A DNA stretch of 51,383 nt from a virus: positions 1-51,383 of the IMG/VR virus record IMGVR_UViG_3300030090_006995. The stretch is one strand, 5' to 3'. The translations under genes and the position numbers were made by a program. Under the pieces are notes generated by a model. The model was not told the DNA's origin. It ran no database searches and saw only the letters and a program-made list of their open reading frames with translations. The first letter of the stretch is position 1. Each line of letters begins with the position of its first letter. This document shows positions 1 to 51,383 of the stretch, piece by piece.

Positions 1-109
1 CTCCAAATGAAGGATGTGCTTTTCCAATCTTAGCTTCTGTAAGAAAGTCTGCTCTGTTGATTAAATCATTAAAGCCATTAAAATTATCGGTGTAATCAAA
101 GGAACTCAT
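1..109 (-). CDS. 5' end of an unknown leftward gene (partial)
   Basis: An ATG on the minus strand at 109 opens a frame of 36 codons that runs off the left edge without a stop; the protein begins MSSFDYTDNFNGFNDL and the visible part ends with HPSFG. A perfect TATAAATA box lies 6 nt upstream of the ATG, the arrangement seen at the structural genes of this window, so I infer a late virion or assembly gene. The fragment is too short to assign a family. Confidence 0.6.
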   Translation of the reverse strand, partial: MSSFDYTDNFNGFNDLINRADFLTEAKIGKAHPSFG

Positions 110-115
110 ATAATA

Positions 116-123
116 TATTTATA
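116..123 (-). promoter_or_regulatory. T4-type late promoter box TATAAATA
   Basis: A perfect TATAAATA on the minus strand, separated by 6 nt from the ATG of the partial gene at 109. With T4 late-promoter geometry the transcript would start about 1 nt before the ATG. Confidence 0.65.
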
Positions 124-126
124 CCT

Positions 127-579
127 ATGAAGCTAAATTATAAGGATTTTAACGAAATGACTGAAAAAGAGCTGTATAAACTACCAGGAGTAGGAAGGAC
201 GACAGCTAAACGCATTCTAGGCTTTAGGCCTTTTAGAAATAATGATGATCTATTTAAAGTAAAAGGCTTAGGAAGAAAAACTTTAAAGGATTTAGGCATT
301 GAAAAAACTAAAAAGAAGAAGAAAAAATGGTATACAATAGATGGTGTTGACTACCCAGATAATTGTCTTGCAAAAGATAAGCGTTATGGAACTATTGACT
401 TCTTTTGGCGAATCGATAAAGATCATAGAGAAAGCATTAGCGAGCCTTCACCTTGGGTTCTTCGTAATCGTAGAATTAGCGAACGAATTAGAGCTGAAGG
501 ACCTGATGGTCCAATGAGTAGGTATGTTGATAACTCATATATGTGGGAAGAAGGATTTAAGTTCGATTGGGAAGATTGA
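127..579 (+). CDS. Helix-hairpin-helix protein
   Basis: 150-aa protein. Residues about 10-60 contain two successive HhH motifs, LPGVGRTTAKRI and VKGLGRKTLKDL, typical of ComEA-like non-specific DNA binding. They are followed by a Lys run (residues about 60-67) and a C-terminal region of about 80 residues rich in aromatic and charged residues that I do not recognise. It is the first gene of the rightward block and ends about 30 nt before the amidotransferase gene. A DNA-binding role is supported by the motif; its job in the phage is unknown. No Shine-Dalgarno sequence is visible. Confidence 0.7.
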   Translation: MKLNYKDFNEMTEKELYKLPGVGRTTAKRILGFRPFRNNDDLFKVKGLGRKTLKDLGIEKTKKKKKKWYTIDGVDYPDNCLAKDKRYGTIDFFWRIDKDHRESISEPSPWVLRNRRISERIRAEGPDGPMSRYVDNSYMWEEGFKFDWED

Positions 580-595
580 TAATCGCGTAAACTAA

Positions 596-601
596 TATAA
601 T
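596..601 (+). promoter_or_regulatory. Sigma70-like -10 box TATAAT
   Basis: TATAAT ends 7 nt before the ATG at 609, so transcription would start at or next to the start codon. No convincing -35 element is seen. Identical spacing occurs before 37590. Confidence 0.4.
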
Positions 602-608
602 ATAGTAT

Positions 609-1286
609 ATGTGCGCGATATTTGGTTCTTTTGACTCTTCTATGTTTGAAGTTTTGTATGAAGCAAACAAGCAAAGAGGTAATTTTGCAAGTAGTATAAT
701 TAGCTTATCAGAAGACGATCAATTTATTAAAAAGAAGCAAGGTGATATAGACTTTGATAAGTATACACATCAACCATTAAGTAGGTATTATCTCGGTCAC
801 GTACAGGCACCTACTTCATCTACTAGAAAATGGGGATATGATACCTCGCATCCTTTCGAATCTCTTTCTTGGTTAGTTTCTCATAATGGAGTTCTAACTA
901 ATCATAAAAAGCTCAAGAAACAATACTGTAAGTATCTCGAAAATAATGTAGATACTGCTGTTATAGTTAATCTATTGGAACACTTTACGCAAAAGGAACA
1001 CGATAAAGGCAAAGTACTACCTAACCCTGTTAAAATTATTAAAAAGACATTAGAGCTTCTTGCAGGTACGTACGCTTTAAGTATTGTATTTTGTGATACT
1101 AGTGAAGTGTTCCTTGCTCGTTCAGGATCTATACTTCATTACAATAATAAAGGTGACTATTCTACTATAAACGGTAGTTCATTACAAGAGCTTCCGGAAG
1201 GAGTGATAGTACGTCTAAACGAAAAAACTAAACGATGGAATAAAGTCGGTACGTTTGAGCACGACTCTCCATTTTCTTTTATATGA
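609..1286 (+). CDS. Class II glutamine amidotransferase (Ntn hydrolase), stand-alone
   Basis: 225-aa protein beginning MCAIFG: removal of Met would expose Cys2 as the N-terminal nucleophile of class II amidotransferases (GlmS, PurF and AsnB type). Further family-like segments are GHVQAPTS (about residue 60) and SHNGVLTNH (about 95), the latter being the conserved glutamine-site strand. No synthetase, isomerase or phosphoribosyl domain follows, so ammonia would have to be passed to a separate acceptor enzyme. The gene overlaps the next one (glycosyltransferase-like) by an ATGA junction, suggesting translational coupling and possibly a shared role in making an amino-sugar or a modified nucleotide. 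Function beyond glutaminase or amidotransfer is inference. Confidence 0.8.
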   Translation: MCAIFGSFDSSMFEVLYEANKQRGNFASSIISLSEDDQFIKKKQGDIDFDKYTHQPLSRYYLGHVQAPTSSTRKWGYDTSHPFESLSWLVSHNGVLTNHKKLKKQYCKYLENNVDTAVIVNLLEHFTQKEHDKGKVLPNPVKIIKKTLELLAGTYALSIVFCDTSEVFLARSGSILHYNNKGDYSTINGSSLQELPEGVIVRLNEKTKRWNKVGTFEHDSPFSFI

Positions 1287-1936
1287 TTGATACTATGATA
1301 TTTTCAGCCACTGCAGGTAAAGATACTAATACTTTACTTTGGCAGACTAGTGAAAACTCTTCTGTTGTCTTTAAACAACACAACAAAGACTCATTACAGA
1401 AGATATATAACAAAGCTATAGATTTTGCTTTACAAGAACATGTACAAAATTTAGTATTAGTTCATGATGATGTTATTTTAGAAAATTTTTCTGAGGAAAG
1501 ACTTAATAGACTGTTTAAAAAATTTGATGTTGTCGGTTGTGCAGGTACTACTGAAGTTAGTTTGAAAGCACCTGCATTATGGCACTTAATGGGTGGTGGT
1601 TTTAACTCTGGAAACTTACACGGAGCTGTAGCTCATGGAGATGAAAATAAAAAGCACATGACTTGTTTTGGTGAATATCCAAAACGTGTAGTTTTACTTG
1701 ATGGTGTCTTTATGGCTATAAAGAGAGAGGTATTTACAAAGATAAGATTTGATGAATCGTGCCCTTCAAAGTGGCATTTTTATGATTTAGACTATTCTAT
1801 GCAATGTCATAAAGCAGGATTTAAATTAGGAGTTGGTGACATATACATTACTCATAAATCTCCTGGTTTACAATCCTTTACTAGCGAATTTAATAAAGGT
1901 CAAGAGTGGTTCTTGAATAAGTGGAAAACAAAATAA
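1283..1936 (+). CDS. Glycosyltransferase-like protein (GT-A type)
   Basis: 217-aa protein starting at the ATG of an ATGA overlap with the amidotransferase. A central VLVHDDVILENF resembles the acidic nucleotide-sugar/metal motif of GT-A enzymes, and the later LDGVFMAIKREVF and FDESCPSKWHFYDLDYS segments resemble the acceptor-side region of family 2-like transferases. No transmembrane segment is seen. Substrate unknown. Coupling to the amidotransferase suggests the pair acts on one glycan or nucleotide modification; this is inference. Confidence 0.65.
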   Translation: MIDTMIFSATAGKDTNTLLWQTSENSSVVFKQHNKDSLQKIYNKAIDFALQEHVQNLVLVHDDVILENFSEERLNRLFKKFDVVGCAGTTEVSLKAPALWHLMGGGFNSGNLHGAVAHGDENKKHMTCFGEYPKRVVLLDGVFMAIKREVFTKIRFDESCPSKWHFYDLDYSMQCHKAGFKLGVGDIYITHKSPGLQSFTSEFNKGQEWFLNKWKTK

Positions 1937-1955
1937 TATATTATATCATTTTATT

Positions 1956-3263
1956 GTGAGTAAACTGGACTTAGATTATTTCGAAAATGTCCTTATATAT
2001 AAGTCTTTAACAGACGGTACATATTTGGCTTCTATAGCTGATTTTGTAAAGCCTGACTACTTTAAGAAAAAATCTATTGCGAGTATTTTTTCTATTATTA
2101 GAGATTTTTCTGAAAAGCGTAACAAGCTTCCTACTACTACTGAAATTAAGTCTCATCTTGTAACAGATGAACAGAGAGAGTCGTTTAAGGAACTAGTAAC
2201 ATCGTTTAACGATATAGATAAGAACTTAGATAAGGATGAATTGTATGATAATACGGAACAGTTCCTTAAAGAGAAGGCTGTATATCATACTATGCTAAAT
2301 GTAGCTGAAGATGTATCTAATGGTAAAGTAGATACATCAGTAGTATTAGATAAGTTTGAAAAATCGTGTAATATTAACCTGGTAACTGATCTTGGTTTAA
2401 ACTTATATAATGATATTGACGTATTGATTGATGATATTAACTCTGTAGAAAGACATATCCCTAGTCAATGGGAATGGTTAGATGAAAGTCTTGGTGGAGG
2501 GTTCCTTGAAGCAGGTAAATCGTTGTATGTATTTGCTGGTGAGACTAATATTGGTAAGTCAATATTTCTCGGTAACATAGCTCATAATATTGCTAAGCAA
2601 GGTAAAAATGTATTGCTAGTTACCCTTGAGATGTCTGAGTTGCTTTATGCAAGACGTATTTGTACTAATGTAACTAAAATTCCTATGAAGGAATTAGCTA
2701 GTAATACACCTTCGATTAAGCAAGCTATAAAAGATGAAGCTGGAAAGATCTTTATTAAAGAGTTTCCTCCTTCGACTATTACTCCTAGTCAATTGAAAGG
2801 CTTTATAAAGAAGTTTCAAGAACAAGGAATTAAGTTAGATGCTATAGTTTTAGATTATCTTAACTTAATGCATTCAACGATGGGTAATAATTCGTATGAG
2901 AGAATTAAACATGTAACTGAGCAAGTTCGTGCAATGAGTTACTTGTTTGAATGTCCTATTATATCTGCTACTCAGTTAAATAGAGCCGGCTTTGATACTG
3001 ATAACCCTGATCTTGCTACTATATCTGAATCGATTGGATTAGCTGCTACTTCTGATGTTATTGTTTCAATCTATCAAAATGAAGAAGATAGAGAATTAGG
3101 TATTATAAGGCTTGGAATGATGAAAAATCGGTATGGCCCTCGTGGTAATACGCAAGCTATGCGTATTAACTATAGTACTTTAACTATTGAAGAGGCAGAT
3201 GATATTGATTTTGAAGATGATAGCATGGAGACTCTTAACGCGTTAGCTGGACTTGCACAATAA
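1956..3263 (+). CDS. gp41: Replicative DNA helicase, T4 gp41 / DnaB family
   Basis: 435-aa hexameric 5'-3' helicase homologue (T4 gp41 is 475 aa). A DnaB-like N-terminal helical domain is followed by the RecA-like core: Walker A GETNIGKS at residues 195-202, LVTLEMS near 221-227, and Walker B IVLDYLNLM around 297-305. A SATQLNRAG segment matches the DnaB sensor region, and the acidic C-terminus is typical. Start is GTG at 1956. The gene heads the replication block that also encodes a gp59-like loader, SSB, clamp and primase, its known partners in the T4 replisome. Confidence 0.93.
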   Translation: MSKLDLDYFENVLIYKSLTDGTYLASIADFVKPDYFKKKSIASIFSIIRDFSEKRNKLPTTTEIKSHLVTDEQRESFKELVTSFNDIDKNLDKDELYDNTEQFLKEKAVYHTMLNVAEDVSNGKVDTSVVLDKFEKSCNINLVTDLGLNLYNDIDVLIDDINSVERHIPSQWEWLDESLGGGFLEAGKSLYVFAGETNIGKSIFLGNIAHNIAKQGKNVLLVTLEMSELLYARRICTNVTKIPMKELASNTPSIKQAIKDEAGKIFIKEFPPSTITPSQLKGFIKKFQEQGIKLDAIVLDYLNLMHSTMGNNSYERIKHVTEQVRAMSYLFECPIISATQLNRAGFDTDNPDLATISESIGLAATSDVIVSIYQNEEDRELGIIRLGMMKNRYGPRGNTQAMRINYSTLTIEEADDIDFEDDSMETLNALAGLAQ

Positions 3264-3272
3264 GGAACTCTT

Positions 3273-3280
3273 TGTAAATA
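3273..3280 (+). promoter_or_regulatory. Late-like box TGTAAATA
   Basis: A degenerate NNTAAATA box 6 nt upstream of the GTG start at 3287. The spacing fits the window-wide pattern, and it supports the GTG as the start, but the box itself is imperfect. Confidence 0.3.
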
Positions 3281-3286
3281 CAAATA

Positions 3287-4159
3287 GTGAATATCCAAGT
3301 ATGGACAGATACCGATTTACATGGTGCAGGTTCTGCATTATTGTTAAAGTGGTTATATAAAGATGCTAAAGCTTTTAGTATTCAAGATGTAACTGAATCT
3401 ACTTTAACAGGACGATTTAAAGGAGCGTTACATACATTAGATCATTATGATAGAGTTTACGTAGCTGATTTAGACCTAACTCCAGAACAAGTAAGTCTTA
3501 TTGATAGAGAAAATGTTGTAGTTATAGATAGTCACAAAAATCATGCTAAACATAAAGACTTATATAAAAAAGCTAAAGTAATAATAGACCCAGATGTATA
3601 TTCTAGTACAACTCTTATTTACGATAAGTTTAAATCTCATCTCACTCATCTATCGAAAGAGCAAATTGAGCTTATAGAATGTATTCAATCATATGATTGG
3701 TATAATGCTGAAAATAAAGATAGTTTAAAACTAAATGCCATCTACTACAATCTTAATTCTCCTAAAACTGAAAATTTTATAAATGCTTTTGAGAAAGGAT
3801 TAAGAGACTTTACTATACAAGAAAAAAATGCTATAAAGTTATACTTTAAAAAATTTAAAGAACAATTAACTGGTGAAACTTTTACAGGAAAGATAAAAGA
3901 GTATAGTATAGTTGCTACTTTTGCTAATTATGCCATAAACGAACTAGCGCATTATCTAATTAATAAACATAAAGCAGATATAAGCGTTATAGTAAACACA
4001 CAAGCTAAGACAGTATCATTTAGAAGATCTAAATCTTGTGATGCTGATGTAAGTATACTAGCTCAAAAACTTTGTAATGGGGGAGGGCACGCAGCAGCAG
4101 CCGGTGGTAAGTTAACGGAACAGTTTGCAACTCTAACTAAACAATTTACCCCATGTTAA
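3287..4159 (+). CDS. DHH/DHHA1-family phosphoesterase
   Basis: 290-aa protein, GTG start. The N-terminal TDTDLHGAGSALLL matches motif I of DHH phosphoesterases (NrnA, RecJ and related), VADLDLT gives a second acidic site, and VIDSHKNHAKH is the DHH-like motif with Ser in place of the first His. The C-terminus has CNGGGHAAAAGG, the DHHA1 GGGH substrate-binding motif. Likely an exonuclease or nano-RNase/oligonucleotide phosphodiesterase. It lies between the helicase and the gp59/gp32 cluster, so a role in nucleic-acid turnover during replication is plausible. Exact substrate unknown. Confidence 0.82.
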   Translation: MNIQVWTDTDLHGAGSALLLKWLYKDAKAFSIQDVTESTLTGRFKGALHTLDHYDRVYVADLDLTPEQVSLIDRENVVVIDSHKNHAKHKDLYKKAKVIIDPDVYSSTTLIYDKFKSHLTHLSKEQIELIECIQSYDWYNAENKDSLKLNAIYYNLNSPKTENFINAFEKGLRDFTIQEKNAIKLYFKKFKEQLTGETFTGKIKEYSIVATFANYAINELAHYLINKHKADISVIVNTQAKTVSFRRSKSCDADVSILAQKLCNGGGHAAAAGGKLTEQFATLTKQFTPC

Positions 4160-4449
4160 CAACTAACACACCAAAATCACCATCTTCATCTTTAATCAAA
4201 GATGAGACCGACCATTTACTAATGTGCTTTTGTACTTTTTGTTCTTTATTAAAAGGTAAAAAGCTATCTCTGCAAAATGTTTTTATTTTAGTCTTACAAG
4301 AAAAGAGGTTAAGAGCTATATTAAAGGAACTTTTAACCATTGAAACTAACTTTGATGTAGTTAAACTATTTATAGACTTTGAGCCTTCGATTACTAAATC
4401 GAAATATATTACAAAGTTCCTAAATTCGAATTCTAATATTAAACTATGA
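4153..4449 (+). CDS. Small protein at the gp33 position
   Basis: 98-aa protein overlapping the DHH gene by 7 nt and the gp59-like gene by an ATGA junction. In T4 the gene order 33-59-32 places the late-transcription co-activator gp33 (112 aa) here. Size and position fit, but I see no diagnostic gp33 sequence and no clear C-terminal clamp-binding hydrophobic tail. Treat gp33 as a positional suggestion only. The middle is hydrophobic and Leu-rich (residues about 25-60), probably helical. Confidence 0.6.
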   Translation: MLTTNTPKSPSSSLIKDETDHLLMCFCTFCSLLKGKKLSLQNVFILVLQEKRLRAILKELLTIETNFDVVKLFIDFEPSITKSKYITKFLNSNSNIKL

Positions 4450-5105
4450 TCAATGAAAAAGAAAAATCAATATACAATAGTTTTTTATACGCATCTCGAA
4501 AAGCAAAAAATAAGCCAGTTCGGTTAAGACAAAATTTTGATAACTTAGAGAGTAAAGACGAAGTAGCTCTCAAGAAACTTAACTTACTTTTATCAAAATA
4601 TACACATATAAACTATAGCGACTTCTTTATCGCTCCATATAAAGTTTACGGTTCGGATAACTATTTTGATTTGACGTTTTTTAACACACGTAGAGCAATA
4701 AAATGTTATTCTATGTACTGTAAAGATAAACAAGTACAAGATCCTGACAGTGAAGAAAGTATTAATACACTAAAAGAGTGTTTAAAGTTTATTTACAATT
4801 ACTGTAATACGGAAAAAATAACTCTCGGAAAGTATAAAACATGTACTTCCGGTACTACACCTGAAGTATTTAAACATCTAAAAAATCATCATATTAATTT
4901 TTATACACTTCATGCTCTTGATATTGAGAGTGTTGTGAGGAGCGGAGATATGGAAGTGTTTAACTGGCTTATACCTGATTTCGCAGACCTTTACTCTAAG
5001 ACAAGAGTAAAATTTATAAGTTCCAAAACTCTAAAAGATAAAGCAAGAAAAGGTCTGAAAATAATAGAACAAAAACTGTTGAAGTTTAGCACACCGGCAT
5101 TATAA
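4446..5105 (+). CDS. gp59: Helicase loader, T4 gp59-like
   Basis: 219-aa protein, nearly the length of T4 gp59 (217 aa). Directly upstream of gp32, as in T4. A central block with Tyr/Phe-rich helices, a YGSDNYFDL segment resembling the T4 pattern, and the segment VFKHLKNHHINFYTLHALD aligns by eye with the T4 gp59 C-domain segment around IFKLLQSNIISFETF. gp59 binds fork DNA and gp32 and loads gp41. ATGA overlap with the previous gene. The call rests on order, length and patchy similarity. Confidence 0.65.
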   Translation: MINEKEKSIYNSFLYASRKAKNKPVRLRQNFDNLESKDEVALKKLNLLLSKYTHINYSDFFIAPYKVYGSDNYFDLTFFNTRRAIKCYSMYCKDKQVQDPDSEESINTLKECLKFIYNYCNTEKITLGKYKTCTSGTTPEVFKHLKNHHINFYTLHALDIESVVRSGDMEVFNWLIPDFADLYSKTRVKFISSKTLKDKARKGLKIIEQKLLKFSTPAL

Positions 5106-5106
5106 T
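5101..5106 (+). promoter_or_regulatory. Sigma70-like -10 box TATAAT before gp32
   Basis: TATAAT begins inside the stop region of the gp59-like gene and ends 6 nt before the gp32 ATG, giving a possible separate, nearly leaderless gp32 transcript. No clear -35 element. Confidence 0.4.
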
Positions 5107-5112
5107 TATGGC

Positions 5113-5952
5113 ATGAGTACTTTTACTAGTTCAATGTTTCAATCAATTAAAGACGCACTAGCTACTTCTGATAATAAGGGGTCAGCTACATTCAATGAGA
5201 TTATGCCTACTAAAGTAGGTAATACTTATACTGTAAGGCTTTTGCCATTTGCAAAAGATCCGAGTAAGACATTCTTTCATTATTATAACCATGGATGGAA
5301 TTCTTACGCTACTGGTCAATACGTTCAGACTTTGAGTCCGCAAACGTTTGGTGAACGTGATCCTATTGCTGAAGAGCGTTTTCGTGTTCTTCGTACCGGT
5401 AGTGAAGAAGAGAAAGAAAAGATGAGCGCTGTACGACGCTTAGAGAAGTGGTTGGTAAATGTTTATGTTATCGACGACCCCTCTAATCCTGATAATAACG
5501 GAAAAGTAAAAATTCTTCGTTATGGTAAGCAGCTTCAAAAAATTATTACTGAAGCTATTGAAGGAGAAGATGCTGAAGAGTTTGGAGCTCGTATCTTTGA
5601 CTTAGGATCTGAAGGTGTTAACTTTAAGATTAAAGTAGAGCAGCAAGGTGACTTTCCTACTTATGTATCTTCTAGATTTACTTCTGCAGGTAAGGTAGAG
5701 CTGTCTGAAGATCAACAAAAAGATATTTACGATGGAGTATTTGATCTTACGGAAGTATTTACTCTTAAGTCTTATGACGATCTTAAAGAAATGTTTAATG
5801 AGCATTATTACTGTAAGACCGGAGATGATACTCCTGAAACTCCAGTAACGTCAGCTCCGGAGCCTGCCGCTGCTCCTGCTGAACCTGAGCCTGTAGTTGC
5901 AGGTAATGATTCAGTTGAAGAGGATATTGACGACCTTTTGAAAGATCTCTAA
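5113..5952 (+). CDS. gp32: Single-stranded DNA-binding protein, T4 gp32 family
   Basis: 279-aa protein. The OB-fold core contains NTYTVRLLPFAKDPSKTFFHYYNHGW (split here by function: basic/aromatic ssDNA cleft) and EKWLVNVYVIDDP...NGKVKILRYGKQL, matching the T4 gp32 core. A Pro/Ala-rich linker leads to the acidic tail EEDIDDLLKDL, the protein-interaction tail that in T4 contacts gp59, gp61 and gp43. The T4 zinc-ligand region is replaced by SPQTFGERDP with no cysteines, so the zinc site appears absent. Located between the gp59-like and clamp genes. Confidence 0.92.
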   Translation: MSTFTSSMFQSIKDALATSDNKGSATFNEIMPTKVGNTYTVRLLPFAKDPSKTFFHYYNHGWNSYATGQYVQTLSPQTFGERDPIAEERFRVLRTGSEEEKEKMSAVRRLEKWLVNVYVIDDPSNPDNNGKVKILRYGKQLQKIITEAIEGEDAEEFGARIFDLGSEGVNFKIKVEQQGDFPTYVSSRFTSAGKVELSEDQQKDIYDGVFDLTEVFTLKSYDDLKEMFNEHYYCKTGDDTPETPVTSAPEPAAAPAEPEPVVAGNDSVEEDIDDLLKDL

Positions 5953-5953
5953 G

Positions 5954-6433
5954 ATGCAAGAACCACCAATGACACCAGAGGCTAAAGCAGCCTTGATGCA
6001 ATTTGTTGGCCAGACATATGGTCAGATGAATAAGCAAGATCAAATGATAGTAGGTCAATCAGGTAACTTACAACCTAAATCTGATCAACTAAGACATACA
6101 TTTGAATCAGTAGCAAAAATACCTACTGTACAAATGCCTCAACAAGGAGCTCCTCCGCAACAAGGAGCTCCACCTCAACCAGAAGCTGCCCCGACACCGG
6201 TCGCTCCGGTAACCCCGGAACAAGCTGCACAAGAGTTGAGAGAGGTACAGCAAGCACCAGTACTACAAGAATTACCACCACAATCTAATGACAATCAATT
6301 AGATTTTGATTTTACCGAACCCTCGAAGATCGATAAGATGGTTGATCTATTGGAAAAGCAAAATTTGATTCTAAAAGAAATTAGTTTAAAATTAGATAAT
6401 GGAAAGAAAGTTAAAATTAACAAACAAAGGTGA
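5954..6433 (+). CDS. Pro/Gln-rich linker protein of unknown function
   Basis: 159-aa protein starting 1 nt after the gp32 stop. Residues about 55-115 are low-complexity Pro/Gln/Ala, including a perfect QQGAPP repeat encoded by an 18-bp tandem near 6140-6175. A short hydrophobic-acidic motif NQLDFDF at about residue 116 resembles clamp-binding peptides. A C-terminal amphipathic helix (DKMVDLLEKQNLILKEIS) looks like a coiled coil. The next gene, the clamp, starts 35 nt before its stop. I do not recognise the family; an intrinsically disordered replisome or transcription accessory factor is possible. Confidence 0.65.
   Translation: MQEPPMTPEAKAALMQFVGQTYGQMNKQDQMIVGQSGNLQPKSDQLRHTFESVAKIPTVQMPQQGAPPQQGAPPQPEAAPTPVAPVTPEQAAQELREVQQAPVLQELPPQSNDNQLDFDFTEPSKIDKMVDLLEKQNLILKEISLKLDNGKKVKINKQR
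6140..6175 (+). repeat. 18-bp tandem duplication encoding QQGAPP twice
   Basis: Two adjacent 18-bp units differ at two third-codon positions. They encode QQGAPP-QQGAPP in the linker of the protein at 5954-6433. Confidence 0.7.
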
Positions 6434-7121
6434 ATTTCTAAAGTTTTTAGACGCTATTTCAAAGATAAATGATCAAGGCGTTATTTTAGATATTAAAGAT
6501 AAGCAGATATCTGCTTTAGTTTCAAGCTTAGATAGTACGTTAATATTACATACTAACTTTGATATTGATTGCGATATAGAAACTGTTCTCAATATACCTG
6601 ATGTTAAAAAACTTAAGCATGTCTTAGATACTATTGAAAAAGATGAAATCGAATTGATTATCAATAGTAATAATTTAGAGTATAAAGGTAAAGACGTCAA
6701 GTTTAAGTATCATCTCTATGAAGAAGGCTTTATTACTAGACCTAATATTAACTTAGATAAAATTAGTAAGTTTAAGTATGATGTTGAATTTGATTTAGAT
6801 AAAGTAACCTTGCAACGTATATTTAAAGGTTGCGGATTTGCGCATGAAACTAATAAAATTTATTTTTATACTGAAGATGGTAATTTGATGGCAGAACTTA
6901 CTGATCGATCTAGACATAATACTGATAACTTTACTCTATCTATTGGTGAGGTTAAGTTTGATTTAGAAGCTGTACCTCTTAACTTAGATAATTTAAGATT
7001 ACTTACTAGCATTGATAATAAATTTGATGTTAAAGTAAATACTGAGTTTGGTGTAGTTGTATTTGATATTGAGAGTAATGGTATTAAATTAAAGTATATA
7101 ATTTCAGCATTAACTCAATGA
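6399..7121 (+). CDS. gp45: Sliding clamp, T4 gp45-like
   Basis: 240-aa protein (T4 gp45 is 228 aa). Sequence identity to T4 is low, but the alternating beta-strand pattern, two-domain length, LEAVPLNLDNLRLL and the final GVVVFDIESNGIKLKYIIS strand pair match the gp45 C-domain plan. It sits in the replication block and its loader ATPase gp44 is encoded at 39404. In T4 the clamp also activates late transcription with gp33 and gp55, relevant to the late boxes here. The start overlaps the upstream gene by 35 nt; no better downstream Met exists. Confidence 0.75.
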   Translation: MERKLKLTNKGEFLKFLDAISKINDQGVILDIKDKQISALVSSLDSTLILHTNFDIDCDIETVLNIPDVKKLKHVLDTIEKDEIELIINSNNLEYKGKDVKFKYHLYEEGFITRPNINLDKISKFKYDVEFDLDKVTLQRIFKGCGFAHETNKIYFYTEDGNLMAELTDRSRHNTDNFTLSIGEVKFDLEAVPLNLDNLRLLTSIDNKFDVKVNTEFGVVVFDIESNGIKLKYIISALTQ

Positions 7122-7456
7122 TAGTGAATCAAAAAAAGAACAAGTTAAAAACTGCAGGGTACTTTATTAAAAGACTAAAGGATAATGATTTTGTTACCTT
7201 GCGAATATTCGATAAATACAGTGAAGCAGATCCACGTAAATGGACAGTGTTAGTAGATCCCGGCGGCGCTTCAGTATTTGTAACATGTTTCGAAAATACA
7301 CCATTCAAAGGCGAATATCTATTTTCTCTATACGACGGTAATCAGAGTTTTAACTCTAATTTTAGTCTTAAAACAGATTCTATTGAAGTAGTTGTATCAA
7401 AACTACTAAATAACGGGGTCCGGCAAAAACACGAAAGTGATTTTTTAGATAAATAA
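7118..7456 (+). CDS. Conserved-looking hypothetical protein
   Basis: 112-aa protein starting with an ATGA overlap on the clamp stop. Contains basic N-terminal residues, then a beta-rich segment (KWTVLVDPGGASVFVTCF, FKGEYLFSLYDG). No Cys-metal motif, signal peptide or membrane segment. Position between clamp and RNase H suggests an early/middle function; no family recognised. Confidence 0.6.
   Translation: MIVNQKKNKLKTAGYFIKRLKDNDFVTLRIFDKYSEADPRKWTVLVDPGGASVFVTCFENTPFKGEYLFSLYDGNQSFNSNFSLKTDSIEVVVSKLLNNGVRQKHESDFLDK
7448..7455 (+). promoter_or_regulatory. Late-type box GATAAATA
   Basis: NATAAATA box overlapping the last codons of the preceding gene, exactly 5 nt before the ATG at 7461. Confidence 0.45.
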
Positions 7457-7460
7457 TAGT

Positions 7461-7775
7461 ATGGAAGAAGATCAAGATCAGTTCGACAGTGATGACGAAT
7501 TACGTGAAATGGTCGAAAAAGCTTTAAAGGAAAATATTAAAGAAAGAAAATCCTTTAAGAATAGAAAAGACCTTGCGTATCGTTTATCAACTATCATTAG
7601 TGAATATCTAGATAGTTATATCCTACTAGGATTTGATTTTAATGGAAGGCATATTGATATAAAAGCAGCTAAAACACCACAACAAGTTGAAGCATTAAAT
7701 TCATTCTTGTTAAAATATTTCGCGAGTGAAGCGCAATCAATAAAAGGAATAAATCCTCCTGATGAGTTATTGTAA
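7461..7775 (+). CDS. Acidic/helical hypothetical protein
   Basis: 104-aa protein. The first 15 residues are strongly acidic, followed by a Lys/Arg-rich helix and a beta-alpha segment (YILLGFDFNGRHIDIKAAKT) ending in an aromatic helix. The next gene starts 14 nt before its stop. Function not recognised. The late-type box in front may give it a late expression mode unlike its neighbours. Confidence 0.6.
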   Translation: MEEDQDQFDSDDELREMVEKALKENIKERKSFKNRKDLAYRLSTIISEYLDSYILLGFDFNGRHIDIKAAKTPQQVEALNSFLLKYFASEAQSIKGINPPDELL

Positions 7776-8091
7776 AAGAGAATTATATGCTGTGCAGACA
7801 GGTGATTATGCCGGTCAGATGTTTGCAATAGTCGAACCATCAAAAGATTTTGTTGGATGTTTATCTATACCAGTTATGGAAAATGTAAAAGTTCCTAGAG
7901 AGTCATTTGAAAATGGAAGGAACAGTGATATAATTAAATTTGTAGAGAAACTACCTAAAAAAATTTATTCTGTAGTTGAAGCACAATACAATAAAAATGA
8001 AAACTCTGATAGTAGACGGCAACAATTTAATACACCGAACATTTCATACAGCAAAACTTCAGTCGAAGAAGACGAAGACACATTCGGATAG
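7762..8091 (+). CDS. Small hypothetical protein
   Basis: 109-aa protein overlapping the upstream gene by 14 nt and, out of frame, the RNase H gene by 95 nt if that gene starts at 7997. N-terminal part is beta-rich (YAVQTGDYAGQMFAIVEPS); the C-terminal 30 residues are polar and acidic, ending EEDEDTFG. No family recognised. The long overlap is unusual, but both frames look protein-like. Confidence 0.5.
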   Translation: MSYCKRELYAVQTGDYAGQMFAIVEPSKDFVGCLSIPVMENVKVPRESFENGRNSDIIKFVEKLPKKIYSVVEAQYNKNENSDSRRQQFNTPNISYSKTSVEEDEDTFG

Positions 8092-8881
8092 TCAAGTCAG
8101 TAACTATCATATATACTTTACGCTTAATGCGGTGAGCTCCTACGTGAAGCAATTTGTTCCCGATAATACTATATTTGTATGGGATGAAAAGAAGGACTAT
8201 AAACCTAATATTCGTAAAGAGGTCTTTAAAGATTATAAAGGTAATAGATCTAAAGACCCTTCACCGCATCAGAATAATGAAGTGATAAAAGCTATACTTT
8301 TATCTATGGGTATAAATTCAATATTCCCCTCACAGTTAGAGGCTGATGATATTGTTGCATATATATGCAGAGAAAAGAAAGGGGTAAAAGTTATTATATC
8401 AGTAGATAGGGACTTTTTACAGTTAGTAAGTGAAGAGTGCACTCTTTATGATCCTATTAGAAAAAAATATTTTGATTATAATAGTTTTGAGCAAGAAACG
8501 GGTTATAAAGATGTAGAAGAATGGTATACTGCAAAATGTTTAACTGGCGATAAGTCAGACAATGTACCTGGTATACCTCGATTTGGTAAAGCAGCAGTAA
8601 AGAAATATTTGAATGACCCGGGATATATTCTTGATAATGATCAACAAGAAATATTTAAACGTAATTCAGAAATATTTTGTTTAGATAAGTATGAATCTCT
8701 GCCTGATGAATCTAATTATTATAAAGAACAATTAGCAGTAAAAGTAAATCCTTGTTATAAAACGTTTTTGAAGTTTTGTGAAGATTATTCATTTAAACGT
8801 ATTTTAGATAAAAAAGAAGACTGGCATAATTTGTTTTTTATGAAAAGTCTTTATAATAAATTAAATGATATCGCTTCCTGA
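7997..8881 (+). CDS. rnh: RNase H / 5'-3' exonuclease, T4 Rnh (FEN family)
   Basis: About 294 aa from the ATG at 7997 (a TTG 21 nt upstream is less likely). T4 RNase H is 305 aa. Metal-binding acidic motifs of the FEN family are present: LIVDGNN at the N-terminus, SQLEADDIVAYI, and VDRDFLQLV, then the helix-three-turn-helix CLTGDKSDNVPGIPRFGKAAVKKY. It removes RNA primers and flaps in lagging-strand synthesis. The next gene is the primase, which overlaps its 3' end by 17 nt. Confidence 0.9.
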   Translation: MKTLIVDGNNLIHRTFHTAKLQSKKTKTHSDSQVSNYHIYFTLNAVSSYVKQFVPDNTIFVWDEKKDYKPNIRKEVFKDYKGNRSKDPSPHQNNEVIKAILLSMGINSIFPSQLEADDIVAYICREKKGVKVIISVDRDFLQLVSEECTLYDPIRKKYFDYNSFEQETGYKDVEEWYTAKCLTGDKSDNVPGIPRFGKAAVKKYLNDPGYILDNDQQEIFKRNSEIFCLDKYESLPDESNYYKEQLAVKVNPCYKTFLKFCEDYSFKRILDKKEDWHNLFFMKSLYNKLNDIAS

Positions 8882-9926
8882 AGACTTTGTTATACTTAAG
8901 TTTTTTGAACTTGGCTTTTATCCAAAGTATAACAAATTTAATAATGTATATCAATGTAGTTGTCCGATATGCAGAGAAGGTCAGTCATTAGGTAAAAAGA
9001 GAAGATGTTATTACATTCCTAAAAATGATAATATATTTTGTCATAACTGTGGTTGGTCAGGAAAACCTTTTAGATGGATAAAAGAAGTATCAGGTGATAC
9101 AGATGAAGAAGTAATAAGAGAATTAAAAGATCATGTTCCGGATGCTAAAGATATTATTGCTAGAGATGAGGATATTAAACCGAACTTTGAAGTCACTACC
9201 TTACCTAAGGACAGTATTAATTTGTCTGATAAGCTTCAGCTTGACTTTTATAATAACAGCAATATTGTTACAGCTGTTCGACATTTAATTAAAAAGAGAC
9301 GTCTAGATACAGCTGTAAATAAGCCTGATGCTTTGTATGTATCGTTAACAGATATGGTTCATAAAAATAGATTAATTATACCGTTTATAAATGAAAATGG
9401 TGATATTGAATTCTATCAAACGAGAACTGTATTAGATCGTGACAGTAGAGTAAAGCCTAAGTACCTTGGAAAAGTTAATTCTGAAAAAACTTTGTTTAAT
9501 ATTGATAGAGTTAAAAGTGATCATGATCGGGTATATATTTTCGAAGGACCTGTTAATGCTTTCTTTACTAAGAACTCTGTAGCAGTTGCTGGTATTACCG
9601 AAAGAGGTAAATCGTTTACTCAAAGACAGGAAGAGCAACTAAACAACACACTTAAGTGGTATGATAAAACATGGATACTTGACTCGCAATGGGTAGATCA
9701 AGCGTCGCTAGTAAAATCAGAGGTATTGTTAAAACAAGGAGAAAGTGTTTTTGTCTGGCCGGAGAAGTTTGGTAAAAGATTTAAAGACTTTAATGATATA
9801 GCAATTGCTTGTAAAGTTGATGAGATTAAGTGGGAGTTTATACAAAAAAATACCTTCGAGGGTATCGAAGGTATTGTAAAGTTATCTGAAATTAAAAAGT
9901 ATCGAAATCAGACGTATTTAAACTGA
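8865..9926 (+). CDS. gp61: DNA primase, T4 gp61 family
   Basis: 353 aa (T4 gp61 is 342 aa). N-terminal zinc-binding domain with CSCPIC and CHNCGWSG (residues about 29-63), then a Toprim-type catalytic region: RLIIPFINENGDIEFYQTR, VYIFEGPVNAFF with the conserved Glu, and a DSQ/D segment (TWILDSQWVDQ). It makes RNA primers with the gp41 helicase encoded upstream. The last 19 bp overlap the convergent gene at 9908, and an antisense intrinsic terminator lies inside its 3' end. Confidence 0.9.
   Translation: MISLPEDFVILKFFELGFYPKYNKFNNVYQCSCPICREGQSLGKKRRCYYIPKNDNIFCHNCGWSGKPFRWIKEVSGDTDEEVIRELKDHVPDAKDIIARDEDIKPNFEVTTLPKDSINLSDKLQLDFYNNSNIVTAVRHLIKKRRLDTAVNKPDALYVSLTDMVHKNRLIIPFINENGDIEFYQTRTVLDRDSRVKPKYLGKVNSEKTLFNIDRVKSDHDRVYIFEGPVNAFFTKNSVAVAGITERGKSFTQRQEEQLNNTLKWYDKTWILDSQWVDQASLVKSEVLLKQGESVFVWPEKFGKRFKDFNDIAIACKVDEIKWEFIQKNTFEGIEGIVKLSEIKKYRNQTYLN
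9844..9875 (-). terminator. Rho-independent terminator for the leftward gene at 9908-10354
   Basis: A perfect 11-bp inverted repeat with a 5-nt loop (9849-9859 and 9865-9875) is followed, on the minus strand, by a run of seven Ts (9844-9850). It lies 33 bp past the stop of the leftward gene and inside the primase coding sequence. On the plus strand the hairpin has no T-tract, so it should act leftward only. Confidence 0.75.
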
Positions 9927-10354
9927 GAATTTCCTGTTTGTGCTAAGTAACCTTTGAATGACTCTGTAACACCTGCTAACTCAGTAGCTACTCTTGCAAG
10001 TTTACGTTGCTCAGAAGCTTTCATTCTATCAAAGATAGTATCTGGTTCTGCATTAGCTAGTTGCTGTTGAATTGAAGTTGGCTCTTCTCCATTTAAATAA
10101 TCTAAAAATCCTTCCATAGCCTTAATCCACCCTCTTAGCTCACCTTTCATAGCTTCGTTACGTTCATTTACTGCCATGGCAGCTTTTACGTTAGGATCTT
10201 CATCAACAACCGTTTCATCTACATCTACATCTACATCGAAATCTCCTGCATCAGTATTATCATCTAATTCTGCTTCAAAAGCTTCTCTTTCTTCTACTGC
10301 AGCTTCGTTTACGGTTCTAAGGCTATTAAAAAAACGTCTTTCAAACTTAGTCAT
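9908..10354 (-). CDS. Acidic protein of unknown function, likely virion or prohead
   Basis: 148 aa. Strongly acidic first half with an Asp-Val repeat (DVDVDVDETVVDED, about residues 40-53), then helical stretches. A late box 5 nt upstream of the ATG and its own intrinsic terminator make it a monocistronic late unit. Acidic, helical composition resembles prohead core or decoration-associated proteins, but no family is recognised. Confidence 0.65.
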   Translation of the reverse strand: MTKFERRFFNSLRTVNEAAVEEREAFEAELDDNTDAGDFDVDVDVDETVVDEDPNVKAAMAVNERNEAMKGELRGWIKAMEGFLDYLNGEEPTSIQQQLANAEPDTIFDRMKASEQRKLARVATELAGVTESFKGYLAQTGNSQFKYV

Positions 10355-10359
10355 AAAAT

Positions 10360-10367
10360 TATTTAGT
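10360..10367 (-). promoter_or_regulatory. Late-type box ACTAAATA
   Basis: Box on the minus strand, 5 nt upstream of the ATG at 10354. Back to back with the rightward box at 10374. Confidence 0.5.
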
Positions 10368-10373
10368 CTCTAG

Positions 10374-10381
10374 CATAAATA
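10374..10381 (+). promoter_or_regulatory. Late-type box CATAAATA
   Basis: NATAAATA box 5 nt upstream of the ATG at 10387; with 10360-10367 it forms a compact divergent late promoter within about 30 bp. Confidence 0.55.
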
Positions 10382-10386
10382 ATTAC

Positions 10387-10713
10387 ATGGATGGAGCTGA
10401 TTTTCCTTATAGTGTAGGGCCAGAAGATAAACCTATCAATTATCATATGAACGTACAAGACCAAATGTCCTTGTATAAAGATAATGAAAAGAATCAGAAA
10501 GCCCCGCCAGTTTTACCTTATGAATTAGATAGAATTAACGAGGTACTGGGGTCTGCTTTTGTCTCCCTAGCGGAACTACGTAATATGCTAGCTAAAGCCA
10601 AAGCTAGTAATGATACTCCAAACGGAATAATAGATAATATAAACAATAAGATTGATAAGATTAACGAACTTATCCTTGATATTCCTGAAGATCTGGCTAA
10701 AATAGCTATATGA
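10387..10713 (+). CDS. Small helical hypothetical protein
   Basis: 108 aa. Polar N-terminus with Pro and Gln, then two predicted helices (about residues 45-75 and 82-105) separated by a short Asn/Pro turn, suggesting a coiled-coil hairpin. Starts 5 nt after a late-type box and is coupled by ATGA overlap to the membrane protein downstream. Not recognised. Confidence 0.65.
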   Translation: MDGADFPYSVGPEDKPINYHMNVQDQMSLYKDNEKNQKAPPVLPYELDRINEVLGSAFVSLAELRNMLAKAKASNDTPNGIIDNINNKIDKINELILDIPEDLAKIAI

Positions 10714-11165
10714 CTATCTTAAGGTCTTTCCTTATTACCCTATTAGTAGCAATTGCTTTTGCTTTCGGATTAAGAAATATTATAGGATTTTGGGAAACTT
10801 TAGCTCTCGCTATTGTTATTCAATTTATTATAGCTTTTGTTTATTCTTCTTTTAAGATTAGTCGAGTAGATAATCTAACTCAAGAGTTTGAAGGAGAATT
10901 GCAACAATTGCTCGATCTTAGTGAAGTAACTATTGCTTGTCCTTGTGGTAATTATACATTTACAGAGAATGTGTTTCTAAATATGGAAAATACGTATACT
11001 TGTGAAAAATGTAATAATGATTTTAGAATCGAAGTAAGTATTACACCTACTCTATTAACTCAACCTGTAAATGTTAATCAAGCTTTTGCTGAACTTACTA
11101 AAGAAGAAGAAGTAGACGATGATATTAAAATTACTTCAAGCTATTCACAAGGAACGGAACTATAA
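10710..11165 (+). CDS. Two-TM membrane protein with a zinc-ribbon-like domain
   Basis: 151 aa. Two hydrophobic segments at about residues 3-22 and 28-48 should form a membrane hairpin. A soluble part follows with CPCGNY and CEKC about 25 residues apart, a CxC/CxxC pair like a zinc ribbon. The tail is acidic. Start by ATGA overlap. Possibly a phage inner-membrane protein; function unknown. Confidence 0.65.
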   Translation: MTILRSFLITLLVAIAFAFGLRNIIGFWETLALAIVIQFIIAFVYSSFKISRVDNLTQEFEGELQQLLDLSEVTIACPCGNYTFTENVFLNMENTYTCEKCNNDFRIEVSITPTLLTQPVNVNQAFAELTKEEEVDDDIKITSSYSQGTEL

Positions 11166-11171
11166 TATTAT
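11166..11171 (+). promoter_or_regulatory. TATTAT -10-like box
   Basis: TATTAT, 6 nt before the ATG at 11178, within an AT-rich stretch that also contains TATAAT copies at 11161 and 11172. Weak evidence because of the base composition. Confidence 0.3.
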
Positions 11172-11177
11172 TATAAT

Positions 11178-11411
11178 ATGAAAAACTATACCTTTAAACT
11201 AAAAGACGGAACTACTAAGACAATGGAATTTGATGAACTAGTTCGATGGGCGTGTCTAATTGAAGCTCTCGAAGTAGTAGGTAATCAAGAAGATGTAGAC
11301 GTTGATAGTGATAAGTGGATAAAGCCTTTAGCGTTTCAAAAGTATATCGACGAAAGATATCACTCAATGAGACATGATCTTAAAGTAGAAGCCTCAATGG
11401 GTAATCTTTAG
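11178..11411 (+). CDS. Small hypothetical protein
   Basis: 77 aa: beta-hairpin-like N-terminus (YTFKLKDGTTKTMEFDEL), a helix, then an acidic turn and a basic C-terminal helix. Ends 18 bp inside the convergent glycosyltransferase-like gene. No family recognised. Confidence 0.6.
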   Translation: MKNYTFKLKDGTTKTMEFDELVRWACLIEALEVVGNQEDVDVDSDKWIKPLAFQKYIDERYHSMRHDLKVEASMGNL

Positions 11412-12284
11412 TATATCTGAATATAACGCTACGTTACCCCAGTAATGATTTTCTTGCTCGTATTCGTTAGAATATATGTTGTAGTGTGAAGTTAAATGAG
11501 CCCCATGATAAACATGCACAGATGGATTCTTACTTTTCCAAGATTTTCTTTTTAAATTTTGATTTTCAAGTAAAAAATATTCATGTCTTAATCCCCTTTG
11601 CAAATTAGATTCAAAATTATCTATAGCATCTGAAAAATGCATAGTCATTTCATGAAGCGGTTGATCACTATTATTATTTTTTTGCCATCCCTTTTTACTT
11701 AATTGAATATAGTTCATATTAGTCATAATTGAACCTTTATCAAAATCAGGATAATCAAAATAACCTATAGGATATAACACATCATGCTCTAAAAACGAAA
11801 CATATTTAAAATCATGTATTTGTTTTGCAGCATACAGGAGTTGCAAGATTTGAAGATTTATATTTATTAAACCTCCATGATTAAAAAATGACTTATAACT
11901 TTTATAAGGATTATTATCTATTTCTTTCCAAACACTAGTTAAAATAGTAACCTTTTTATTTGATATTTTAGCTAATTCATCTAACGATTTTCTTATTATT
12001 AAAGGCTTAGTACTACAATTATTTGTATACCAAATACCTAAACGATCTGAAGGAGAATAATTTATTTTAACATAATTATTTTCATTTACTTCTAATTCCT
12101 CATTTTTACCATTGCAAATATATTTTATCTTTAAAGTCTTTTTTTTATAAGGCTCAGGATCACCAAATACTCCATTACTTGCTATAAAATAAAGTGATCC
12201 TTCACCAAATATTAAATTCTCAACTATAGATGTAACATTTTTTGTGTTATAAAAGGCACTCTTAATAACTAAAGACTTATTCAT
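11394..12284 (-). CDS. DUF3395-like domain fused to a glycosyltransferase-like domain
   Basis: 296 aa. Residues about 1-70 carry a pattern I recognise as DUF3395-like: VIKSAFYNTKNVTSIV, then FGDPEPYKKKTLKIKY, corresponding to the GDP-x-P-x-x-K-K-T-L-x-V-x-Y core of that family. Residues about 100-290 look like a GT-A domain: VTILTSVW, YVSFLEHDVLYP (acidic EHD motif at the DxD position), and a His-rich end (SVHVYHGAHLTSHYN). ATGA overlap with the upstream GT gene, so it is co-expressed with that gene and probably with the giant adhesin. The acceptor is unknown. Confidence 0.65.
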   Translation of the reverse strand: MNKSLVIKSAFYNTKNVTSIVENLIFGEGSLYFIASNGVFGDPEPYKKKTLKIKYICNGKNEELEVNENNYVKINYSPSDRLGIWYTNNCSTKPLIIRKSLDELAKISNKKVTILTSVWKEIDNNPYKSYKSFFNHGGLININLQILQLLYAAKQIHDFKYVSFLEHDVLYPIGYFDYPDFDKGSIMTNMNYIQLSKKGWQKNNNSDQPLHEMTMHFSDAIDNFESNLQRGLRHEYFLLENQNLKRKSWKSKNPSVHVYHGAHLTSHYNIYSNEYEQENHYWGNVALYSDILKITH

Positions 12285-13111
12285 TTTATATTTAGCTCAT
12301 TTTTTACCTCTTGAATATATGACATGGGTATAACGTCTTTGAATTGCTCTACTACAATATTAGTATCTAATTCTACTTCTTGATGACCTATCATATAGTT
12401 ACGAAACCTATCCTTAAGGTCATTATGATAAGGTACACCTCCTGGTCTATCAAACCGATGATTCCATCTTAAAAACGGTAAGCACATTACCTTCTTTCCT
12501 ATCTTCCTATACTTTTCATGAATATAACCTTCCTCACCTCCAAAACCTCTAAACTTTAGATTAAATCCTAACCAACTATCTTTTCTACAAGTGAATAATC
12601 CAAGTCCCATAGCTTCGATCTCAAAAGGTTTTGAGTCCATTGATTCTCCACGTTTATCACATCCCCATTGTCCCCACATATGTGATCCCCATACACTTAA
12701 ATCAAAATGAGTACTATAACCTTCTAAATCATCATACAATAATGGACCATGGAGTAAATTACCTTCATCTTTACCTTTATCGTAGTAATCTAATAACCTC
12801 TTTAACGCGCCATTAGCTAGTAGAACGTGACAGTCCATTACTAAAACATACTCAGTGTTAGCTAATCCAAATATTTTATCTCTTAACGCAGTTGATGCAA
12901 AATTATCATACTCAATATATGTTATTGGTTCTTTAATCCAGTTCTTATAGCCATGCAGTGCTTTACCTTGTGGTGATTCTGGATTATTGTTAATAATAAC
13001 GAACTCTAGTCTATCTATAATATCTCTATTATGCAGTCTTAATGACTGTAGAGTAAAGTAAGCGCCGTCATAATCATCGTATACACAAATACCAATTGTG
13101 AGTTTAGTCAT
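12281..13111 (-). CDS. Glycosyltransferase family 2/27-like, polypeptide GalNAc-transferase-like motifs
   Basis: 276 aa. GT-A start LTIGICVYDDYDGAYFTLQSL; donor/metal motif MDCHV (D-x-H, as in polypeptide GalNAc-transferases, DSH) at about residue 93. The later GFGGEEGYIHEKY followed by MCLPFLRWNHRFDRPGG parallels the WGGEN...PCSRVGHVFR region of GalNAc-transferases. It starts 12 nt after the stop of the giant Thr/Ser-rich protein gene on the same strand. A role in glycosylating that protein is an attractive inference; glycosylation of another virion protein or a host glycan is possible. Confidence 0.8.
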   Translation of the reverse strand: MTKLTIGICVYDDYDGAYFTLQSLRLHNRDIIDRLEFVIINNNPESPQGKALHGYKNWIKEPITYIEYDNFASTALRDKIFGLANTEYVLVMDCHVLLANGALKRLLDYYDKGKDEGNLLHGPLLYDDLEGYSTHFDLSVWGSHMWGQWGCDKRGESMDSKPFEIEAMGLGLFTCRKDSWLGFNLKFRGFGGEEGYIHEKYRKIGKKVMCLPFLRWNHRFDRPGGVPYHNDLKDRFRNYMIGHQEVELDTNIVVEQFKDVIPMSYIQEVKNELNIK

Positions 13112-13123
13112 TAATAATAATTA

Positions 13124-16100
13124 CTACCACTTCAAAACATTGCAACGAGGACCTCCTTTAGAATCTGGAGGGCAGATTGTTGTAGGTAATCTTGGAGTTG
13201 TACCAGTAGTAACTGTAGTAGTAGTTACTCTTTCAGTTGTAGTTGTACGGACTGTTGGTGTAGTAAGTTCATCATCTGGAAAATCTGGAGGATCTTCTGC
13301 ATCACCAGGAACTATTATTACTTCTGGCTCTTGTGGTTGTGGAACCGGTCCACCAGGTCCAGGTCCAGGAGGTTTGTTAGTTTCTGGGCAAGGGCAACAT
13401 TCACACATTTCCCAACCTAACCCTTTATCACCCGGTTCTAAAGCACCAACACCTAACTTAGCAGGTTTGTCTTCATTTTGTGGGTTGATAGCCGGGTCAT
13501 TAACATGAGCTAAAACATCTATAGCAGGGTTTAACATTGGATTTTTGTTAACAAAATCTTTGTCTATAACCTTAAAACAAATAGGTCTACATGCTTCATT
13601 ACAATCTTCATTAAAGTTTTTAGCAACATCCTTTAAATCTATTTCTGGATTAAAGGCTTGACCGTCTTCATTTTGAAATGATTTTAGTTTATCACCATCA
13701 GTAATATCTTCTCTTGCAAGCTCGTTACCTTCGGCAGGACCAGTCCAGTTATCATCATTTTTAATTAATCTTTCACGCTCTAGAGCTTCATTTATCTCAT
13801 TTAAAACTTCATCTACAGGTCCCTGTTCTCCAAAGAGGGCGAGCTCTTCTCTTAAAGCTTTTTCAAACCACTCAGGTCTTTCTATATCTTCCGGAGCTTT
13901 TCCGGGATTAGCTTCTTGAATTTGCTGCTCTCTAAGTAATATTTCACGCACTCTGTCTACTTCTTGTGGACCTATTATTTCTCCACTAGTGGATCCACTC
14001 TCACCATGGAGAAGGTTTCCTCCTAATACACGTTTTACAATTCTCTCTCTTAAAGCATTAACATTACCTTCAGCTATGTTAAAATCGATTGCTGCTTCAT
14101 TTACGTTTACTTCAGCATCTAGTACCTGGTGTTGTGCGTCTTCTACTGCTTGTATAAATCCTCGTCGGAGATCTGCTGGTAAATTACCAAAGCCACCTAC
14201 ATCACTAATTCCCTGATCTAACCGGTCATTAGCTTCTTGTAATTTTTTTCTAGCTGCTATTAATTCATCACTAGCTAGTTCTCCTTTATCCCAAGCCTCT
14301 TGTATTACTTCATCAACAAAACCATCCAATACGAAAGGAGGCGGCTCACAGCAATAAGTCACTACCATATCATCTTTGACATCTATTCTAACTCCATCAT
14401 CAGCTGCAGGGTCTTGTAATGCCATGCCTAAGAATGTAAAGATATTTTGTCTTCTATTATCCCAGAACCAACATATATCACAATTAGTAGGAGGACAACA
14501 TGGGCAACATTCACACTCTTCCCAGCCATCACCTCGTCGGAAGCCTTTTTCTTCGTTAACTATTTTACCCCCAGCTGTATCTTCAGATGGTCTAACTTCT
14601 TTATGAGCATTTACCCAATCAGCATCATGGATAAAATAACATCTTCTAGCATCACGATCCTTAAACTCTGCCTGCCATTGTCTAATTCTAGCTTCTAATG
14701 CACCTCTTTGCTCTCGAGGTATATCTAGCATTTCTTGACTTGCCTTTAGTCTATCATTTTCTAATCTAGCATAAGCAACTTCTCTCTCATCTTCAGTTCC
14801 TTCAAATTCAGGTCCTTCCCAAAATACACCACCTTCTTCAGCTACACCATCATATGGACGTAAATAATTGTTTATTGCATCTTCATAAAACCATTGACCT
14901 TCCCTTTCTGCTGGAGGTGAACATTCCGGTACGCAACACGGTGTAGTTGTAGAAGTAGTAGTACTTGTTGAAGTACTAGTACTGGTACTAGTTGATGTAC
15001 TAGTTGAGGTAGTAGATGTAGTAGTTTTATCCGGAGGAGTTGTAGTAGTGCTTGTAGTTGTACTAGTCGTACTAGTAGTAGATGTAGTAGTTTTATCTGG
15101 AGGACAGCAAGGACATTCTTCCCATCCAGGAGTAATAGATCCATCATCCTGTACTGGTGGGTTACAAAGAGCTGACATGTCATCTACATCAGAACTTGAT
15201 CGTTCTATAGCTTTTATATCTACTAACTTATAACACTTACCATTATAACTTACAACAATATGCTCTCCTTTTTCTAAGGCGTCTTCAACAAATCCTACTG
15301 GATCATTATTACCATCAAGCCAACCCATATCTTGAAATATGTTATTGTTAGCAGATTTATCACCACTTTCTTCAGCTGCTTCGCGATCCTCTTTGCTTAT
15401 TTCAGCCATACGTTCGTAATATTTGTCAATATCACCGTCTTCTAAATACTGTTGATATGCCTCATTAACTCTCTCATCTGTTCTATCTAAATTACCCGGA
15501 AATCCCGGGCTAGGTCGATTAAGTCCAGGAGGTACAACATCTTCAGCAGAAACATCCGGTTTTATAGGATCTAAACCACCGCCAGGAACTTGATCAGGAT
15601 TATTTTTTGATTGATCCCCGTCGATGCCAAATTCCTCCCTAAGATCTTCTTTTACTTGATTAATATCTTCTAAAAGACTTTCCGCATCTTCAGGAGTTTT
15701 TCCTTCTTCTATTTGTTCTTTTAGTCTTAGGAGAACTAATAAATCATCACTATTCAGTCTTTGTGCATCTTGTAATTTAAAAAGCTTATCCCTTTGAGGC
15801 CCGGGCTCCATATCACCCTGTGCTCTAAGCATACTATCGCTATTTTCTGCTAATAAATCATTATCTCTTGCCTCTTGAAGTATAGCCTGGGGTACCCAGC
15901 CACCAGCACTCGCCTCTGCAATAGCTTGATTAACTCTATCTAGTAACGAACTAGGTGAATTATTATTAGCTGGGACTCGTGTTAATCTAACTGCAGTAGG
16001 CTCTAGACCACCACCTGGCATGCCAGCAGCTCCTTCTTGCCCTGCATTACCTCTTGCCCCTGCATTACCGGGTATTTGTAATAAGAAAGAATTTGGTCCA

Positions 16101-18865
16101 GTTTGTTGCAAGTTAGCATTTTTTACTGGTTGAATAGTATTAGCAGTATTAGCCCATACCCCGGGGTTATTATCTAACATGTTATATGATGAGTAACCAC
16201 CATAACCACCCGGGCTCGGTGTATTACTTGGAGCAGGCGTATTACTTGGAGCAGGTGTATTTCCTGATGCAGGGGCTGGTGTAGTTGTTTCAGCATACAC
16301 ATCTTCAATATTTTCTACTGGCTTGTGCGTGTAACCAAGGTTTTGAAATTTTAAATGCTGTTCATATGTACCTGCCCAATAAGCATACCCATTACTATCA
16401 TACATATAATGAGGTACAAAAGATTGAGATGTAGGATATGGATTATTACTATTATTAGTAGGACTTGGAGTTGAATCTTGTGATAAAGCTGAAATTACAT
16501 CGACAAATGGTGATGGTCTCATCGTCTGAGACCCAGGTGTTGTACTAGTTGTAGTAGTTGTACCGGTAGTTATTGGTCTAGGTGTTGTAGTAGTAGTAGT
16601 AGTTGTTATAGGGCTTGGAGAAGTTGTAGAAGTGGTTGTAGCTCTAGGATCAGGTGTAGTAGTTGTAACTGGTGGCGCTAGCGGGAAAGGAGTAGTAGTT
16701 ACTTTAGGGTCAGGTGTTGTAGTAGTGGTTGTAGTCCTTGGTGGTAGAGTTGGCCTAGGCCCTCCAAATAGACCTGGAGTTGTAGTAGTTGTTGTTGTTG
16801 GCTTTATTGTAGTTGTAGTTCTTCTAGATGGAGGGATTAAAGTAGTAGCTGGAGGCGCTGGAGGAAACGCTGTAGTACCAGCTCTAACTGTTGTAGTGGT
16901 AGGTTTAATAGTAGTAGTTGTAACAGGTTTTGGAGTGGTAGTGGTAGTGGTAGTTGGCTTTATTGTAGTTGTAGTTGTCCCTAAACCATCTAAAATATCA
17001 GGATCTTCTTCTTCACTATCTTCTTCATCTGTAGTTTCAGATAATAATTCTGTAAACTCAGCAGCGTTAACGGTATACCCTGTTGAGAAACCTAAAACTT
17101 CATTATCAACTCTATCTATAAGAGAATTAAGTGTATTTATACTTGTAGTACCTCCAGTAAATTGAGCTTGAACTAAAGCAGTAGAGGTTATACCAGCTAA
17201 AATAGCTTCGTTGTTAGCAACGAAAAAGGTTGGACTGCTTGAGTCACCTAATACAATCTCACCGCCCCATCCATTATCAGCTAACCCATTAAGGTTATCA
17301 CTGTAATATGCTAAACTATTATCAAAAGGAGATTCTGAAGGATCATTTAATCTTGCAAAAGCGCTTCTAAATAATAATCCTTCTTCTTGTTGATTGGTAC
17401 CCCATAACAACCCATTAAAATCTACCTTATACCTACCCTCTACTTCTTCTCCTGTAGTTATAATTTGACCATCTCTATTTTTAGTAGTACCGGGACGGGC
17501 TCTAGTTAAATCTGAGTTAGGAATCTGACTCAAAATGTCTGTTGGCATTACCCTCAATATTTCAACACTACTAGGTAAGTCTTCATCTAAAACACTTATA
17601 TTATAATCTCCTTCTCTTGGAAATTGACCAGATACGTTACCTAACATAGTACGCTCTACTGAATTATTATCTTTGTCTATAAAACCTATTTTATTTCCAG
17701 GAGTTAAATTATGAAATCCTACATGTCTTGATATTAATACATGTCGTGGTGTAATAGCTACACCATGATGCCTTAACCACCGTTGTGTAGGTAGATCAGA
17801 TCCAGGCTCACGCTTTAAATATGGACTTATACCTGTTATACCTTTTAAATCTTTACCCCAAAACTCTTCATTTCTTGTAAATCTTCCTATATTTCGGTTA
17901 TTATAATTTGTAAATAAATTTTTTGTATTAGGAGCCGGCTCCAGCCCACTAACTAGTGCTTGAATTTCTTGAGTACTTTTATCTGAAAGAGCAGCTATAG
18001 GATTATAACTTGAAGTACTTCCTACATTAATAGGACCGGGTGGTATTACAGGCTCTGGTGTATAAACATCTAAACGCTGTACAATAATATTCCATGGAGC
18101 AGCTGAATCTATAGCTACACTTTCTAAATCATCACCTACATAATATGTATTTAAAGATCCATTAGCAGATACTATATATCTTACAGGGTCTGAATTAGTA
18201 TCCCAATCTTCTACATCCACGTCCCAAGTACCTGATGGTATAGTAACTATTCCAGTATCAGGATTTATGCTTACACTAGCCATAGAAGGCGTTATTGGGC
18301 CTCCAATACCAGTTTCACCTTCTGTTCCTAATGGCCCTACAACACCCGAGGTACCTGTTATAGTACTAGGAGGGGAGTTTCTATTCCAATACCATTCTCC
18401 TCGAGGTGAGCAACACGGAGTAGTTGTAGAGGTAGTAGTACTTGTTGAAGTACTAGTACTGGTACTAGTTGATGTACTAGTTGAGGTCGAAGTACTAGTT
18501 GAAGTACTAGTACTGGTACTGGTAGTTGTAGTAACATCTGGACATTCAACTATAATCTCTTTACAGCAACCACAGCTTTCAATCAAAGCGTAAAGTATTT
18601 TGGTTCCATCTGGTTGTATTACCGCGGCTCCTGTTAATTGTAATCCATTAGGAGGATCAAATGGATTCTTATGATTTCCATGTGGATCATTTTCATGCCA
18701 TACAAACTCTTTTCGGGGACTAGTTTGATCATGCATATATATCCTATAAAGAGGACCATTACCACTTATATTGTAAATGATAATTAAATCCTTTTCACAA
18801 AATGCTTCATACTCAATTTCGAAACCTGCTCCGCAAGATGATGTAACTGTTCCAGAATCGCTCAT
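13124..18865 (-). CDS. Giant mucin-like, Cys-rich virion adhesin with a trypsin-like protease domain
   Basis: 1913 aa, in the tail-fibre block. Order: N-domain (1-110) ending in a CGCC cluster; Thr/Ser linker (about 111-151); a CC-x-P...WYW motif; a trypsin-like domain (about 365-590) with candidate triad His381 (ISRHVG), Asp420 (GDYNISV) and Ser542 (GDSSSP); a long Thr/Pro linker (626-782); a PAPSNT stretch; a collagen-like Gly repeat (931-952); helical parts; then a third Thr/Ser linker (1254-1309) and Cys-rich modules ending GWEECPCC (about 1245), GWEECECC (1445) and GWEMCECC (1814); and a last Thr-rich tail. Probably a surface-exposed adhesin or fibre. Starts 1 nt after the gene upstream; two glycosyltransferase genes follow. 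Whether the protease is active is not known. Confidence 0.8.
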   Translation of the reverse strand: MSDSGTVTSSCGAGFEIEYEAFCEKDLIIIYNISGNGPLYRIYMHDQTSPRKEFVWHENDPHGNHKNPFDPPNGLQLTGAAVIQPDGTKILYALIESCGCCKEIIVECPDVTTTTSTSTSTSTSTSTSTSTSTSTSTSTSTSTTTSTTTPCCSPRGEWYWNRNSPPSTITGTSGVVGPLGTEGETGIGGPITPSMASVSINPDTGIVTIPSGTWDVDVEDWDTNSDPVRYIVSANGSLNTYYVGDDLESVAIDSAAPWNIIVQRLDVYTPEPVIPPGPINVGSTSSYNPIAALSDKSTQEIQALVSGLEPAPNTKNLFTNYNNRNIGRFTRNEEFWGKDLKGITGISPYLKREPGSDLPTQRWLRHHGVAITPRHVLISRHVGFHNLTPGNKIGFIDKDNNSVERTMLGNVSGQFPREGDYNISVLDEDLPSSVEILRVMPTDILSQIPNSDLTRARPGTTKNRDGQIITTGEEVEGRYKVDFNGLLWGTNQQEEGLLFRSAFARLNDPSESPFDNSLAYYSDNLNGLADNGWGGEIVLGDSSSPTFFVANNEAILAGITSTALVQAQFTGGTTSINTLNSLIDRVDNEVLGFSTGYTVNAAEFTELLSETTDEEDSEEEDPDILDGLGTTTTTIKPTTTTTTTPKPVTTTTIKPTTTTVRAGTTAFPPAPPATTLIPPSRRTTTTIKPTTTTTTTPGLFGGPRPTLPPRTTTTTTTPDPKVTTTPFPLAPPVTTTTPDPRATTTSTTSPSPITTTTTTTTPRPITTGTTTTTSTTPGSQTMRPSPFVDVISALSQDSTPSPTNNSNNPYPTSQSFVPHYMYDSNGYAYWAGTYEQHLKFQNLGYTHKPVENIEDVYAETTTPAPASGNTPAPSNTPAPSNTPSPGGYGGYSSYNMLDNNPGVWANTANTIQPVKNANLQQTGPNSFLLQIPGNAGARGNAGQEGAAGMPGGGLEPTAVRLTRVPANNNSPSSLLDRVNQAIAEASAGGWVPQAILQEARDNDLLAENSDSMLRAQGDMEPGPQRDKLFKLQDAQRLNSDDLLVLLRLKEQIEEGKTPEDAESLLEDINQVKEDLREEFGIDGDQSKNNPDQVPGGGLDPIKPDVSAEDVVPPGLNRPSPGFPGNLDRTDERVNEAYQQYLEDGDIDKYYERMAEISKEDREAAEESGDKSANNNIFQDMGWLDGNNDPVGFVEDALEKGEHIVVSYNGKCYKLVDIKAIERSSSDVDDMSALCNPPVQDDGSITPGWEECPCCPPDKTTTSTTSTTSTTTSTTTTPPDKTTTSTTSTSTSTSTSTSTSTSTTTSTTTPCCVPECSPPAEREGQWFYEDAINNYLRPYDGVAEEGGVFWEGPEFEGTEDEREVAYARLENDRLKASQEMLDIPREQRGALEARIRQWQAEFKDRDARRCYFIHDADWVNAHKEVRPSEDTAGGKIVNEEKGFRRGDGWEECECCPCCPPTNCDICWFWDNRRQNIFTFLGMALQDPAADDGVRIDVKDDMVVTYCCEPPPFVLDGFVDEVIQEAWDKGELASDELIAARKKLQEANDRLDQGISDVGGFGNLPADLRRGFIQAVEDAQHQVLDAEVNVNEAAIDFNIAEGNVNALRERIVKRVLGGNLLHGESGSTSGEIIGPQEVDRVREILLREQQIQEANPGKAPEDIERPEWFEKALREELALFGEQGPVDEVLNEINEALERERLIKNDDNWTGPAEGNELAREDITDGDKLKSFQNEDGQAFNPEIDLKDVAKNFNEDCNEACRPICFKVIDKDFVNKNPMLNPAIDVLAHVNDPAINPQNEDKPAKLGVGALEPGDKGLGWEMCECCPCPETNKPPGPGPGGPVPQPQEPEVIIVPGDAEDPPDFPDDELTTPTVRTTTTERVTTTTVTTGTTPRLPTTICPPDSKGGPRCNVLKW
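13160..13262 (-). repeat. Thr-rich low-complexity tract 4
   Basis: Encodes the Thr/Val/Arg-rich C-terminal tail of the giant protein (about residues 1868-1902). Confidence 0.7.
14934..15010 (-). repeat. 77-bp direct repeat, copy 1 (inside Thr/Ser tract 3)
   Basis: Matches 18411-18487 with two differences by eye. Both copies encode the junction of a Thr/Ser linker and a CC motif in the same frame; their offset is 3477 bp, a multiple of three. Confidence 0.8.
14940..15104 (-). repeat. Thr/Ser-rich low-complexity tract 3
   Basis: Encodes about residues 1254-1309 of the giant protein, TTST-type repeats flanked by PDK and by CC motifs. Simple-sequence DNA based on gta/gtt/act triplets. Confidence 0.8.
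16520..16990 (-). repeat. Thr/Pro-rich low-complexity tract 2
   Basis: Encodes about residues 626-782 of the giant protein, Thr runs broken by Pro, Lys, Ile and Arg (TTTTIKPTTTT type), directly after the protease domain. Candidate O-glycosylation or extended stalk region. The antisense strand shows a spurious Val-rich open frame. Confidence 0.8.
18411..18487 (-). repeat. 77-bp direct repeat, copy 2 (inside Thr/Ser tract 1)
   Basis: Second copy of the repeat at 14934-15010. Recombination between the copies would remove 1159 codons in frame, including the protease domain and collagen-like part. Confidence 0.8.
18415..18535 (-). repeat. Thr/Ser-rich low-complexity tract 1
   Basis: Encodes about residues 111-151 of the giant protein (alternating Ser-Thr). 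Contains an internal near-repeat at a 54-bp offset. Confidence 0.8.
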
Positions 18866-18866
18866 C

Positions 18867-19766
18867 TTACACGCTTCTAGCAGTTATATTACTAACCGTA
18901 GAAACCGCAGTCTTGGGATTTACCGGGATCTCAGCACTAGTAATTGTTTCAGTTAATACAGTCGACCCTTCATATCCTTCAATATGAAAGTTCTTCAAAT
19001 AAAATTCTTTTGCACTTAAATTAGCGTTTGTAGAAGAAATAGGTGTAGTAAAAGCAAAACCACAAAACAAATCATCAAGATTACTATAATTTTGTAATCT
19101 AAATCCTAAATTAATAGTAGTAAGAGGAGTAAATTCTGTTGTATTAGACTCATGAAAATCTATTAACAGCTTTTGACCTAAGTTTATATATCTAAATCGT
19201 AGAGTTCTAAATGTATCTGTTGATAAAGTACTAAAAGCAGTAGATATAGATGAAAGACTGTGGTTGTAAATTACATTATGATTTAAATCACGTAATATAA
19301 GTGATTGTTTATTAACGTGTGTTAGTCCAACACCGGTGCGTCCGTCTCTACCAGATAAAGCGTAAAAGCCTGAAGAATCAAAAGCTATTTTAAGTAATAA
19401 ACCACTCAATTCATTAACATCAGTGGTTAAGTCAATACCACCTTCTGTAATAATGTTAACATTGCTTTCAGATGTAATTACACCACCAGATAGAATTAAT
19501 GCAGGATCTTGATCACCTATGTATTGACCAGGTAGAGATGAGATTGGGGATGATAAAGTAGATAAAAAAGTAGAAAAACCTAACTGGTAATTATCTGGAA
19601 TATTAGCTCCGGATAATATATTATCTTCATAGTTACTAGTAAGTCTTGGTAATTTGTATTGGAATGACCATACAATATCATAATTAGAATTATAACGCTT
19701 TTTAGTTTCTAAAAAAGTGTAATATCTTGAAGAATTAGGTAAAACAATGTCACTAGGAAAGCCCAT
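18867..19766 (-). CDS. Tail-fibre or baseplate-associated structural protein, lectin-like
   Basis: 299 aa, beta-rich with Ser/Thr/Asn strands throughout. LILRDLNHNVIYNHSL, FRTLRFRYINLGQKLLIDFHES and LGFRLQNYSNLDDLFCGFAF suggest a concanavalin/LamG-like sandwich. No catalytic motif. Lies 1 nt upstream of the giant adhesin gene and probably shares its transcript. The start is placed at the ATG although the perfect TATAAATA is only 1 nt away; a weaker ATTAAATA box lies 7 nt away. Confidence 0.65.
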   Translation of the reverse strand: MGFPSDIVLPNSSRYYTFLETKKRYNSNYDIVWSFQYKLPRLTSNYEDNILSGANIPDNYQLGFSTFLSTLSSPISSLPGQYIGDQDPALILSGGVITSESNVNIITEGGIDLTTDVNELSGLLLKIAFDSSGFYALSGRDGRTGVGLTHVNKQSLILRDLNHNVIYNHSLSSISTAFSTLSTDTFRTLRFRYINLGQKLLIDFHESNTTEFTPLTTINLGFRLQNYSNLDDLFCGFAFTTPISSTNANLSAKEFYLKNFHIEGYEGSTVLTETITSAEIPVNPKTAVSTVSNITARSV

Positions 19767-19767
19767 G

Positions 19768-19781
19768 TATTTATATTTAAT
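19768..19781 (-). promoter_or_regulatory. Overlapping late-type boxes TATAAATA / ATTAAATA
   Basis: TATAAATA (19768-19775) leaves only 1 nt before the ATG at 19766, while the overlapping ATTAAATA (19774-19781) leaves 7 nt. The second better fits the usual spacing. Drives the lectin-like protein, giant adhesin and probably both glycosyltransferases. Confidence 0.45.
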
Positions 19782-19784
19782 TAC

Positions 19785-19997
19785 TCAACCTCTTATAAAA
19801 GTACAGGTCAAAGAATTAGTTGACTCTAACTTTGTTCGAAAAACTAAAACATATCCGAGTTTTGCAAGTTCTCTAAATACAATACCAAAATAGTCTTCAT
19901 GAACATTAACTAGTATACTATCAAAGTCATCATCATATAAGACGAAGTCAGAGAACTCTTCGCACAGCGAACTGCCTCTCTGATAACTAGCTTTCAT
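19785..19997 (-). CDS. Small hypothetical protein
   Basis: 70 aa, acidic N-terminal half (FSDFVLYDDDFDSILV) and a beta-strand-rich end. A late-type box lies exactly 5 nt before the ATG, supporting it as a real gene. No family recognised. Confidence 0.6.
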   Translation of the reverse strand: MKASYQRGSSLCEEFSDFVLYDDDFDSILVNVHEDYFGIVFRELAKLGYVLVFRTKLESTNSLTCTFIRG

Positions 19998-20002
19998 ACA
20001 AG

Positions 20003-20010
20003 TATTTATT
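20003..20010 (-). promoter_or_regulatory. Late-type box AATAAATA
   Basis: 5 nt upstream of the ATG at 19997, overlapping the stop of the small gene at 20006. Confidence 0.5.
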
Positions 20011-20173
20011 CTTTAAATACTTGAATTATTTCTTCTATCTTATCTAAAAGCACCTTAGTTTCTTCAAGTTCTTTTGATTGATCAGGAGAAAATGTAGTAT
20101 TATCTTTTAAGATATTTTTTAAGATAACAAAATCGTAGTAGTCTAGTCCTTCGACAATAACTTCATCGGTCAT
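20006..20173 (-). CDS. 55-aa hypothetical protein
   Basis: ATG at 20173 to TAA at 20006. The protein starts MTDEVIVEGLDYYDFVIL and is acidic and helical, with a C-terminal Glu/Lys/Leu heptad-like helix (LEETKVLLDKIEEIIQVF). A CATAAATC box lies 5 nt upstream, matching the spacing rule. It fills the otherwise empty gap between 19997 and 20207. Function unknown. Confidence 0.6.
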   Translation of the reverse strand: MTDEVIVEGLDYYDFVILKNILKDNTTFSPDQSKELEETKVLLDKIEEIIQVFKE

Positions 20174-20178
20174 ATACA

Positions 20179-20186
20179 GATTTATG
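20179..20186 (-). promoter_or_regulatory. Degenerate late-type box CATAAATC
   Basis: One mismatch from NATAAATA, 5 nt upstream of the ATG at 20173. Confidence 0.35.
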
Positions 20187-20206
20187 TATATAATTAATTA
20201 TATCAA

Positions 20207-21850
20207 CTATGACCACTCAAACTTAACCATACCAGGGCCTACGCAGTATGTAGGAGGCCCATTTCCATTTTCACCACCGCCACCGGCTCCAGGAGCTGGA
20301 GCTGAACCCCAGAAGGATGAAGCTCCTAATGCGTTGTGATTAGCATCAACATTTACTATACCACCATATCCGCCAGTTAATACATGACCTGTTACTACAT
20401 ACTCATTTCCAGTATTTATAGTACCTTCACCATGTAAAGGTATGTTACCCGGAGATGTTCTGCCCCCATTTGATACAGCAAGGTTACTACCGTCCTGACT
20501 TATTAGACTTTGATTACCATTAGTATTAATACCTGTTGGATTAGTTCCAACAACAACGTTAAATACTGTACCAGCAGGAGCAGATATATATCCTGTTATA
20601 GTTGATGCAGCTCCTCCAACTCTATTGCCTCCTGTTGCACCAGATCCTGTTACATGAAACTTAACAAACTCTATTCCACTCGGCATAGTAAATCCGTTTG
20701 CAAAAGTACCTGGTGTTGTTAATATACAAGTACCAGGGGTAGAACGTTCAATTTTTATCGCACCACTTAAAGGATTAAAGGATACACCAGTAAAGTTTTC
20801 AGAATTAACAAATGCAGATAAATTTTTACTCACTGTAAGTGTTGGGCTAGTAACTCCTCCTACAGCTTTTATTATAAACAATGTACCAGTGGCTGATAGT
20901 AGAGAGGTTACAGAAGTAGAGTCATTACTAGTAGTAACTTGATATAATGTACTGTTTAGTGGATCATCTGAACCATATAAAGCTTTTCGTGTTAAATCAG
21001 GTACATTAAATGTAGCTCCACCTACTGCTGATAAATTGCCTCCATATGCGGTAGTAATTACTGCTGATAAATCAGGATAATCGGCACCTCTTACAGCTCT
21101 ACCATCACAGGGTAGCCAACCATTTGGAAAATATTCATTACCTGCTGTAGAAACATAAGGTACAATTGTTCCTGTAGGTATTAGAGCTGCAGTTGTCGGA
21201 GCAACACCAGATGTAATTATGCCTGGAGTACCCCATTTAAGTTCTCCAGCTGCATTAGATTCTAAGAAAGAGCTATTTTGAGGTGAACCTGCAGGAAATT
21301 GATAATCAATTTTATTAATTTTAAGTTTAGAAGGTATAGTAAAATAATCTGCTGTATCTGTAGATTTTTGAAGTATACCATCAGTTACAATAGTACTACT
21401 TAAAGTAATTCGATTACTTGCTAACGTAATACTTTCACCTAAAGCATCTTCAGAAAAATTACCTGCAGAAAGAGTACCTACCGTAATACCCTCAGAAACA
21501 CTTATATCAATTGTAGCATTTCCAGCAGAATTATTAGTAGCTACTTTTTGCCAATCAGTAATTATGTTACCGTTTCCTGATACACATAAATATAAACTAC
21601 TATTATCTGTATCATAAGCGTAATCACCTATCTCTACAGGAGCTAATGTAGTAACATCACTAGCTCTACCTTTATATTTGTTACCTACTAATGTACCACC
21701 TTCAGTAGTACCATCTCCAATAAACAACCGCTTGGTATCAGTAGTATAACCTAGCTCTCCACTGTCTAAAGTAATTTGTTGCCTATCAAAGTTAGTACCT
21801 CTTCTAACTAAGAGTTTTAATAAAGTGTTTTCTAATATTTCTATACCCAT
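20207..21850 (-). CDS. Tail fibre protein with Mtd-like N-domain and tail-collar domain
   Basis: 547 aa. Residues about 10-60 (LLVRRGTNFDRQQITLDSG, GYTTDTKRLFIGDG) match the N-terminal attachment domain seen in Mtd-type and many tail fibre proteins. A second similar strand set follows (EIGDYAYDTDNSSLYLC). A phage tail-collar domain lies around residues 225-300 (GTIVPYVST, GWLPCDGRAV, FNVPDLTRKALYG), then a Gly-rich C-terminus. Paralogue of the next gene upstream. Likely a receptor-binding or collar fibre. Confidence 0.8.
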   Translation of the reverse strand: MGIEILENTLLKLLVRRGTNFDRQQITLDSGELGYTTDTKRLFIGDGTTEGGTLVGNKYKGRASDVTTLAPVEIGDYAYDTDNSSLYLCVSGNGNIITDWQKVATNNSAGNATIDISVSEGITVGTLSAGNFSEDALGESITLASNRITLSSTIVTDGILQKSTDTADYFTIPSKLKINKIDYQFPAGSPQNSSFLESNAAGELKWGTPGIITSGVAPTTAALIPTGTIVPYVSTAGNEYFPNGWLPCDGRAVRGADYPDLSAVITTAYGGNLSAVGGATFNVPDLTRKALYGSDDPLNSTLYQVTTSNDSTSVTSLLSATGTLFIIKAVGGVTSPTLTVSKNLSAFVNSENFTGVSFNPLSGAIKIERSTPGTCILTTPGTFANGFTMPSGIEFVKFHVTGSGATGGNRVGGAASTITGYISAPAGTVFNVVVGTNPTGINTNGNQSLISQDGSNLAVSNGGRTSPGNIPLHGEGTINTGNEYVVTGHVLTGGYGGIVNVDANHNALGASSFWGSAPAPGAGGGGENGNGPPTYCVGPGMVKFEWS

Positions 21851-21859
21851 TGTTTTATA

Positions 21860-21867
21860 TATTTAAT
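21860..21867 (-). promoter_or_regulatory. Possible late-type box ATTAAATA
   Basis: 9 nt upstream of the ATG at 21850, longer than the usual 5-6 nt; a weak ATATAAAA overlaps the spacer. Confidence 0.3.
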
Positions 21868-23355
21868 TTACCAGCTGTATACAGGAATTGCAAATCTATC
21901 AAAAGGTTCATTACAGTCATTTCTAGAGGTACCTGATAATGCAAATCTTATAAATCCTGCAGAACTTAGAGTAAGATTAGCACCGTTGCAATCAATTGCA
22001 TCATAAACTTTTTGATCATAAGAACCTTGATAACCTCTTGAAACCTGGTTAGGGGCTCCGTTAAATAAATTGTTATTACCATCGACTGATGAATAACGAA
22101 TAATAAAGTTAAATCCTTGTGCACTTAAAGATGCTGTACCGTTATCTGTTGTATCAGAACTTAAGTAATATGTAGTCGAGTCTGGTGCGCCTGCATCAGA
22201 ACCATATAACAATACATTACCTCCGGTTAATTGTGGTACTCTGAAAAAATTACCTCCAGGAGAAGGCAAGCCATTAGTAGTATCATACCGGTTACCTATA
22301 ACATCATATAATTCTCTATAATTAGAAGATTCAACAGAGGAGTATATGTTACCGTCACAAAGTAGATAACCATCTGGAATAACACTAAATGCACGCGCGT
22401 GAGGTAGTATAGTACCTACCGGTACGTCATTACCAGAGTTAGCACCTGATAATCCAGTAGCTGTTACAACATCATAAATTGAACTGGCCATTCCATTTAT
22501 AATACCGTTAGAAACATTAACAAACGGAAACTCATTACCTGAGGCAACCTCAGTATTTGTACTAAAGCCATTTGCAATAGCAAGAACTCCACTATTAGAA
22601 AGAGTTAAAGAACTATCTACTTGTTTAAATAAAGCTTCTAGTTGATTAGTAGTAGAATTTAACTGTAAGCCATCTCCTATTGAACCAGGAGCAAAATTAG
22701 AAAATTTAATAATTTCATTTCCTAAATCAGCTAAAATTAATCGATTAGTAGAATCAAAATCAAATTGAGCATTATCAACATGCATCACTACTGGTTCACC
22801 ATTACCACCTGAAAGCCCACTTGAAAGCGCAGTAGATAAAATCTCTCTTTCTCCTATTGTGTTTTGTTTAATACTTAATTTTTCTGATGATATTTCAAAG
22901 AATGCTGTACTACTATCAACAGCTATAGTATCACCAACTTTTGCAATACCAGCGCCAAATATTTCTGAAGCAAATTCACTAGAATTAACTGAACTTTTTG
23001 CAACTATTAAGGTGTTGTTATCACCAAAATCTAAAGTAGTACCTGGTACATTACCAATGTATGCTAACCCAGATAAAGAGTCGTTATAATTTTGACCAGA
23101 AAGTATATATAGTTTATTGTTAGCGTAACCAATATCACCTATTTCCAGGCCTGGAATGTTTAAACTTGATTCTAAATTAAATGGACCAATTCCTATGTTT
23201 CCTACTACGCGTCCACCAACAGAAGCACCGTCACCTATATATAATCTTCGTGTATCTAGAGTGTAGCCTAATTCACCTTGATCTAAAATTATAGATCTTC
23301 TTTGTTCGTTAGTACCACGTCTTACTTTTAATTTTACTATACTTACGTCTGCCAT
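21868..23355 (-). CDS. Tail fibre protein with Mtd-like N-domain and tail-collar domain (paralogue)
   Basis: 495 aa. N-terminal KLKVRRGTNEQRRSIILDQG and GYTLDTRRLYIGDG are clearly related to the neighbouring 547-aa protein. A tail-collar domain at about residues 315-385 contains VPVGTILPHARA, DGYLLCDGNIY and FFRVPQLTGGNVLLYGSD. The middle part and C-terminus differ from the paralogue, consistent with a shared anchor and different tips. Confidence 0.8.
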   Translation of the reverse strand: MADVSIVKLKVRRGTNEQRRSIILDQGELGYTLDTRRLYIGDGASVGGRVVGNIGIGPFNLESSLNIPGLEIGDIGYANNKLYILSGQNYNDSLSGLAYIGNVPGTTLDFGDNNTLIVAKSSVNSSEFASEIFGAGIAKVGDTIAVDSSTAFFEISSEKLSIKQNTIGEREILSTALSSGLSGGNGEPVVMHVDNAQFDFDSTNRLILADLGNEIIKFSNFAPGSIGDGLQLNSTTNQLEALFKQVDSSLTLSNSGVLAIANGFSTNTEVASGNEFPFVNVSNGIINGMASSIYDVVTATGLSGANSGNDVPVGTILPHARAFSVIPDGYLLCDGNIYSSVESSNYRELYDVIGNRYDTTNGLPSPGGNFFRVPQLTGGNVLLYGSDAGAPDSTTYYLSSDTTDNGTASLSAQGFNFIIRYSSVDGNNNLFNGAPNQVSRGYQGSYDQKVYDAIDCNGANLTLSSAGFIRFALSGTSRNDCNEPFDRFAIPVYSW

Positions 23356-23364
23356 TTTATTTTA

Positions 23365-24087
23365 TTATTGTGTTCTTTTCCATATATAAGCTCCATAACT
23401 CATTGGCGATATACTGAATGCTTGATTTTTTCCTACCGTTGAAAGCTTTTGTGCTATAGGTTGAATGCTTGGAAACCCGTAAATTGGTTCTAAAAATTGT
23501 GTAGTTTGTCCTACCGGAATTTGTTTATTAATAGCTCCACCTTCACCACCACCAGGAATTGCTTCAGCGCTTGTCCAAGAAAGTACATTTCCGAACTGAC
23601 TGTTAAAACTATTAGGTACATGGGTATGAGCCGGCATTTGATCTTCATTTAAAGATACATGAGAATCTTGACCATCTGATCCTCCAATATTATTTTCAGC
23701 CGTATACTCTGCATATCCATTACTTGGATTACGACCACCAGCACCTACAATAAATCTACCTTCAGAAGCTAGTTCCCAGACTGTACCAGGTATTCTTGTT
23801 CCTGGGTTAACGTTATCTATAGTCATCTGAATAGAACCTACAGGAAAAAACATATCTACTAAACTAGTAACATCGTTATCAGTTGCCTCTATTGAATCAA
23901 CATGCTGCTCAGGAAGCGCTACATTATTAACTACTACTTTAGTACCACTTAAAGCAATACCGGTTTTATTGCCCAAGCCATCATAAACATCTCTAGGTTG
24001 TGGATCTTTATACAAATCACCACCACTTAAATGAAGCAAAGAAGTATATAGATCTGCTATTAATTCATTCTGTAAGCTTGCTGACAT
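23365..24087 (-). CDS. Short tail-fibre/collar protein with HxH metal motif
   Basis: 240 aa. The C-terminal half has FFPVGSIQMTIDNVNPGTRIPGTVWELASEGRFIVGAG, split here as motif blocks FFPVGSI, PGTVWEL and GRFIVGAG, a pattern shared by gp10/gp12-type collar domains. The HTH-type metal motif is MPAHTHVP, and the protein ends SPMSYGAYIWKRT, the usual finish of this fold. Probably a short tail fibre or baseplate pin. Confidence 0.8.
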   Translation of the reverse strand: MSASLQNELIADLYTSLLHLSGGDLYKDPQPRDVYDGLGNKTGIALSGTKVVVNNVALPEQHVDSIEATDNDVTSLVDMFFPVGSIQMTIDNVNPGTRIPGTVWELASEGRFIVGAGGRNPSNGYAEYTAENNIGGSDGQDSHVSLNEDQMPAHTHVPNSFNSQFGNVLSWTSAEAIPGGGEGGAINKQIPVGQTTQFLEPIYGFPSIQPIAQKLSTVGKNQAFSISPMSYGAYIWKRTQ

Positions 24088-24092
24088 ATATT

Positions 24093-24100
24093 TATTTATT
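24093..24100 (-). promoter_or_regulatory. Late-type box AATAAATA
   Basis: 5 nt upstream of the ATG at 24087. Drives the collar/fibre genes. Confidence 0.5.
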
Positions 24101-26041
24101 CTAGTTATTCAAAATACTATCTAGTACGTTCTTTTGAAGGTTATAAAGGCTATCAAATACTCTAGTTACTACGTTATAATTAATTTCTTCATTTTCATGA
24201 AACTCAAAATCTCTAAAATCTACATCAATATTTGGGTATGAAGTGTATCTACCTAATACCGGAACATCTTCTATAGTTTCACCAGTAATAATTAAAGCTA
24301 AATTAACATATATCTTTAGTGTATCTTTTAAAATTGATTCTATTTCACTGTTAAGAGATATACCTAAACTTGATTCACATCCTAATTCCCTATCATAAGT
24401 ATTAGCTAAATCTAAAGGAAGTATATTATCATATACTAAACCACCTGTCTTAGAAAAATACAATCTACCTGTATTTTGCAAAAAGTTATAGACGCTTCCT
24501 CCTACTTGTTCAGTTTGTAAATTAATAATATTATAATTATTAGATGGTAAATTGTTACTATTGAATGCATATCTGCTATTACTAAATAGTTCTTTCGTTC
24601 CACCATAATATGCATTTGGTAAAAATTGTAAATTATTAAAACTTAAAAAGCCTGCTGGAAATTCAGGATTACTAATAAATCTTGTAGTAACGGAACTACC
24701 TTCTTTTAAGATGAAAATATTCGAATCATTATCAGAAAATTTAACAGTAGCCTCTCCTATAGTTCTTCTTCTTCTTCCAAACACAGGAGTATAAGTACGA
24801 ACCAATCGAGGTCTATCATTTACTCCGAGTATATAGTTTTCTACTAATTCTGAATCAACATGATATACATTAAAAGGTCCGTCTGTTCCAGGAGTTTGTA
24901 CGTCATTGCCTTCTACCTTAGTTAATACTAATACTGAATCATCTGTATCTCTAATATCAAAATCTACAATGACTTCGTTAATTGTAATACCCCCCGGTAA
25001 CAGCCCTAAGCCTTGCCGGGGTGGTGGCGGCTTAATATAACCAAAAAATTCATTAGAATATTTGTTAGTTAATTCAATAGCAATTTGACCATCTGGAAGT
25101 CTTACTAAAGCCCCTTTTAAGTCGTTTCCTATTTTAAACTTACCCTTTACAACAGGGTTATCAAAAGTAAAGATATCTTTTATCTTCCATTGACCACATG
25201 TATTATAAAAACTAAAATCATAACCTATCAATCTATCTATTTGTTTAGGGTTACCATCTCCATCTAATATTACATCTTTTCCTAAGTTAAATAATGTATC
25301 AGTATTGTTATCATATAACAATGTAGTACTCGGAGGTATTTGATCCGTAATGTTTTCTCTAAACGAAAAAGGACTATTCTTAACAAAGCTACCTGAAAAT
25401 ACTAATGTTTCAGTAGATGTTACAGTAAAGTAATTAAATGTTTCATCTCTGTTAATAACTATTGTAGCACTAGTCGTCTCATCTAATTTATCAAAACCGT
25501 CTAAAGCAGTAGGTACTTTATTTTCTTCAATTGTCACACCATCAGAAGTTTGTCTTGTTACATTAAATGGTAAAGTATTTTCTGCAAATCCATTATCTTT
25601 AGTAACAACAACATTTTTTGATCTCGCTTCAGATAAACTTGTTAAAGCTACCATAAAGCTATCTGCATCTTTTGAAGTAGATTGGAAATTTAAAATTTGA
25701 GGATTAGAAATAATATTTAACGCGTATAAATTTAAATTATTATTATTAAGTATTTCTAAATTTGTATCAAGAAATACTTGGTCAATAACATCTCTAGGCG
25801 ATATATGTGGCTTTTCTAAAACTTGACTACCACGAGGTACACCACCAGCAGTTCTATCAAATTCTTTTTTAGCAAGAAATGAATTACCTACAAATGTTCC
25901 TTTAGAGCTTAAAGGAGTAGAAGTTTCTGAAAGAGTTTTTCCGGAAAAAGCGCGTCCATCTGTTATGTTAAACAAACCATCATAATCTCTACCACTTAAA
26001 GTAAAGGACTCTCCAGAAGTATATTTAAAATAAGATATCAT
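24101..26041 (-). CDS. Large baseplate/fibre structural protein
   Basis: 646 aa, beta-rich, no enzymatic motif seen. Starts by ATGA overlap with the upstream 790-aa gene, so the two are translationally coupled. Notable segments: VLDGDGNPKQIDRL, a basic FGRRRRTIGEA loop at about residue 425, and a Pro/Gly-rich loop PPPPRQGLGLLPGG at about 337. The C-terminal 40 residues are helical. Inferred structural from position among baseplate and fibre genes. Confidence 0.65.
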   Translation of the reverse strand: MISYFKYTSGESFTLSGRDYDGLFNITDGRAFSGKTLSETSTPLSSKGTFVGNSFLAKKEFDRTAGGVPRGSQVLEKPHISPRDVIDQVFLDTNLEILNNNNLNLYALNIISNPQILNFQSTSKDADSFMVALTSLSEARSKNVVVTKDNGFAENTLPFNVTRQTSDGVTIEENKVPTALDGFDKLDETTSATIVINRDETFNYFTVTSTETLVFSGSFVKNSPFSFRENITDQIPPSTTLLYDNNTDTLFNLGKDVILDGDGNPKQIDRLIGYDFSFYNTCGQWKIKDIFTFDNPVVKGKFKIGNDLKGALVRLPDGQIAIELTNKYSNEFFGYIKPPPPRQGLGLLPGGITINEVIVDFDIRDTDDSVLVLTKVEGNDVQTPGTDGPFNVYHVDSELVENYILGVNDRPRLVRTYTPVFGRRRRTIGEATVKFSDNDSNIFILKEGSSVTTRFISNPEFPAGFLSFNNLQFLPNAYYGGTKELFSNSRYAFNSNNLPSNNYNIINLQTEQVGGSVYNFLQNTGRLYFSKTGGLVYDNILPLDLANTYDRELGCESSLGISLNSEIESILKDTLKIYVNLALIITGETIEDVPVLGRYTSYPNIDVDFRDFEFHENEEINYNVVTRVFDSLYNLQKNVLDSILNN

Positions 26042-28410
26042 TTGTAGTTTATAAATTTAACATCATTTATGTTAGTGGTTTCAGGAAGGGAAGAAGTTAT
26101 ATTATTCAATATCATAGTTTTTACTTCTTCAGTAATACTACTGTCTTGTATATTTAAATTCTTTACATTAATATCAACTACATTGCTTCTATGCTTTAAG
26201 TTTGTGCCAATAGAATTTACCGTGTTAATAGTATCAGTTAAGTTTCTCATACCACATGGTAAAGATATAGTAATATCTTGAATATTATTTAAATTTTGTG
26301 TTAAGACAGCAGTAATCTCTTCTTCTGCATTTAACGGTGATAAAGTAAGATATATATCATCTAAGTAAATGTTATCCTCTAGATCTGGTTTAAGAATTTT
26401 TTCAGTTATATTACCAGGTGATACTATTTCTATAATACCGAATAAAATCATTTTATTTAACATTTGGTATGACTTTATATCAAACGAAAATATAACTTCT
26501 GAATTTACATAAAAACTACACGTACCTCTTATAGCATCAAATGATAAAAATATAGCATTAGAAACAAAAGGATTAAGATCGATTATTTTAGTTATAGATC
26601 TTACTGTCGGTGGTTCAGGTGAATTATCAAAAATGTTAAAAGTAAATCTTAAATCACCACTAGCTAATCTTTCTATTTCAAACCCCCCATCAATGTCATT
26701 TCTTCTTGATCTTATAGTAAATTGTCCAGCATCACTTTTTATATTAAATCCTAATGCAAAGCCCCCGTTTTTATTTATTTCGTTAAAGTAATTGTTTATT
26801 CTATCAGTAAGAACTGCTCCTTCACAAAAATTAGTAGGCTTTTTTCTTTCTAATTCATCTTTTTTAATTCGTTCGTATCTGTATCTTTTATTAGGTTGGA
26901 ATACTAAATCGCTCTTCTTATCAAAGATAACTTTCTTTTCTATAGAAGTTTTTAAAGAGCTATTGTTTTTAATTAAATTTTCTACTAGTTGCTCGTATGT
27001 AACATCATAAGTGTTATTAGAAGATAAAGCTTCTTCTTTGGAAGCTAGGTCTGGATAAAAATACCTATCTACCCATACTCCTCTTTTACCTACACCACCA
27101 GATAACCATGTACATAAGTATGTAGCGTCCTCACTTTTTACACCATCTTCATCATCTAGTTCATATACTCTATCAGCTAAAAATGGTTGTGTATATGAAA
27201 ATGCTCCGGAGTCTACAAATTTGGTATCATTAATATTAATTTGTGTAAAAGGATTTAAAGAAGATGGAGTTATAAAGTATGTAGAACCTTCTCTTACCCT
27301 TACATTAAAATTATTATACACATAGTTTAATGAAAGAGTTTCATTCTTTTCACTATCTACATCTGAAAATATACTAGTATATTTTCTAAGTCCCTTAACA
27401 TATATAGGGTTGTTATCACTTGAAGAAAGTAAATTATTAGAAGAAACATATTGATCAAAATTATTTGAAATGTTTTTTAAATTTAATAAATCAAATTTAA
27501 GAGAGGTAGAATTAGAAGAAGTATGGAGAAGGTAATTAGAAGGTAAGTGAAAATTACTCTTACTAGTATCAACTTTTGAACCGTTTTTATTGTAGGTTAT
27601 AAACGATGTATTATATGGAGATGGAATAGTTAAATCGATTTCACCTCCTAATTTAATAGCACGAGTTGTAAAGAAAAAAGAATTAACATCATCTATATTA
27701 GATATATTTTGTGCTACTAATGTTTGTCCATTATTTTCTAAAATATATCTCTGTTCAGGACTAAAAGTATTATCTGGATCTTTAACTTTAGTAGAGAAGA
27801 AAGCTAAATAATCCGACGTTGTTCCTAACCCTCCCTTTACTATAGTATACTCTAGCTTAGCATTATCTTTGCTTATTTTATTTTCCCCAACGAATAGAGT
27901 TTTCTTTTGAGTGTTTTCTTCTGCATCATCACTAACTACTAGATAATATCTAAAGTTATTAATTAAGAAAGAAACTCTACAATGAAAAGAATCGATTAAT
28001 TCAATTTCGAAATCATTAGCTTGAGTTGCATCTGTTGTTATACCAGTGTAACCATAATATTGTGCATCATATGTGGTACCGGTTTTTTCAAAATTCTTTT
28101 TATCTGCTTTTTGAAATGTTAAAAATCCCTCTGACTCGGCAGAAAAATTTAAAGCAGAGAAAATCTTTTTAGGTATTACACGTCCTCCTGAAAAATGTGT
28201 TACACTATCAAGAGTATACTCATCAGTGAGAAAGAAATTTGTAAAATTTAAATTTTTAAAGCTTTGAGTACCTGAAAGAGCTGTAATAAAATTAAAATTA
28301 AATCCTCCAGAATACGTTCTACGAAACTGATCTAATTCCAAATCTACAGGACAAATTTCTGCAGATTCTGATTTTAAAGCGCTTAAGCTAGCTTTGACCA
28401 ATGCTCCCAT
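26038..28410 (-). CDS. Large baseplate/fibre structural protein with a LamG-like domain
   Basis: 790 aa. Residues about 530-690 (FALGFNIKSDAGQFTIRSRR, LRFTFNIFDN, AIFLSFDAIRGTCSFYVN) look like a LamG/concanavalin-type sugar-binding sandwich. The rest is beta-rich with many Asn/Ser. A perfect late box 6 nt upstream starts this unit, which continues by ATGA overlap into the 646-aa gene. No family name assigned. Confidence 0.65.
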   Translation of the reverse strand: MGALVKASLSALKSESAEICPVDLELDQFRRTYSGGFNFNFITALSGTQSFKNLNFTNFFLTDEYTLDSVTHFSGGRVIPKKIFSALNFSAESEGFLTFQKADKKNFEKTGTTYDAQYYGYTGITTDATQANDFEIELIDSFHCRVSFLINNFRYYLVVSDDAEENTQKKTLFVGENKISKDNAKLEYTIVKGGLGTTSDYLAFFSTKVKDPDNTFSPEQRYILENNGQTLVAQNISNIDDVNSFFFTTRAIKLGGEIDLTIPSPYNTSFITYNKNGSKVDTSKSNFHLPSNYLLHTSSNSTSLKFDLLNLKNISNNFDQYVSSNNLLSSSDNNPIYVKGLRKYTSIFSDVDSEKNETLSLNYVYNNFNVRVREGSTYFITPSSLNPFTQININDTKFVDSGAFSYTQPFLADRVYELDDEDGVKSEDATYLCTWLSGGVGKRGVWVDRYFYPDLASKEEALSSNNTYDVTYEQLVENLIKNNSSLKTSIEKKVIFDKKSDLVFQPNKRYRYERIKKDELERKKPTNFCEGAVLTDRINNYFNEINKNGGFALGFNIKSDAGQFTIRSRRNDIDGGFEIERLASGDLRFTFNIFDNSPEPPTVRSITKIIDLNPFVSNAIFLSFDAIRGTCSFYVNSEVIFSFDIKSYQMLNKMILFGIIEIVSPGNITEKILKPDLEDNIYLDDIYLTLSPLNAEEEITAVLTQNLNNIQDITISLPCGMRNLTDTINTVNSIGTNLKHRSNVVDINVKNLNIQDSSITEEVKTMILNNITSSLPETTNINDVKFINYK

Positions 28411-28416
28411 TGTATA

Positions 28417-28424
28417 TATTTATA
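28417..28424 (-). promoter_or_regulatory. T4-type late promoter box TATAAATA
   Basis: Perfect box 6 nt upstream of the ATG at 28410. Confidence 0.65.
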
Positions 28425-28430
28425 CCAGCG

Positions 28431-29912
28431 TTAACTTAAGCGAACCGTTGAAAGTTGATACCCCCATGTATTTCCTACTGCTTCCATACCTTCACTAATT
28501 AATTCCTGTATTTCAGCGTTTCCAAAGTTTTTAGCAGTTCCTCCAGATCCACCTCTAGTTTGTATTATACCCAACAATATAAGCTCATCATTATAAGGTA
28601 TAAATAATGGACCGCCGCTATCTCCGGATGCATAACCTGATAAACTTAAATTAGCAGATGAAAGCAATGGCGACACATTAGTTAATCTATAATTAGGTAA
28701 ACCAGGAGGCTTTAAAAATATATTTACTTTATTAGATACGAGAGTGATTATTTCGCCATTGAAACCCCTATTAGTGCGCGTTTCATTAATAACATCTGTA
28801 GTAGCTATCCCACTGTAATAATCGTTATCGAAAAATTCATTTCCCCCTTGATTTATTAAAGGAAATTTACTAGTAGGTACTTCACTATCAAAACGTGGTA
28901 CTTTATATAACTTTAAATTACCTGCAGCTCCTGTTGAGGTAGTAGCGGTAGATAAATCTCTATCAAAACTAATAACAGTTAAGTCTCTATGAGGAATTTC
29001 TGATGTAGCAGATATAGTTGCAGATATTGAATTGCCTGTAGTAAAATCATAAAAATATACTACGTCACCTGCTGCAGGATCATGAGCTGGTTTTGCATGT
29101 GATACGCTAATTCCATGTCTTGGAGAAATTAAAGTTACATTATTTTGATCTGTAAACCCATCTGCTGCATATGACGTACCGGAAAAATTAATTTTAGATC
29201 GATTAGCATAACCCCAAAATGTTGTAGTCCAGGTAGCTGACGCCTGTGTTACATTCTGTATAAATTTAAACTTAGCTGCTGATCCAACAGGATCAGCTAC
29301 ACCTGAAACATATGACTGCATTTCAGTAATACTTTGATTAGATGTATCATTATAAGAAGATAAAGTTGTTGCAGGTAAATCAGAATACTCAATTTCTGTA
29401 TCATCATGATTTTGAATTACAAAGTTATCTTTTTTCGTTAAATAGGTAAAAATAGAATTATTATCTTCACTATCTAAAAGACTAACATTAAGAAGATCTA
29501 AATCTTCAATAGTATCTAAATAACCTTCAGTACGAACATTTACAGGAATTGTGAATTTGGTAGTATTACCATCTATATAACCAACATTAACTCTCATGGT
29601 CATTTCTTTCTTAAGTGCAGTATCTGAGGGGTAGAATATATGCTTATAAGGTTTATTAAAAAACACTGGAGATGCACCTCTTTTGATTTCAGGAAAGATT
29701 GATTCTGTTTTATAATTTCTGTATATGGTAATATCAGGTTCTTCTATGCTACTACCATCACCCCATTCAATAGCGAGGTAATCGGGAAATATGTTAGAAT
29801 AAACTTCTGAAAGATCAAGTGACAACTCAGTCATATCAAACAGATCAACTGCAGGCATTGGTATAGTTGAGCTTGAGTTAACTGATGTTAAAGATAGAGT
29901 AAATGAGTTCAT
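28431..29912 (-). CDS. Virion protein with N-terminal PKD-like and C-terminal trypsin-like domains
   Basis: 493 aa from the ATG at 29912, chosen because it forms an ATGA overlap with the upstream gene; a longer frame to 30017 lies wholly inside that gene. The first about 150 residues are beta-rich with IEWGDGSS, a PKD-like turn. The protease domain (about 255-470) has candidate triad His272 (ISVSHAK), Asp310 (HRDLTVI) and Ser432 (SGDSGGP). The Asp-Ser distance (122) equals that in the giant adhesin and the His-Asp distance differs by one. Probably exposed on the virion; substrate and activity unknown. Confidence 0.8.
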   Translation of the reverse strand: MNSFTLSLTSVNSSSTIPMPAVDLFDMTELSLDLSEVYSNIFPDYLAIEWGDGSSIEEPDITIYRNYKTESIFPEIKRGASPVFFNKPYKHIFYPSDTALKKEMTMRVNVGYIDGNTTKFTIPVNVRTEGYLDTIEDLDLLNVSLLDSEDNNSIFTYLTKKDNFVIQNHDDTEIEYSDLPATTLSSYNDTSNQSITEMQSYVSGVADPVGSAAKFKFIQNVTQASATWTTTFWGYANRSKINFSGTSYAADGFTDQNNVTLISPRHGISVSHAKPAHDPAAGDVVYFYDFTTGNSISATISATSEIPHRDLTVISFDRDLSTATTSTGAAGNLKLYKVPRFDSEVPTSKFPLINQGGNEFFDNDYYSGIATTDVINETRTNRGFNGEIITLVSNKVNIFLKPPGLPNYRLTNVSPLLSSANLSLSGYASGDSGGPLFIPYNDELILLGIIQTRGGSGGTAKNFGNAEIQELISEGMEAVGNTWGYQLSTVRLS

Positions 29913-32785
29913 AGTATTAAAGCTCCAGCTGAAGGTGAATAAGTTATAGATAATGTAGGGTCTCCCGAACTTAAAGCAAAATTTATAAAGCTTAAATCCT
30001 TTGAAGGTGTTCCCCAACCTGTAGTTTTAACAAAATTATATGTATATGACATATCATTAGATTGATAATAGCTTCCTTTTTTAAATTTTACTTTATCTTT
30101 ATATTCAAAAACGTACGAATAAAGTCTAGGAGATTTATTTTGATCTTTAAGTATAAAGCTTAAATTAAACATTTCATTTTCACTACTATAAGTTAGTTGA
30201 GGTTTACCTGACTCTAATAGTAAAATATCATTCGAATATTCATTAAAATAATTATAACTTTGCAGAACAGGGTTGTCTAAAGTAGGATAAATTTGTTCAG
30301 TAGTTTTAGAAGCCCCGGAAAATTTAAATATTCTCGGATATACTCTAATATCTTTAAACCCTGAATCATCGTTAACGGCTCCTTCACGAACTAAAATAGC
30401 ATAAAATACATCATCGCCAACTTTAAATCTATTACTAACTTTATCAAAGTTATTTGTGTTACAGGAAAGAAGATTTACTACTGTATTTTCAGTGTTAGTA
30501 AAATCATACGTATCTATATCATATTCAATATTTTCAATAATAAGAAATGAGCTAGTCTCTATAAACATAGTATTATAGAGCATATCAAACTCTTTTACCT
30601 TACTAGAAAGTTCATTTTTAATAGTAGTCTCATACTCACCACCACCAACAAATTTAGTATCTAAATAAGGTAGAGCTTGAGTTAACTCTTTAACATTAGG
30701 TAGATTATTTGGTTTATTAATATTTTTAATATAAATTTTACCAAAATTTTCTTGCTTTGTAAAAAAGCTTTCAGTAGCAGAAAGTACATCTGCAACTACT
30801 GTCTTTCTTAAAGTTTCATCATTATAATCAAAACTTTCAAACCCTCGCGGACTGTAATCGTATGTAAGTTCATCCGTAAACAACCCTCCATTCATATCTA
30901 CTACACCATTATCACCGGATGCTACAACATTTAATGTCATATTTCCTGATGCTGCTGGATGTGTACTATCGCAGAGAGCTCTTACAACTGTAGAGCCGTT
31001 ATCATAATCAGCTATACCTGCTTCAATTAAATCAGTAAAATAAAAATCTCCAGTTGAAGTAGTATATGCACTTAAATTGGTACTCACCGCATCATCTAAA
31101 ATTTCATCATCAGAAAATTTAAAAAAGGCACCTTCTTTTACATCAGCTTCTATAGTACCTATTTGTTCTATATCTACTTGTGAAAAATTTGGAGGCTGTA
31201 TTAGAGGTTCATTAGGACCATAATAACGGAAGAAAATATCTTTCGCTGATGCAGTTTCAGCATCTGTTCCAGCAGTAAAGAATTGAGTGAAAGATGTAAT
31301 TCCGGATCTAAATGTCTCTGAATATGTAGCTGATGATCCTGAATTTACCGTACTATAATTAAAGGCAGAACCTTCACCATATAGTGTATCAAAAAATTGA
31401 TATCCATTTAAAATTAAATTTTTAACTACACGATTAGGTTCTTCTTTAAAGTTGTTTCTATAAAAATTATTATCTTTAAGTAATCCGTAGATATTACCGT
31501 TTAAATCTGTTTTACTGTCATAAATGTATCCATCATCAAACAAAAATGATAAGTCGGTGTTTATATTTCGATCAGTAGGTACTTCAGAATTATAACCCAT
31601 CAACGAAGTACTATTTTTATCTGTGTTAGGTTGATTAACTGCTATTCCTTTACTTTGATTATTAATAGATCTCGAAGTGTTTATTACAAAAGTGAAAATA
31701 TTATCATCATTAGTAAATAAAGAAGGATCTGGAAATATATACAATGTATTAACAGGATAAAAATCTCTTCCAAAAAATTCTAATCTTTCACTTTCAATAG
31801 TTACGATACTCGAGTTAGTAGGTTTGAAAAAGCCTTGATCTCTTACACTTTTTATATCGTCTGAAAATACAGAAGCAACTGAAGGGTAGTTAGTATTTAA
31901 AAAGTTAGCATATGGAGCATCAGCTTCAAACAACTGACCATATTCAGTTCTACCTAATTCATTAGTTGAGAGGTAATAATAATCTGCTCCTATAAATTTT
32001 TCTGTTTGCTGTCGCTTGTGATCAAAAACTTCATCTACTTCTTTAATTTCTCTTAAAAAATTATCCGCATCAGCAAAAATTTCTTCTACTAAAACTTCAT
32101 CATTAGTTAAGAATATATTACTTTCTGGTAACCCATCAGGATTATATTCTAAATAGTTTCTTCCATATATTTTATCATCAGGCTCTATGTTAAAATATTT
32201 TGTATATTGATCTATATATTCGGTTAATGATACAGATAAGTTACTTTTTATATCTTCTATATTATAATCACGAGCAGCTGTATCTCTGTTAGCTAAAAAA
32301 TCGATTACTAATTCATATGCATTTTGTTGTACTCCAAAATTGCTACCTTTTAATTTAGCTCTTGTAGTAGAAAATTGTAACTTATCACGTTTTACTTGAT
32401 AATAGGATATAATACTTCTTATTTTTTTACTATAAAATTGAACAGCTATTTGCAAATCATAAGGATCACCAAAATCGATTTGTGAAAGAAATTTCCTTTC
32501 AGCGTTTGTAGAGTAGTTTAAAGTAATATCTCTTAGAAACTCTCTATACCTTTCTATTATAATTTGTTTATTATCAGTAGATTTAGAATTTGTAATTTTA
32601 TTATACCTACGAATATATTCATTATAATAATTTTGTAACCCATCCGGTTCATAAAATTCAGGAACATTTTTAATAAATTCTAGAAAAGTAAACGCTACAT
32701 TTCTATCTAATGCATTTTCTCTACGTACATTAGGGTTGGTTATTGATAAATTAACCTCAGGATAACCTTGAATTATTTCGTCCAT
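29909..32785 (-). CDS. Large baseplate wedge-region protein (gp7/gp8 position)
   Basis: 958 aa. N-terminal third is helical with many Tyr/Arg (FLEFIKNVPEFYEPDGLQNYY, about residues 33-53) and looks like a baseplate docking region; the rest is beta-rich. It follows gp25, gp6 and an 800-aa gene in transcription order, the place of gp7 and gp8 in T4, but the sequence does not let me name it. Starts 6 nt after a GATAAATA box. Confidence 0.65.
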   Translation of the reverse strand: MDEIIQGYPEVNLSITNPNVRRENALDRNVAFTFLEFIKNVPEFYEPDGLQNYYNEYIRRYNKITNSKSTDNKQIIIERYREFLRDITLNYSTNAERKFLSQIDFGDPYDLQIAVQFYSKKIRSIISYYQVKRDKLQFSTTRAKLKGSNFGVQQNAYELVIDFLANRDTAARDYNIEDIKSNLSVSLTEYIDQYTKYFNIEPDDKIYGRNYLEYNPDGLPESNIFLTNDEVLVEEIFADADNFLREIKEVDEVFDHKRQQTEKFIGADYYYLSTNELGRTEYGQLFEADAPYANFLNTNYPSVASVFSDDIKSVRDQGFFKPTNSSIVTIESERLEFFGRDFYPVNTLYIFPDPSLFTNDDNIFTFVINTSRSINNQSKGIAVNQPNTDKNSTSLMGYNSEVPTDRNINTDLSFLFDDGYIYDSKTDLNGNIYGLLKDNNFYRNNFKEEPNRVVKNLILNGYQFFDTLYGEGSAFNYSTVNSGSSATYSETFRSGITSFTQFFTAGTDAETASAKDIFFRYYGPNEPLIQPPNFSQVDIEQIGTIEADVKEGAFFKFSDDEILDDAVSTNLSAYTTSTGDFYFTDLIEAGIADYDNGSTVVRALCDSTHPAASGNMTLNVVASGDNGVVDMNGGLFTDELTYDYSPRGFESFDYNDETLRKTVVADVLSATESFFTKQENFGKIYIKNINKPNNLPNVKELTQALPYLDTKFVGGGEYETTIKNELSSKVKEFDMLYNTMFIETSSFLIIENIEYDIDTYDFTNTENTVVNLLSCNTNNFDKVSNRFKVGDDVFYAILVREGAVNDDSGFKDIRVYPRIFKFSGASKTTEQIYPTLDNPVLQSYNYFNEYSNDILLLESGKPQLTYSSENEMFNLSFILKDQNKSPRLYSYVFEYKDKVKFKKGSYYQSNDMSYTYNFVKTTGWGTPSKDLSFINFALSSGDPTLSITYSPSAGALIL

Positions 32786-32791
32786 TAAACA

Positions 32792-32799
32792 TATTTATC
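32792..32799 (-). promoter_or_regulatory. Late-type box GATAAATA
   Basis: 6 nt upstream of the ATG at 32785, overlapping the 3' end of the upstream gene. Confidence 0.5.
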
Positions 32800-35194
32800 C
32801 TTCGAATAGAGATAGACTACTAAATAACGTGTCTCTAATCATAATATCGAATATTTTATTATCTCCCTCTAAACCTGATAGACCTGTATCAAAGTTAAGA
32901 GGTATACTGCCTAAACTATGTGTAGGCTCTCCAGCTGCTCCAGAAGAATATCTCGTATTAATTACACCAGTTTGAGGATTGCTCCAATCTATAGTATTAT
33001 TTAAAATAGTATTATCACCGCCTGGAGTATATTCGAAGAAATCATAAAAATGAGTTGCTTCTGCAGATAAAGCACTCAAATTAGTAAATTGTGGTATACC
33101 CGCTCCATCTAATGCTGTCTGGCTAGTTACTAAAGAGTTTCTCAATACTAATGGCCACCCCCATAATTCATTATATGTGCTTAAACTATAGGTAATAGCA
33201 CCGGTGTCACCAAACCCATTAGCACCAAAAGGAAAAGTACCAGGTATATGATTCTGTACTGCAGATAACGTTCCAGATAAACTTAATGGCTGGTAAGTGT
33301 TAAGTCTTGAATAGTCACCACTAAATTTTTCATACGCTACTATATCGTTACCAGCTGATATAACATAAGTAAGAAAGTCGATTTCATCTCCTAAGTTAGT
33401 TCCATATACTTCCTTAGATGTTCTATTTCTACTATCAAAATTATTACTGAATTGATTTTGATATCCTCTAAATTTATTATACTGAACACTAAACAAATTT
33501 ATAAGACGTTTAATTGCTGGTGGATGGTTGCTATCGTAAATTAAATTTTCATTAGCTACCAATCTACTCATTCCATCTAATGCATCTATTTCACAAACAT
33601 CTACATCTGAAGTATTTTGTACAAAGTTAATAATACTCTCGTATAATGTTTTACCTAAAGAACTTTCATTACTACTAATTCCTCCAAATATTGATCCTAT
33701 AAAATCTGTAAAGAACACTTCATCATCTAATAAAAACTCTTGGAAACGAAGATCTTTTATCATTTGTTCAAAATCAAAATCTTCATTTATTTTATATAAA
33801 GAATAATAATCTTTAGGATATAATTGAAAACTAGCTCCTCCACTAAGATCATATTCAGTAGAGGATCGAGTATCTTGATAAAAATTTCTCGCGCTTAAAG
33901 TAACATTCATTACTGCAGCACTAGTAGAAGCAAAAAAGCTATCATCAAAATATAAGTAGCCTCGATACCAGAAGTTAGTACCTATTGAAGAAAGGGTATC
34001 ATTTAAAGTGCTGATGCGATAATAAGTAGTATCAATATCACCCGGAGAGCCGGCGGCTTCTCCAACAGGCAGTAAGAATGACCCATTGTTAATTAAAACT
34101 ATTTCAGGGTCACCAGCAGAAAGCGACTTCATAGTAAATTGATTGAAGTTTTTCGGCTTTAAAATAAACGGTATGTATGTGTTTTTATATTGAACAGGAC
34201 TTAATTCAAACGAATTAACTTCTTCTCCTTCATTATCTAAGCCATTAGAAGTAATTGATATATGATCTGGAGATTGAAGTGAAGCATTACCCACATGGGA
34301 GGACATACTTACAGTTAAGTTATTAAGATAGTCGTTATTAGAATAGCCCTTTTTGCCTCTAGAATATATATTTTTTCTATCTTTATAAAAGTTTAAATAG
34401 ACAGGTTCAGTTCCACCCGCTTCGGAAATATCTTGTTGTTCAGTTTTAAAGTATACAACTTGAGTACCAGAGGTACCTGCTAAAACTGAAGAAGGTGAGT
34501 TAGTAGTAGATGATACCAATACATCACCACTTAACTTTACGTATAAATTTTCAGAAGAAAGCGAAATATTTTTAAGTTCAACATATTCAAAAGCTGTTAA
34601 ATTGTGTATGAAGTCTCTTTTATAAAAGGAAAAATAATTTTGTAATTGTTTAAATTTGCTATCGTTTAAATTAAAGTAATTAGGGCAGTTAGTATTTGAT
34701 ACAGAAAAATATATACTTTGAAAATCTTGATAGAAAGGCGATTGCGAATTAATTGTAAGAGGAGTTGAATACTCTCCAGCAGAAAGTGTAAGATAGTAAT
34801 CAGGATCTAAATCTAAACAAGTAACTGTGAATGTATTGGTAATGTAATCTTCAATTTGTATCTCTTTACTATCTGAAGCTAAAATTGCATTATTATTACA
34901 ATCTCTTAAGATCATTCGCACAGTATATACTCCTGGGTAATCAAAGTTGTGACTACTGCTTAATATATTATTTCCATCTACAGTATAAATTGATGTAGCT
35001 TCTTCTATAGTACCATCACCATAATCGAATGTAACTTCTGTATTGTTAAGAGTAAGTGATTCGTCTCCAGTTTGAGTTGGAATGTTACCAAAAAATGTAA
35101 GCGGTGTTATAGGTAGATTATATGACGATAATACATGCTCGCCTCTATAATCGACTGCGCTAATAGTAGCGTAATTTGTTCTTGCATTACTCAT
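32795..35194 (-). CDS. Large baseplate-region protein with PKD-like domain
   Basis: About 799 aa from the ATG at 35194; it overlaps the gp6 gene by 8 nt. Residues about 35-115 form a PKD-like domain: VTFDYGDGTIEEA and HNFDYPGVYTVRMILRD. The C-terminal part (from about residue 475) is more helical, with many Asp/Phe/Leu and a YQNQFSNNFDSRNR segment. It lies directly after gp6 in reading order, in the gp7 position. Call as baseplate wedge-associated is positional. Confidence 0.65.
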   Translation of the reverse strand: MSNARTNYATISAVDYRGEHVLSSYNLPITPLTFFGNIPTQTGDESLTLNNTEVTFDYGDGTIEEATSIYTVDGNNILSSSHNFDYPGVYTVRMILRDCNNNAILASDSKEIQIEDYITNTFTVTCLDLDPDYYLTLSAGEYSTPLTINSQSPFYQDFQSIYFSVSNTNCPNYFNLNDSKFKQLQNYFSFYKRDFIHNLTAFEYVELKNISLSSENLYVKLSGDVLVSSTTNSPSSVLAGTSGTQVVYFKTEQQDISEAGGTEPVYLNFYKDRKNIYSRGKKGYSNNDYLNNLTVSMSSHVGNASLQSPDHISITSNGLDNEGEEVNSFELSPVQYKNTYIPFILKPKNFNQFTMKSLSAGDPEIVLINNGSFLLPVGEAAGSPGDIDTTYYRISTLNDTLSSIGTNFWYRGYLYFDDSFFASTSAAVMNVTLSARNFYQDTRSSTEYDLSGGASFQLYPKDYYSLYKINEDFDFEQMIKDLRFQEFLLDDEVFFTDFIGSIFGGISSNESSLGKTLYESIINFVQNTSDVDVCEIDALDGMSRLVANENLIYDSNHPPAIKRLINLFSVQYNKFRGYQNQFSNNFDSRNRTSKEVYGTNLGDEIDFLTYVISAGNDIVAYEKFSGDYSRLNTYQPLSLSGTLSAVQNHIPGTFPFGANGFGDTGAITYSLSTYNELWGWPLVLRNSLVTSQTALDGAGIPQFTNLSALSAEATHFYDFFEYTPGGDNTILNNTIDWSNPQTGVINTRYSSGAAGEPTHSLGSIPLNFDTGLSGLEGDNKIFDIMIRDTLFSSLSLFEG

Positions 35195-37037
35195 CAATGA
35201 CAGTTATGTTATCACCTATAGTTTGGGTATTAATTAAATAAGGGAATTTAAAATATGGTAAAGTTGTATCTTGATTTACTAAATCAATATCACTTTCTGG
35301 ATATTGAGGGTTGTATGATAAAAACGACAACCCGTTAAATATAGTACCATTGCTTTCATTTTTTGTAAATATTCTTCTTACACCTTCTATAGATAATAGC
35401 TCTCCTGCTATATCAGATATTTTTATTTGTTGGCCTAACTTATTATTTTCAGGTAAGAAGTACTTTCTCAAAATAGCTGTTGCTTTACTTGCTAATGTCG
35501 ATTTACTTATCTTATTATTAATTTCTCTTACCAAGTATAAATTAGTATTATCAAGTATATCTAAAGTTAAATTTTCTGTATTACTTATACCTAATCCGAA
35601 AGCCATGTAGATTGGATCACGAGGCACTACATCATTAGATATCATTTTTCTATCTTGTGTAGTAGATATAATTAAGTTTTTAAATGAATTACTTAAGAAT
35701 GGGGGATATGCTCCGTCATCGTTTAAAATAAATTTAGGTACAGCAAATACATTTACATTGTTAAAGTCACACGCATCGGCAAAATTTACCTGGTTTAAAA
35801 GCACTCTATTTACTTTATTAGGATCTACACAAATGTCATAAAAATATTGAATATAGCCATTAATATACTCTTTGTTGTCGACAACTTTTATACTGTTAAC
35901 TACATTAGCTAAATTCTTATTTATAAAAAATTCATAGTCTTCACCCGTTACAAGTCTTAACTGGGAAGAGAAGCTCTTTGAAGCATTTTCTCTTATTTGA
36001 TCAGCCGTTTCTTCAGTTGTTAACGTAGTAGAATTTACTGGGTTACTTATAGTCAGATTAGATCCGTTATCTACATTAATAAACGTTGTATCGTTTTGAT
36101 TAGTATATGTATCCTGGAAAATTTGACGCTGTCGAGGTGAATCGTATACAAAAATTTTATTTCCATTTATTACATTTTTGCTTATTGCTCCCTTTAAGTT
36201 GTCAGAGAGTAAGTAGTTAACTGCTACAACATCCCCACGCTCTAATTTTTTACCGAATGAACCATCACCGAATTTAACTTCAAAGTATCCGTTTTCATTT
36301 AGTCTCTTCTCATAAACTCTATCATTAGCATTAGAAAGATACAAACTATCTATTTGTTTATATTCGAAGTAAGTATCAGATGCAGCTTCTTTAACAAAAA
36401 CACTTACAGTGTTTTCTGATATAAAGCTTGTATCGCTGGTGTTAGTAATGTTTTCGATTACTATAGGAAAAGATTCAAAGTCAATTCCCTCTGCTACATA
36501 ATCTGGATACTCTTCAACAGATCCTTGATAAAGTATAGCAGAGTTTTCAAGAGATCTTATTTCTTGTTGTCCGGTATCTGCAGTTACATCGAATGAATAG
36601 TCTTCATTAAAGGTATACTGTGTATTTGAATCTGCTAAAACATAGCTATATTTTCTTATAGTATAATTACCTTTTTCTAAGTTACCTGAACCTGCAGTAG
36701 CTACAGCTTTGATAGGTACAACAGATGTTTGCTTACCTGTTGGTTTGTAACCAATAAGCTTTACTATACGGTTCATATTCTCATACAGGGTAGCTTGATT
36801 AAAATCAACCTCTGCAGCTGTGTTGTTTAAATAAAATAACAACACGTGATATGAATACGCAATAATGTCAATTACTGCTGCTAAATTACTTCCTTCGTAA
36901 TTTTGATCAGTAAATTTCTCATTTTCATTTAGCCTTTGAATTATAAAATCTTTTAAAGTGGTCGCATCGAATGCAACATAAGCGTCTTGAGGCAAATTAA
37001 AATCTAAAAACTTATTATCTTCTTTATTTGTTGGCAT
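35187..37037 (-). CDS. gp6: Baseplate wedge protein, T4 gp6 / J family
   Basis: 616 aa (T4 gp6 is 660 aa). N-terminal NEKFTDQNYEGSNLAAVIDIIAYS region and FNQATLYENMNRIVKLIGYKP are hallmarks of gp6, where the wedge dimers interlock. The core has FEVKFGDGSFGKKL (split: VKFGDGSFG motif of baseplate J-like proteins) and TGEDYEFFINKN. gp6 forms the inner baseplate ring with gp25 and gp53. It starts 2 nt after the gp25 stop. Confidence 0.88.
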   Translation of the reverse strand: MPTNKEDNKFLDFNLPQDAYVAFDATTLKDFIIQRLNENEKFTDQNYEGSNLAAVIDIIAYSYHVLLFYLNNTAAEVDFNQATLYENMNRIVKLIGYKPTGKQTSVVPIKAVATAGSGNLEKGNYTIRKYSYVLADSNTQYTFNEDYSFDVTADTGQQEIRSLENSAILYQGSVEEYPDYVAEGIDFESFPIVIENITNTSDTSFISENTVSVFVKEAASDTYFEYKQIDSLYLSNANDRVYEKRLNENGYFEVKFGDGSFGKKLERGDVVAVNYLLSDNLKGAISKNVINGNKIFVYDSPRQRQIFQDTYTNQNDTTFINVDNGSNLTISNPVNSTTLTTEETADQIRENASKSFSSQLRLVTGEDYEFFINKNLANVVNSIKVVDNKEYINGYIQYFYDICVDPNKVNRVLLNQVNFADACDFNNVNVFAVPKFILNDDGAYPPFLSNSFKNLIISTTQDRKMISNDVVPRDPIYMAFGLGISNTENLTLDILDNTNLYLVREINNKISKSTLASKATAILRKYFLPENNKLGQQIKISDIAGELLSIEGVRRIFTKNESNGTIFNGLSFLSYNPQYPESDIDLVNQDTTLPYFKFPYLINTQTIGDNITVIDE

Positions 37038-37039
37038 AA

Positions 37040-37528
37040 CTAAACTATGTAATATCCTTCTTTATTTAAGCGTCCCTCCAAAGTAATGCCATAAGCATTA
37101 AGTGAAGGTACATTGATTTGTAAAAATATATCATACCTATTTTCATCAGGCTTTCCGATAACATTTACATTTTGTAACTCTATACGGGGCTCCATTCTAG
37201 GTAGGTCATCTTCTATATCCTTTCTTAAAAATATTTCAGTAGTTGAAGTAATTGGTTCGAAAACATACCTCCTAACATCCACACCAAATTGCGGATTTAA
37301 AATTTTCTGCCCCGGGGCTGTTAAAAAAGCATTTACTATGCTGTTTTTTACAGCATCGAGATCAAATATTGGCTTTAAATCTCTTAACTGCTGACCTTTA
37401 TCTAACTGCTCATTATAATATACATCCAGTTCAAGATCTAAAAGAAGATCTTTATATAGATATTTTTGCTCTAAACTAGCATTTTCTAATTTACCATACG
37501 AGAGCTCAGGTATTTTTATTAATGGCAT
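37040..37528 (-). CDS. gp25: Baseplate wedge protein, T4 gp25 / GPW family
   Basis: 162 aa (T4 gp25 is 132 aa). The family core is clear: DLDAVKNSIVNAFLTAPGQ and NPQFGVDVRRYVFEP, the latter being the EPR-type segment of gp25-like proteins that nucleates sheath assembly. The N-terminal 40 residues are extra compared with T4. First gene of the leftward baseplate block, with an ATTAAATA box 6 nt upstream, and divergent from the gene at 37590. Confidence 0.9.
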   Translation of the reverse strand: MPLIKIPELSYGKLENASLEQKYLYKDLLLDLELDVYYNEQLDKGQQLRDLKPIFDLDAVKNSIVNAFLTAPGQKILNPQFGVDVRRYVFEPITSTTEIFLRKDIEDDLPRMEPRIELQNVNVIGKPDENRYDIFLQINVPSLNAYGITLEGRLNKEGYYIV

Positions 37529-37534
37529 TATTAA

Positions 37535-37542
37535 TATTTAAT
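37535..37542 (-). promoter_or_regulatory. Late-type box ATTAAATA
   Basis: 6 nt upstream of the gp25 ATG at 37528. Confidence 0.45.
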
Positions 37543-37576
37543 ACCCCAGTGGTAAATCGAGATTAAGGAACTATAA

Positions 37577-37582
37577 TATAAT
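37577..37582 (+). promoter_or_regulatory. Sigma70-like -10 box TATAAT
   Basis: Second of two overlapping TATAAT copies, 7 nt before the ATG at 37590. Spacing identical to that before 609. Confidence 0.4.
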
Positions 37583-37589
37583 TAGAAGT

Positions 37590-37874
37590 ATGGAGTTAAT
37601 TGGTAAAACTGATGTTAAGGTTGATGTTTCGTTAAAAGACATTCTTAATACTATTGAAGTGGAAGTTCATAAAAAGCTAAAACTTCCTCATCCTAATGAA
37701 GGCGAGGTTACAGCAAATCCTCATCATGACGGTAATTGGCGATGGAATATTAAAAAAGATGTTAATACTTCTCACTCGTTTGAACTTGAAGAAAGTTTAG
37801 GACCAGCAGACAGCGAAGATATTGAAATCTTTCAAGCATATCACACCTTGCGCTTTTTTCTTAAAGATAGCTAA
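37590..37874 (+). CDS. Small hypothetical protein
   Basis: 94 aa. Beta-rich start (KTDVKVDVSLKDIL), Pro/His-rich middle (LPHPNEGEVTANPHHDGNW) and helical C-terminus. Divergent from gp25 across about 60 bp. No family recognised. Confidence 0.6.
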   Translation: MELIGKTDVKVDVSLKDILNTIEVEVHKKLKLPHPNEGEVTANPHHDGNWRWNIKKDVNTSHSFELEESLGPADSEDIEIFQAYHTLRFFLKDS

Positions 37875-37899
37875 AACTGTATGATTCTTTGCAAGGTAG

Positions 37900-37907
37900 C
37901 ATAAATA
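37900..37907 (+). promoter_or_regulatory. Late-type box CATAAATA
   Basis: 5 nt upstream of the ATG at 37913. The 11 bases from AGCATAAATAA are shared with the box before 10387. Confidence 0.55.
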
Positions 37908-37912
37908 ATAAT

Positions 37913-38485
37913 ATGGCTGATAAAAAGTTTGTAAATTTACATGAATCTTATATGAGAAGATACGAGCGGGGAGGTTTTCTCGTTGGTGATGTTTTTAAGT
38001 TTAATGATAACTTCAAATCAACTGAATGTTATAAAGCACTTGGAGCTAAAACTAAAACAATGATCGATCAAATGATTGATTCTGGTCTTCATATTAGAGT
38101 AATAAACATTAAAGATTCTGAGCCAGCCCGCTACCCTGCTAATTCGCAGACATCTTCATTGGATGTAGTTTTAGATCTCGCGCTTGATACAGGAGGTGGA
38201 AGATATTCGAATTTTGTTTCTGTACCAGGTGAGTTAGGAGAAACTGTGCTCTTTGCACCAAATTTACTTCCTATTCCTGATGCAATGAGAAGAAAAGATA
38301 AAGTGGTAATTAAGCCAGAAGAAGCAGAAGAAACTAAAGCTCCAGGAGCGCCTGATAATGCTGAGAGAGCACTTCCAAAACAAAATACTGTAATTCCTTC
38401 TGACCCTGCTACTCCTTCTCCGGAAGCTAGAACTTATACACAACAGTATTTGAGTGATTTGACTAAAGGTCCTAGCGAATATTAG
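37913..38485 (+). CDS. Hypothetical protein, probably late
   Basis: 190 aa from the ATG at 37913 (a TTG 24 nt upstream lacks support, while the late box sits 5 nt before this ATG). N-terminal half is compact (KFVNLHESYMRRYERGGFLV); the last about 60 residues are Pro/Ala/Glu-rich and probably disordered. Ends by a 4-bp overlap with the convergent gp16-like gene. Family not recognised. Confidence 0.6.
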   Translation: MADKKFVNLHESYMRRYERGGFLVGDVFKFNDNFKSTECYKALGAKTKTMIDQMIDSGLHIRVINIKDSEPARYPANSQTSSLDVVLDLALDTGGGRYSNFVSVPGELGETVLFAPNLLPIPDAMRRKDKVVIKPEEAEETKAPGAPDNAERALPKQNTVIPSDPATPSPEARTYTQQYLSDLTKGPSEY

Positions 38486-38922
38486 ACGTCAATTACTTCT
38501 TCGTCTTTATCAATTAAAGCCTGCATTATATCTTCTCTAGATAATAATACTTTAGTTTGATTATCAGCGATATTAATTCGCTCTCTACTTTCCACATCTA
38601 TCTTTTTAACCTCAAGCTGGGTTTCGTTTCTTTCTTTAGCAACATGTAGTTTGTTTAGAGTTTCAATAGCGGAAGAAGATGCTTTAATTAACTCAGCCAA
38701 AGCTGCTACGTCTCTATTTTCTGGAGCAGATGATATATAATCATTAACGTTATCTACAATACTAAGGGATTTTTTGATAAGCTTTCCTGAATTTTGAATA
38801 AGAAAATCCTCTAAGTCTTCTTTATCAAGAACACTTTCATCTATAGGAGCCCTAGAAACTTTATTATTTTGCTTTAATTGAGAAATAATATCGTTTACAG
38901 CTTCATCAAGTTCTTCAGCCAT
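38482..38922 (-). CDS. gp16: Terminase small subunit, T4 gp16-like
   Basis: 146 aa (T4 gp16 is 164 aa). Acidic N-terminus, then a helical core whose LAELIKASSSAIETLNKLH aligns by eye with the [20 protein letters not shown] segment of T4 gp16, ending in a basic/polar helix. gp16 recognises DNA for packaging and stimulates the gp17 motor. gp17 is not in the window. A late-type box lies 7 nt upstream. Divergent from the dUTPase gene. Confidence 0.6.
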   Translation of the reverse strand: MAEELDEAVNDIISQLKQNNKVSRAPIDESVLDKEDLEDFLIQNSGKLIKKSLSIVDNVNDYISSAPENRDVAALAELIKASSSAIETLNKLHVAKERNETQLEVKKIDVESRERINIADNQTKVLLSREDIMQALIDKDEEVIDV

Positions 38923-38929
38923 TTACATA

Positions 38930-38937
38930 TATTTATT
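38930..38937 (-). promoter_or_regulatory. Late-type box AATAAATA
   Basis: 7 nt upstream of the ATG at 38922; an AGGAG lies just beyond it, too far away to act as an RBS. Confidence 0.4.
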
Positions 38938-38965
38938 CTCCTCTTGAATATTTTGCAAAGTATCT

Positions 38966-38971
38966 TATTAT
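38966..38971 (+). promoter_or_regulatory. TATTAT -10-like box before dUTPase
   Basis: TATTAT ends 7 nt before the ATG at 38979; a TTGAAT sits 16 bp upstream as a possible -35. Predicts a transcript starting at about the start codon. Confidence 0.4.
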
Positions 38972-38978
38972 AGTATAT

Positions 38979-39401
38979 ATGATATTAAAATTTAAGAAGA
39001 CTGACGATAGTGCTGTCCTTCCTTCGAAGAATCATAAGGACGATACTGGACTAGACGTAACTTGTGTTGAAGATAAAGTAATTCCTGCTAAGGGATCTGC
39101 TGTTATTGAGGTAGGGTTAAAGTTTGCATATATCGAGCCTGGTTATTGGGTTAGAATTGAAGGTAGATCTGGCTTAGGCTTTAAACATGGTATTCTACCT
39201 CACCCAGGAATTATTGATTCCGGATATAGAGGTAGTGCTGGAATCAAGCTATATAACTTAACAGATAAAGATTACGAAGTCAAAGCAGGTGATAGAATTG
39301 CACAATTTGTAGTTTATAATAACCATGATGTTAAAGTTATTGAAGGTGAAATTGAAAATTCTCTTCGTGGTGAAAAAGGCTTTGGTTCTTCTGGTAAATA
39401 A
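38979..39401 (+). CDS. dut: dUTPase (deoxyuridine triphosphatase)
   Basis: 140 aa, full-length trimeric dUTPase. Conserved motifs: DDTGLDVTC (motif 1), EGRSGLGFKHGI (motif 2/3 region), PGIIDSGYRG (uracil-binding hairpin), GDRIAQFVV (motif 4) and RGEKGFGSSGK (P-loop-like C-terminal motif 5). It lowers dUTP and supplies dUMP for thymidylate synthesis. It stands directly upstream of gp44, so an early/middle unit is likely. Confidence 0.95.
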   Translation: MILKFKKTDDSAVLPSKNHKDDTGLDVTCVEDKVIPAKGSAVIEVGLKFAYIEPGYWVRIEGRSGLGFKHGILPHPGIIDSGYRGSAGIKLYNLTDKDYEVKAGDRIAQFVVYNNHDVKVIEGEIENSLRGEKGFGSSGK

Positions 39402-39403
39402 TT

Positions 39404-40330
39404 ATGATTGACTTTGATAAAATTTGGGTAGAAAAGTATCGTCCTGCTAAGCTAGATGATATCATCTTAGATGAACGTACCCGTAATATAGTTAAAGAGT
39501 TTAAAGATGAAATACCTAATCTTCTCTTTGTTGGTAATCCTGGTACTGGTAAGACCACCCTTGCTAGAGTCATCGTTAATGATATTCTTGGGTGTAATTA
39601 CCTTTATATTAACGCTTCTGACGAATCTGGTATTGATACTATTCGACATAATATTACTAATTTTGCTCAAACTAAGTCATTTGATGGTGGGGTTAAGGTA
39701 GTAATATTAGATGAAGCTGACGGGCTAACGCCTCAGGCACAAGCTGCTTTGCGTAACACTATGGAGACGTTTGCTAAGTACTGTAGGTTTATTCTTACAG
39801 CTAACTATAAGCATAAAATTATTCCTGCCTTGCAATCAAGATGTCAGGCTCTAGATATTAAACCTGTAGTAGAGCTTGCTGTAAAGCGTTGTTATCATAT
39901 CCTTAAAAATGAAAATGTTAAAGTATCAGACGAACAAAAGATTAAATTCATCCAACTCGTTAAGCGTCACTTCCCCGATTTACGGAAAGCGATCAATGAG
40001 CTTCAAAAGAACGTTATTGATTCAGAGTTGTGTATTGCTAACATTAATAGCGATAGCGAGCTTCTCGAGACCATCTACAAAAAAGTAGCTAGTAAAAAGA
40101 CGCTAGAAGCTAGAAAGTATCTTATTGAAAATGAGGATAGATTTCAAGGTGATTATGATACTCTGTTATGTAACTTTTTAAACTTTGTATATAGTTCGAA
40201 CTTAGATGATGCTAAGAAAAAGACATGTATTGCTACTATAGCAGATCATCTATATAAGAGTGCTTTTGTTGTTGATAAAGAAATTAATTCTTTCGCTTGT
40301 TTAGTTAATTTAGAAAATGCCTTACATTAA
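39404..40330 (+). CDS. gp44: Clamp loader large subunit, T4 gp44
   Basis: 308 aa (T4 gp44 is 319 aa). AAA+ ATPase: N-terminal WVEKYRPAKLDDI, Walker A GNPGTGKT at residues 44-51, Walker B ILDEADGL at about 101-108, SRCQAL arginine-finger region at 145-150. Loads the gp45-like clamp. In T4 it works with gp62; no gp62-like gene follows here. The start is 2 nt after the dUTPase stop. Confidence 0.93.
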   Translation: MIDFDKIWVEKYRPAKLDDIILDERTRNIVKEFKDEIPNLLFVGNPGTGKTTLARVIVNDILGCNYLYINASDESGIDTIRHNITNFAQTKSFDGGVKVVILDEADGLTPQAQAALRNTMETFAKYCRFILTANYKHKIIPALQSRCQALDIKPVVELAVKRCYHILKNENVKVSDEQKIKFIQLVKRHFPDLRKAINELQKNVIDSELCIANINSDSELLETIYKKVASKKTLEARKYLIENEDRFQGDYDTLLCNFLNFVYSSNLDDAKKKTCIATIADHLYKSAFVVDKEINSFACLVNLENALH

Positions 40331-40577
40331 ACCATCTCAAAGAAAAGACGTAGAAGATAAGCTAAACGTTGCAGGGTTAAATTATGTCCCTAAAAACGCT
40401 GGAGAGTTAAACTATGTTATGACAGTTTTTATTGATAACTTTATAAGAGCATACGGTAAAAATTATTCTAATCTAAATGAAATGATCGGAGCGTTAGAAT
40501 GTTGTAAGCAGGAATATTATAGGACTGTAGTAGGACCTTATGAAGATATGAAAATAGATGAAAACGGTGATGTCTAG
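40317..40577 (+). CDS. DUF6899-like small protein
   Basis: 86 aa. MPYIKPSQRKDVEDKL at the N-terminus, GELNYVMTVFIDNFI in the middle, and the ending YRTVVGPYEDMKIDENGDV match a widespread phage family of unknown function that I recall as DUF6899. Overlaps gp44 by 14 nt, taking the place where gp62 would be expected. Its stop shares a CTAG palindrome with the convergent gene at 40574. Confidence 0.7.
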   Translation: MPYIKPSQRKDVEDKLNVAGLNYVPKNAGELNYVMTVFIDNFIRAYGKNYSNLNEMIGALECCKQEYYRTVVGPYEDMKIDENGDV

Positions 40578-41755
40578 CTCATCGGATCAGACTCTGGTTC
40601 ATCTCCACTACCCAACTGACCTTCTACAGTGTAGAGTTTAAAGGCATTTTCACCGTCATTATTTTTAGTCTTTAGTTCAAACTCTCTACGACGTACACTA
40701 TCAAACGGTTGACCGAACATATCAGCAGCTACTTTAGTTTCTTGTAATTGTAAAATTTCTACCCCTACACCATCTGCATCACATTCTTCTTTATCTTCAA
40801 ATTTTTGTAACATGTAATCAAAGACTCTATCTTCGCTATCATTAACTGATTGCGCTTTGTTTACAGCTTTTAAGAAATAGTTTACACCTTTCTGGAACAA
40901 ATATATTTGATAAGCTTTTTTTCCTAAAAACTCTTCTACAGATTTGTTTATACCTTCTACTGCTTGTTTTATTAGATCGATTTTTTCTATATCCCTTACC
41001 ATATGATTTCCATGTGCAGGGTTAACTTTGCTACGACCACCTGCTTCTTCTGAATCTATTCTAAGCTGATTTTCTTTATCTATAAATGGTAAAGTGTTTT
41101 CTGTGCGTACAGCAGAATTTACATTAGAATTAAACATTCCTTGACCATTAACTATACCTCCAGCTAACAATTGAATTAAAAAACTTGGAGATTTACCTAA
41201 TGTTATTTCTGGTGTATCTGCAGTTATCCCTCCAAAAACAGGTATAGAAGAATTGGCTTCATCTGCACCAGCAGCATTTACACCCATTATATCCGGAGCA
41301 GCATTAAACACATCAGGTAAACCGCCTTCTAACCCCTTCTTCAGATTTCGCGTGAGGTCATAGATGTCTCCTGGTTGCGACTTTAAAATTCCTGCATAAG
41401 GCCCTCTTAACAAGCAATCAACATAATAAAGTACAGAGTATACATCTAATACGTTTTCTTCTTCTTTACCTCTTTCATCTCCTGTAGGGGACGCTTTATC
41501 TAGCTTGTCTATAAATTTAAATAATTGATCAAATCCTAGTGAAAAAATCTTTTTAAACTCTTCAATAATTTCTAGATCTATATCGCGAATATATGTTGCT
41601 GGTGTAGTTCTGTTATCGAGAACTTCAGTAAATGGTATATATGAAATATTTTTAAAACCTACAGCATCACCAGCATCCGGAAACTCTTTTTTGAATTGAT
41701 CCTTAGTCCGAACCAACGCTCTCAAAATTTCTACTTTTTTAGTAAATTCAGCCAT
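40574..41755 (-). CDS. Tail/baseplate structural protein, unknown
   Basis: 393 aa from the ATG at 41755, 4 nt after the hub stop; the frame extends upstream into the hub gene without need. N-terminal half is helical (VEILRALVRTKDQFKKEF, IIEEFKKIFSLGFDQLF); the middle is Gly/Asn-rich and flexible, the C-terminus helical again, and the tail is acidic. Last gene of the tail module. Position next to the hub suggests a hub-associated or central spike part, but no lysozyme or spike repeat is visible. Confidence 0.6.
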   Translation of the reverse strand: MAEFTKKVEILRALVRTKDQFKKEFPDAGDAVGFKNISYIPFTEVLDNRTTPATYIRDIDLEIIEEFKKIFSLGFDQLFKFIDKLDKASPTGDERGKEEENVLDVYSVLYYVDCLLRGPYAGILKSQPGDIYDLTRNLKKGLEGGLPDVFNAAPDIMGVNAAGADEANSSIPVFGGITADTPEITLGKSPSFLIQLLAGGIVNGQGMFNSNVNSAVRTENTLPFIDKENQLRIDSEEAGGRSKVNPAHGNHMVRDIEKIDLIKQAVEGINKSVEEFLGKKAYQIYLFQKGVNYFLKAVNKAQSVNDSEDRVFDYMLQKFEDKEECDADGVGVEILQLQETKVAADMFGQPFDSVRRREFELKTKNNDGENAFKLYTVEGQLGSGDEPESDPMS

Positions 41756-41759
41756 ATCT

Positions 41760-43247
41760 TTAATTTTCAGATTTTCGGTTAACTTGTAAATCACTATCAA
41801 GAGGCACTCTAACACCTGGTCCTATATGAGGCTTTATACATTGCATTATATTTGTATATCCATCTACCTTAGCACTGTTAAATTCATGTCTTACTTTAGT
41901 TATAAACCATGTACCTAATAATTTAGCATCACTTCTATGATCGACTCCGGTTTCTTCTTGTTGAGGTCTACTTGCAGCTATATCTATACCTTTTCCTGGT
42001 TCTCTAGCTACATTACCTAATGAGCTAAAGTTTAGTTGTAAATTAAAAAAAGTCATATTGGTAGTTAGCTCAGCTTCTGCCATTTTTTTAGCTCTATCTC
42101 CAGCAAAAGGAAAGCCTATCCCCCTAAAAACTTCACTAGTTTTTATGTCATTTAAAATAACCCAGGGTTGTGCTTTACCTGAAGAATATTTAAACTTATC
42201 AACAAACAGCTTTTTCCATTCTTCTTTAATATCCTTAATTCGAAGTACGTTAATTTTATGCTCCCCTAACGTAGGATCATAATCTGATACTAACATGTTG
42301 GTTAAGTAAGCATTAGTATATGTTAACATTGGTGTAGATAGATCAGAGTTTTGAAGAGGGGAATTATACACATTAACTGGTGTCACACCTGGAGCAGTAG
42401 CTGGGTTATTAGGGTTATTTTCTACTTTATCTATTAGATCATTAGCCATGAATAACTCTTCTGGCTCAGCAGCAGCAAATTCAAAATAATCGCTTAGAGG
42501 TAGATATTGATATTTTTGACACGTTCGACACCAGTTTAAAAACAGTTTTACATATGTCTTCCCAACCTTTTTATAATTTAATTTAAGTAGGTATTTTATT
42601 AAATCAGAGTATCTAAAAGTAGATGGGGGTAAAATGTGCTCTGGCAAAGTATCAATAACCATATCGCCGGAGTCCCACATTAGACAATCAGTTACTTTAT
42701 CCTCACCTAACACTTCAACTAATATACTTTTTATTATATCTCCAACTTTACCTCTATATCTTTTACCGAATGGTATTCTTGCATTTAGTAAATGATAATT
42801 TTTATCTATGAGTGAATAAATTTTAAAGTTGTTCAATCTATCGGTTTGTGACGCACTATTTACTTCACTTCCTATAACAAATTCATACTTTAATTTTTTT
42901 TCTCGCGCTACAGCTGCAAACCCATTAGTCGGCTCACCTTCACTCTTATCATAAAACTCTATAGTAAAGGTATCACCACCGTCACCTCTTATTAATCCAC
43001 CGTCTTCAATAAAATCGAGAGGATTATTAATGTATATATTTCCGTTAGTAAATGGCTCTAAAAAATTTTCTTCTATATCCATACCACGAACTGCAGATTT
43101 AGAAAAGTTAATGATACTTTTATCTCCACCTTGTCCTGGATCTGGAGGACCGAATTCCCCTTGCCTTGCACCAGAGGTTTCTAAAAGAAACTTTGCTTCA
43201 AATTCAGCATTGTTTATTTTATAAGTTATAGTCTCTTTATTAGCCAT
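41760..43247 (-). CDS. Baseplate hub protein (gp27/gpD-like)
   Basis: 495 aa. N-terminal region with INFSKSAVRGMDIEENFLEP and the two-barrel plan of hub proteins (IEFYDKSEGE, FKIYSLIDKNYHLLNARIPFG); the C-terminus LLGTWFITKVRHEF followed by YTNIMQCIKPHIG is typical of hub proteins that end a barrel domain. A CRTCQKY motif is of unclear role. Genes upstream encode gp53- and gp48/54-like parts. Which hub family it belongs to is not certain. Confidence 0.7.
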   Translation of the reverse strand: MANKETITYKINNAEFEAKFLLETSGARQGEFGPPDPGQGGDKSIINFSKSAVRGMDIEENFLEPFTNGNIYINNPLDFIEDGGLIRGDGGDTFTIEFYDKSEGEPTNGFAAVAREKKLKYEFVIGSEVNSASQTDRLNNFKIYSLIDKNYHLLNARIPFGKRYRGKVGDIIKSILVEVLGEDKVTDCLMWDSGDMVIDTLPEHILPPSTFRYSDLIKYLLKLNYKKVGKTYVKLFLNWCRTCQKYQYLPLSDYFEFAAAEPEELFMANDLIDKVENNPNNPATAPGVTPVNVYNSPLQNSDLSTPMLTYTNAYLTNMLVSDYDPTLGEHKINVLRIKDIKEEWKKLFVDKFKYSSGKAQPWVILNDIKTSEVFRGIGFPFAGDRAKKMAEAELTTNMTFFNLQLNFSSLGNVAREPGKGIDIAASRPQQEETGVDHRSDAKLLGTWFITKVRHEFNSAKVDGYTNIMQCIKPHIGPGVRVPLDSDLQVNRKSEN

Positions 43248-43654
43248 TAGAAGTGTCGGTTTCCAAATATCGTAGAATTAGTTATCTCTGTAAAAATTAA
43301 AGGCAAAAATTCTTCTTTAATAAATTTTAACTGCACACCTCCTTCAACGTAAAATTGATTTTTTAGTACTTCTTTATTAGCTAAATATAAAATCCACCAA
43401 TTGTGGATAGTATCATATATATGATACGATACAGTAGTAAGAGGAAGCCGACCTTTAACAGTATGTAAATCGAAAAAATTACTATTTATGTTTTCAGGAA
43501 GTTCTATTTTGTTTAATATATTATAAAAATAAAACTGCTTACCGTTAGTAGGCTGTGTATATACTTTAAATATATTTTCATATCTATCAAATTTAGCACC
43601 TGATAGGTTTGTTACTTCTGTACGATATTGTCCTAATTTTCCTGTTAAACTCAT
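43247..43654 (-). CDS. gp53: Baseplate wedge protein, T4 gp53-like
   Basis: 135 aa. LPLTTVSYHIYDTIHNWWILYLANKEVLKN has the gp53 pattern (LysM-like Trp/Tyr-rich strand-helix-ANK core; written in parts: SYHIYDTIHNWW and YLANKEVL). gp53 bridges gp25/gp6/gp7 wedges in T4. ATGA overlap upstream and a 1-nt TAATG overlap downstream with the hub gene. Confidence 0.7.
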   Translation of the reverse strand: MSLTGKLGQYRTEVTNLSGAKFDRYENIFKVYTQPTNGKQFYFYNILNKIELPENINSNFFDLHTVKGRLPLTTVSYHIYDTIHNWWILYLANKEVLKNQFYVEGGVQLKFIKEEFLPLIFTEITNSTIFGNRHF

Positions 43655-44583
43655 GACGACATATTGGCCTTTTCCAAAAAGTTTGAAGGTTCAAGTGTAA
43701 GTGACTGAAATGACATAGATATTGCGTAGGCTTCCGGAACTATTCGTTTATCTATCTCTCTTCGAGCACCTATTAAGTTTACTGCTAAGTTAGCAAGTCC
43801 TGCCCATTTTATAAATCTTAATCCAGGTATATCTATTTCATATATACGTGGAAACGAAATCTCAATTGCTGTGTTTCTAGTCGGTCTAGCTTCTTCTATA
43901 ATGGTCTTTATTAATTTTTGATTTCTCTCTACATCTTCTTTTTCAACAGTATTAGCTAATACAAAATTAATTTCTACAGCAGCATCTGTATTAGCGTATT
44001 GAAAAAACTTAGGAGTTTCAATATATGTTCCTGGAAAATTAGCTGGATCACCTGGTGCTGGTACTTTAAATTGATATCCACCAGGACCCTTATTAGATAT
44101 TTTACCTAAAAAATCATTTAAGCCTATTTTATCAGCTCCTACTGCAGTAGCATTAGCCGCTTTTTGTGTTAACGTTTTAAGCGCTTCTGATTGTGTTTGA
44201 GACGCTAATGCAGATCCCCCAACTGCTATTTCTTCAAATATACCACCTCCGGCATCTAATAAAGGTTGCCCTAAAAATTGAGCCCCCCTTTGTGAAATTT
44301 GCGAGAATGTATCAGCATAATTATTTGCAAACGATCTAAAATTATCTTCGAAATATGGAAAAACATATCTTGTTCTTGATTCTTGATCAACCTTATATAA
44401 GTTCTCATAAAAACTCATTGGATCTTCACTCTCTTGGTTGAAAATATTAGTATAACCGGAAACAAAAGATCTTAGCTGACTCTCTTGCATTTTATAAGAA
44501 GTAACAATAGCTGTAGGAGCCTCACTACGTAAGGGGGAGTTTTTTGGAACTGAGGTCCAAGAGTATTCTCCTATTATATCCAT
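43651..44583 (-). CDS. Baseplate tail-tube cap/initiator protein, gp48/gp54-like
   Basis: 310 aa (T4 gp54 is 320 and gp48 is 364 aa). C-terminal domain: EISFPRIYEIDIPGLRFIKW followed by VPEAYAISMSFQSLTLEPSNF, a tail-tube-like beta pattern. The N-terminal half has a helical, Ala-rich stretch. Lies between the tape measure and gp53. A perfect late box sits 5 nt upstream. Choice between gp48 and gp54 is not possible by eye. Confidence 0.65.
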   Translation of the reverse strand: MDIIGEYSWTSVPKNSPLRSEAPTAIVTSYKMQESQLRSFVSGYTNIFNQESEDPMSFYENLYKVDQESRTRYVFPYFEDNFRSFANNYADTFSQISQRGAQFLGQPLLDAGGGIFEEIAVGGSALASQTQSEALKTLTQKAANATAVGADKIGLNDFLGKISNKGPGGYQFKVPAPGDPANFPGTYIETPKFFQYANTDAAVEINFVLANTVEKEDVERNQKLIKTIIEEARPTRNTAIEISFPRIYEIDIPGLRFIKWAGLANLAVNLIGARREIDKRIVPEAYAISMSFQSLTLEPSNFLEKANMSS

Positions 44584-44588
44584 ATAAA

Positions 44589-44596
44589 TATTTATA
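44589..44596 (-). promoter_or_regulatory. T4-type late promoter box TATAAATA
   Basis: Perfect box exactly 5 nt upstream of the ATG at 44583, putting the predicted +1 on the A of ATG. Drives the gp48/54-gp53-hub genes. Confidence 0.7.
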
Positions 44597-44602
44597 CTAC
44601 AA

Positions 44603-46231
44603 CTATGTAATGAGTGAGTTAGGAGTTACACTATATGGAGAATCTAAATAACTTATACGGCTGTCTTTTTTAGGTATTCCACCGGTACCTGGGTTTAAAT
44701 TAGGTGCTACAGTATTTTGATTATTAGGACGACTCTGTGTAGTTGTGCCTTGACCAGGTGGTATAATTGTCGGACCCATTCCAGCTCTAGTGTTCTTTTC
44801 TATTTGTTGTAGAGTCTTATCTGATTTTCTTAATATATCAGTTATATCAGAGTCACCTTGTATATTATAATCTGTGTACTTTGAAAGAGGAGTAGCTTTA
44901 GCAGCAGTTTTAGCTAAATTTTTAGCTTCTATCTCTTCTCTCTTCTGTTTCATTTTCTTAAATATTTGACCAGCTGCTAAAAACGGTAACGCTGGAGCAG
45001 CTAGAGGTGTAGCAAGCATTGACCCCATCATAGCTTTACCTATCTTAGATAATGCGTTATCCTTTCTTCCAGCATTAGGTAACTCACCTGCTATCACAGA
45101 ATCTGTCTTAGCAAGTTTAAACATACCCTTTCTACCCTGTACAAGTAAACCTCCATCTGGACCTATTATACCATCTTCAACTTCTTCTGCTTCTTTAGCT
45201 CTCTTTATATCTCTTGCAAGTAAACCAACATCTATACCAACTGATGCTGCAGTACCTACACCCGGTACCGTTGAGGCTGCTCCAGAAGCTACTTCTAATC
45301 CAGCACCTGCCCAGTCGCCTTTAGCTGCACGAGCTATTCCAAAACCTATACCGGCTAACAAGCCTATAACCGGTATCTTTTTAATAGCTGCTTTACTACC
45401 GGCTTTAGCTGCTATTTTACTTGCTGATTTACCTCCTTGTTTAGCTGCGGTTTCAGCAGCAGTTGCTGCTACTTTACCACCAGTTTTAGCAGCTGCTTTA
45501 CCTATACCAAGAAAATTAGCTATACCCTTTACTACTTTAACTATTGGTTTAAATATAAGTTCGGGTATCTTTTTTAGTGCCTCTAACATAGCACCAATAG
45601 GATTAAGTAAAGCTTTTAATCCAAATTTTACAGCACCTTTTACGCCTTTAATTGCCAGCTTTAAAGCTGCTAATGGAGCTGCTAACAAACCTCTTATAGC
45701 TAATTTAAAAAGACCTGGAAATTTGTCCCATAGTTCACCAAGTTTAGCTTTTATCGTTTCCCATAACTGCCCTAGCCAACCTTTGAACATTTCCCACAAC
45801 TCTCCTATTTTATCTTTAAAGAGATTATAACCTAATGTTAAAAGAGCTATAGCTCCTAAAATTTTTCCTAACGTACTAACTGTCTTCTTAACTGATGTCT
45901 TTCTTTCTTCAGCACCTTTCGCATCCTCTTTTACTCTTTCAGCTATCTTAGTTTTACCTTTTTCATCAGCAGGTTTACTATACATCCATGGGTACAGTTT
46001 TTCCATGATACCTTGGATAATTTTAGTTTCATTTACAATTCTTGATCTCTCTACTGAGGTAACAGTAGCAGTAGGCTTTTTTGGTTTTGCAAAACCAGGT
46101 AAAGCAGTACCCGGAGACGGTATTACATCTCTACGAAATTTATTTTTAGCAAGCTTTTCATCTTCAAGCTCCCCTGAATCTTTTTCTCTTTGTGCAACAA
46201 GTCTAGCTATGTTTTTGTCTTCTAACGCCAC
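44603..46231 (-). CDS. gp29: Tape measure protein, gp29-like
   Basis: 542 aa (T4 gp29 is 590 aa). N-terminal coiled-coil-prone charged part, then a long Trp/Leu/Ile-rich amphipathic helix (about 145-230, including LGELWDKFPGLFKLAIRGL), Ala/Gly-rich membrane-like segments (about 250-330) and a flexible, Pro-rich C-terminus. This composition, and its place between the gp26-like chaperones and the baseplate genes, indicate the tail-length ruler. Start is GTG at 46231, decided by the box 5 nt upstream. Confidence 0.75.
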   Translation of the reverse strand: MALEDKNIARLVAQREKDSGELEDEKLAKNKFRRDVIPSPGTALPGFAKPKKPTATVTSVERSRIVNETKIIQGIMEKLYPWMYSKPADEKGKTKIAERVKEDAKGAEERKTSVKKTVSTLGKILGAIALLTLGYNLFKDKIGELWEMFKGWLGQLWETIKAKLGELWDKFPGLFKLAIRGLLAAPLAALKLAIKGVKGAVKFGLKALLNPIGAMLEALKKIPELIFKPIVKVVKGIANFLGIGKAAAKTGGKVAATAAETAAKQGGKSASKIAAKAGSKAAIKKIPVIGLLAGIGFGIARAAKGDWAGAGLEVASGAASTVPGVGTAASVGIDVGLLARDIKRAKEAEEVEDGIIGPDGGLLVQGRKGMFKLAKTDSVIAGELPNAGRKDNALSKIGKAMMGSMLATPLAAPALPFLAAGQIFKKMKQKREEIEAKNLAKTAAKATPLSKYTDYNIQGDSDITDILRKSDKTLQQIEKNTRAGMGPTIIPPGQGTTTQSRPNNQNTVAPNLNPGTGGIPKKDSRISYLDSPYSVTPNSLIT

Positions 46232-46236
46232 ATAGA

Positions 46237-46244
46237 TATTTAAT
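46237..46244 (-). promoter_or_regulatory. Late-type box ATTAAATA
   Basis: 5 nt upstream of the GTG at 46231, overlapping the stop of the gp26-like gene. Confidence 0.45.
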
Positions 46245-46980
46245 CTATATCACTTGTATCGAAAAACGTAGCATCTATAGAAATTAAAACTTCATCAACA
46301 GTTAAAATATCATTAAGATATTCATTTATTTTTTCTATATAATTAGAGATCTCTGAATACATTGATAAAGGAAGCTGTTCAATTAATTTGATTCTTTCAT
46401 TTATTTTAATTTTATCAAATTCAATTACATCTTCTTCAATAGTTAAGCTATCAATATACTTTAAAATTTCTAACATGTATAGCATGCCAACACTTTCTTT
46501 TGTTGAGTTTTCATCTACTACAATATCTTGCTCTCCCTTAGTTAAAATGCTATTTTCTTCTAGTAGCGTAGGTACCTTTAATCCTACCTTTAAAGACTTT
46601 AAGCTTACTTCATGCTTGTCTTTAATTTTAAAGGGAGTCTTTTTAATGTTTTCGATTATCTTATCTAAGTCAACAACTTTATCGTCTTGCTTAACCTTAT
46701 TACCTAATGATTGTTTTCTAAGATGAATAACAAACGGAAACTTATCATACAGCTTTAAATCTTTATTATCGGTATTATCTAAAATAATTTTATTCAGAGT
46801 TTTGTTAAAATTTAACAATCCTTTAACCCCATCTAAAGTAGACGCAATTAAGTCTTTTTGCTGCTTAAGTGTAAGAGGAGTAGTATTAATCTCTTTTTTT
46901 ATAGAAGGAATATAAACCTTTATCTTTTCATCATTTATTTCTTCTAGCTTTTCTAAAAATCCTGAAACACTTTTATTCAT
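46240..46980 (-). CDS. gp26-like baseplate/tail chaperone, copy 2
   Basis: 246 aa. Lys-rich N-domain with TTPLTLKQQKDLIAS, central beta part, and a C-terminal helix pair IEQLPLSMYSEISNYIEKIN that parallels IERLPKELYSHIDAFL of the adjacent 260-aa protein. That pattern fits the T4 gp26 baseplate family. Lies between tail-tube and tape-measure genes, where tail assembly chaperones sit in many tailed phages. Probably a tape-measure or hub chaperone. Confidence 0.65.
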   Translation of the reverse strand: MNKSVSGFLEKLEEINDEKIKVYIPSIKKEINTTPLTLKQQKDLIASTLDGVKGLLNFNKTLNKIILDNTDNKDLKLYDKFPFVIHLRKQSLGNKVKQDDKVVDLDKIIENIKKTPFKIKDKHEVSLKSLKVGLKVPTLLEENSILTKGEQDIVVDENSTKESVGMLYMLEILKYIDSLTIEEDVIEFDKIKINERIKLIEQLPLSMYSEISNYIEKINEYLNDILTVDEVLISIDATFFDTSDID

Positions 46981-46985
46981 GAATA

Positions 46986-46993
46986 TATTTAAT
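46986..46993 (-). promoter_or_regulatory. Late-type box ATTAAATA
   Basis: 5 nt upstream of the ATG at 46980. Confidence 0.45.
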
Positions 46994-47008
46994 TGAAGGT
47001 TTTAATAA

Positions 47009-47791
47009 TCAAGATTGGTTTGAGTTGCTCTGTTGTTCAATTTCACTCTTATACATTTCAAAGTAATCATTTAACTCTACATATGTACAGTTAAGTAAAA
47101 AATTAACATCATTAAATCTCTTAGACAGTATAAACAATAAATCCCTATAACCTTTTACATCAACGCAATTGAATAAAGATACAATAAAATGTATTAATCC
47201 TGGTTCTAATAAGTTAAATTTTATAGGCTGTATTTGCAAATTCTTTCTTTCATCTAAAAGAGTGATATCAAAAAAATTCCTATTATCCATTAAAAAGGCA
47301 TCGATGTGTGAATACAGCTCTTTAGGCAATCTTTCAATAACTTTAAAGTATTCATCTTCAGACAACTTACCTAAATTCAATTCCTCGCCTTCGATTTTAA
47401 TCTTAGTTATCATTGATAGAAGAAAATCATCATCACCAATATTAAAATTTAATGGATAGTCTAAAGTATAATCTACTTTATCAATTGTAATCGTTCTTGT
47501 TAAATTATTAATGCCTCCTATATTCTTAATTAAAAACTCTAAGCTAATTCCTACGTCTCCTTTATCTGACCCTATAACAATATTATCTCCTATGCATTGT
47601 AATCTTAGATAGAATAATGAATGTATTTTTTCTATTATGTTTAATCCTTTAGTTAAGATAAATGACTCTAAAAAATTCAATCGACCGCTTATTGATGCTT
47701 CTTCATATAAGTTAAAAGTGCGTAGGTCTTTGAAAAATATCTCTTTCAAGCGTACCTCTTTACCGTTTGGTAAAATATGAGATATATACAT
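47009..47791 (-). CDS. gp26-like baseplate/tail chaperone, copy 1
   Basis: 260 aa. HILPNGKEVRLKEIFFKDLRTF at the N-terminus has the gp26-like beta-hairpin-helix pattern; the C-terminal IERLPKELYSHIDAFL resembles its neighbour. No frameshift site linking the two genes is seen; they are separate frames 28 nt apart. A TATAAATG box is 14 nt upstream of the ATG, the one clear exception to the 5-6 nt rule. Confidence 0.65.
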   Translation of the reverse strand: MYISHILPNGKEVRLKEIFFKDLRTFNLYEEASISGRLNFLESFILTKGLNIIEKIHSLFYLRLQCIGDNIVIGSDKGDVGISLEFLIKNIGGINNLTRTITIDKVDYTLDYPLNFNIGDDDFLLSMITKIKIEGEELNLGKLSEDEYFKVIERLPKELYSHIDAFLMDNRNFFDITLLDERKNLQIQPIKFNLLEPGLIHFIVSLFNCVDVKGYRDLLFILSKRFNDVNFLLNCTYVELNDYFEMYKSEIEQQSNSNQS

Positions 47792-47805
47792 ACTATTAAT
47801 TATAA

Positions 47806-47813
47806 CATTTATA
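47806..47813 (-). promoter_or_regulatory. Degenerate late-type box TATAAATG
   Basis: 14 nt upstream of the ATG at 47791; would give a short leader of about 9 nt. Weak. Confidence 0.3.
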
Positions 47814-47826
47814 AGGTAGAGCCACT

Positions 47827-48504
47827 TTAGAATTGAGGAGTAAAACTACCTGCGCCGAAAGAACCTGCAAATCCAGGACTGCTTTCATATCCTTCTTCTG
47901 GTACATAATCCCTAAATGAGAAAGTAACTGTTTTTTCTGTAAAGGGTGCGTCGGGGTCCTGTGTGACAGTAAAACCTTCTACGTTTGTCGGAAATGCTTC
48001 AATAAATTTATAACCTTTCCGTTTATTACCTTGGTTGTCATACTGTTGAACTAAAATATCTGCTCTTAAACCAAAGTTAACTAATCCATCTACACTTAAT
48101 GCTACACTCCATGGAGTAAAAAGATTATGAACGATATCATCTATGGTCTCTATAAAATTAATAGCTAATGTTCTAGTTAAGAAACTCTCTCTTTGTTGTA
48201 ACCCATACCCAGGCATAAATCCACCTCTATTATTTTGACCTGCTTCTAAAAATGTAGATTGCTCGTTTGGTATGGTAACCTGTCGTGCAGCTAAAAGATT
48301 CTTATCTGCACCACCTCCACTTGAAAAAGGCGGACCTACTGCCCATGTCTTTTGACTTTGTAACTTAGCAGTAGCATTATTAATAGCGCCAGTTAACTCT
48401 CCTATATTAACAAATTGAACTGACCAAAGAAAGGGAAGTGAAAGATAATAACTTCCGTCTTCAGCAAATGAGTCTAAAAATTCTCCTGTAGGTACTATAG
48501 GCAC
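47827..48504 (-). CDS. Second tail-tube-like protein
   Basis: 225 aa, GTG start. Strand pattern similar to tail-tube proteins: SLPFLWSVQFVNI, LTRTLAINFIETIDDIV, and EGFTVTQDPDAPFTEKTVTFSFRDYVP near the C-terminus (the typical final strand of gp19/gp48/gp54 folds). A Gly/Asn-rich loop lies in the middle. It lies between gp19 and the gp26-like genes; perhaps a tail-tube variant or initiator. Confidence 0.6.
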   Translation of the reverse strand: MPIVPTGEFLDSFAEDGSYYLSLPFLWSVQFVNIGELTGAINNATAKLQSQKTWAVGPPFSSGGGADKNLLAARQVTIPNEQSTFLEAGQNNRGGFMPGYGLQQRESFLTRTLAINFIETIDDIVHNLFTPWSVALSVDGLVNFGLRADILVQQYDNQGNKRKGYKFIEAFPTNVEGFTVTQDPDAPFTEKTVTFSFRDYVPEEGYESSPGFAGSFGAGSFTPQF

Positions 48505-48510
48505 TACTAA

Positions 48511-48518
48511 TATTTAGT
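48511..48518 (-). promoter_or_regulatory. Late-type box ACTAAATA
   Basis: 6 nt upstream of the GTG at 48504; supports this non-ATG start. Confidence 0.45.
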
Positions 48519-48531
48519 AGTAAAACTTGCT

Positions 48532-49077
48532 TTAACTAAAGTCTTCGTAGTAATGATATGAGAAAGTTACAGGAAAGGTAACTACTTCGCCGGTACCATC
48601 TGCTATAGCATAACTCATATCTCCTATCTCTCTTATAGAAGCACCAATAAGAGTTATTTGTTTTACTGGAGGTGCTTGAATATCTTTTGTTAAAAGATTT
48701 AAAACTATACGATCTTGTGGCCCTGGCATACCGTATTGACCATCACTAGTCTGGTCATCAAATACTGCTCTAGAAGCGCGCTCAAGTTTATCTCTTATTT
48801 GATTATTTGCATCTGCATAAAACTCTACTGAATAAGCAGCTGAATTATTATAAGTTGCTCTTCCTGGAACATTAAAAGTTAACCCCATATAATTAACTTC
48901 TTTATTATCAATTGTTCTACCGGGTAATGAAGCCGTCCTAGCATAAATTAAATCATCCTGACCTTGTAGATCTACGTTAGTAGAACCTAGAGTAATTTCT
49001 CCTATCCTAAAGAGAAAATCTCTTGAGAATTGTTTATCAGCTGCGGCTGCAAAAAAGTTTTGAATTGTCGTTGCCAT
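48532..49077 (-). CDS. gp19: Tail tube protein, T4 gp19
   Basis: 181 aa (T4 gp19 is 163 aa). Tail-tube fold pattern: FSRDFLFRIGEITLG, IYARTASLPGRTIDNKEVNYMGL (split: ARTASLPGR is the family's conserved loop), AYSVEFYADANNQIRDKLE and the terminal VVTFPVTFSYHYYEDF strand. Forms the inner tube with gp18 around it, directly downstream of gp18 as in T4. Confidence 0.9.
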   Translation of the reverse strand: MATTIQNFFAAAADKQFSRDFLFRIGEITLGSTNVDLQGQDDLIYARTASLPGRTIDNKEVNYMGLTFNVPGRATYNNSAAYSVEFYADANNQIRDKLERASRAVFDDQTSDGQYGMPGPQDRIVLNLLTKDIQAPPVKQITLIGASIREIGDMSYAIADGTGEVVTFPVTFSYHYYEDFS

Positions 49078-49082
49078 ATAAT

Positions 49083-49090
49083 TATTTATT
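49083..49090 (-). promoter_or_regulatory. Late-type box AATAAATA
   Basis: 5 nt upstream of the gp19 ATG at 49077 and overlapping the gp18 stop. Confidence 0.5.
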
Positions 49091-51383
49091 AACTAACTGC
49101 TGAACCCTCGTATAAAAGACCAGGTCCGTCAACTATTTCTTGGAAATTAGCATCTGTTCTAGTCGCGTAGAAGGTAATTAAGATAAACTCTGCAGTTCTC
49201 ACTGGCTTCAGGTAAATGTCAACCCTAAGCTTATTTTCATCAATAACTTGCGGAGTATTGTTTCTTTCATCGCATACAATCAAGTAGTCATAAACTCCTT
49301 GGTTTTGTTTAGCCCTCTCAAAAATCGGTGTTAAGACGTTAACTAGTCTCGTTCTAGTGAACTCTGTATTAGGTTCAAATACGAAGAACTGAGCTGCTTT
49401 CTTAGTAGGTCTTTCTAATGCTAAGAACAACCTTCTAACATTAATTCTATCGAATGCACTTGGTTTCTTCTGTAAGGTCTTCTGTCCAAATATAACATTA
49501 CCCTGTGATGGGAAGAATGCTACTGGGTTAATAGCTGATTTATACAACTCATCTCTTTGCTTCTGATTCGGATTAATTGCAATATCAGTTGCAGTTGTAA
49601 GTAAACCTCTGTTAAATCCTGCTGGCGCAAACCACGGGAACGTTGCTGCGTCACTCTTAGCCATAGTAGCTGCAGCATATCCTGAGAACGGAACCCATAC
49701 AAGCTCACCTAATCCCTGGTCATATGTTTGTGCCCAGTTACCATATACTGTAGCATAAGAAGTGTTCTGTGAAGAGAACTGATGCTTCATTGGCCAGAAT
49801 ACATCCGTTGAGAAGTTTCTAGACTTATCATCTAATATTCTTGTTTCACCATTTCCAATAGCTACGATCTGTCTAAATGTATCAGCAATAAATATTGCAT
49901 CTCCTCTTGTTCCTCCAAGATATGGTGGCTTAACAAACGTTTCAAACTTATCAAAGATAGTATTATAATTACTTCTAAGAGTTAAGCCGCCTCCTGCTAA
50001 AGCGTTAGAAGTTCTTAGTGCTTTAACTGCTGTTGCAGTTGTACCACCGTAGTAGAATTCATCATAATATAATGGATCGCCTTCAGTAATTCCTCTAGAC
50101 TTAGCCATCGCCCAGATGGTACCTAAACCAGCTTCAGGAATAACATCAATATCGTAAATTTCATCGTTTTTAATGCCGTCTAATGCTCTATCAAGCTTAC
50201 CTGGTATATCACCTAGATCTTTATTAGTTACTTTAGTATTGGTATACGCACCAAGTGGGAATAATTTACCAGCATAGCCTAGTTCTTTTTCTAGTCTAGT
50301 AAACTGTGAACTAGTAGCAAATCCTATAGTGCCAAAATCGTCCCCAGTCGGATCTGCTGTTAGCAGCGCATCGCTTATTACTCTTATTCTTAACTTAGGA
50401 TTATTATCAGTATTTAAATTATCATCACCAGTATTACGCTGTGTAATATTTTGGTTAACTAATACTTTTACGTTACGTGATTTAGCATCTTGATTGCCAA
50501 CAAAGTAATTAAGTTGTCTTCCCCCCTTTTGATCATCAATCTTACGGAAAGCATTAATAGATCCAACTAATTTATCTTCTAAATTATAACCAAGCTGGAA
50601 TGCTTGAGCAGCATTTTGCGTTCTTCTTAATTTAAACACACCCATGCTTAATACATCATCACTATCTCTACCTTCTAAATCATAATCTACTAAGTTTTCC
50701 ATTACCTGTGAAATACTACCATCAGGACCTGTAGTAGCATTAGCTGAAAGAGGAAAATCTAAAGTATTATCCCTTAATATAGTATATGAATTCTGTTTAT
50801 AAGCAGAAGCGGTAATAGTTGCCGTGCTTCTTAATCCAACAAAATTATTAGCTGGGTTAATATCAGCATTATCAATTAGACCTATGTAATAGCCTTCGTA
50901 GTTTTGATTAATTGTACTTGTAGACTTGTTTAATATAATAAGAGGTGAATTACCCATTCTAGTATTTCTTTGAGCAGCAGTACCATCTACAACAAAATCC
51001 TTAGCTAATCCGGAAGAATCAGACCAATCAAATAATGTACCATCAACAGCGCTAAGATATTCTGATTCAGTTAATTCTACATGTGTAGGTTCACCTATAA
51101 ACACCGTACCACCAGATGCAATACTACTATAAGTTTGATTTAAAGCTCTTGTTGCCATTCCATTTGTACCGCTGGCTCCCTGACCAGATAAAGAAATAGC
51201 TGATCCAGAATAAACTAAAGCAGAATATTGTGAACCAAATCCATCACCATTACCAGCTCCATATGGCAATCTACTCGTGTAGAGATTTGCTGGTGAGTTT
51301 AAAACTTCTTTTGCAGTATGGTAAAAGTATCTTTCTGCAGAGTTAGTAGGTGGTCCATAAATTTGATCTAAATCTTGCTGAGT
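49089..51383 (-). CDS. gp18: Tail sheath protein, T4 gp18 (5' end beyond window)
   Basis: At least 764 aa; T4 gp18 is 659. An internal TTG at 51269 is not the start: the frame stays open to the right edge with 38 further codons (QQDLDQIYGPPTNS, YFYHTAKEVLNSPANLYTSR) that look like sheath sequence. The C-terminal domain is clear: LVWVPFSGYAAATMA, SAINPVAFFPSQGNVIFGQKT, RINVRRLFLALERPT and the end VRTAEFILITFYATRTDANFQEI (as separate strands), the sheath handshake domain. The contractile outer sheath. Confidence 0.92.
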   Translation of the reverse strand, partial: TQQDLDQIYGPPTNSAERYFYHTAKEVLNSPANLYTSRLPYGAGNGDGFGSQYSALVYSGSAISLSGQGASGTNGMATRALNQTYSSIASGGTVFIGEPTHVELTESEYLSAVDGTLFDWSDSSGLAKDFVVDGTAAQRNTRMGNSPLIILNKSTSTINQNYEGYYIGLIDNADINPANNFVGLRSTATITASAYKQNSYTILRDNTLDFPLSANATTGPDGSISQVMENLVDYDLEGRDSDDVLSMGVFKLRRTQNAAQAFQLGYNLEDKLVGSINAFRKIDDQKGGRQLNYFVGNQDAKSRNVKVLVNQNITQRNTGDDNLNTDNNPKLRIRVISDALLTADPTGDDFGTIGFATSSQFTRLEKELGYAGKLFPLGAYTNTKVTNKDLGDIPGKLDRALDGIKNDEIYDIDVIPEAGLGTIWAMAKSRGITEGDPLYYDEFYYGGTTATAVKALRTSNALAGGGLTLRSNYNTIFDKFETFVKPPYLGGTRGDAIFIADTFRQIVAIGNGETRILDDKSRNFSTDVFWPMKHQFSSQNTSYATVYGNWAQTYDQGLGELVWVPFSGYAAATMAKSDAATFPWFAPAGFNRGLLTTATDIAINPNQKQRDELYKSAINPVAFFPSQGNVIFGQKTLQKKPSAFDRINVRRLFLALERPTKKAAQFFVFEPNTEFTRTRLVNVLTPIFERAKQNQGVYDYLIVCDERNNTPQVIDENKLRVDIYLKPVRTAEFILITFYATRTDANFQEIVDGPGLLYEGSAVS

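Follow-up and report, generated by a model that had tools for sequence, protein, structure and literature searches.

Polypeptide GalNAc-transferases (ppGalNAc-Ts) of family GT27 act on Thr/Ser/Pro-rich, mucin-like tracts. Serine-rich repeat glycoprotein systems consist of a Ser/Thr-repeat adhesin together with dedicated, neighbouring cytoplasmic glycosyltransferases (GTs), the first of which adopt the GT-B fold. Among phages, the literature surveyed documents glycosylated particles in mycobacteriophages, whose capsid and tail tube subunits carry glycans at their C-termini (Freeman et al. 2023, cited in PMC12619734 and PMC12894461). In the open-licence literature, we found no paper pairing Thr-rich phage proteins with GTs.

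The locus described here lies in a window of 51,383 nucleotides, the whole stretch of DNA analysed, from an uncultured T4-like phage. It comprises a giant Thr-rich gene followed by two GT genes, GT1 and GT2, all on the minus strand, and the best explanation of the whole is that the three genes form a cassette for the O-glycosylation of a virion protein, a reading that we consider likely. GT1 resembles the GT27 enzymes GalNAc-T1, T2, T4 and T12 in its GT-A fold (TMq up to 0.76), its DxH and GGE motifs and a downstream H-x-F, but it shows no significant sequence similarity to them, lacks their ricin lectin domain and signal anchor, and is only 276 aa long. With the Serine-rich repeat systems the locus shares a Ser/Thr-repeat protein, here a putative adhesin, and neighbouring dedicated GTs that would act in the cytoplasm, whereas GT1 has a GT-A, GT27-like fold. 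GT60-type polypeptide alpha-GlcNAc transferases ('Glycosyltransferase, GlcNAc') are among the better matches of GT1 to viral protein structures, but identity is low (11-17%), the TM-score is lower, and the GT60-type Pfam family is not matched by GT1. Compared with those of the mycobacteriophages, the proteins concerned here are Thr-rich, either giant or small, have a C-terminal tag in common and are accompanied by a ppGalNAc-T-like enzyme. The bacterial loci linked to HprK-related-A/PqqD, on which the open-licence literature yielded nothing useful, also have a homologous GT domain adjoining a Thr-rich protein; there, however, the GT domain is fused to others, and the partner, which bears a Tat-like signal, lacks the tag.

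Organization of the locus and its Thr-rich product

The giant gene and its neighbours, all on the minus strand, are:

18867..19766, minus strand: 299-aa protein upstream of the giant gene, position conserved
13124..18865, minus strand: giant Thr/Ser-rich, Cys-rich protein of 1913 aa (ORF call), proposed O-glycosylated virion or adhesin protein
12281..13111, minus strand: GT1, 276-aa GT-A glycosyltransferase with a ppGalNAc-T-like fold, Pfam PF00535
11394..12284, minus strand: GT2, 296-aa second GT-A glycosyltransferase with an N-terminal beta domain, proposed extension enzyme

The ORF calls bear out the layout given in the sequence-only reading, namely a product of 1913 aa, a gap of 12 nt from the stop of the giant gene to the start of GT1, an ATGA overlap between the GT1 and GT2 ORFs, and a common strand. 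The 299-aa protein had no match in family searches, and its homologs directly precede GT1 in relatives without the Thr-rich gene.

The giant protein itself had no match in Pfam or PHROG. The four Thr/Ser/Pro-rich tracts previously noted in it were recovered, with a total of 143 Thr and 39 Ser:

18389..18556, minus strand: Thr/Ser tract 1, residues 104-159, (TS)n
16499..16993, minus strand: Thr/Pro tract 2, residues 625-789, made up of two adjoining segments
14906..15121, minus strand: Thr/Ser tract 3, residues 1249-1320, adjoining CPCC/PCC Cys motifs
13160..13267, minus strand: Thr tract 4, residues 1867-1902

Cys residues number 35, many of them near the Thr/Ser tracts. A collagen-like stretch, also noted earlier, is present but short, with 6 Gly-X-Y triplets (residues 933-950), and the trypsin-like domain found no support in sequence searches: H380/D420/S542-like motifs are present, yet the protein had no Pfam match and the region none in a sequence search of the PDB. 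Since the neighbouring genes are baseplate and tail-fibre genes, we infer that the giant product is a virion protein. Giant-like C-termini are encoded directly upstream of GT1 in six relatives (L002, L003, L004, L005, L006, L026).

Fold and motifs of the two glycosyltransferases

The predicted model of GT1 (pLDDT 94.8) was compared with the PDB using Foldseek, a structural search having been proposed as a check in the earlier reading. The best 50 matches were all ppGalNAc-Ts of family GT27 (E 5e-14 to 3e-10, TMq 0.62-0.76), with no lipid- or polysaccharide-acting enzyme among them. At the sequence level, phmmer and profile searches of the PDB gave no GT27 match, and hhalign of GT1 against a GalNAc-T2 segment gave no support (probability 0.1); the similarity of fold therefore fixes neither donor nor acceptor. 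The only Pfam family on the 276-aa GT1 is PF00535 (Glycos_transf_2; 30.3 bits against a curated cut-off of 23.3), matched by 45/45 aligned homologs at E<=0.1; a ricin-type lectin domain is absent, and no RRE/PqqD domain was found in the phage GT1 by Pfam or profile search.

Seven residues (D93, H95, E193, E194, H198, W216 and H218) do not vary among 110 GT1 homologs. The MDCHV, GGEE and FLRWNHRF motifs read from the sequence are present and conserved across the family:

12827..12835, minus strand: DxH motif of GT1 (D93-C-H95, within MDCHV), putatively metal-binding, D and H unchanged in all 110 homologs
12530..12541, minus strand: GGEE motif of GT1, residues 191-194, E193 and E194 unchanged in all 110 homologs
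12452..12469, minus strand: RWNHRF motif of GT1, residues 215-220, W216, H218 and F220 invariant

The GG of GGEE is nearly invariant, and F replaces the W that precedes GGE (compare WGGEN of GT27); by analogy, H218 is presumed to be the third metal ligand. GT1 was found neither in the cultured phages of INPHARED nor in the plasmids of PLSDB.

GT2, whose model (pLDDT 88) has GT-A structural matches, returned no relatives in a single-sequence search and 111 when the search was made with a two-sequence alignment. The assignment of its gene to DUF3395 was not sustained, the Pfam match being below threshold (E=0.0017, with 18.6 bits where the cut-off is 27.1). GT1 and GT2 are fused in five contigs (L329, L339, L341-L343), in which the fusions sit behind Thr-rich ORFs, and in other relatives the genes after GT1 are variable, encoding GT6, Caps_synth/GT32, PIG-L or methyltransferases.

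Recurrence of the gene pair and the C-terminal tag

A tagged Thr-rich ORF lies directly upstream of GT1 in 35/47 phage GT1 clusters and an untagged one in a further cluster, against a background of 24/1101 same-strand neighbours, counts that are not independent because the clusters are mutually related. These partners range from 65 to 2431 aa, with small ones of 104-172 aa among them, and are often unrelated outside the tag. Among bacterial loci with GT1 homologs, 26/39 contain a Thr-rich ORF, compared with 2/20 control GT2 loci (Fisher p=3e-5). The bacterial domain is mostly 41-52% identical, with its motifs invariant, and is fused to HprK-related, PqqD, GT25, sulfotransferase or DUF6065 domains; L160 contains PqqD, and in L215 this domain is joined to the Thr-rich protein. 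The Thr-rich proteins of the bacterial loci bear a Tat-like signal with LPxxWxKPxVxxxxxPAHA. Among the bacterial homologs, L202 comes from Rhodococcus erythropolis, with a Thr-rich Tat protein. In a Mu-like prophage (L216), the gene of a Thr-tailed capsid protein lies 4 nt upstream of the GT. The pair is thus kept together across diverse phages, with an analogous pair in bacteria and in the prophage, and this conservation, together with the exclusively GT27 structural ranking, supports the core of the proposal, O-glycosylation by the phage of its own Thr-rich protein. GalNAc as the sugar, and mucus binding, stability or evasion as the purpose, stay conjectural. The earlier reading did not extend to the C-terminal tag common to the partners, to the bacterial homologs with Tat/Thr-rich neighbours or to the GT1-GT2 fusions. 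A lead towards threoglucins, considered as glycosylated Thr RiPPs, was rejected, these being radical-SAM ether peptides.

The end of the giant protein belongs to a conserved family of C-termini:

13124..13174, minus strand: C-terminal tag of the giant protein, CPPDSKGGPRCNVLKW-stop, an instance of the conserved C-x(3-9)-C-x-x-L-x-[FYW]-COOH

This tag was found in 47 distinct (dereplicated) proteins of 65-2431 aa, those longer than 150 aa falling into 18 groups by N-terminal BLAST, and in none of 3840 ORFs that are not Thr-rich. Apart from the Thr core, the candidate recognition segments suggested by sequence comparison are this tag in phages and WxKPxV..PAHA in bacteria, and the tag probably marks the substrate of GT1. 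It may instead be a module for virion docking or assembly, perhaps stabilised by disulphides, on proteins that GT1 nonetheless glycosylates, a possibility that we regard as credible, if on the doubtful side. Proteins with unrelated N-termini carry the tag at similar genome positions, as expected of a shared attachment site; moreover, the bacterial partners of the homologous GT have no tag, and the GT1-GT2 fusion loci conserve a different C-terminus. Against docking, the tag is limited to GT1 loci and is missing from all 80 loci around GT2 relatives, though 54 of these hold a Thr/Ser-rich ORF. Trp occupies position 58 in 27/31 tag-paired GT1 proteins and in 0/9 unpaired ones, which is suggestive of a contact with the tag, a comparison confounded by phylogeny, with Trp also occurring in 8/65 further homologs.

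In 11/47 GT1 clusters no Thr-rich gene adjoins GT1 upstream, which leaves room for further substrates of the GT. When the records of 11 exceptional loci, many of them fragments, were searched with a DNA pattern for the tag, eight gave no match, and L025, L078 and L080 gave one each. It is unlikely, in our judgement, that GT1 and GT2 act altogether on another acceptor, such as a host envelope glycan, LPS or DNA, with the tracts serving as spacers and the linkage being accidental. Such a role would accord with the 11 clusters lacking the adjacent gene, with the many glycan-acting GTs included in PF00535, with weak matches of the GT1 profile to polysaccharide and teichoic-acid enzymes, and with the position of GT1 within a run of other GT-like genes in L076/L077, but it is opposed by the exclusively ppGalNAc-T character of the best 50 PDB structure matches and by the recurrence of the pairing with different partners in phages, bacteria and prophage. 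Neutral low-complexity expansion by DNA slippage is a very improbable origin of the tracts, for despite simple TS and T repeats overlapped by TRF arrays, the repeats are imperfect at the DNA level and the Thr codons mixed (ACT 80, ACA 47, ACC 14, ACG 2), which argues against a plain DNA microsatellite, and unrelated Thr-rich partners recur next to the GT.

A proposed route to glycosylated phage particles

In the proposed cassette, GT1 would act in the host cytoplasm, taking a sugar, probably a HexNAc, from a nucleotide-sugar and attaching it, probably with retention, to Thr/Ser in the giant protein's low-complexity tracts. GT2 would then lengthen the glycan, for which relatives would employ GT6-like, GT32-like or other enzymes instead, and the glycosylated, bottle-brush-like protein would enter the virion, probably in the tail or baseplate region. 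The GT27-like shape of the enzyme and a pairing that recurs in dozens of phages and bacteria make it probable that some phages furnish their own virions with a coat of mucin-like sugars. More tentatively, and with somewhat less than even confidence, we suggest that mucin-type O-glycosylation has a widespread counterpart in phages and bacteria, in which a GalNAc-transferase-fold enzyme could densely glycosylate any protein bearing a transplantable motif, turning tail and capsid proteins into glycan brushes; as part of the same suggestion, this motif would be C-x(3-9)-C-x-x-L-x-[FYW]-COOH in phages and the Tat-linked N-terminal motif in bacteria.

If the proposal is true, a large group of phages, uncultured and mostly aquatic, would possess a cassette dedicated to mucin-type O-glycosylation, while bacterial chromosomes hold GT1 homologs adjoining Tat-exported Thr-rich proteins. 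The tag would then offer an easy means of targeting dense O-glycosylation in bacteria to a protein of choice. The abundance of Thr-rich low-complexity proteins in environmental phages would gain an explanation open to testing, and the proposal bears on the question of prokaryotic relatives for GalNAc-transferase-like protein glycosylation.

The gene run of a T4-like phage

Family matches across the window, the entire IMG/VR virus record of 51,383 bases, include tail sheath, baseplate wedge, clamp loader, single-strand DNA binding protein, DnaB helicase and primase, among others, and thus indicate a T4-like phage. To judge from sequence, it is distant from cultured phages, the top sheath match, which is to cyanophages, showing 42% identity over 34% of the query. 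The tail sheath (49089-51383) comprises at least 764 aa, its resemblance to known sheaths being confined to the C-terminal ~270 residues. Past the tail-collar and baseplate genes, four genes follow in turn:

18867-19766, minus strand, 299-aa protein
13124-18865, minus strand, giant Thr-rich protein, 1913 aa ("the giant")
12281-13111, minus strand, first glycosyltransferase (GT1)
11394-12284, minus strand, second glycosyltransferase (GT2)

These ORF coordinates agree with the 12-nt gap between giant and GT1 and the GT1-GT2 ATGA overlap described in the sequence-only reading. The four Thr/Ser/Pro-rich regions it reported were likewise found (143 Thr, 39 Ser), in a protein that also contains 35 Cys and a Gly-X-Y stretch of six triplets and matched no Pfam or PHROG family. 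As for the trypsin-like domain proposed there, H, D and S motifs do occur in the order of such an enzyme, but a PDB sequence search with this region gave no match, and the trypsin label therefore stays putative. Plain microsatellite slippage as the origin of the tracts is argued against by imperfect DNA repeats and mixed Thr codons.

Predicted structures of the two glycosyltransferases

GT1 scored over the Pfam cut-off for Glycos_transf_2. Its AlphaFold2 model, built from 45 homologs, reached a mean pLDDT of 94.8, and the 50 best Foldseek matches in the PDB were all polypeptide GalNAc-transferases (ppGalNAc-Ts), the likeness earlier suggested from motifs; sequence comparison did not detect this relationship. 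The predicted fold is that of a ppGalNAc-T, and GT1 may work like one, yet by sequence it falls outside GT27, from whose ppGalNAc-Ts it also differs in having no lectin domain. No variation occurs at the presumed catalytic residues D, H, E, W and H among the 45 phage sequences and 65 further ones (62 from bacterial/archaeal genome contigs, three from GT1-GT2 fusions).

Structure searches suggest a GT-A fold for GT2, with finer assignment limited by low TM-scores; the best E-values were to chondroitin synthases, the bacterial GT6 enzyme BoGT6a and SpsA. GT1 and GT2 form a single polypeptide in five contigs (L329, L339, L341-L343), encoded directly downstream of Thr-rich ORFs, and in other relatives GT1 is followed by GT6, Caps_synth/GT32, polysialyltransferase-like, PIG-L or methyltransferase genes. 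Such an arrangement would be expected if initiation were the task of one conserved enzyme and extension that of exchangeable ones. A different family of ~310-320 aa (RYICAQPATxYYAWQVEVML...HDCDIVF; loci L271, L276, L286, L287, L295, L307, L326, L335), with a Thr/Ser-rich protein on one side and a GT2 relative on the other, is probably a glycosyltransferase and possibly an alternative first enzyme.

Gene pairing and a C-terminal tag

An IMG/VR search with GT1 yielded 260 relatives, of which the best 80, together with the window, were grouped at 90% identity into 47 clusters. Among these, the proposed pairing recurs: a Thr-rich gene ends at most 60 nt upstream of GT1 in 36 clusters (35 tagged as described below, one untagged), while in 11 the upstream neighbour is neither Thr-rich nor tagged. 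Of 1101 other neighbours on the same strand at these loci, 24 are Ser/Thr-rich; the loci, from uncultured phages, are related, and hence the counts are not independent. In six loci (L022-L025, L027, L028) GT1 lies directly downstream of an 81-aa gene, a homolog of window 11178-11411, and no Thr-rich gene was found.

The extreme C-terminus of the Thr-rich partner reads C-x(3-9)-C-x-x-L-x-[FYW]-COOH, the second Cys usually in CN or CK. Screening 5305 ORFs, irrespective of Thr content, for a stricter version, C[NK]xLx[FYW], gave 71 matches; the distinct ones listed are all Ser/Thr-rich (fraction 0.40-1.0 in their best window of 30 residues), all in GT1 loci and all with the first Cys. The loose form was absent from 3840 ORFs without Thr-rich character, and no tagged ORF occurred at 80 loci of GT2 relatives, though 54 contain a Thr/Ser-rich ORF. 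The tag is therefore specific to GT1-accompanying proteins. Dereplicated tagged proteins (n=47) range from 65 to 2431 aa, some ended by a contig edge, and those above 150 aa form 18 separate groups by N-terminal BLAST. The tag may dock the GT1 enzyme, or it may anchor the partner in the virion. The fusion partners in L329, L341, L342 and L343 (~5000-5215) have a different C-terminus, conserved among them as RIKTSVGTKSLI or EINTSRGVKCLG, which may be a further tag confined to their clade.

Bacterial relatives and overall reading

Scanning GTDB genomes identified 65 GT1 relatives, mostly bacterial, whose glycosyltransferase domain is usually part of a longer protein; among those scanned for families, the additional domains are HprK-related, PqqD, GT25, sulfotransferase or DUF6065. 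Among loci of at least 12 kb, a Thr-rich ORF is present in 26 of 39, versus 2 of 20 control regions around other GT2 genes from 20 of the same genomes (Fisher p=3e-5). Many bacterial partners carry, from the N-terminus on, a twin-arginine motif, a conserved LPxxWxKPxVxxxxxPAHA segment and a Thr-rich tail; one control region (L260) encodes a protein with this signal and no such tail. Across L154-L212 (e.g. L162, L174, L176, L198, L202), one to three short Tat-signal proteins lie near a GT1 homolog that in some loci is fused to HprK-related or PqqD domains, and in most loci they have RR...LPxxWxKPxVxxxxxPAHA and a Thr-rich tail; such loci may encode a bacterial system for Thr-rich glycoproteins that has yet to be described. 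At L215:5432-5995, a Thr-rich protein with a fused N-terminal PqqD-like domain is encoded immediately 5' of the GT1 homolog. In a Mu-like prophage of a Halorhodospira MAG (L216), a prohead-protease/major-capsid fusion ending in a Thr-rich C-tail takes the partner's place, its gene 4 nt before the GT1 homolog, and another ORF of the same run likewise ends in a Thr-rich tail (L216:1-2083 and 3756-4730).

Drawing on sequences and predicted structures from uncultured phages, we consider O-glycosylation by the phage of its own Thr-rich protein the best reading, and a likely one. Mucus binding is a possible purpose, but stability, contact with a receptor or shielding are no less so on this evidence. 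Mycobacteriophages are already known to glycosylate their virions (Freeman et al. 2023, as cited in PMC12619734 and PMC12894461), so that the phenomenon itself is not new; relative to the open-licence literature, the new elements are the class of enzyme, the tag and the parallel in bacteria.
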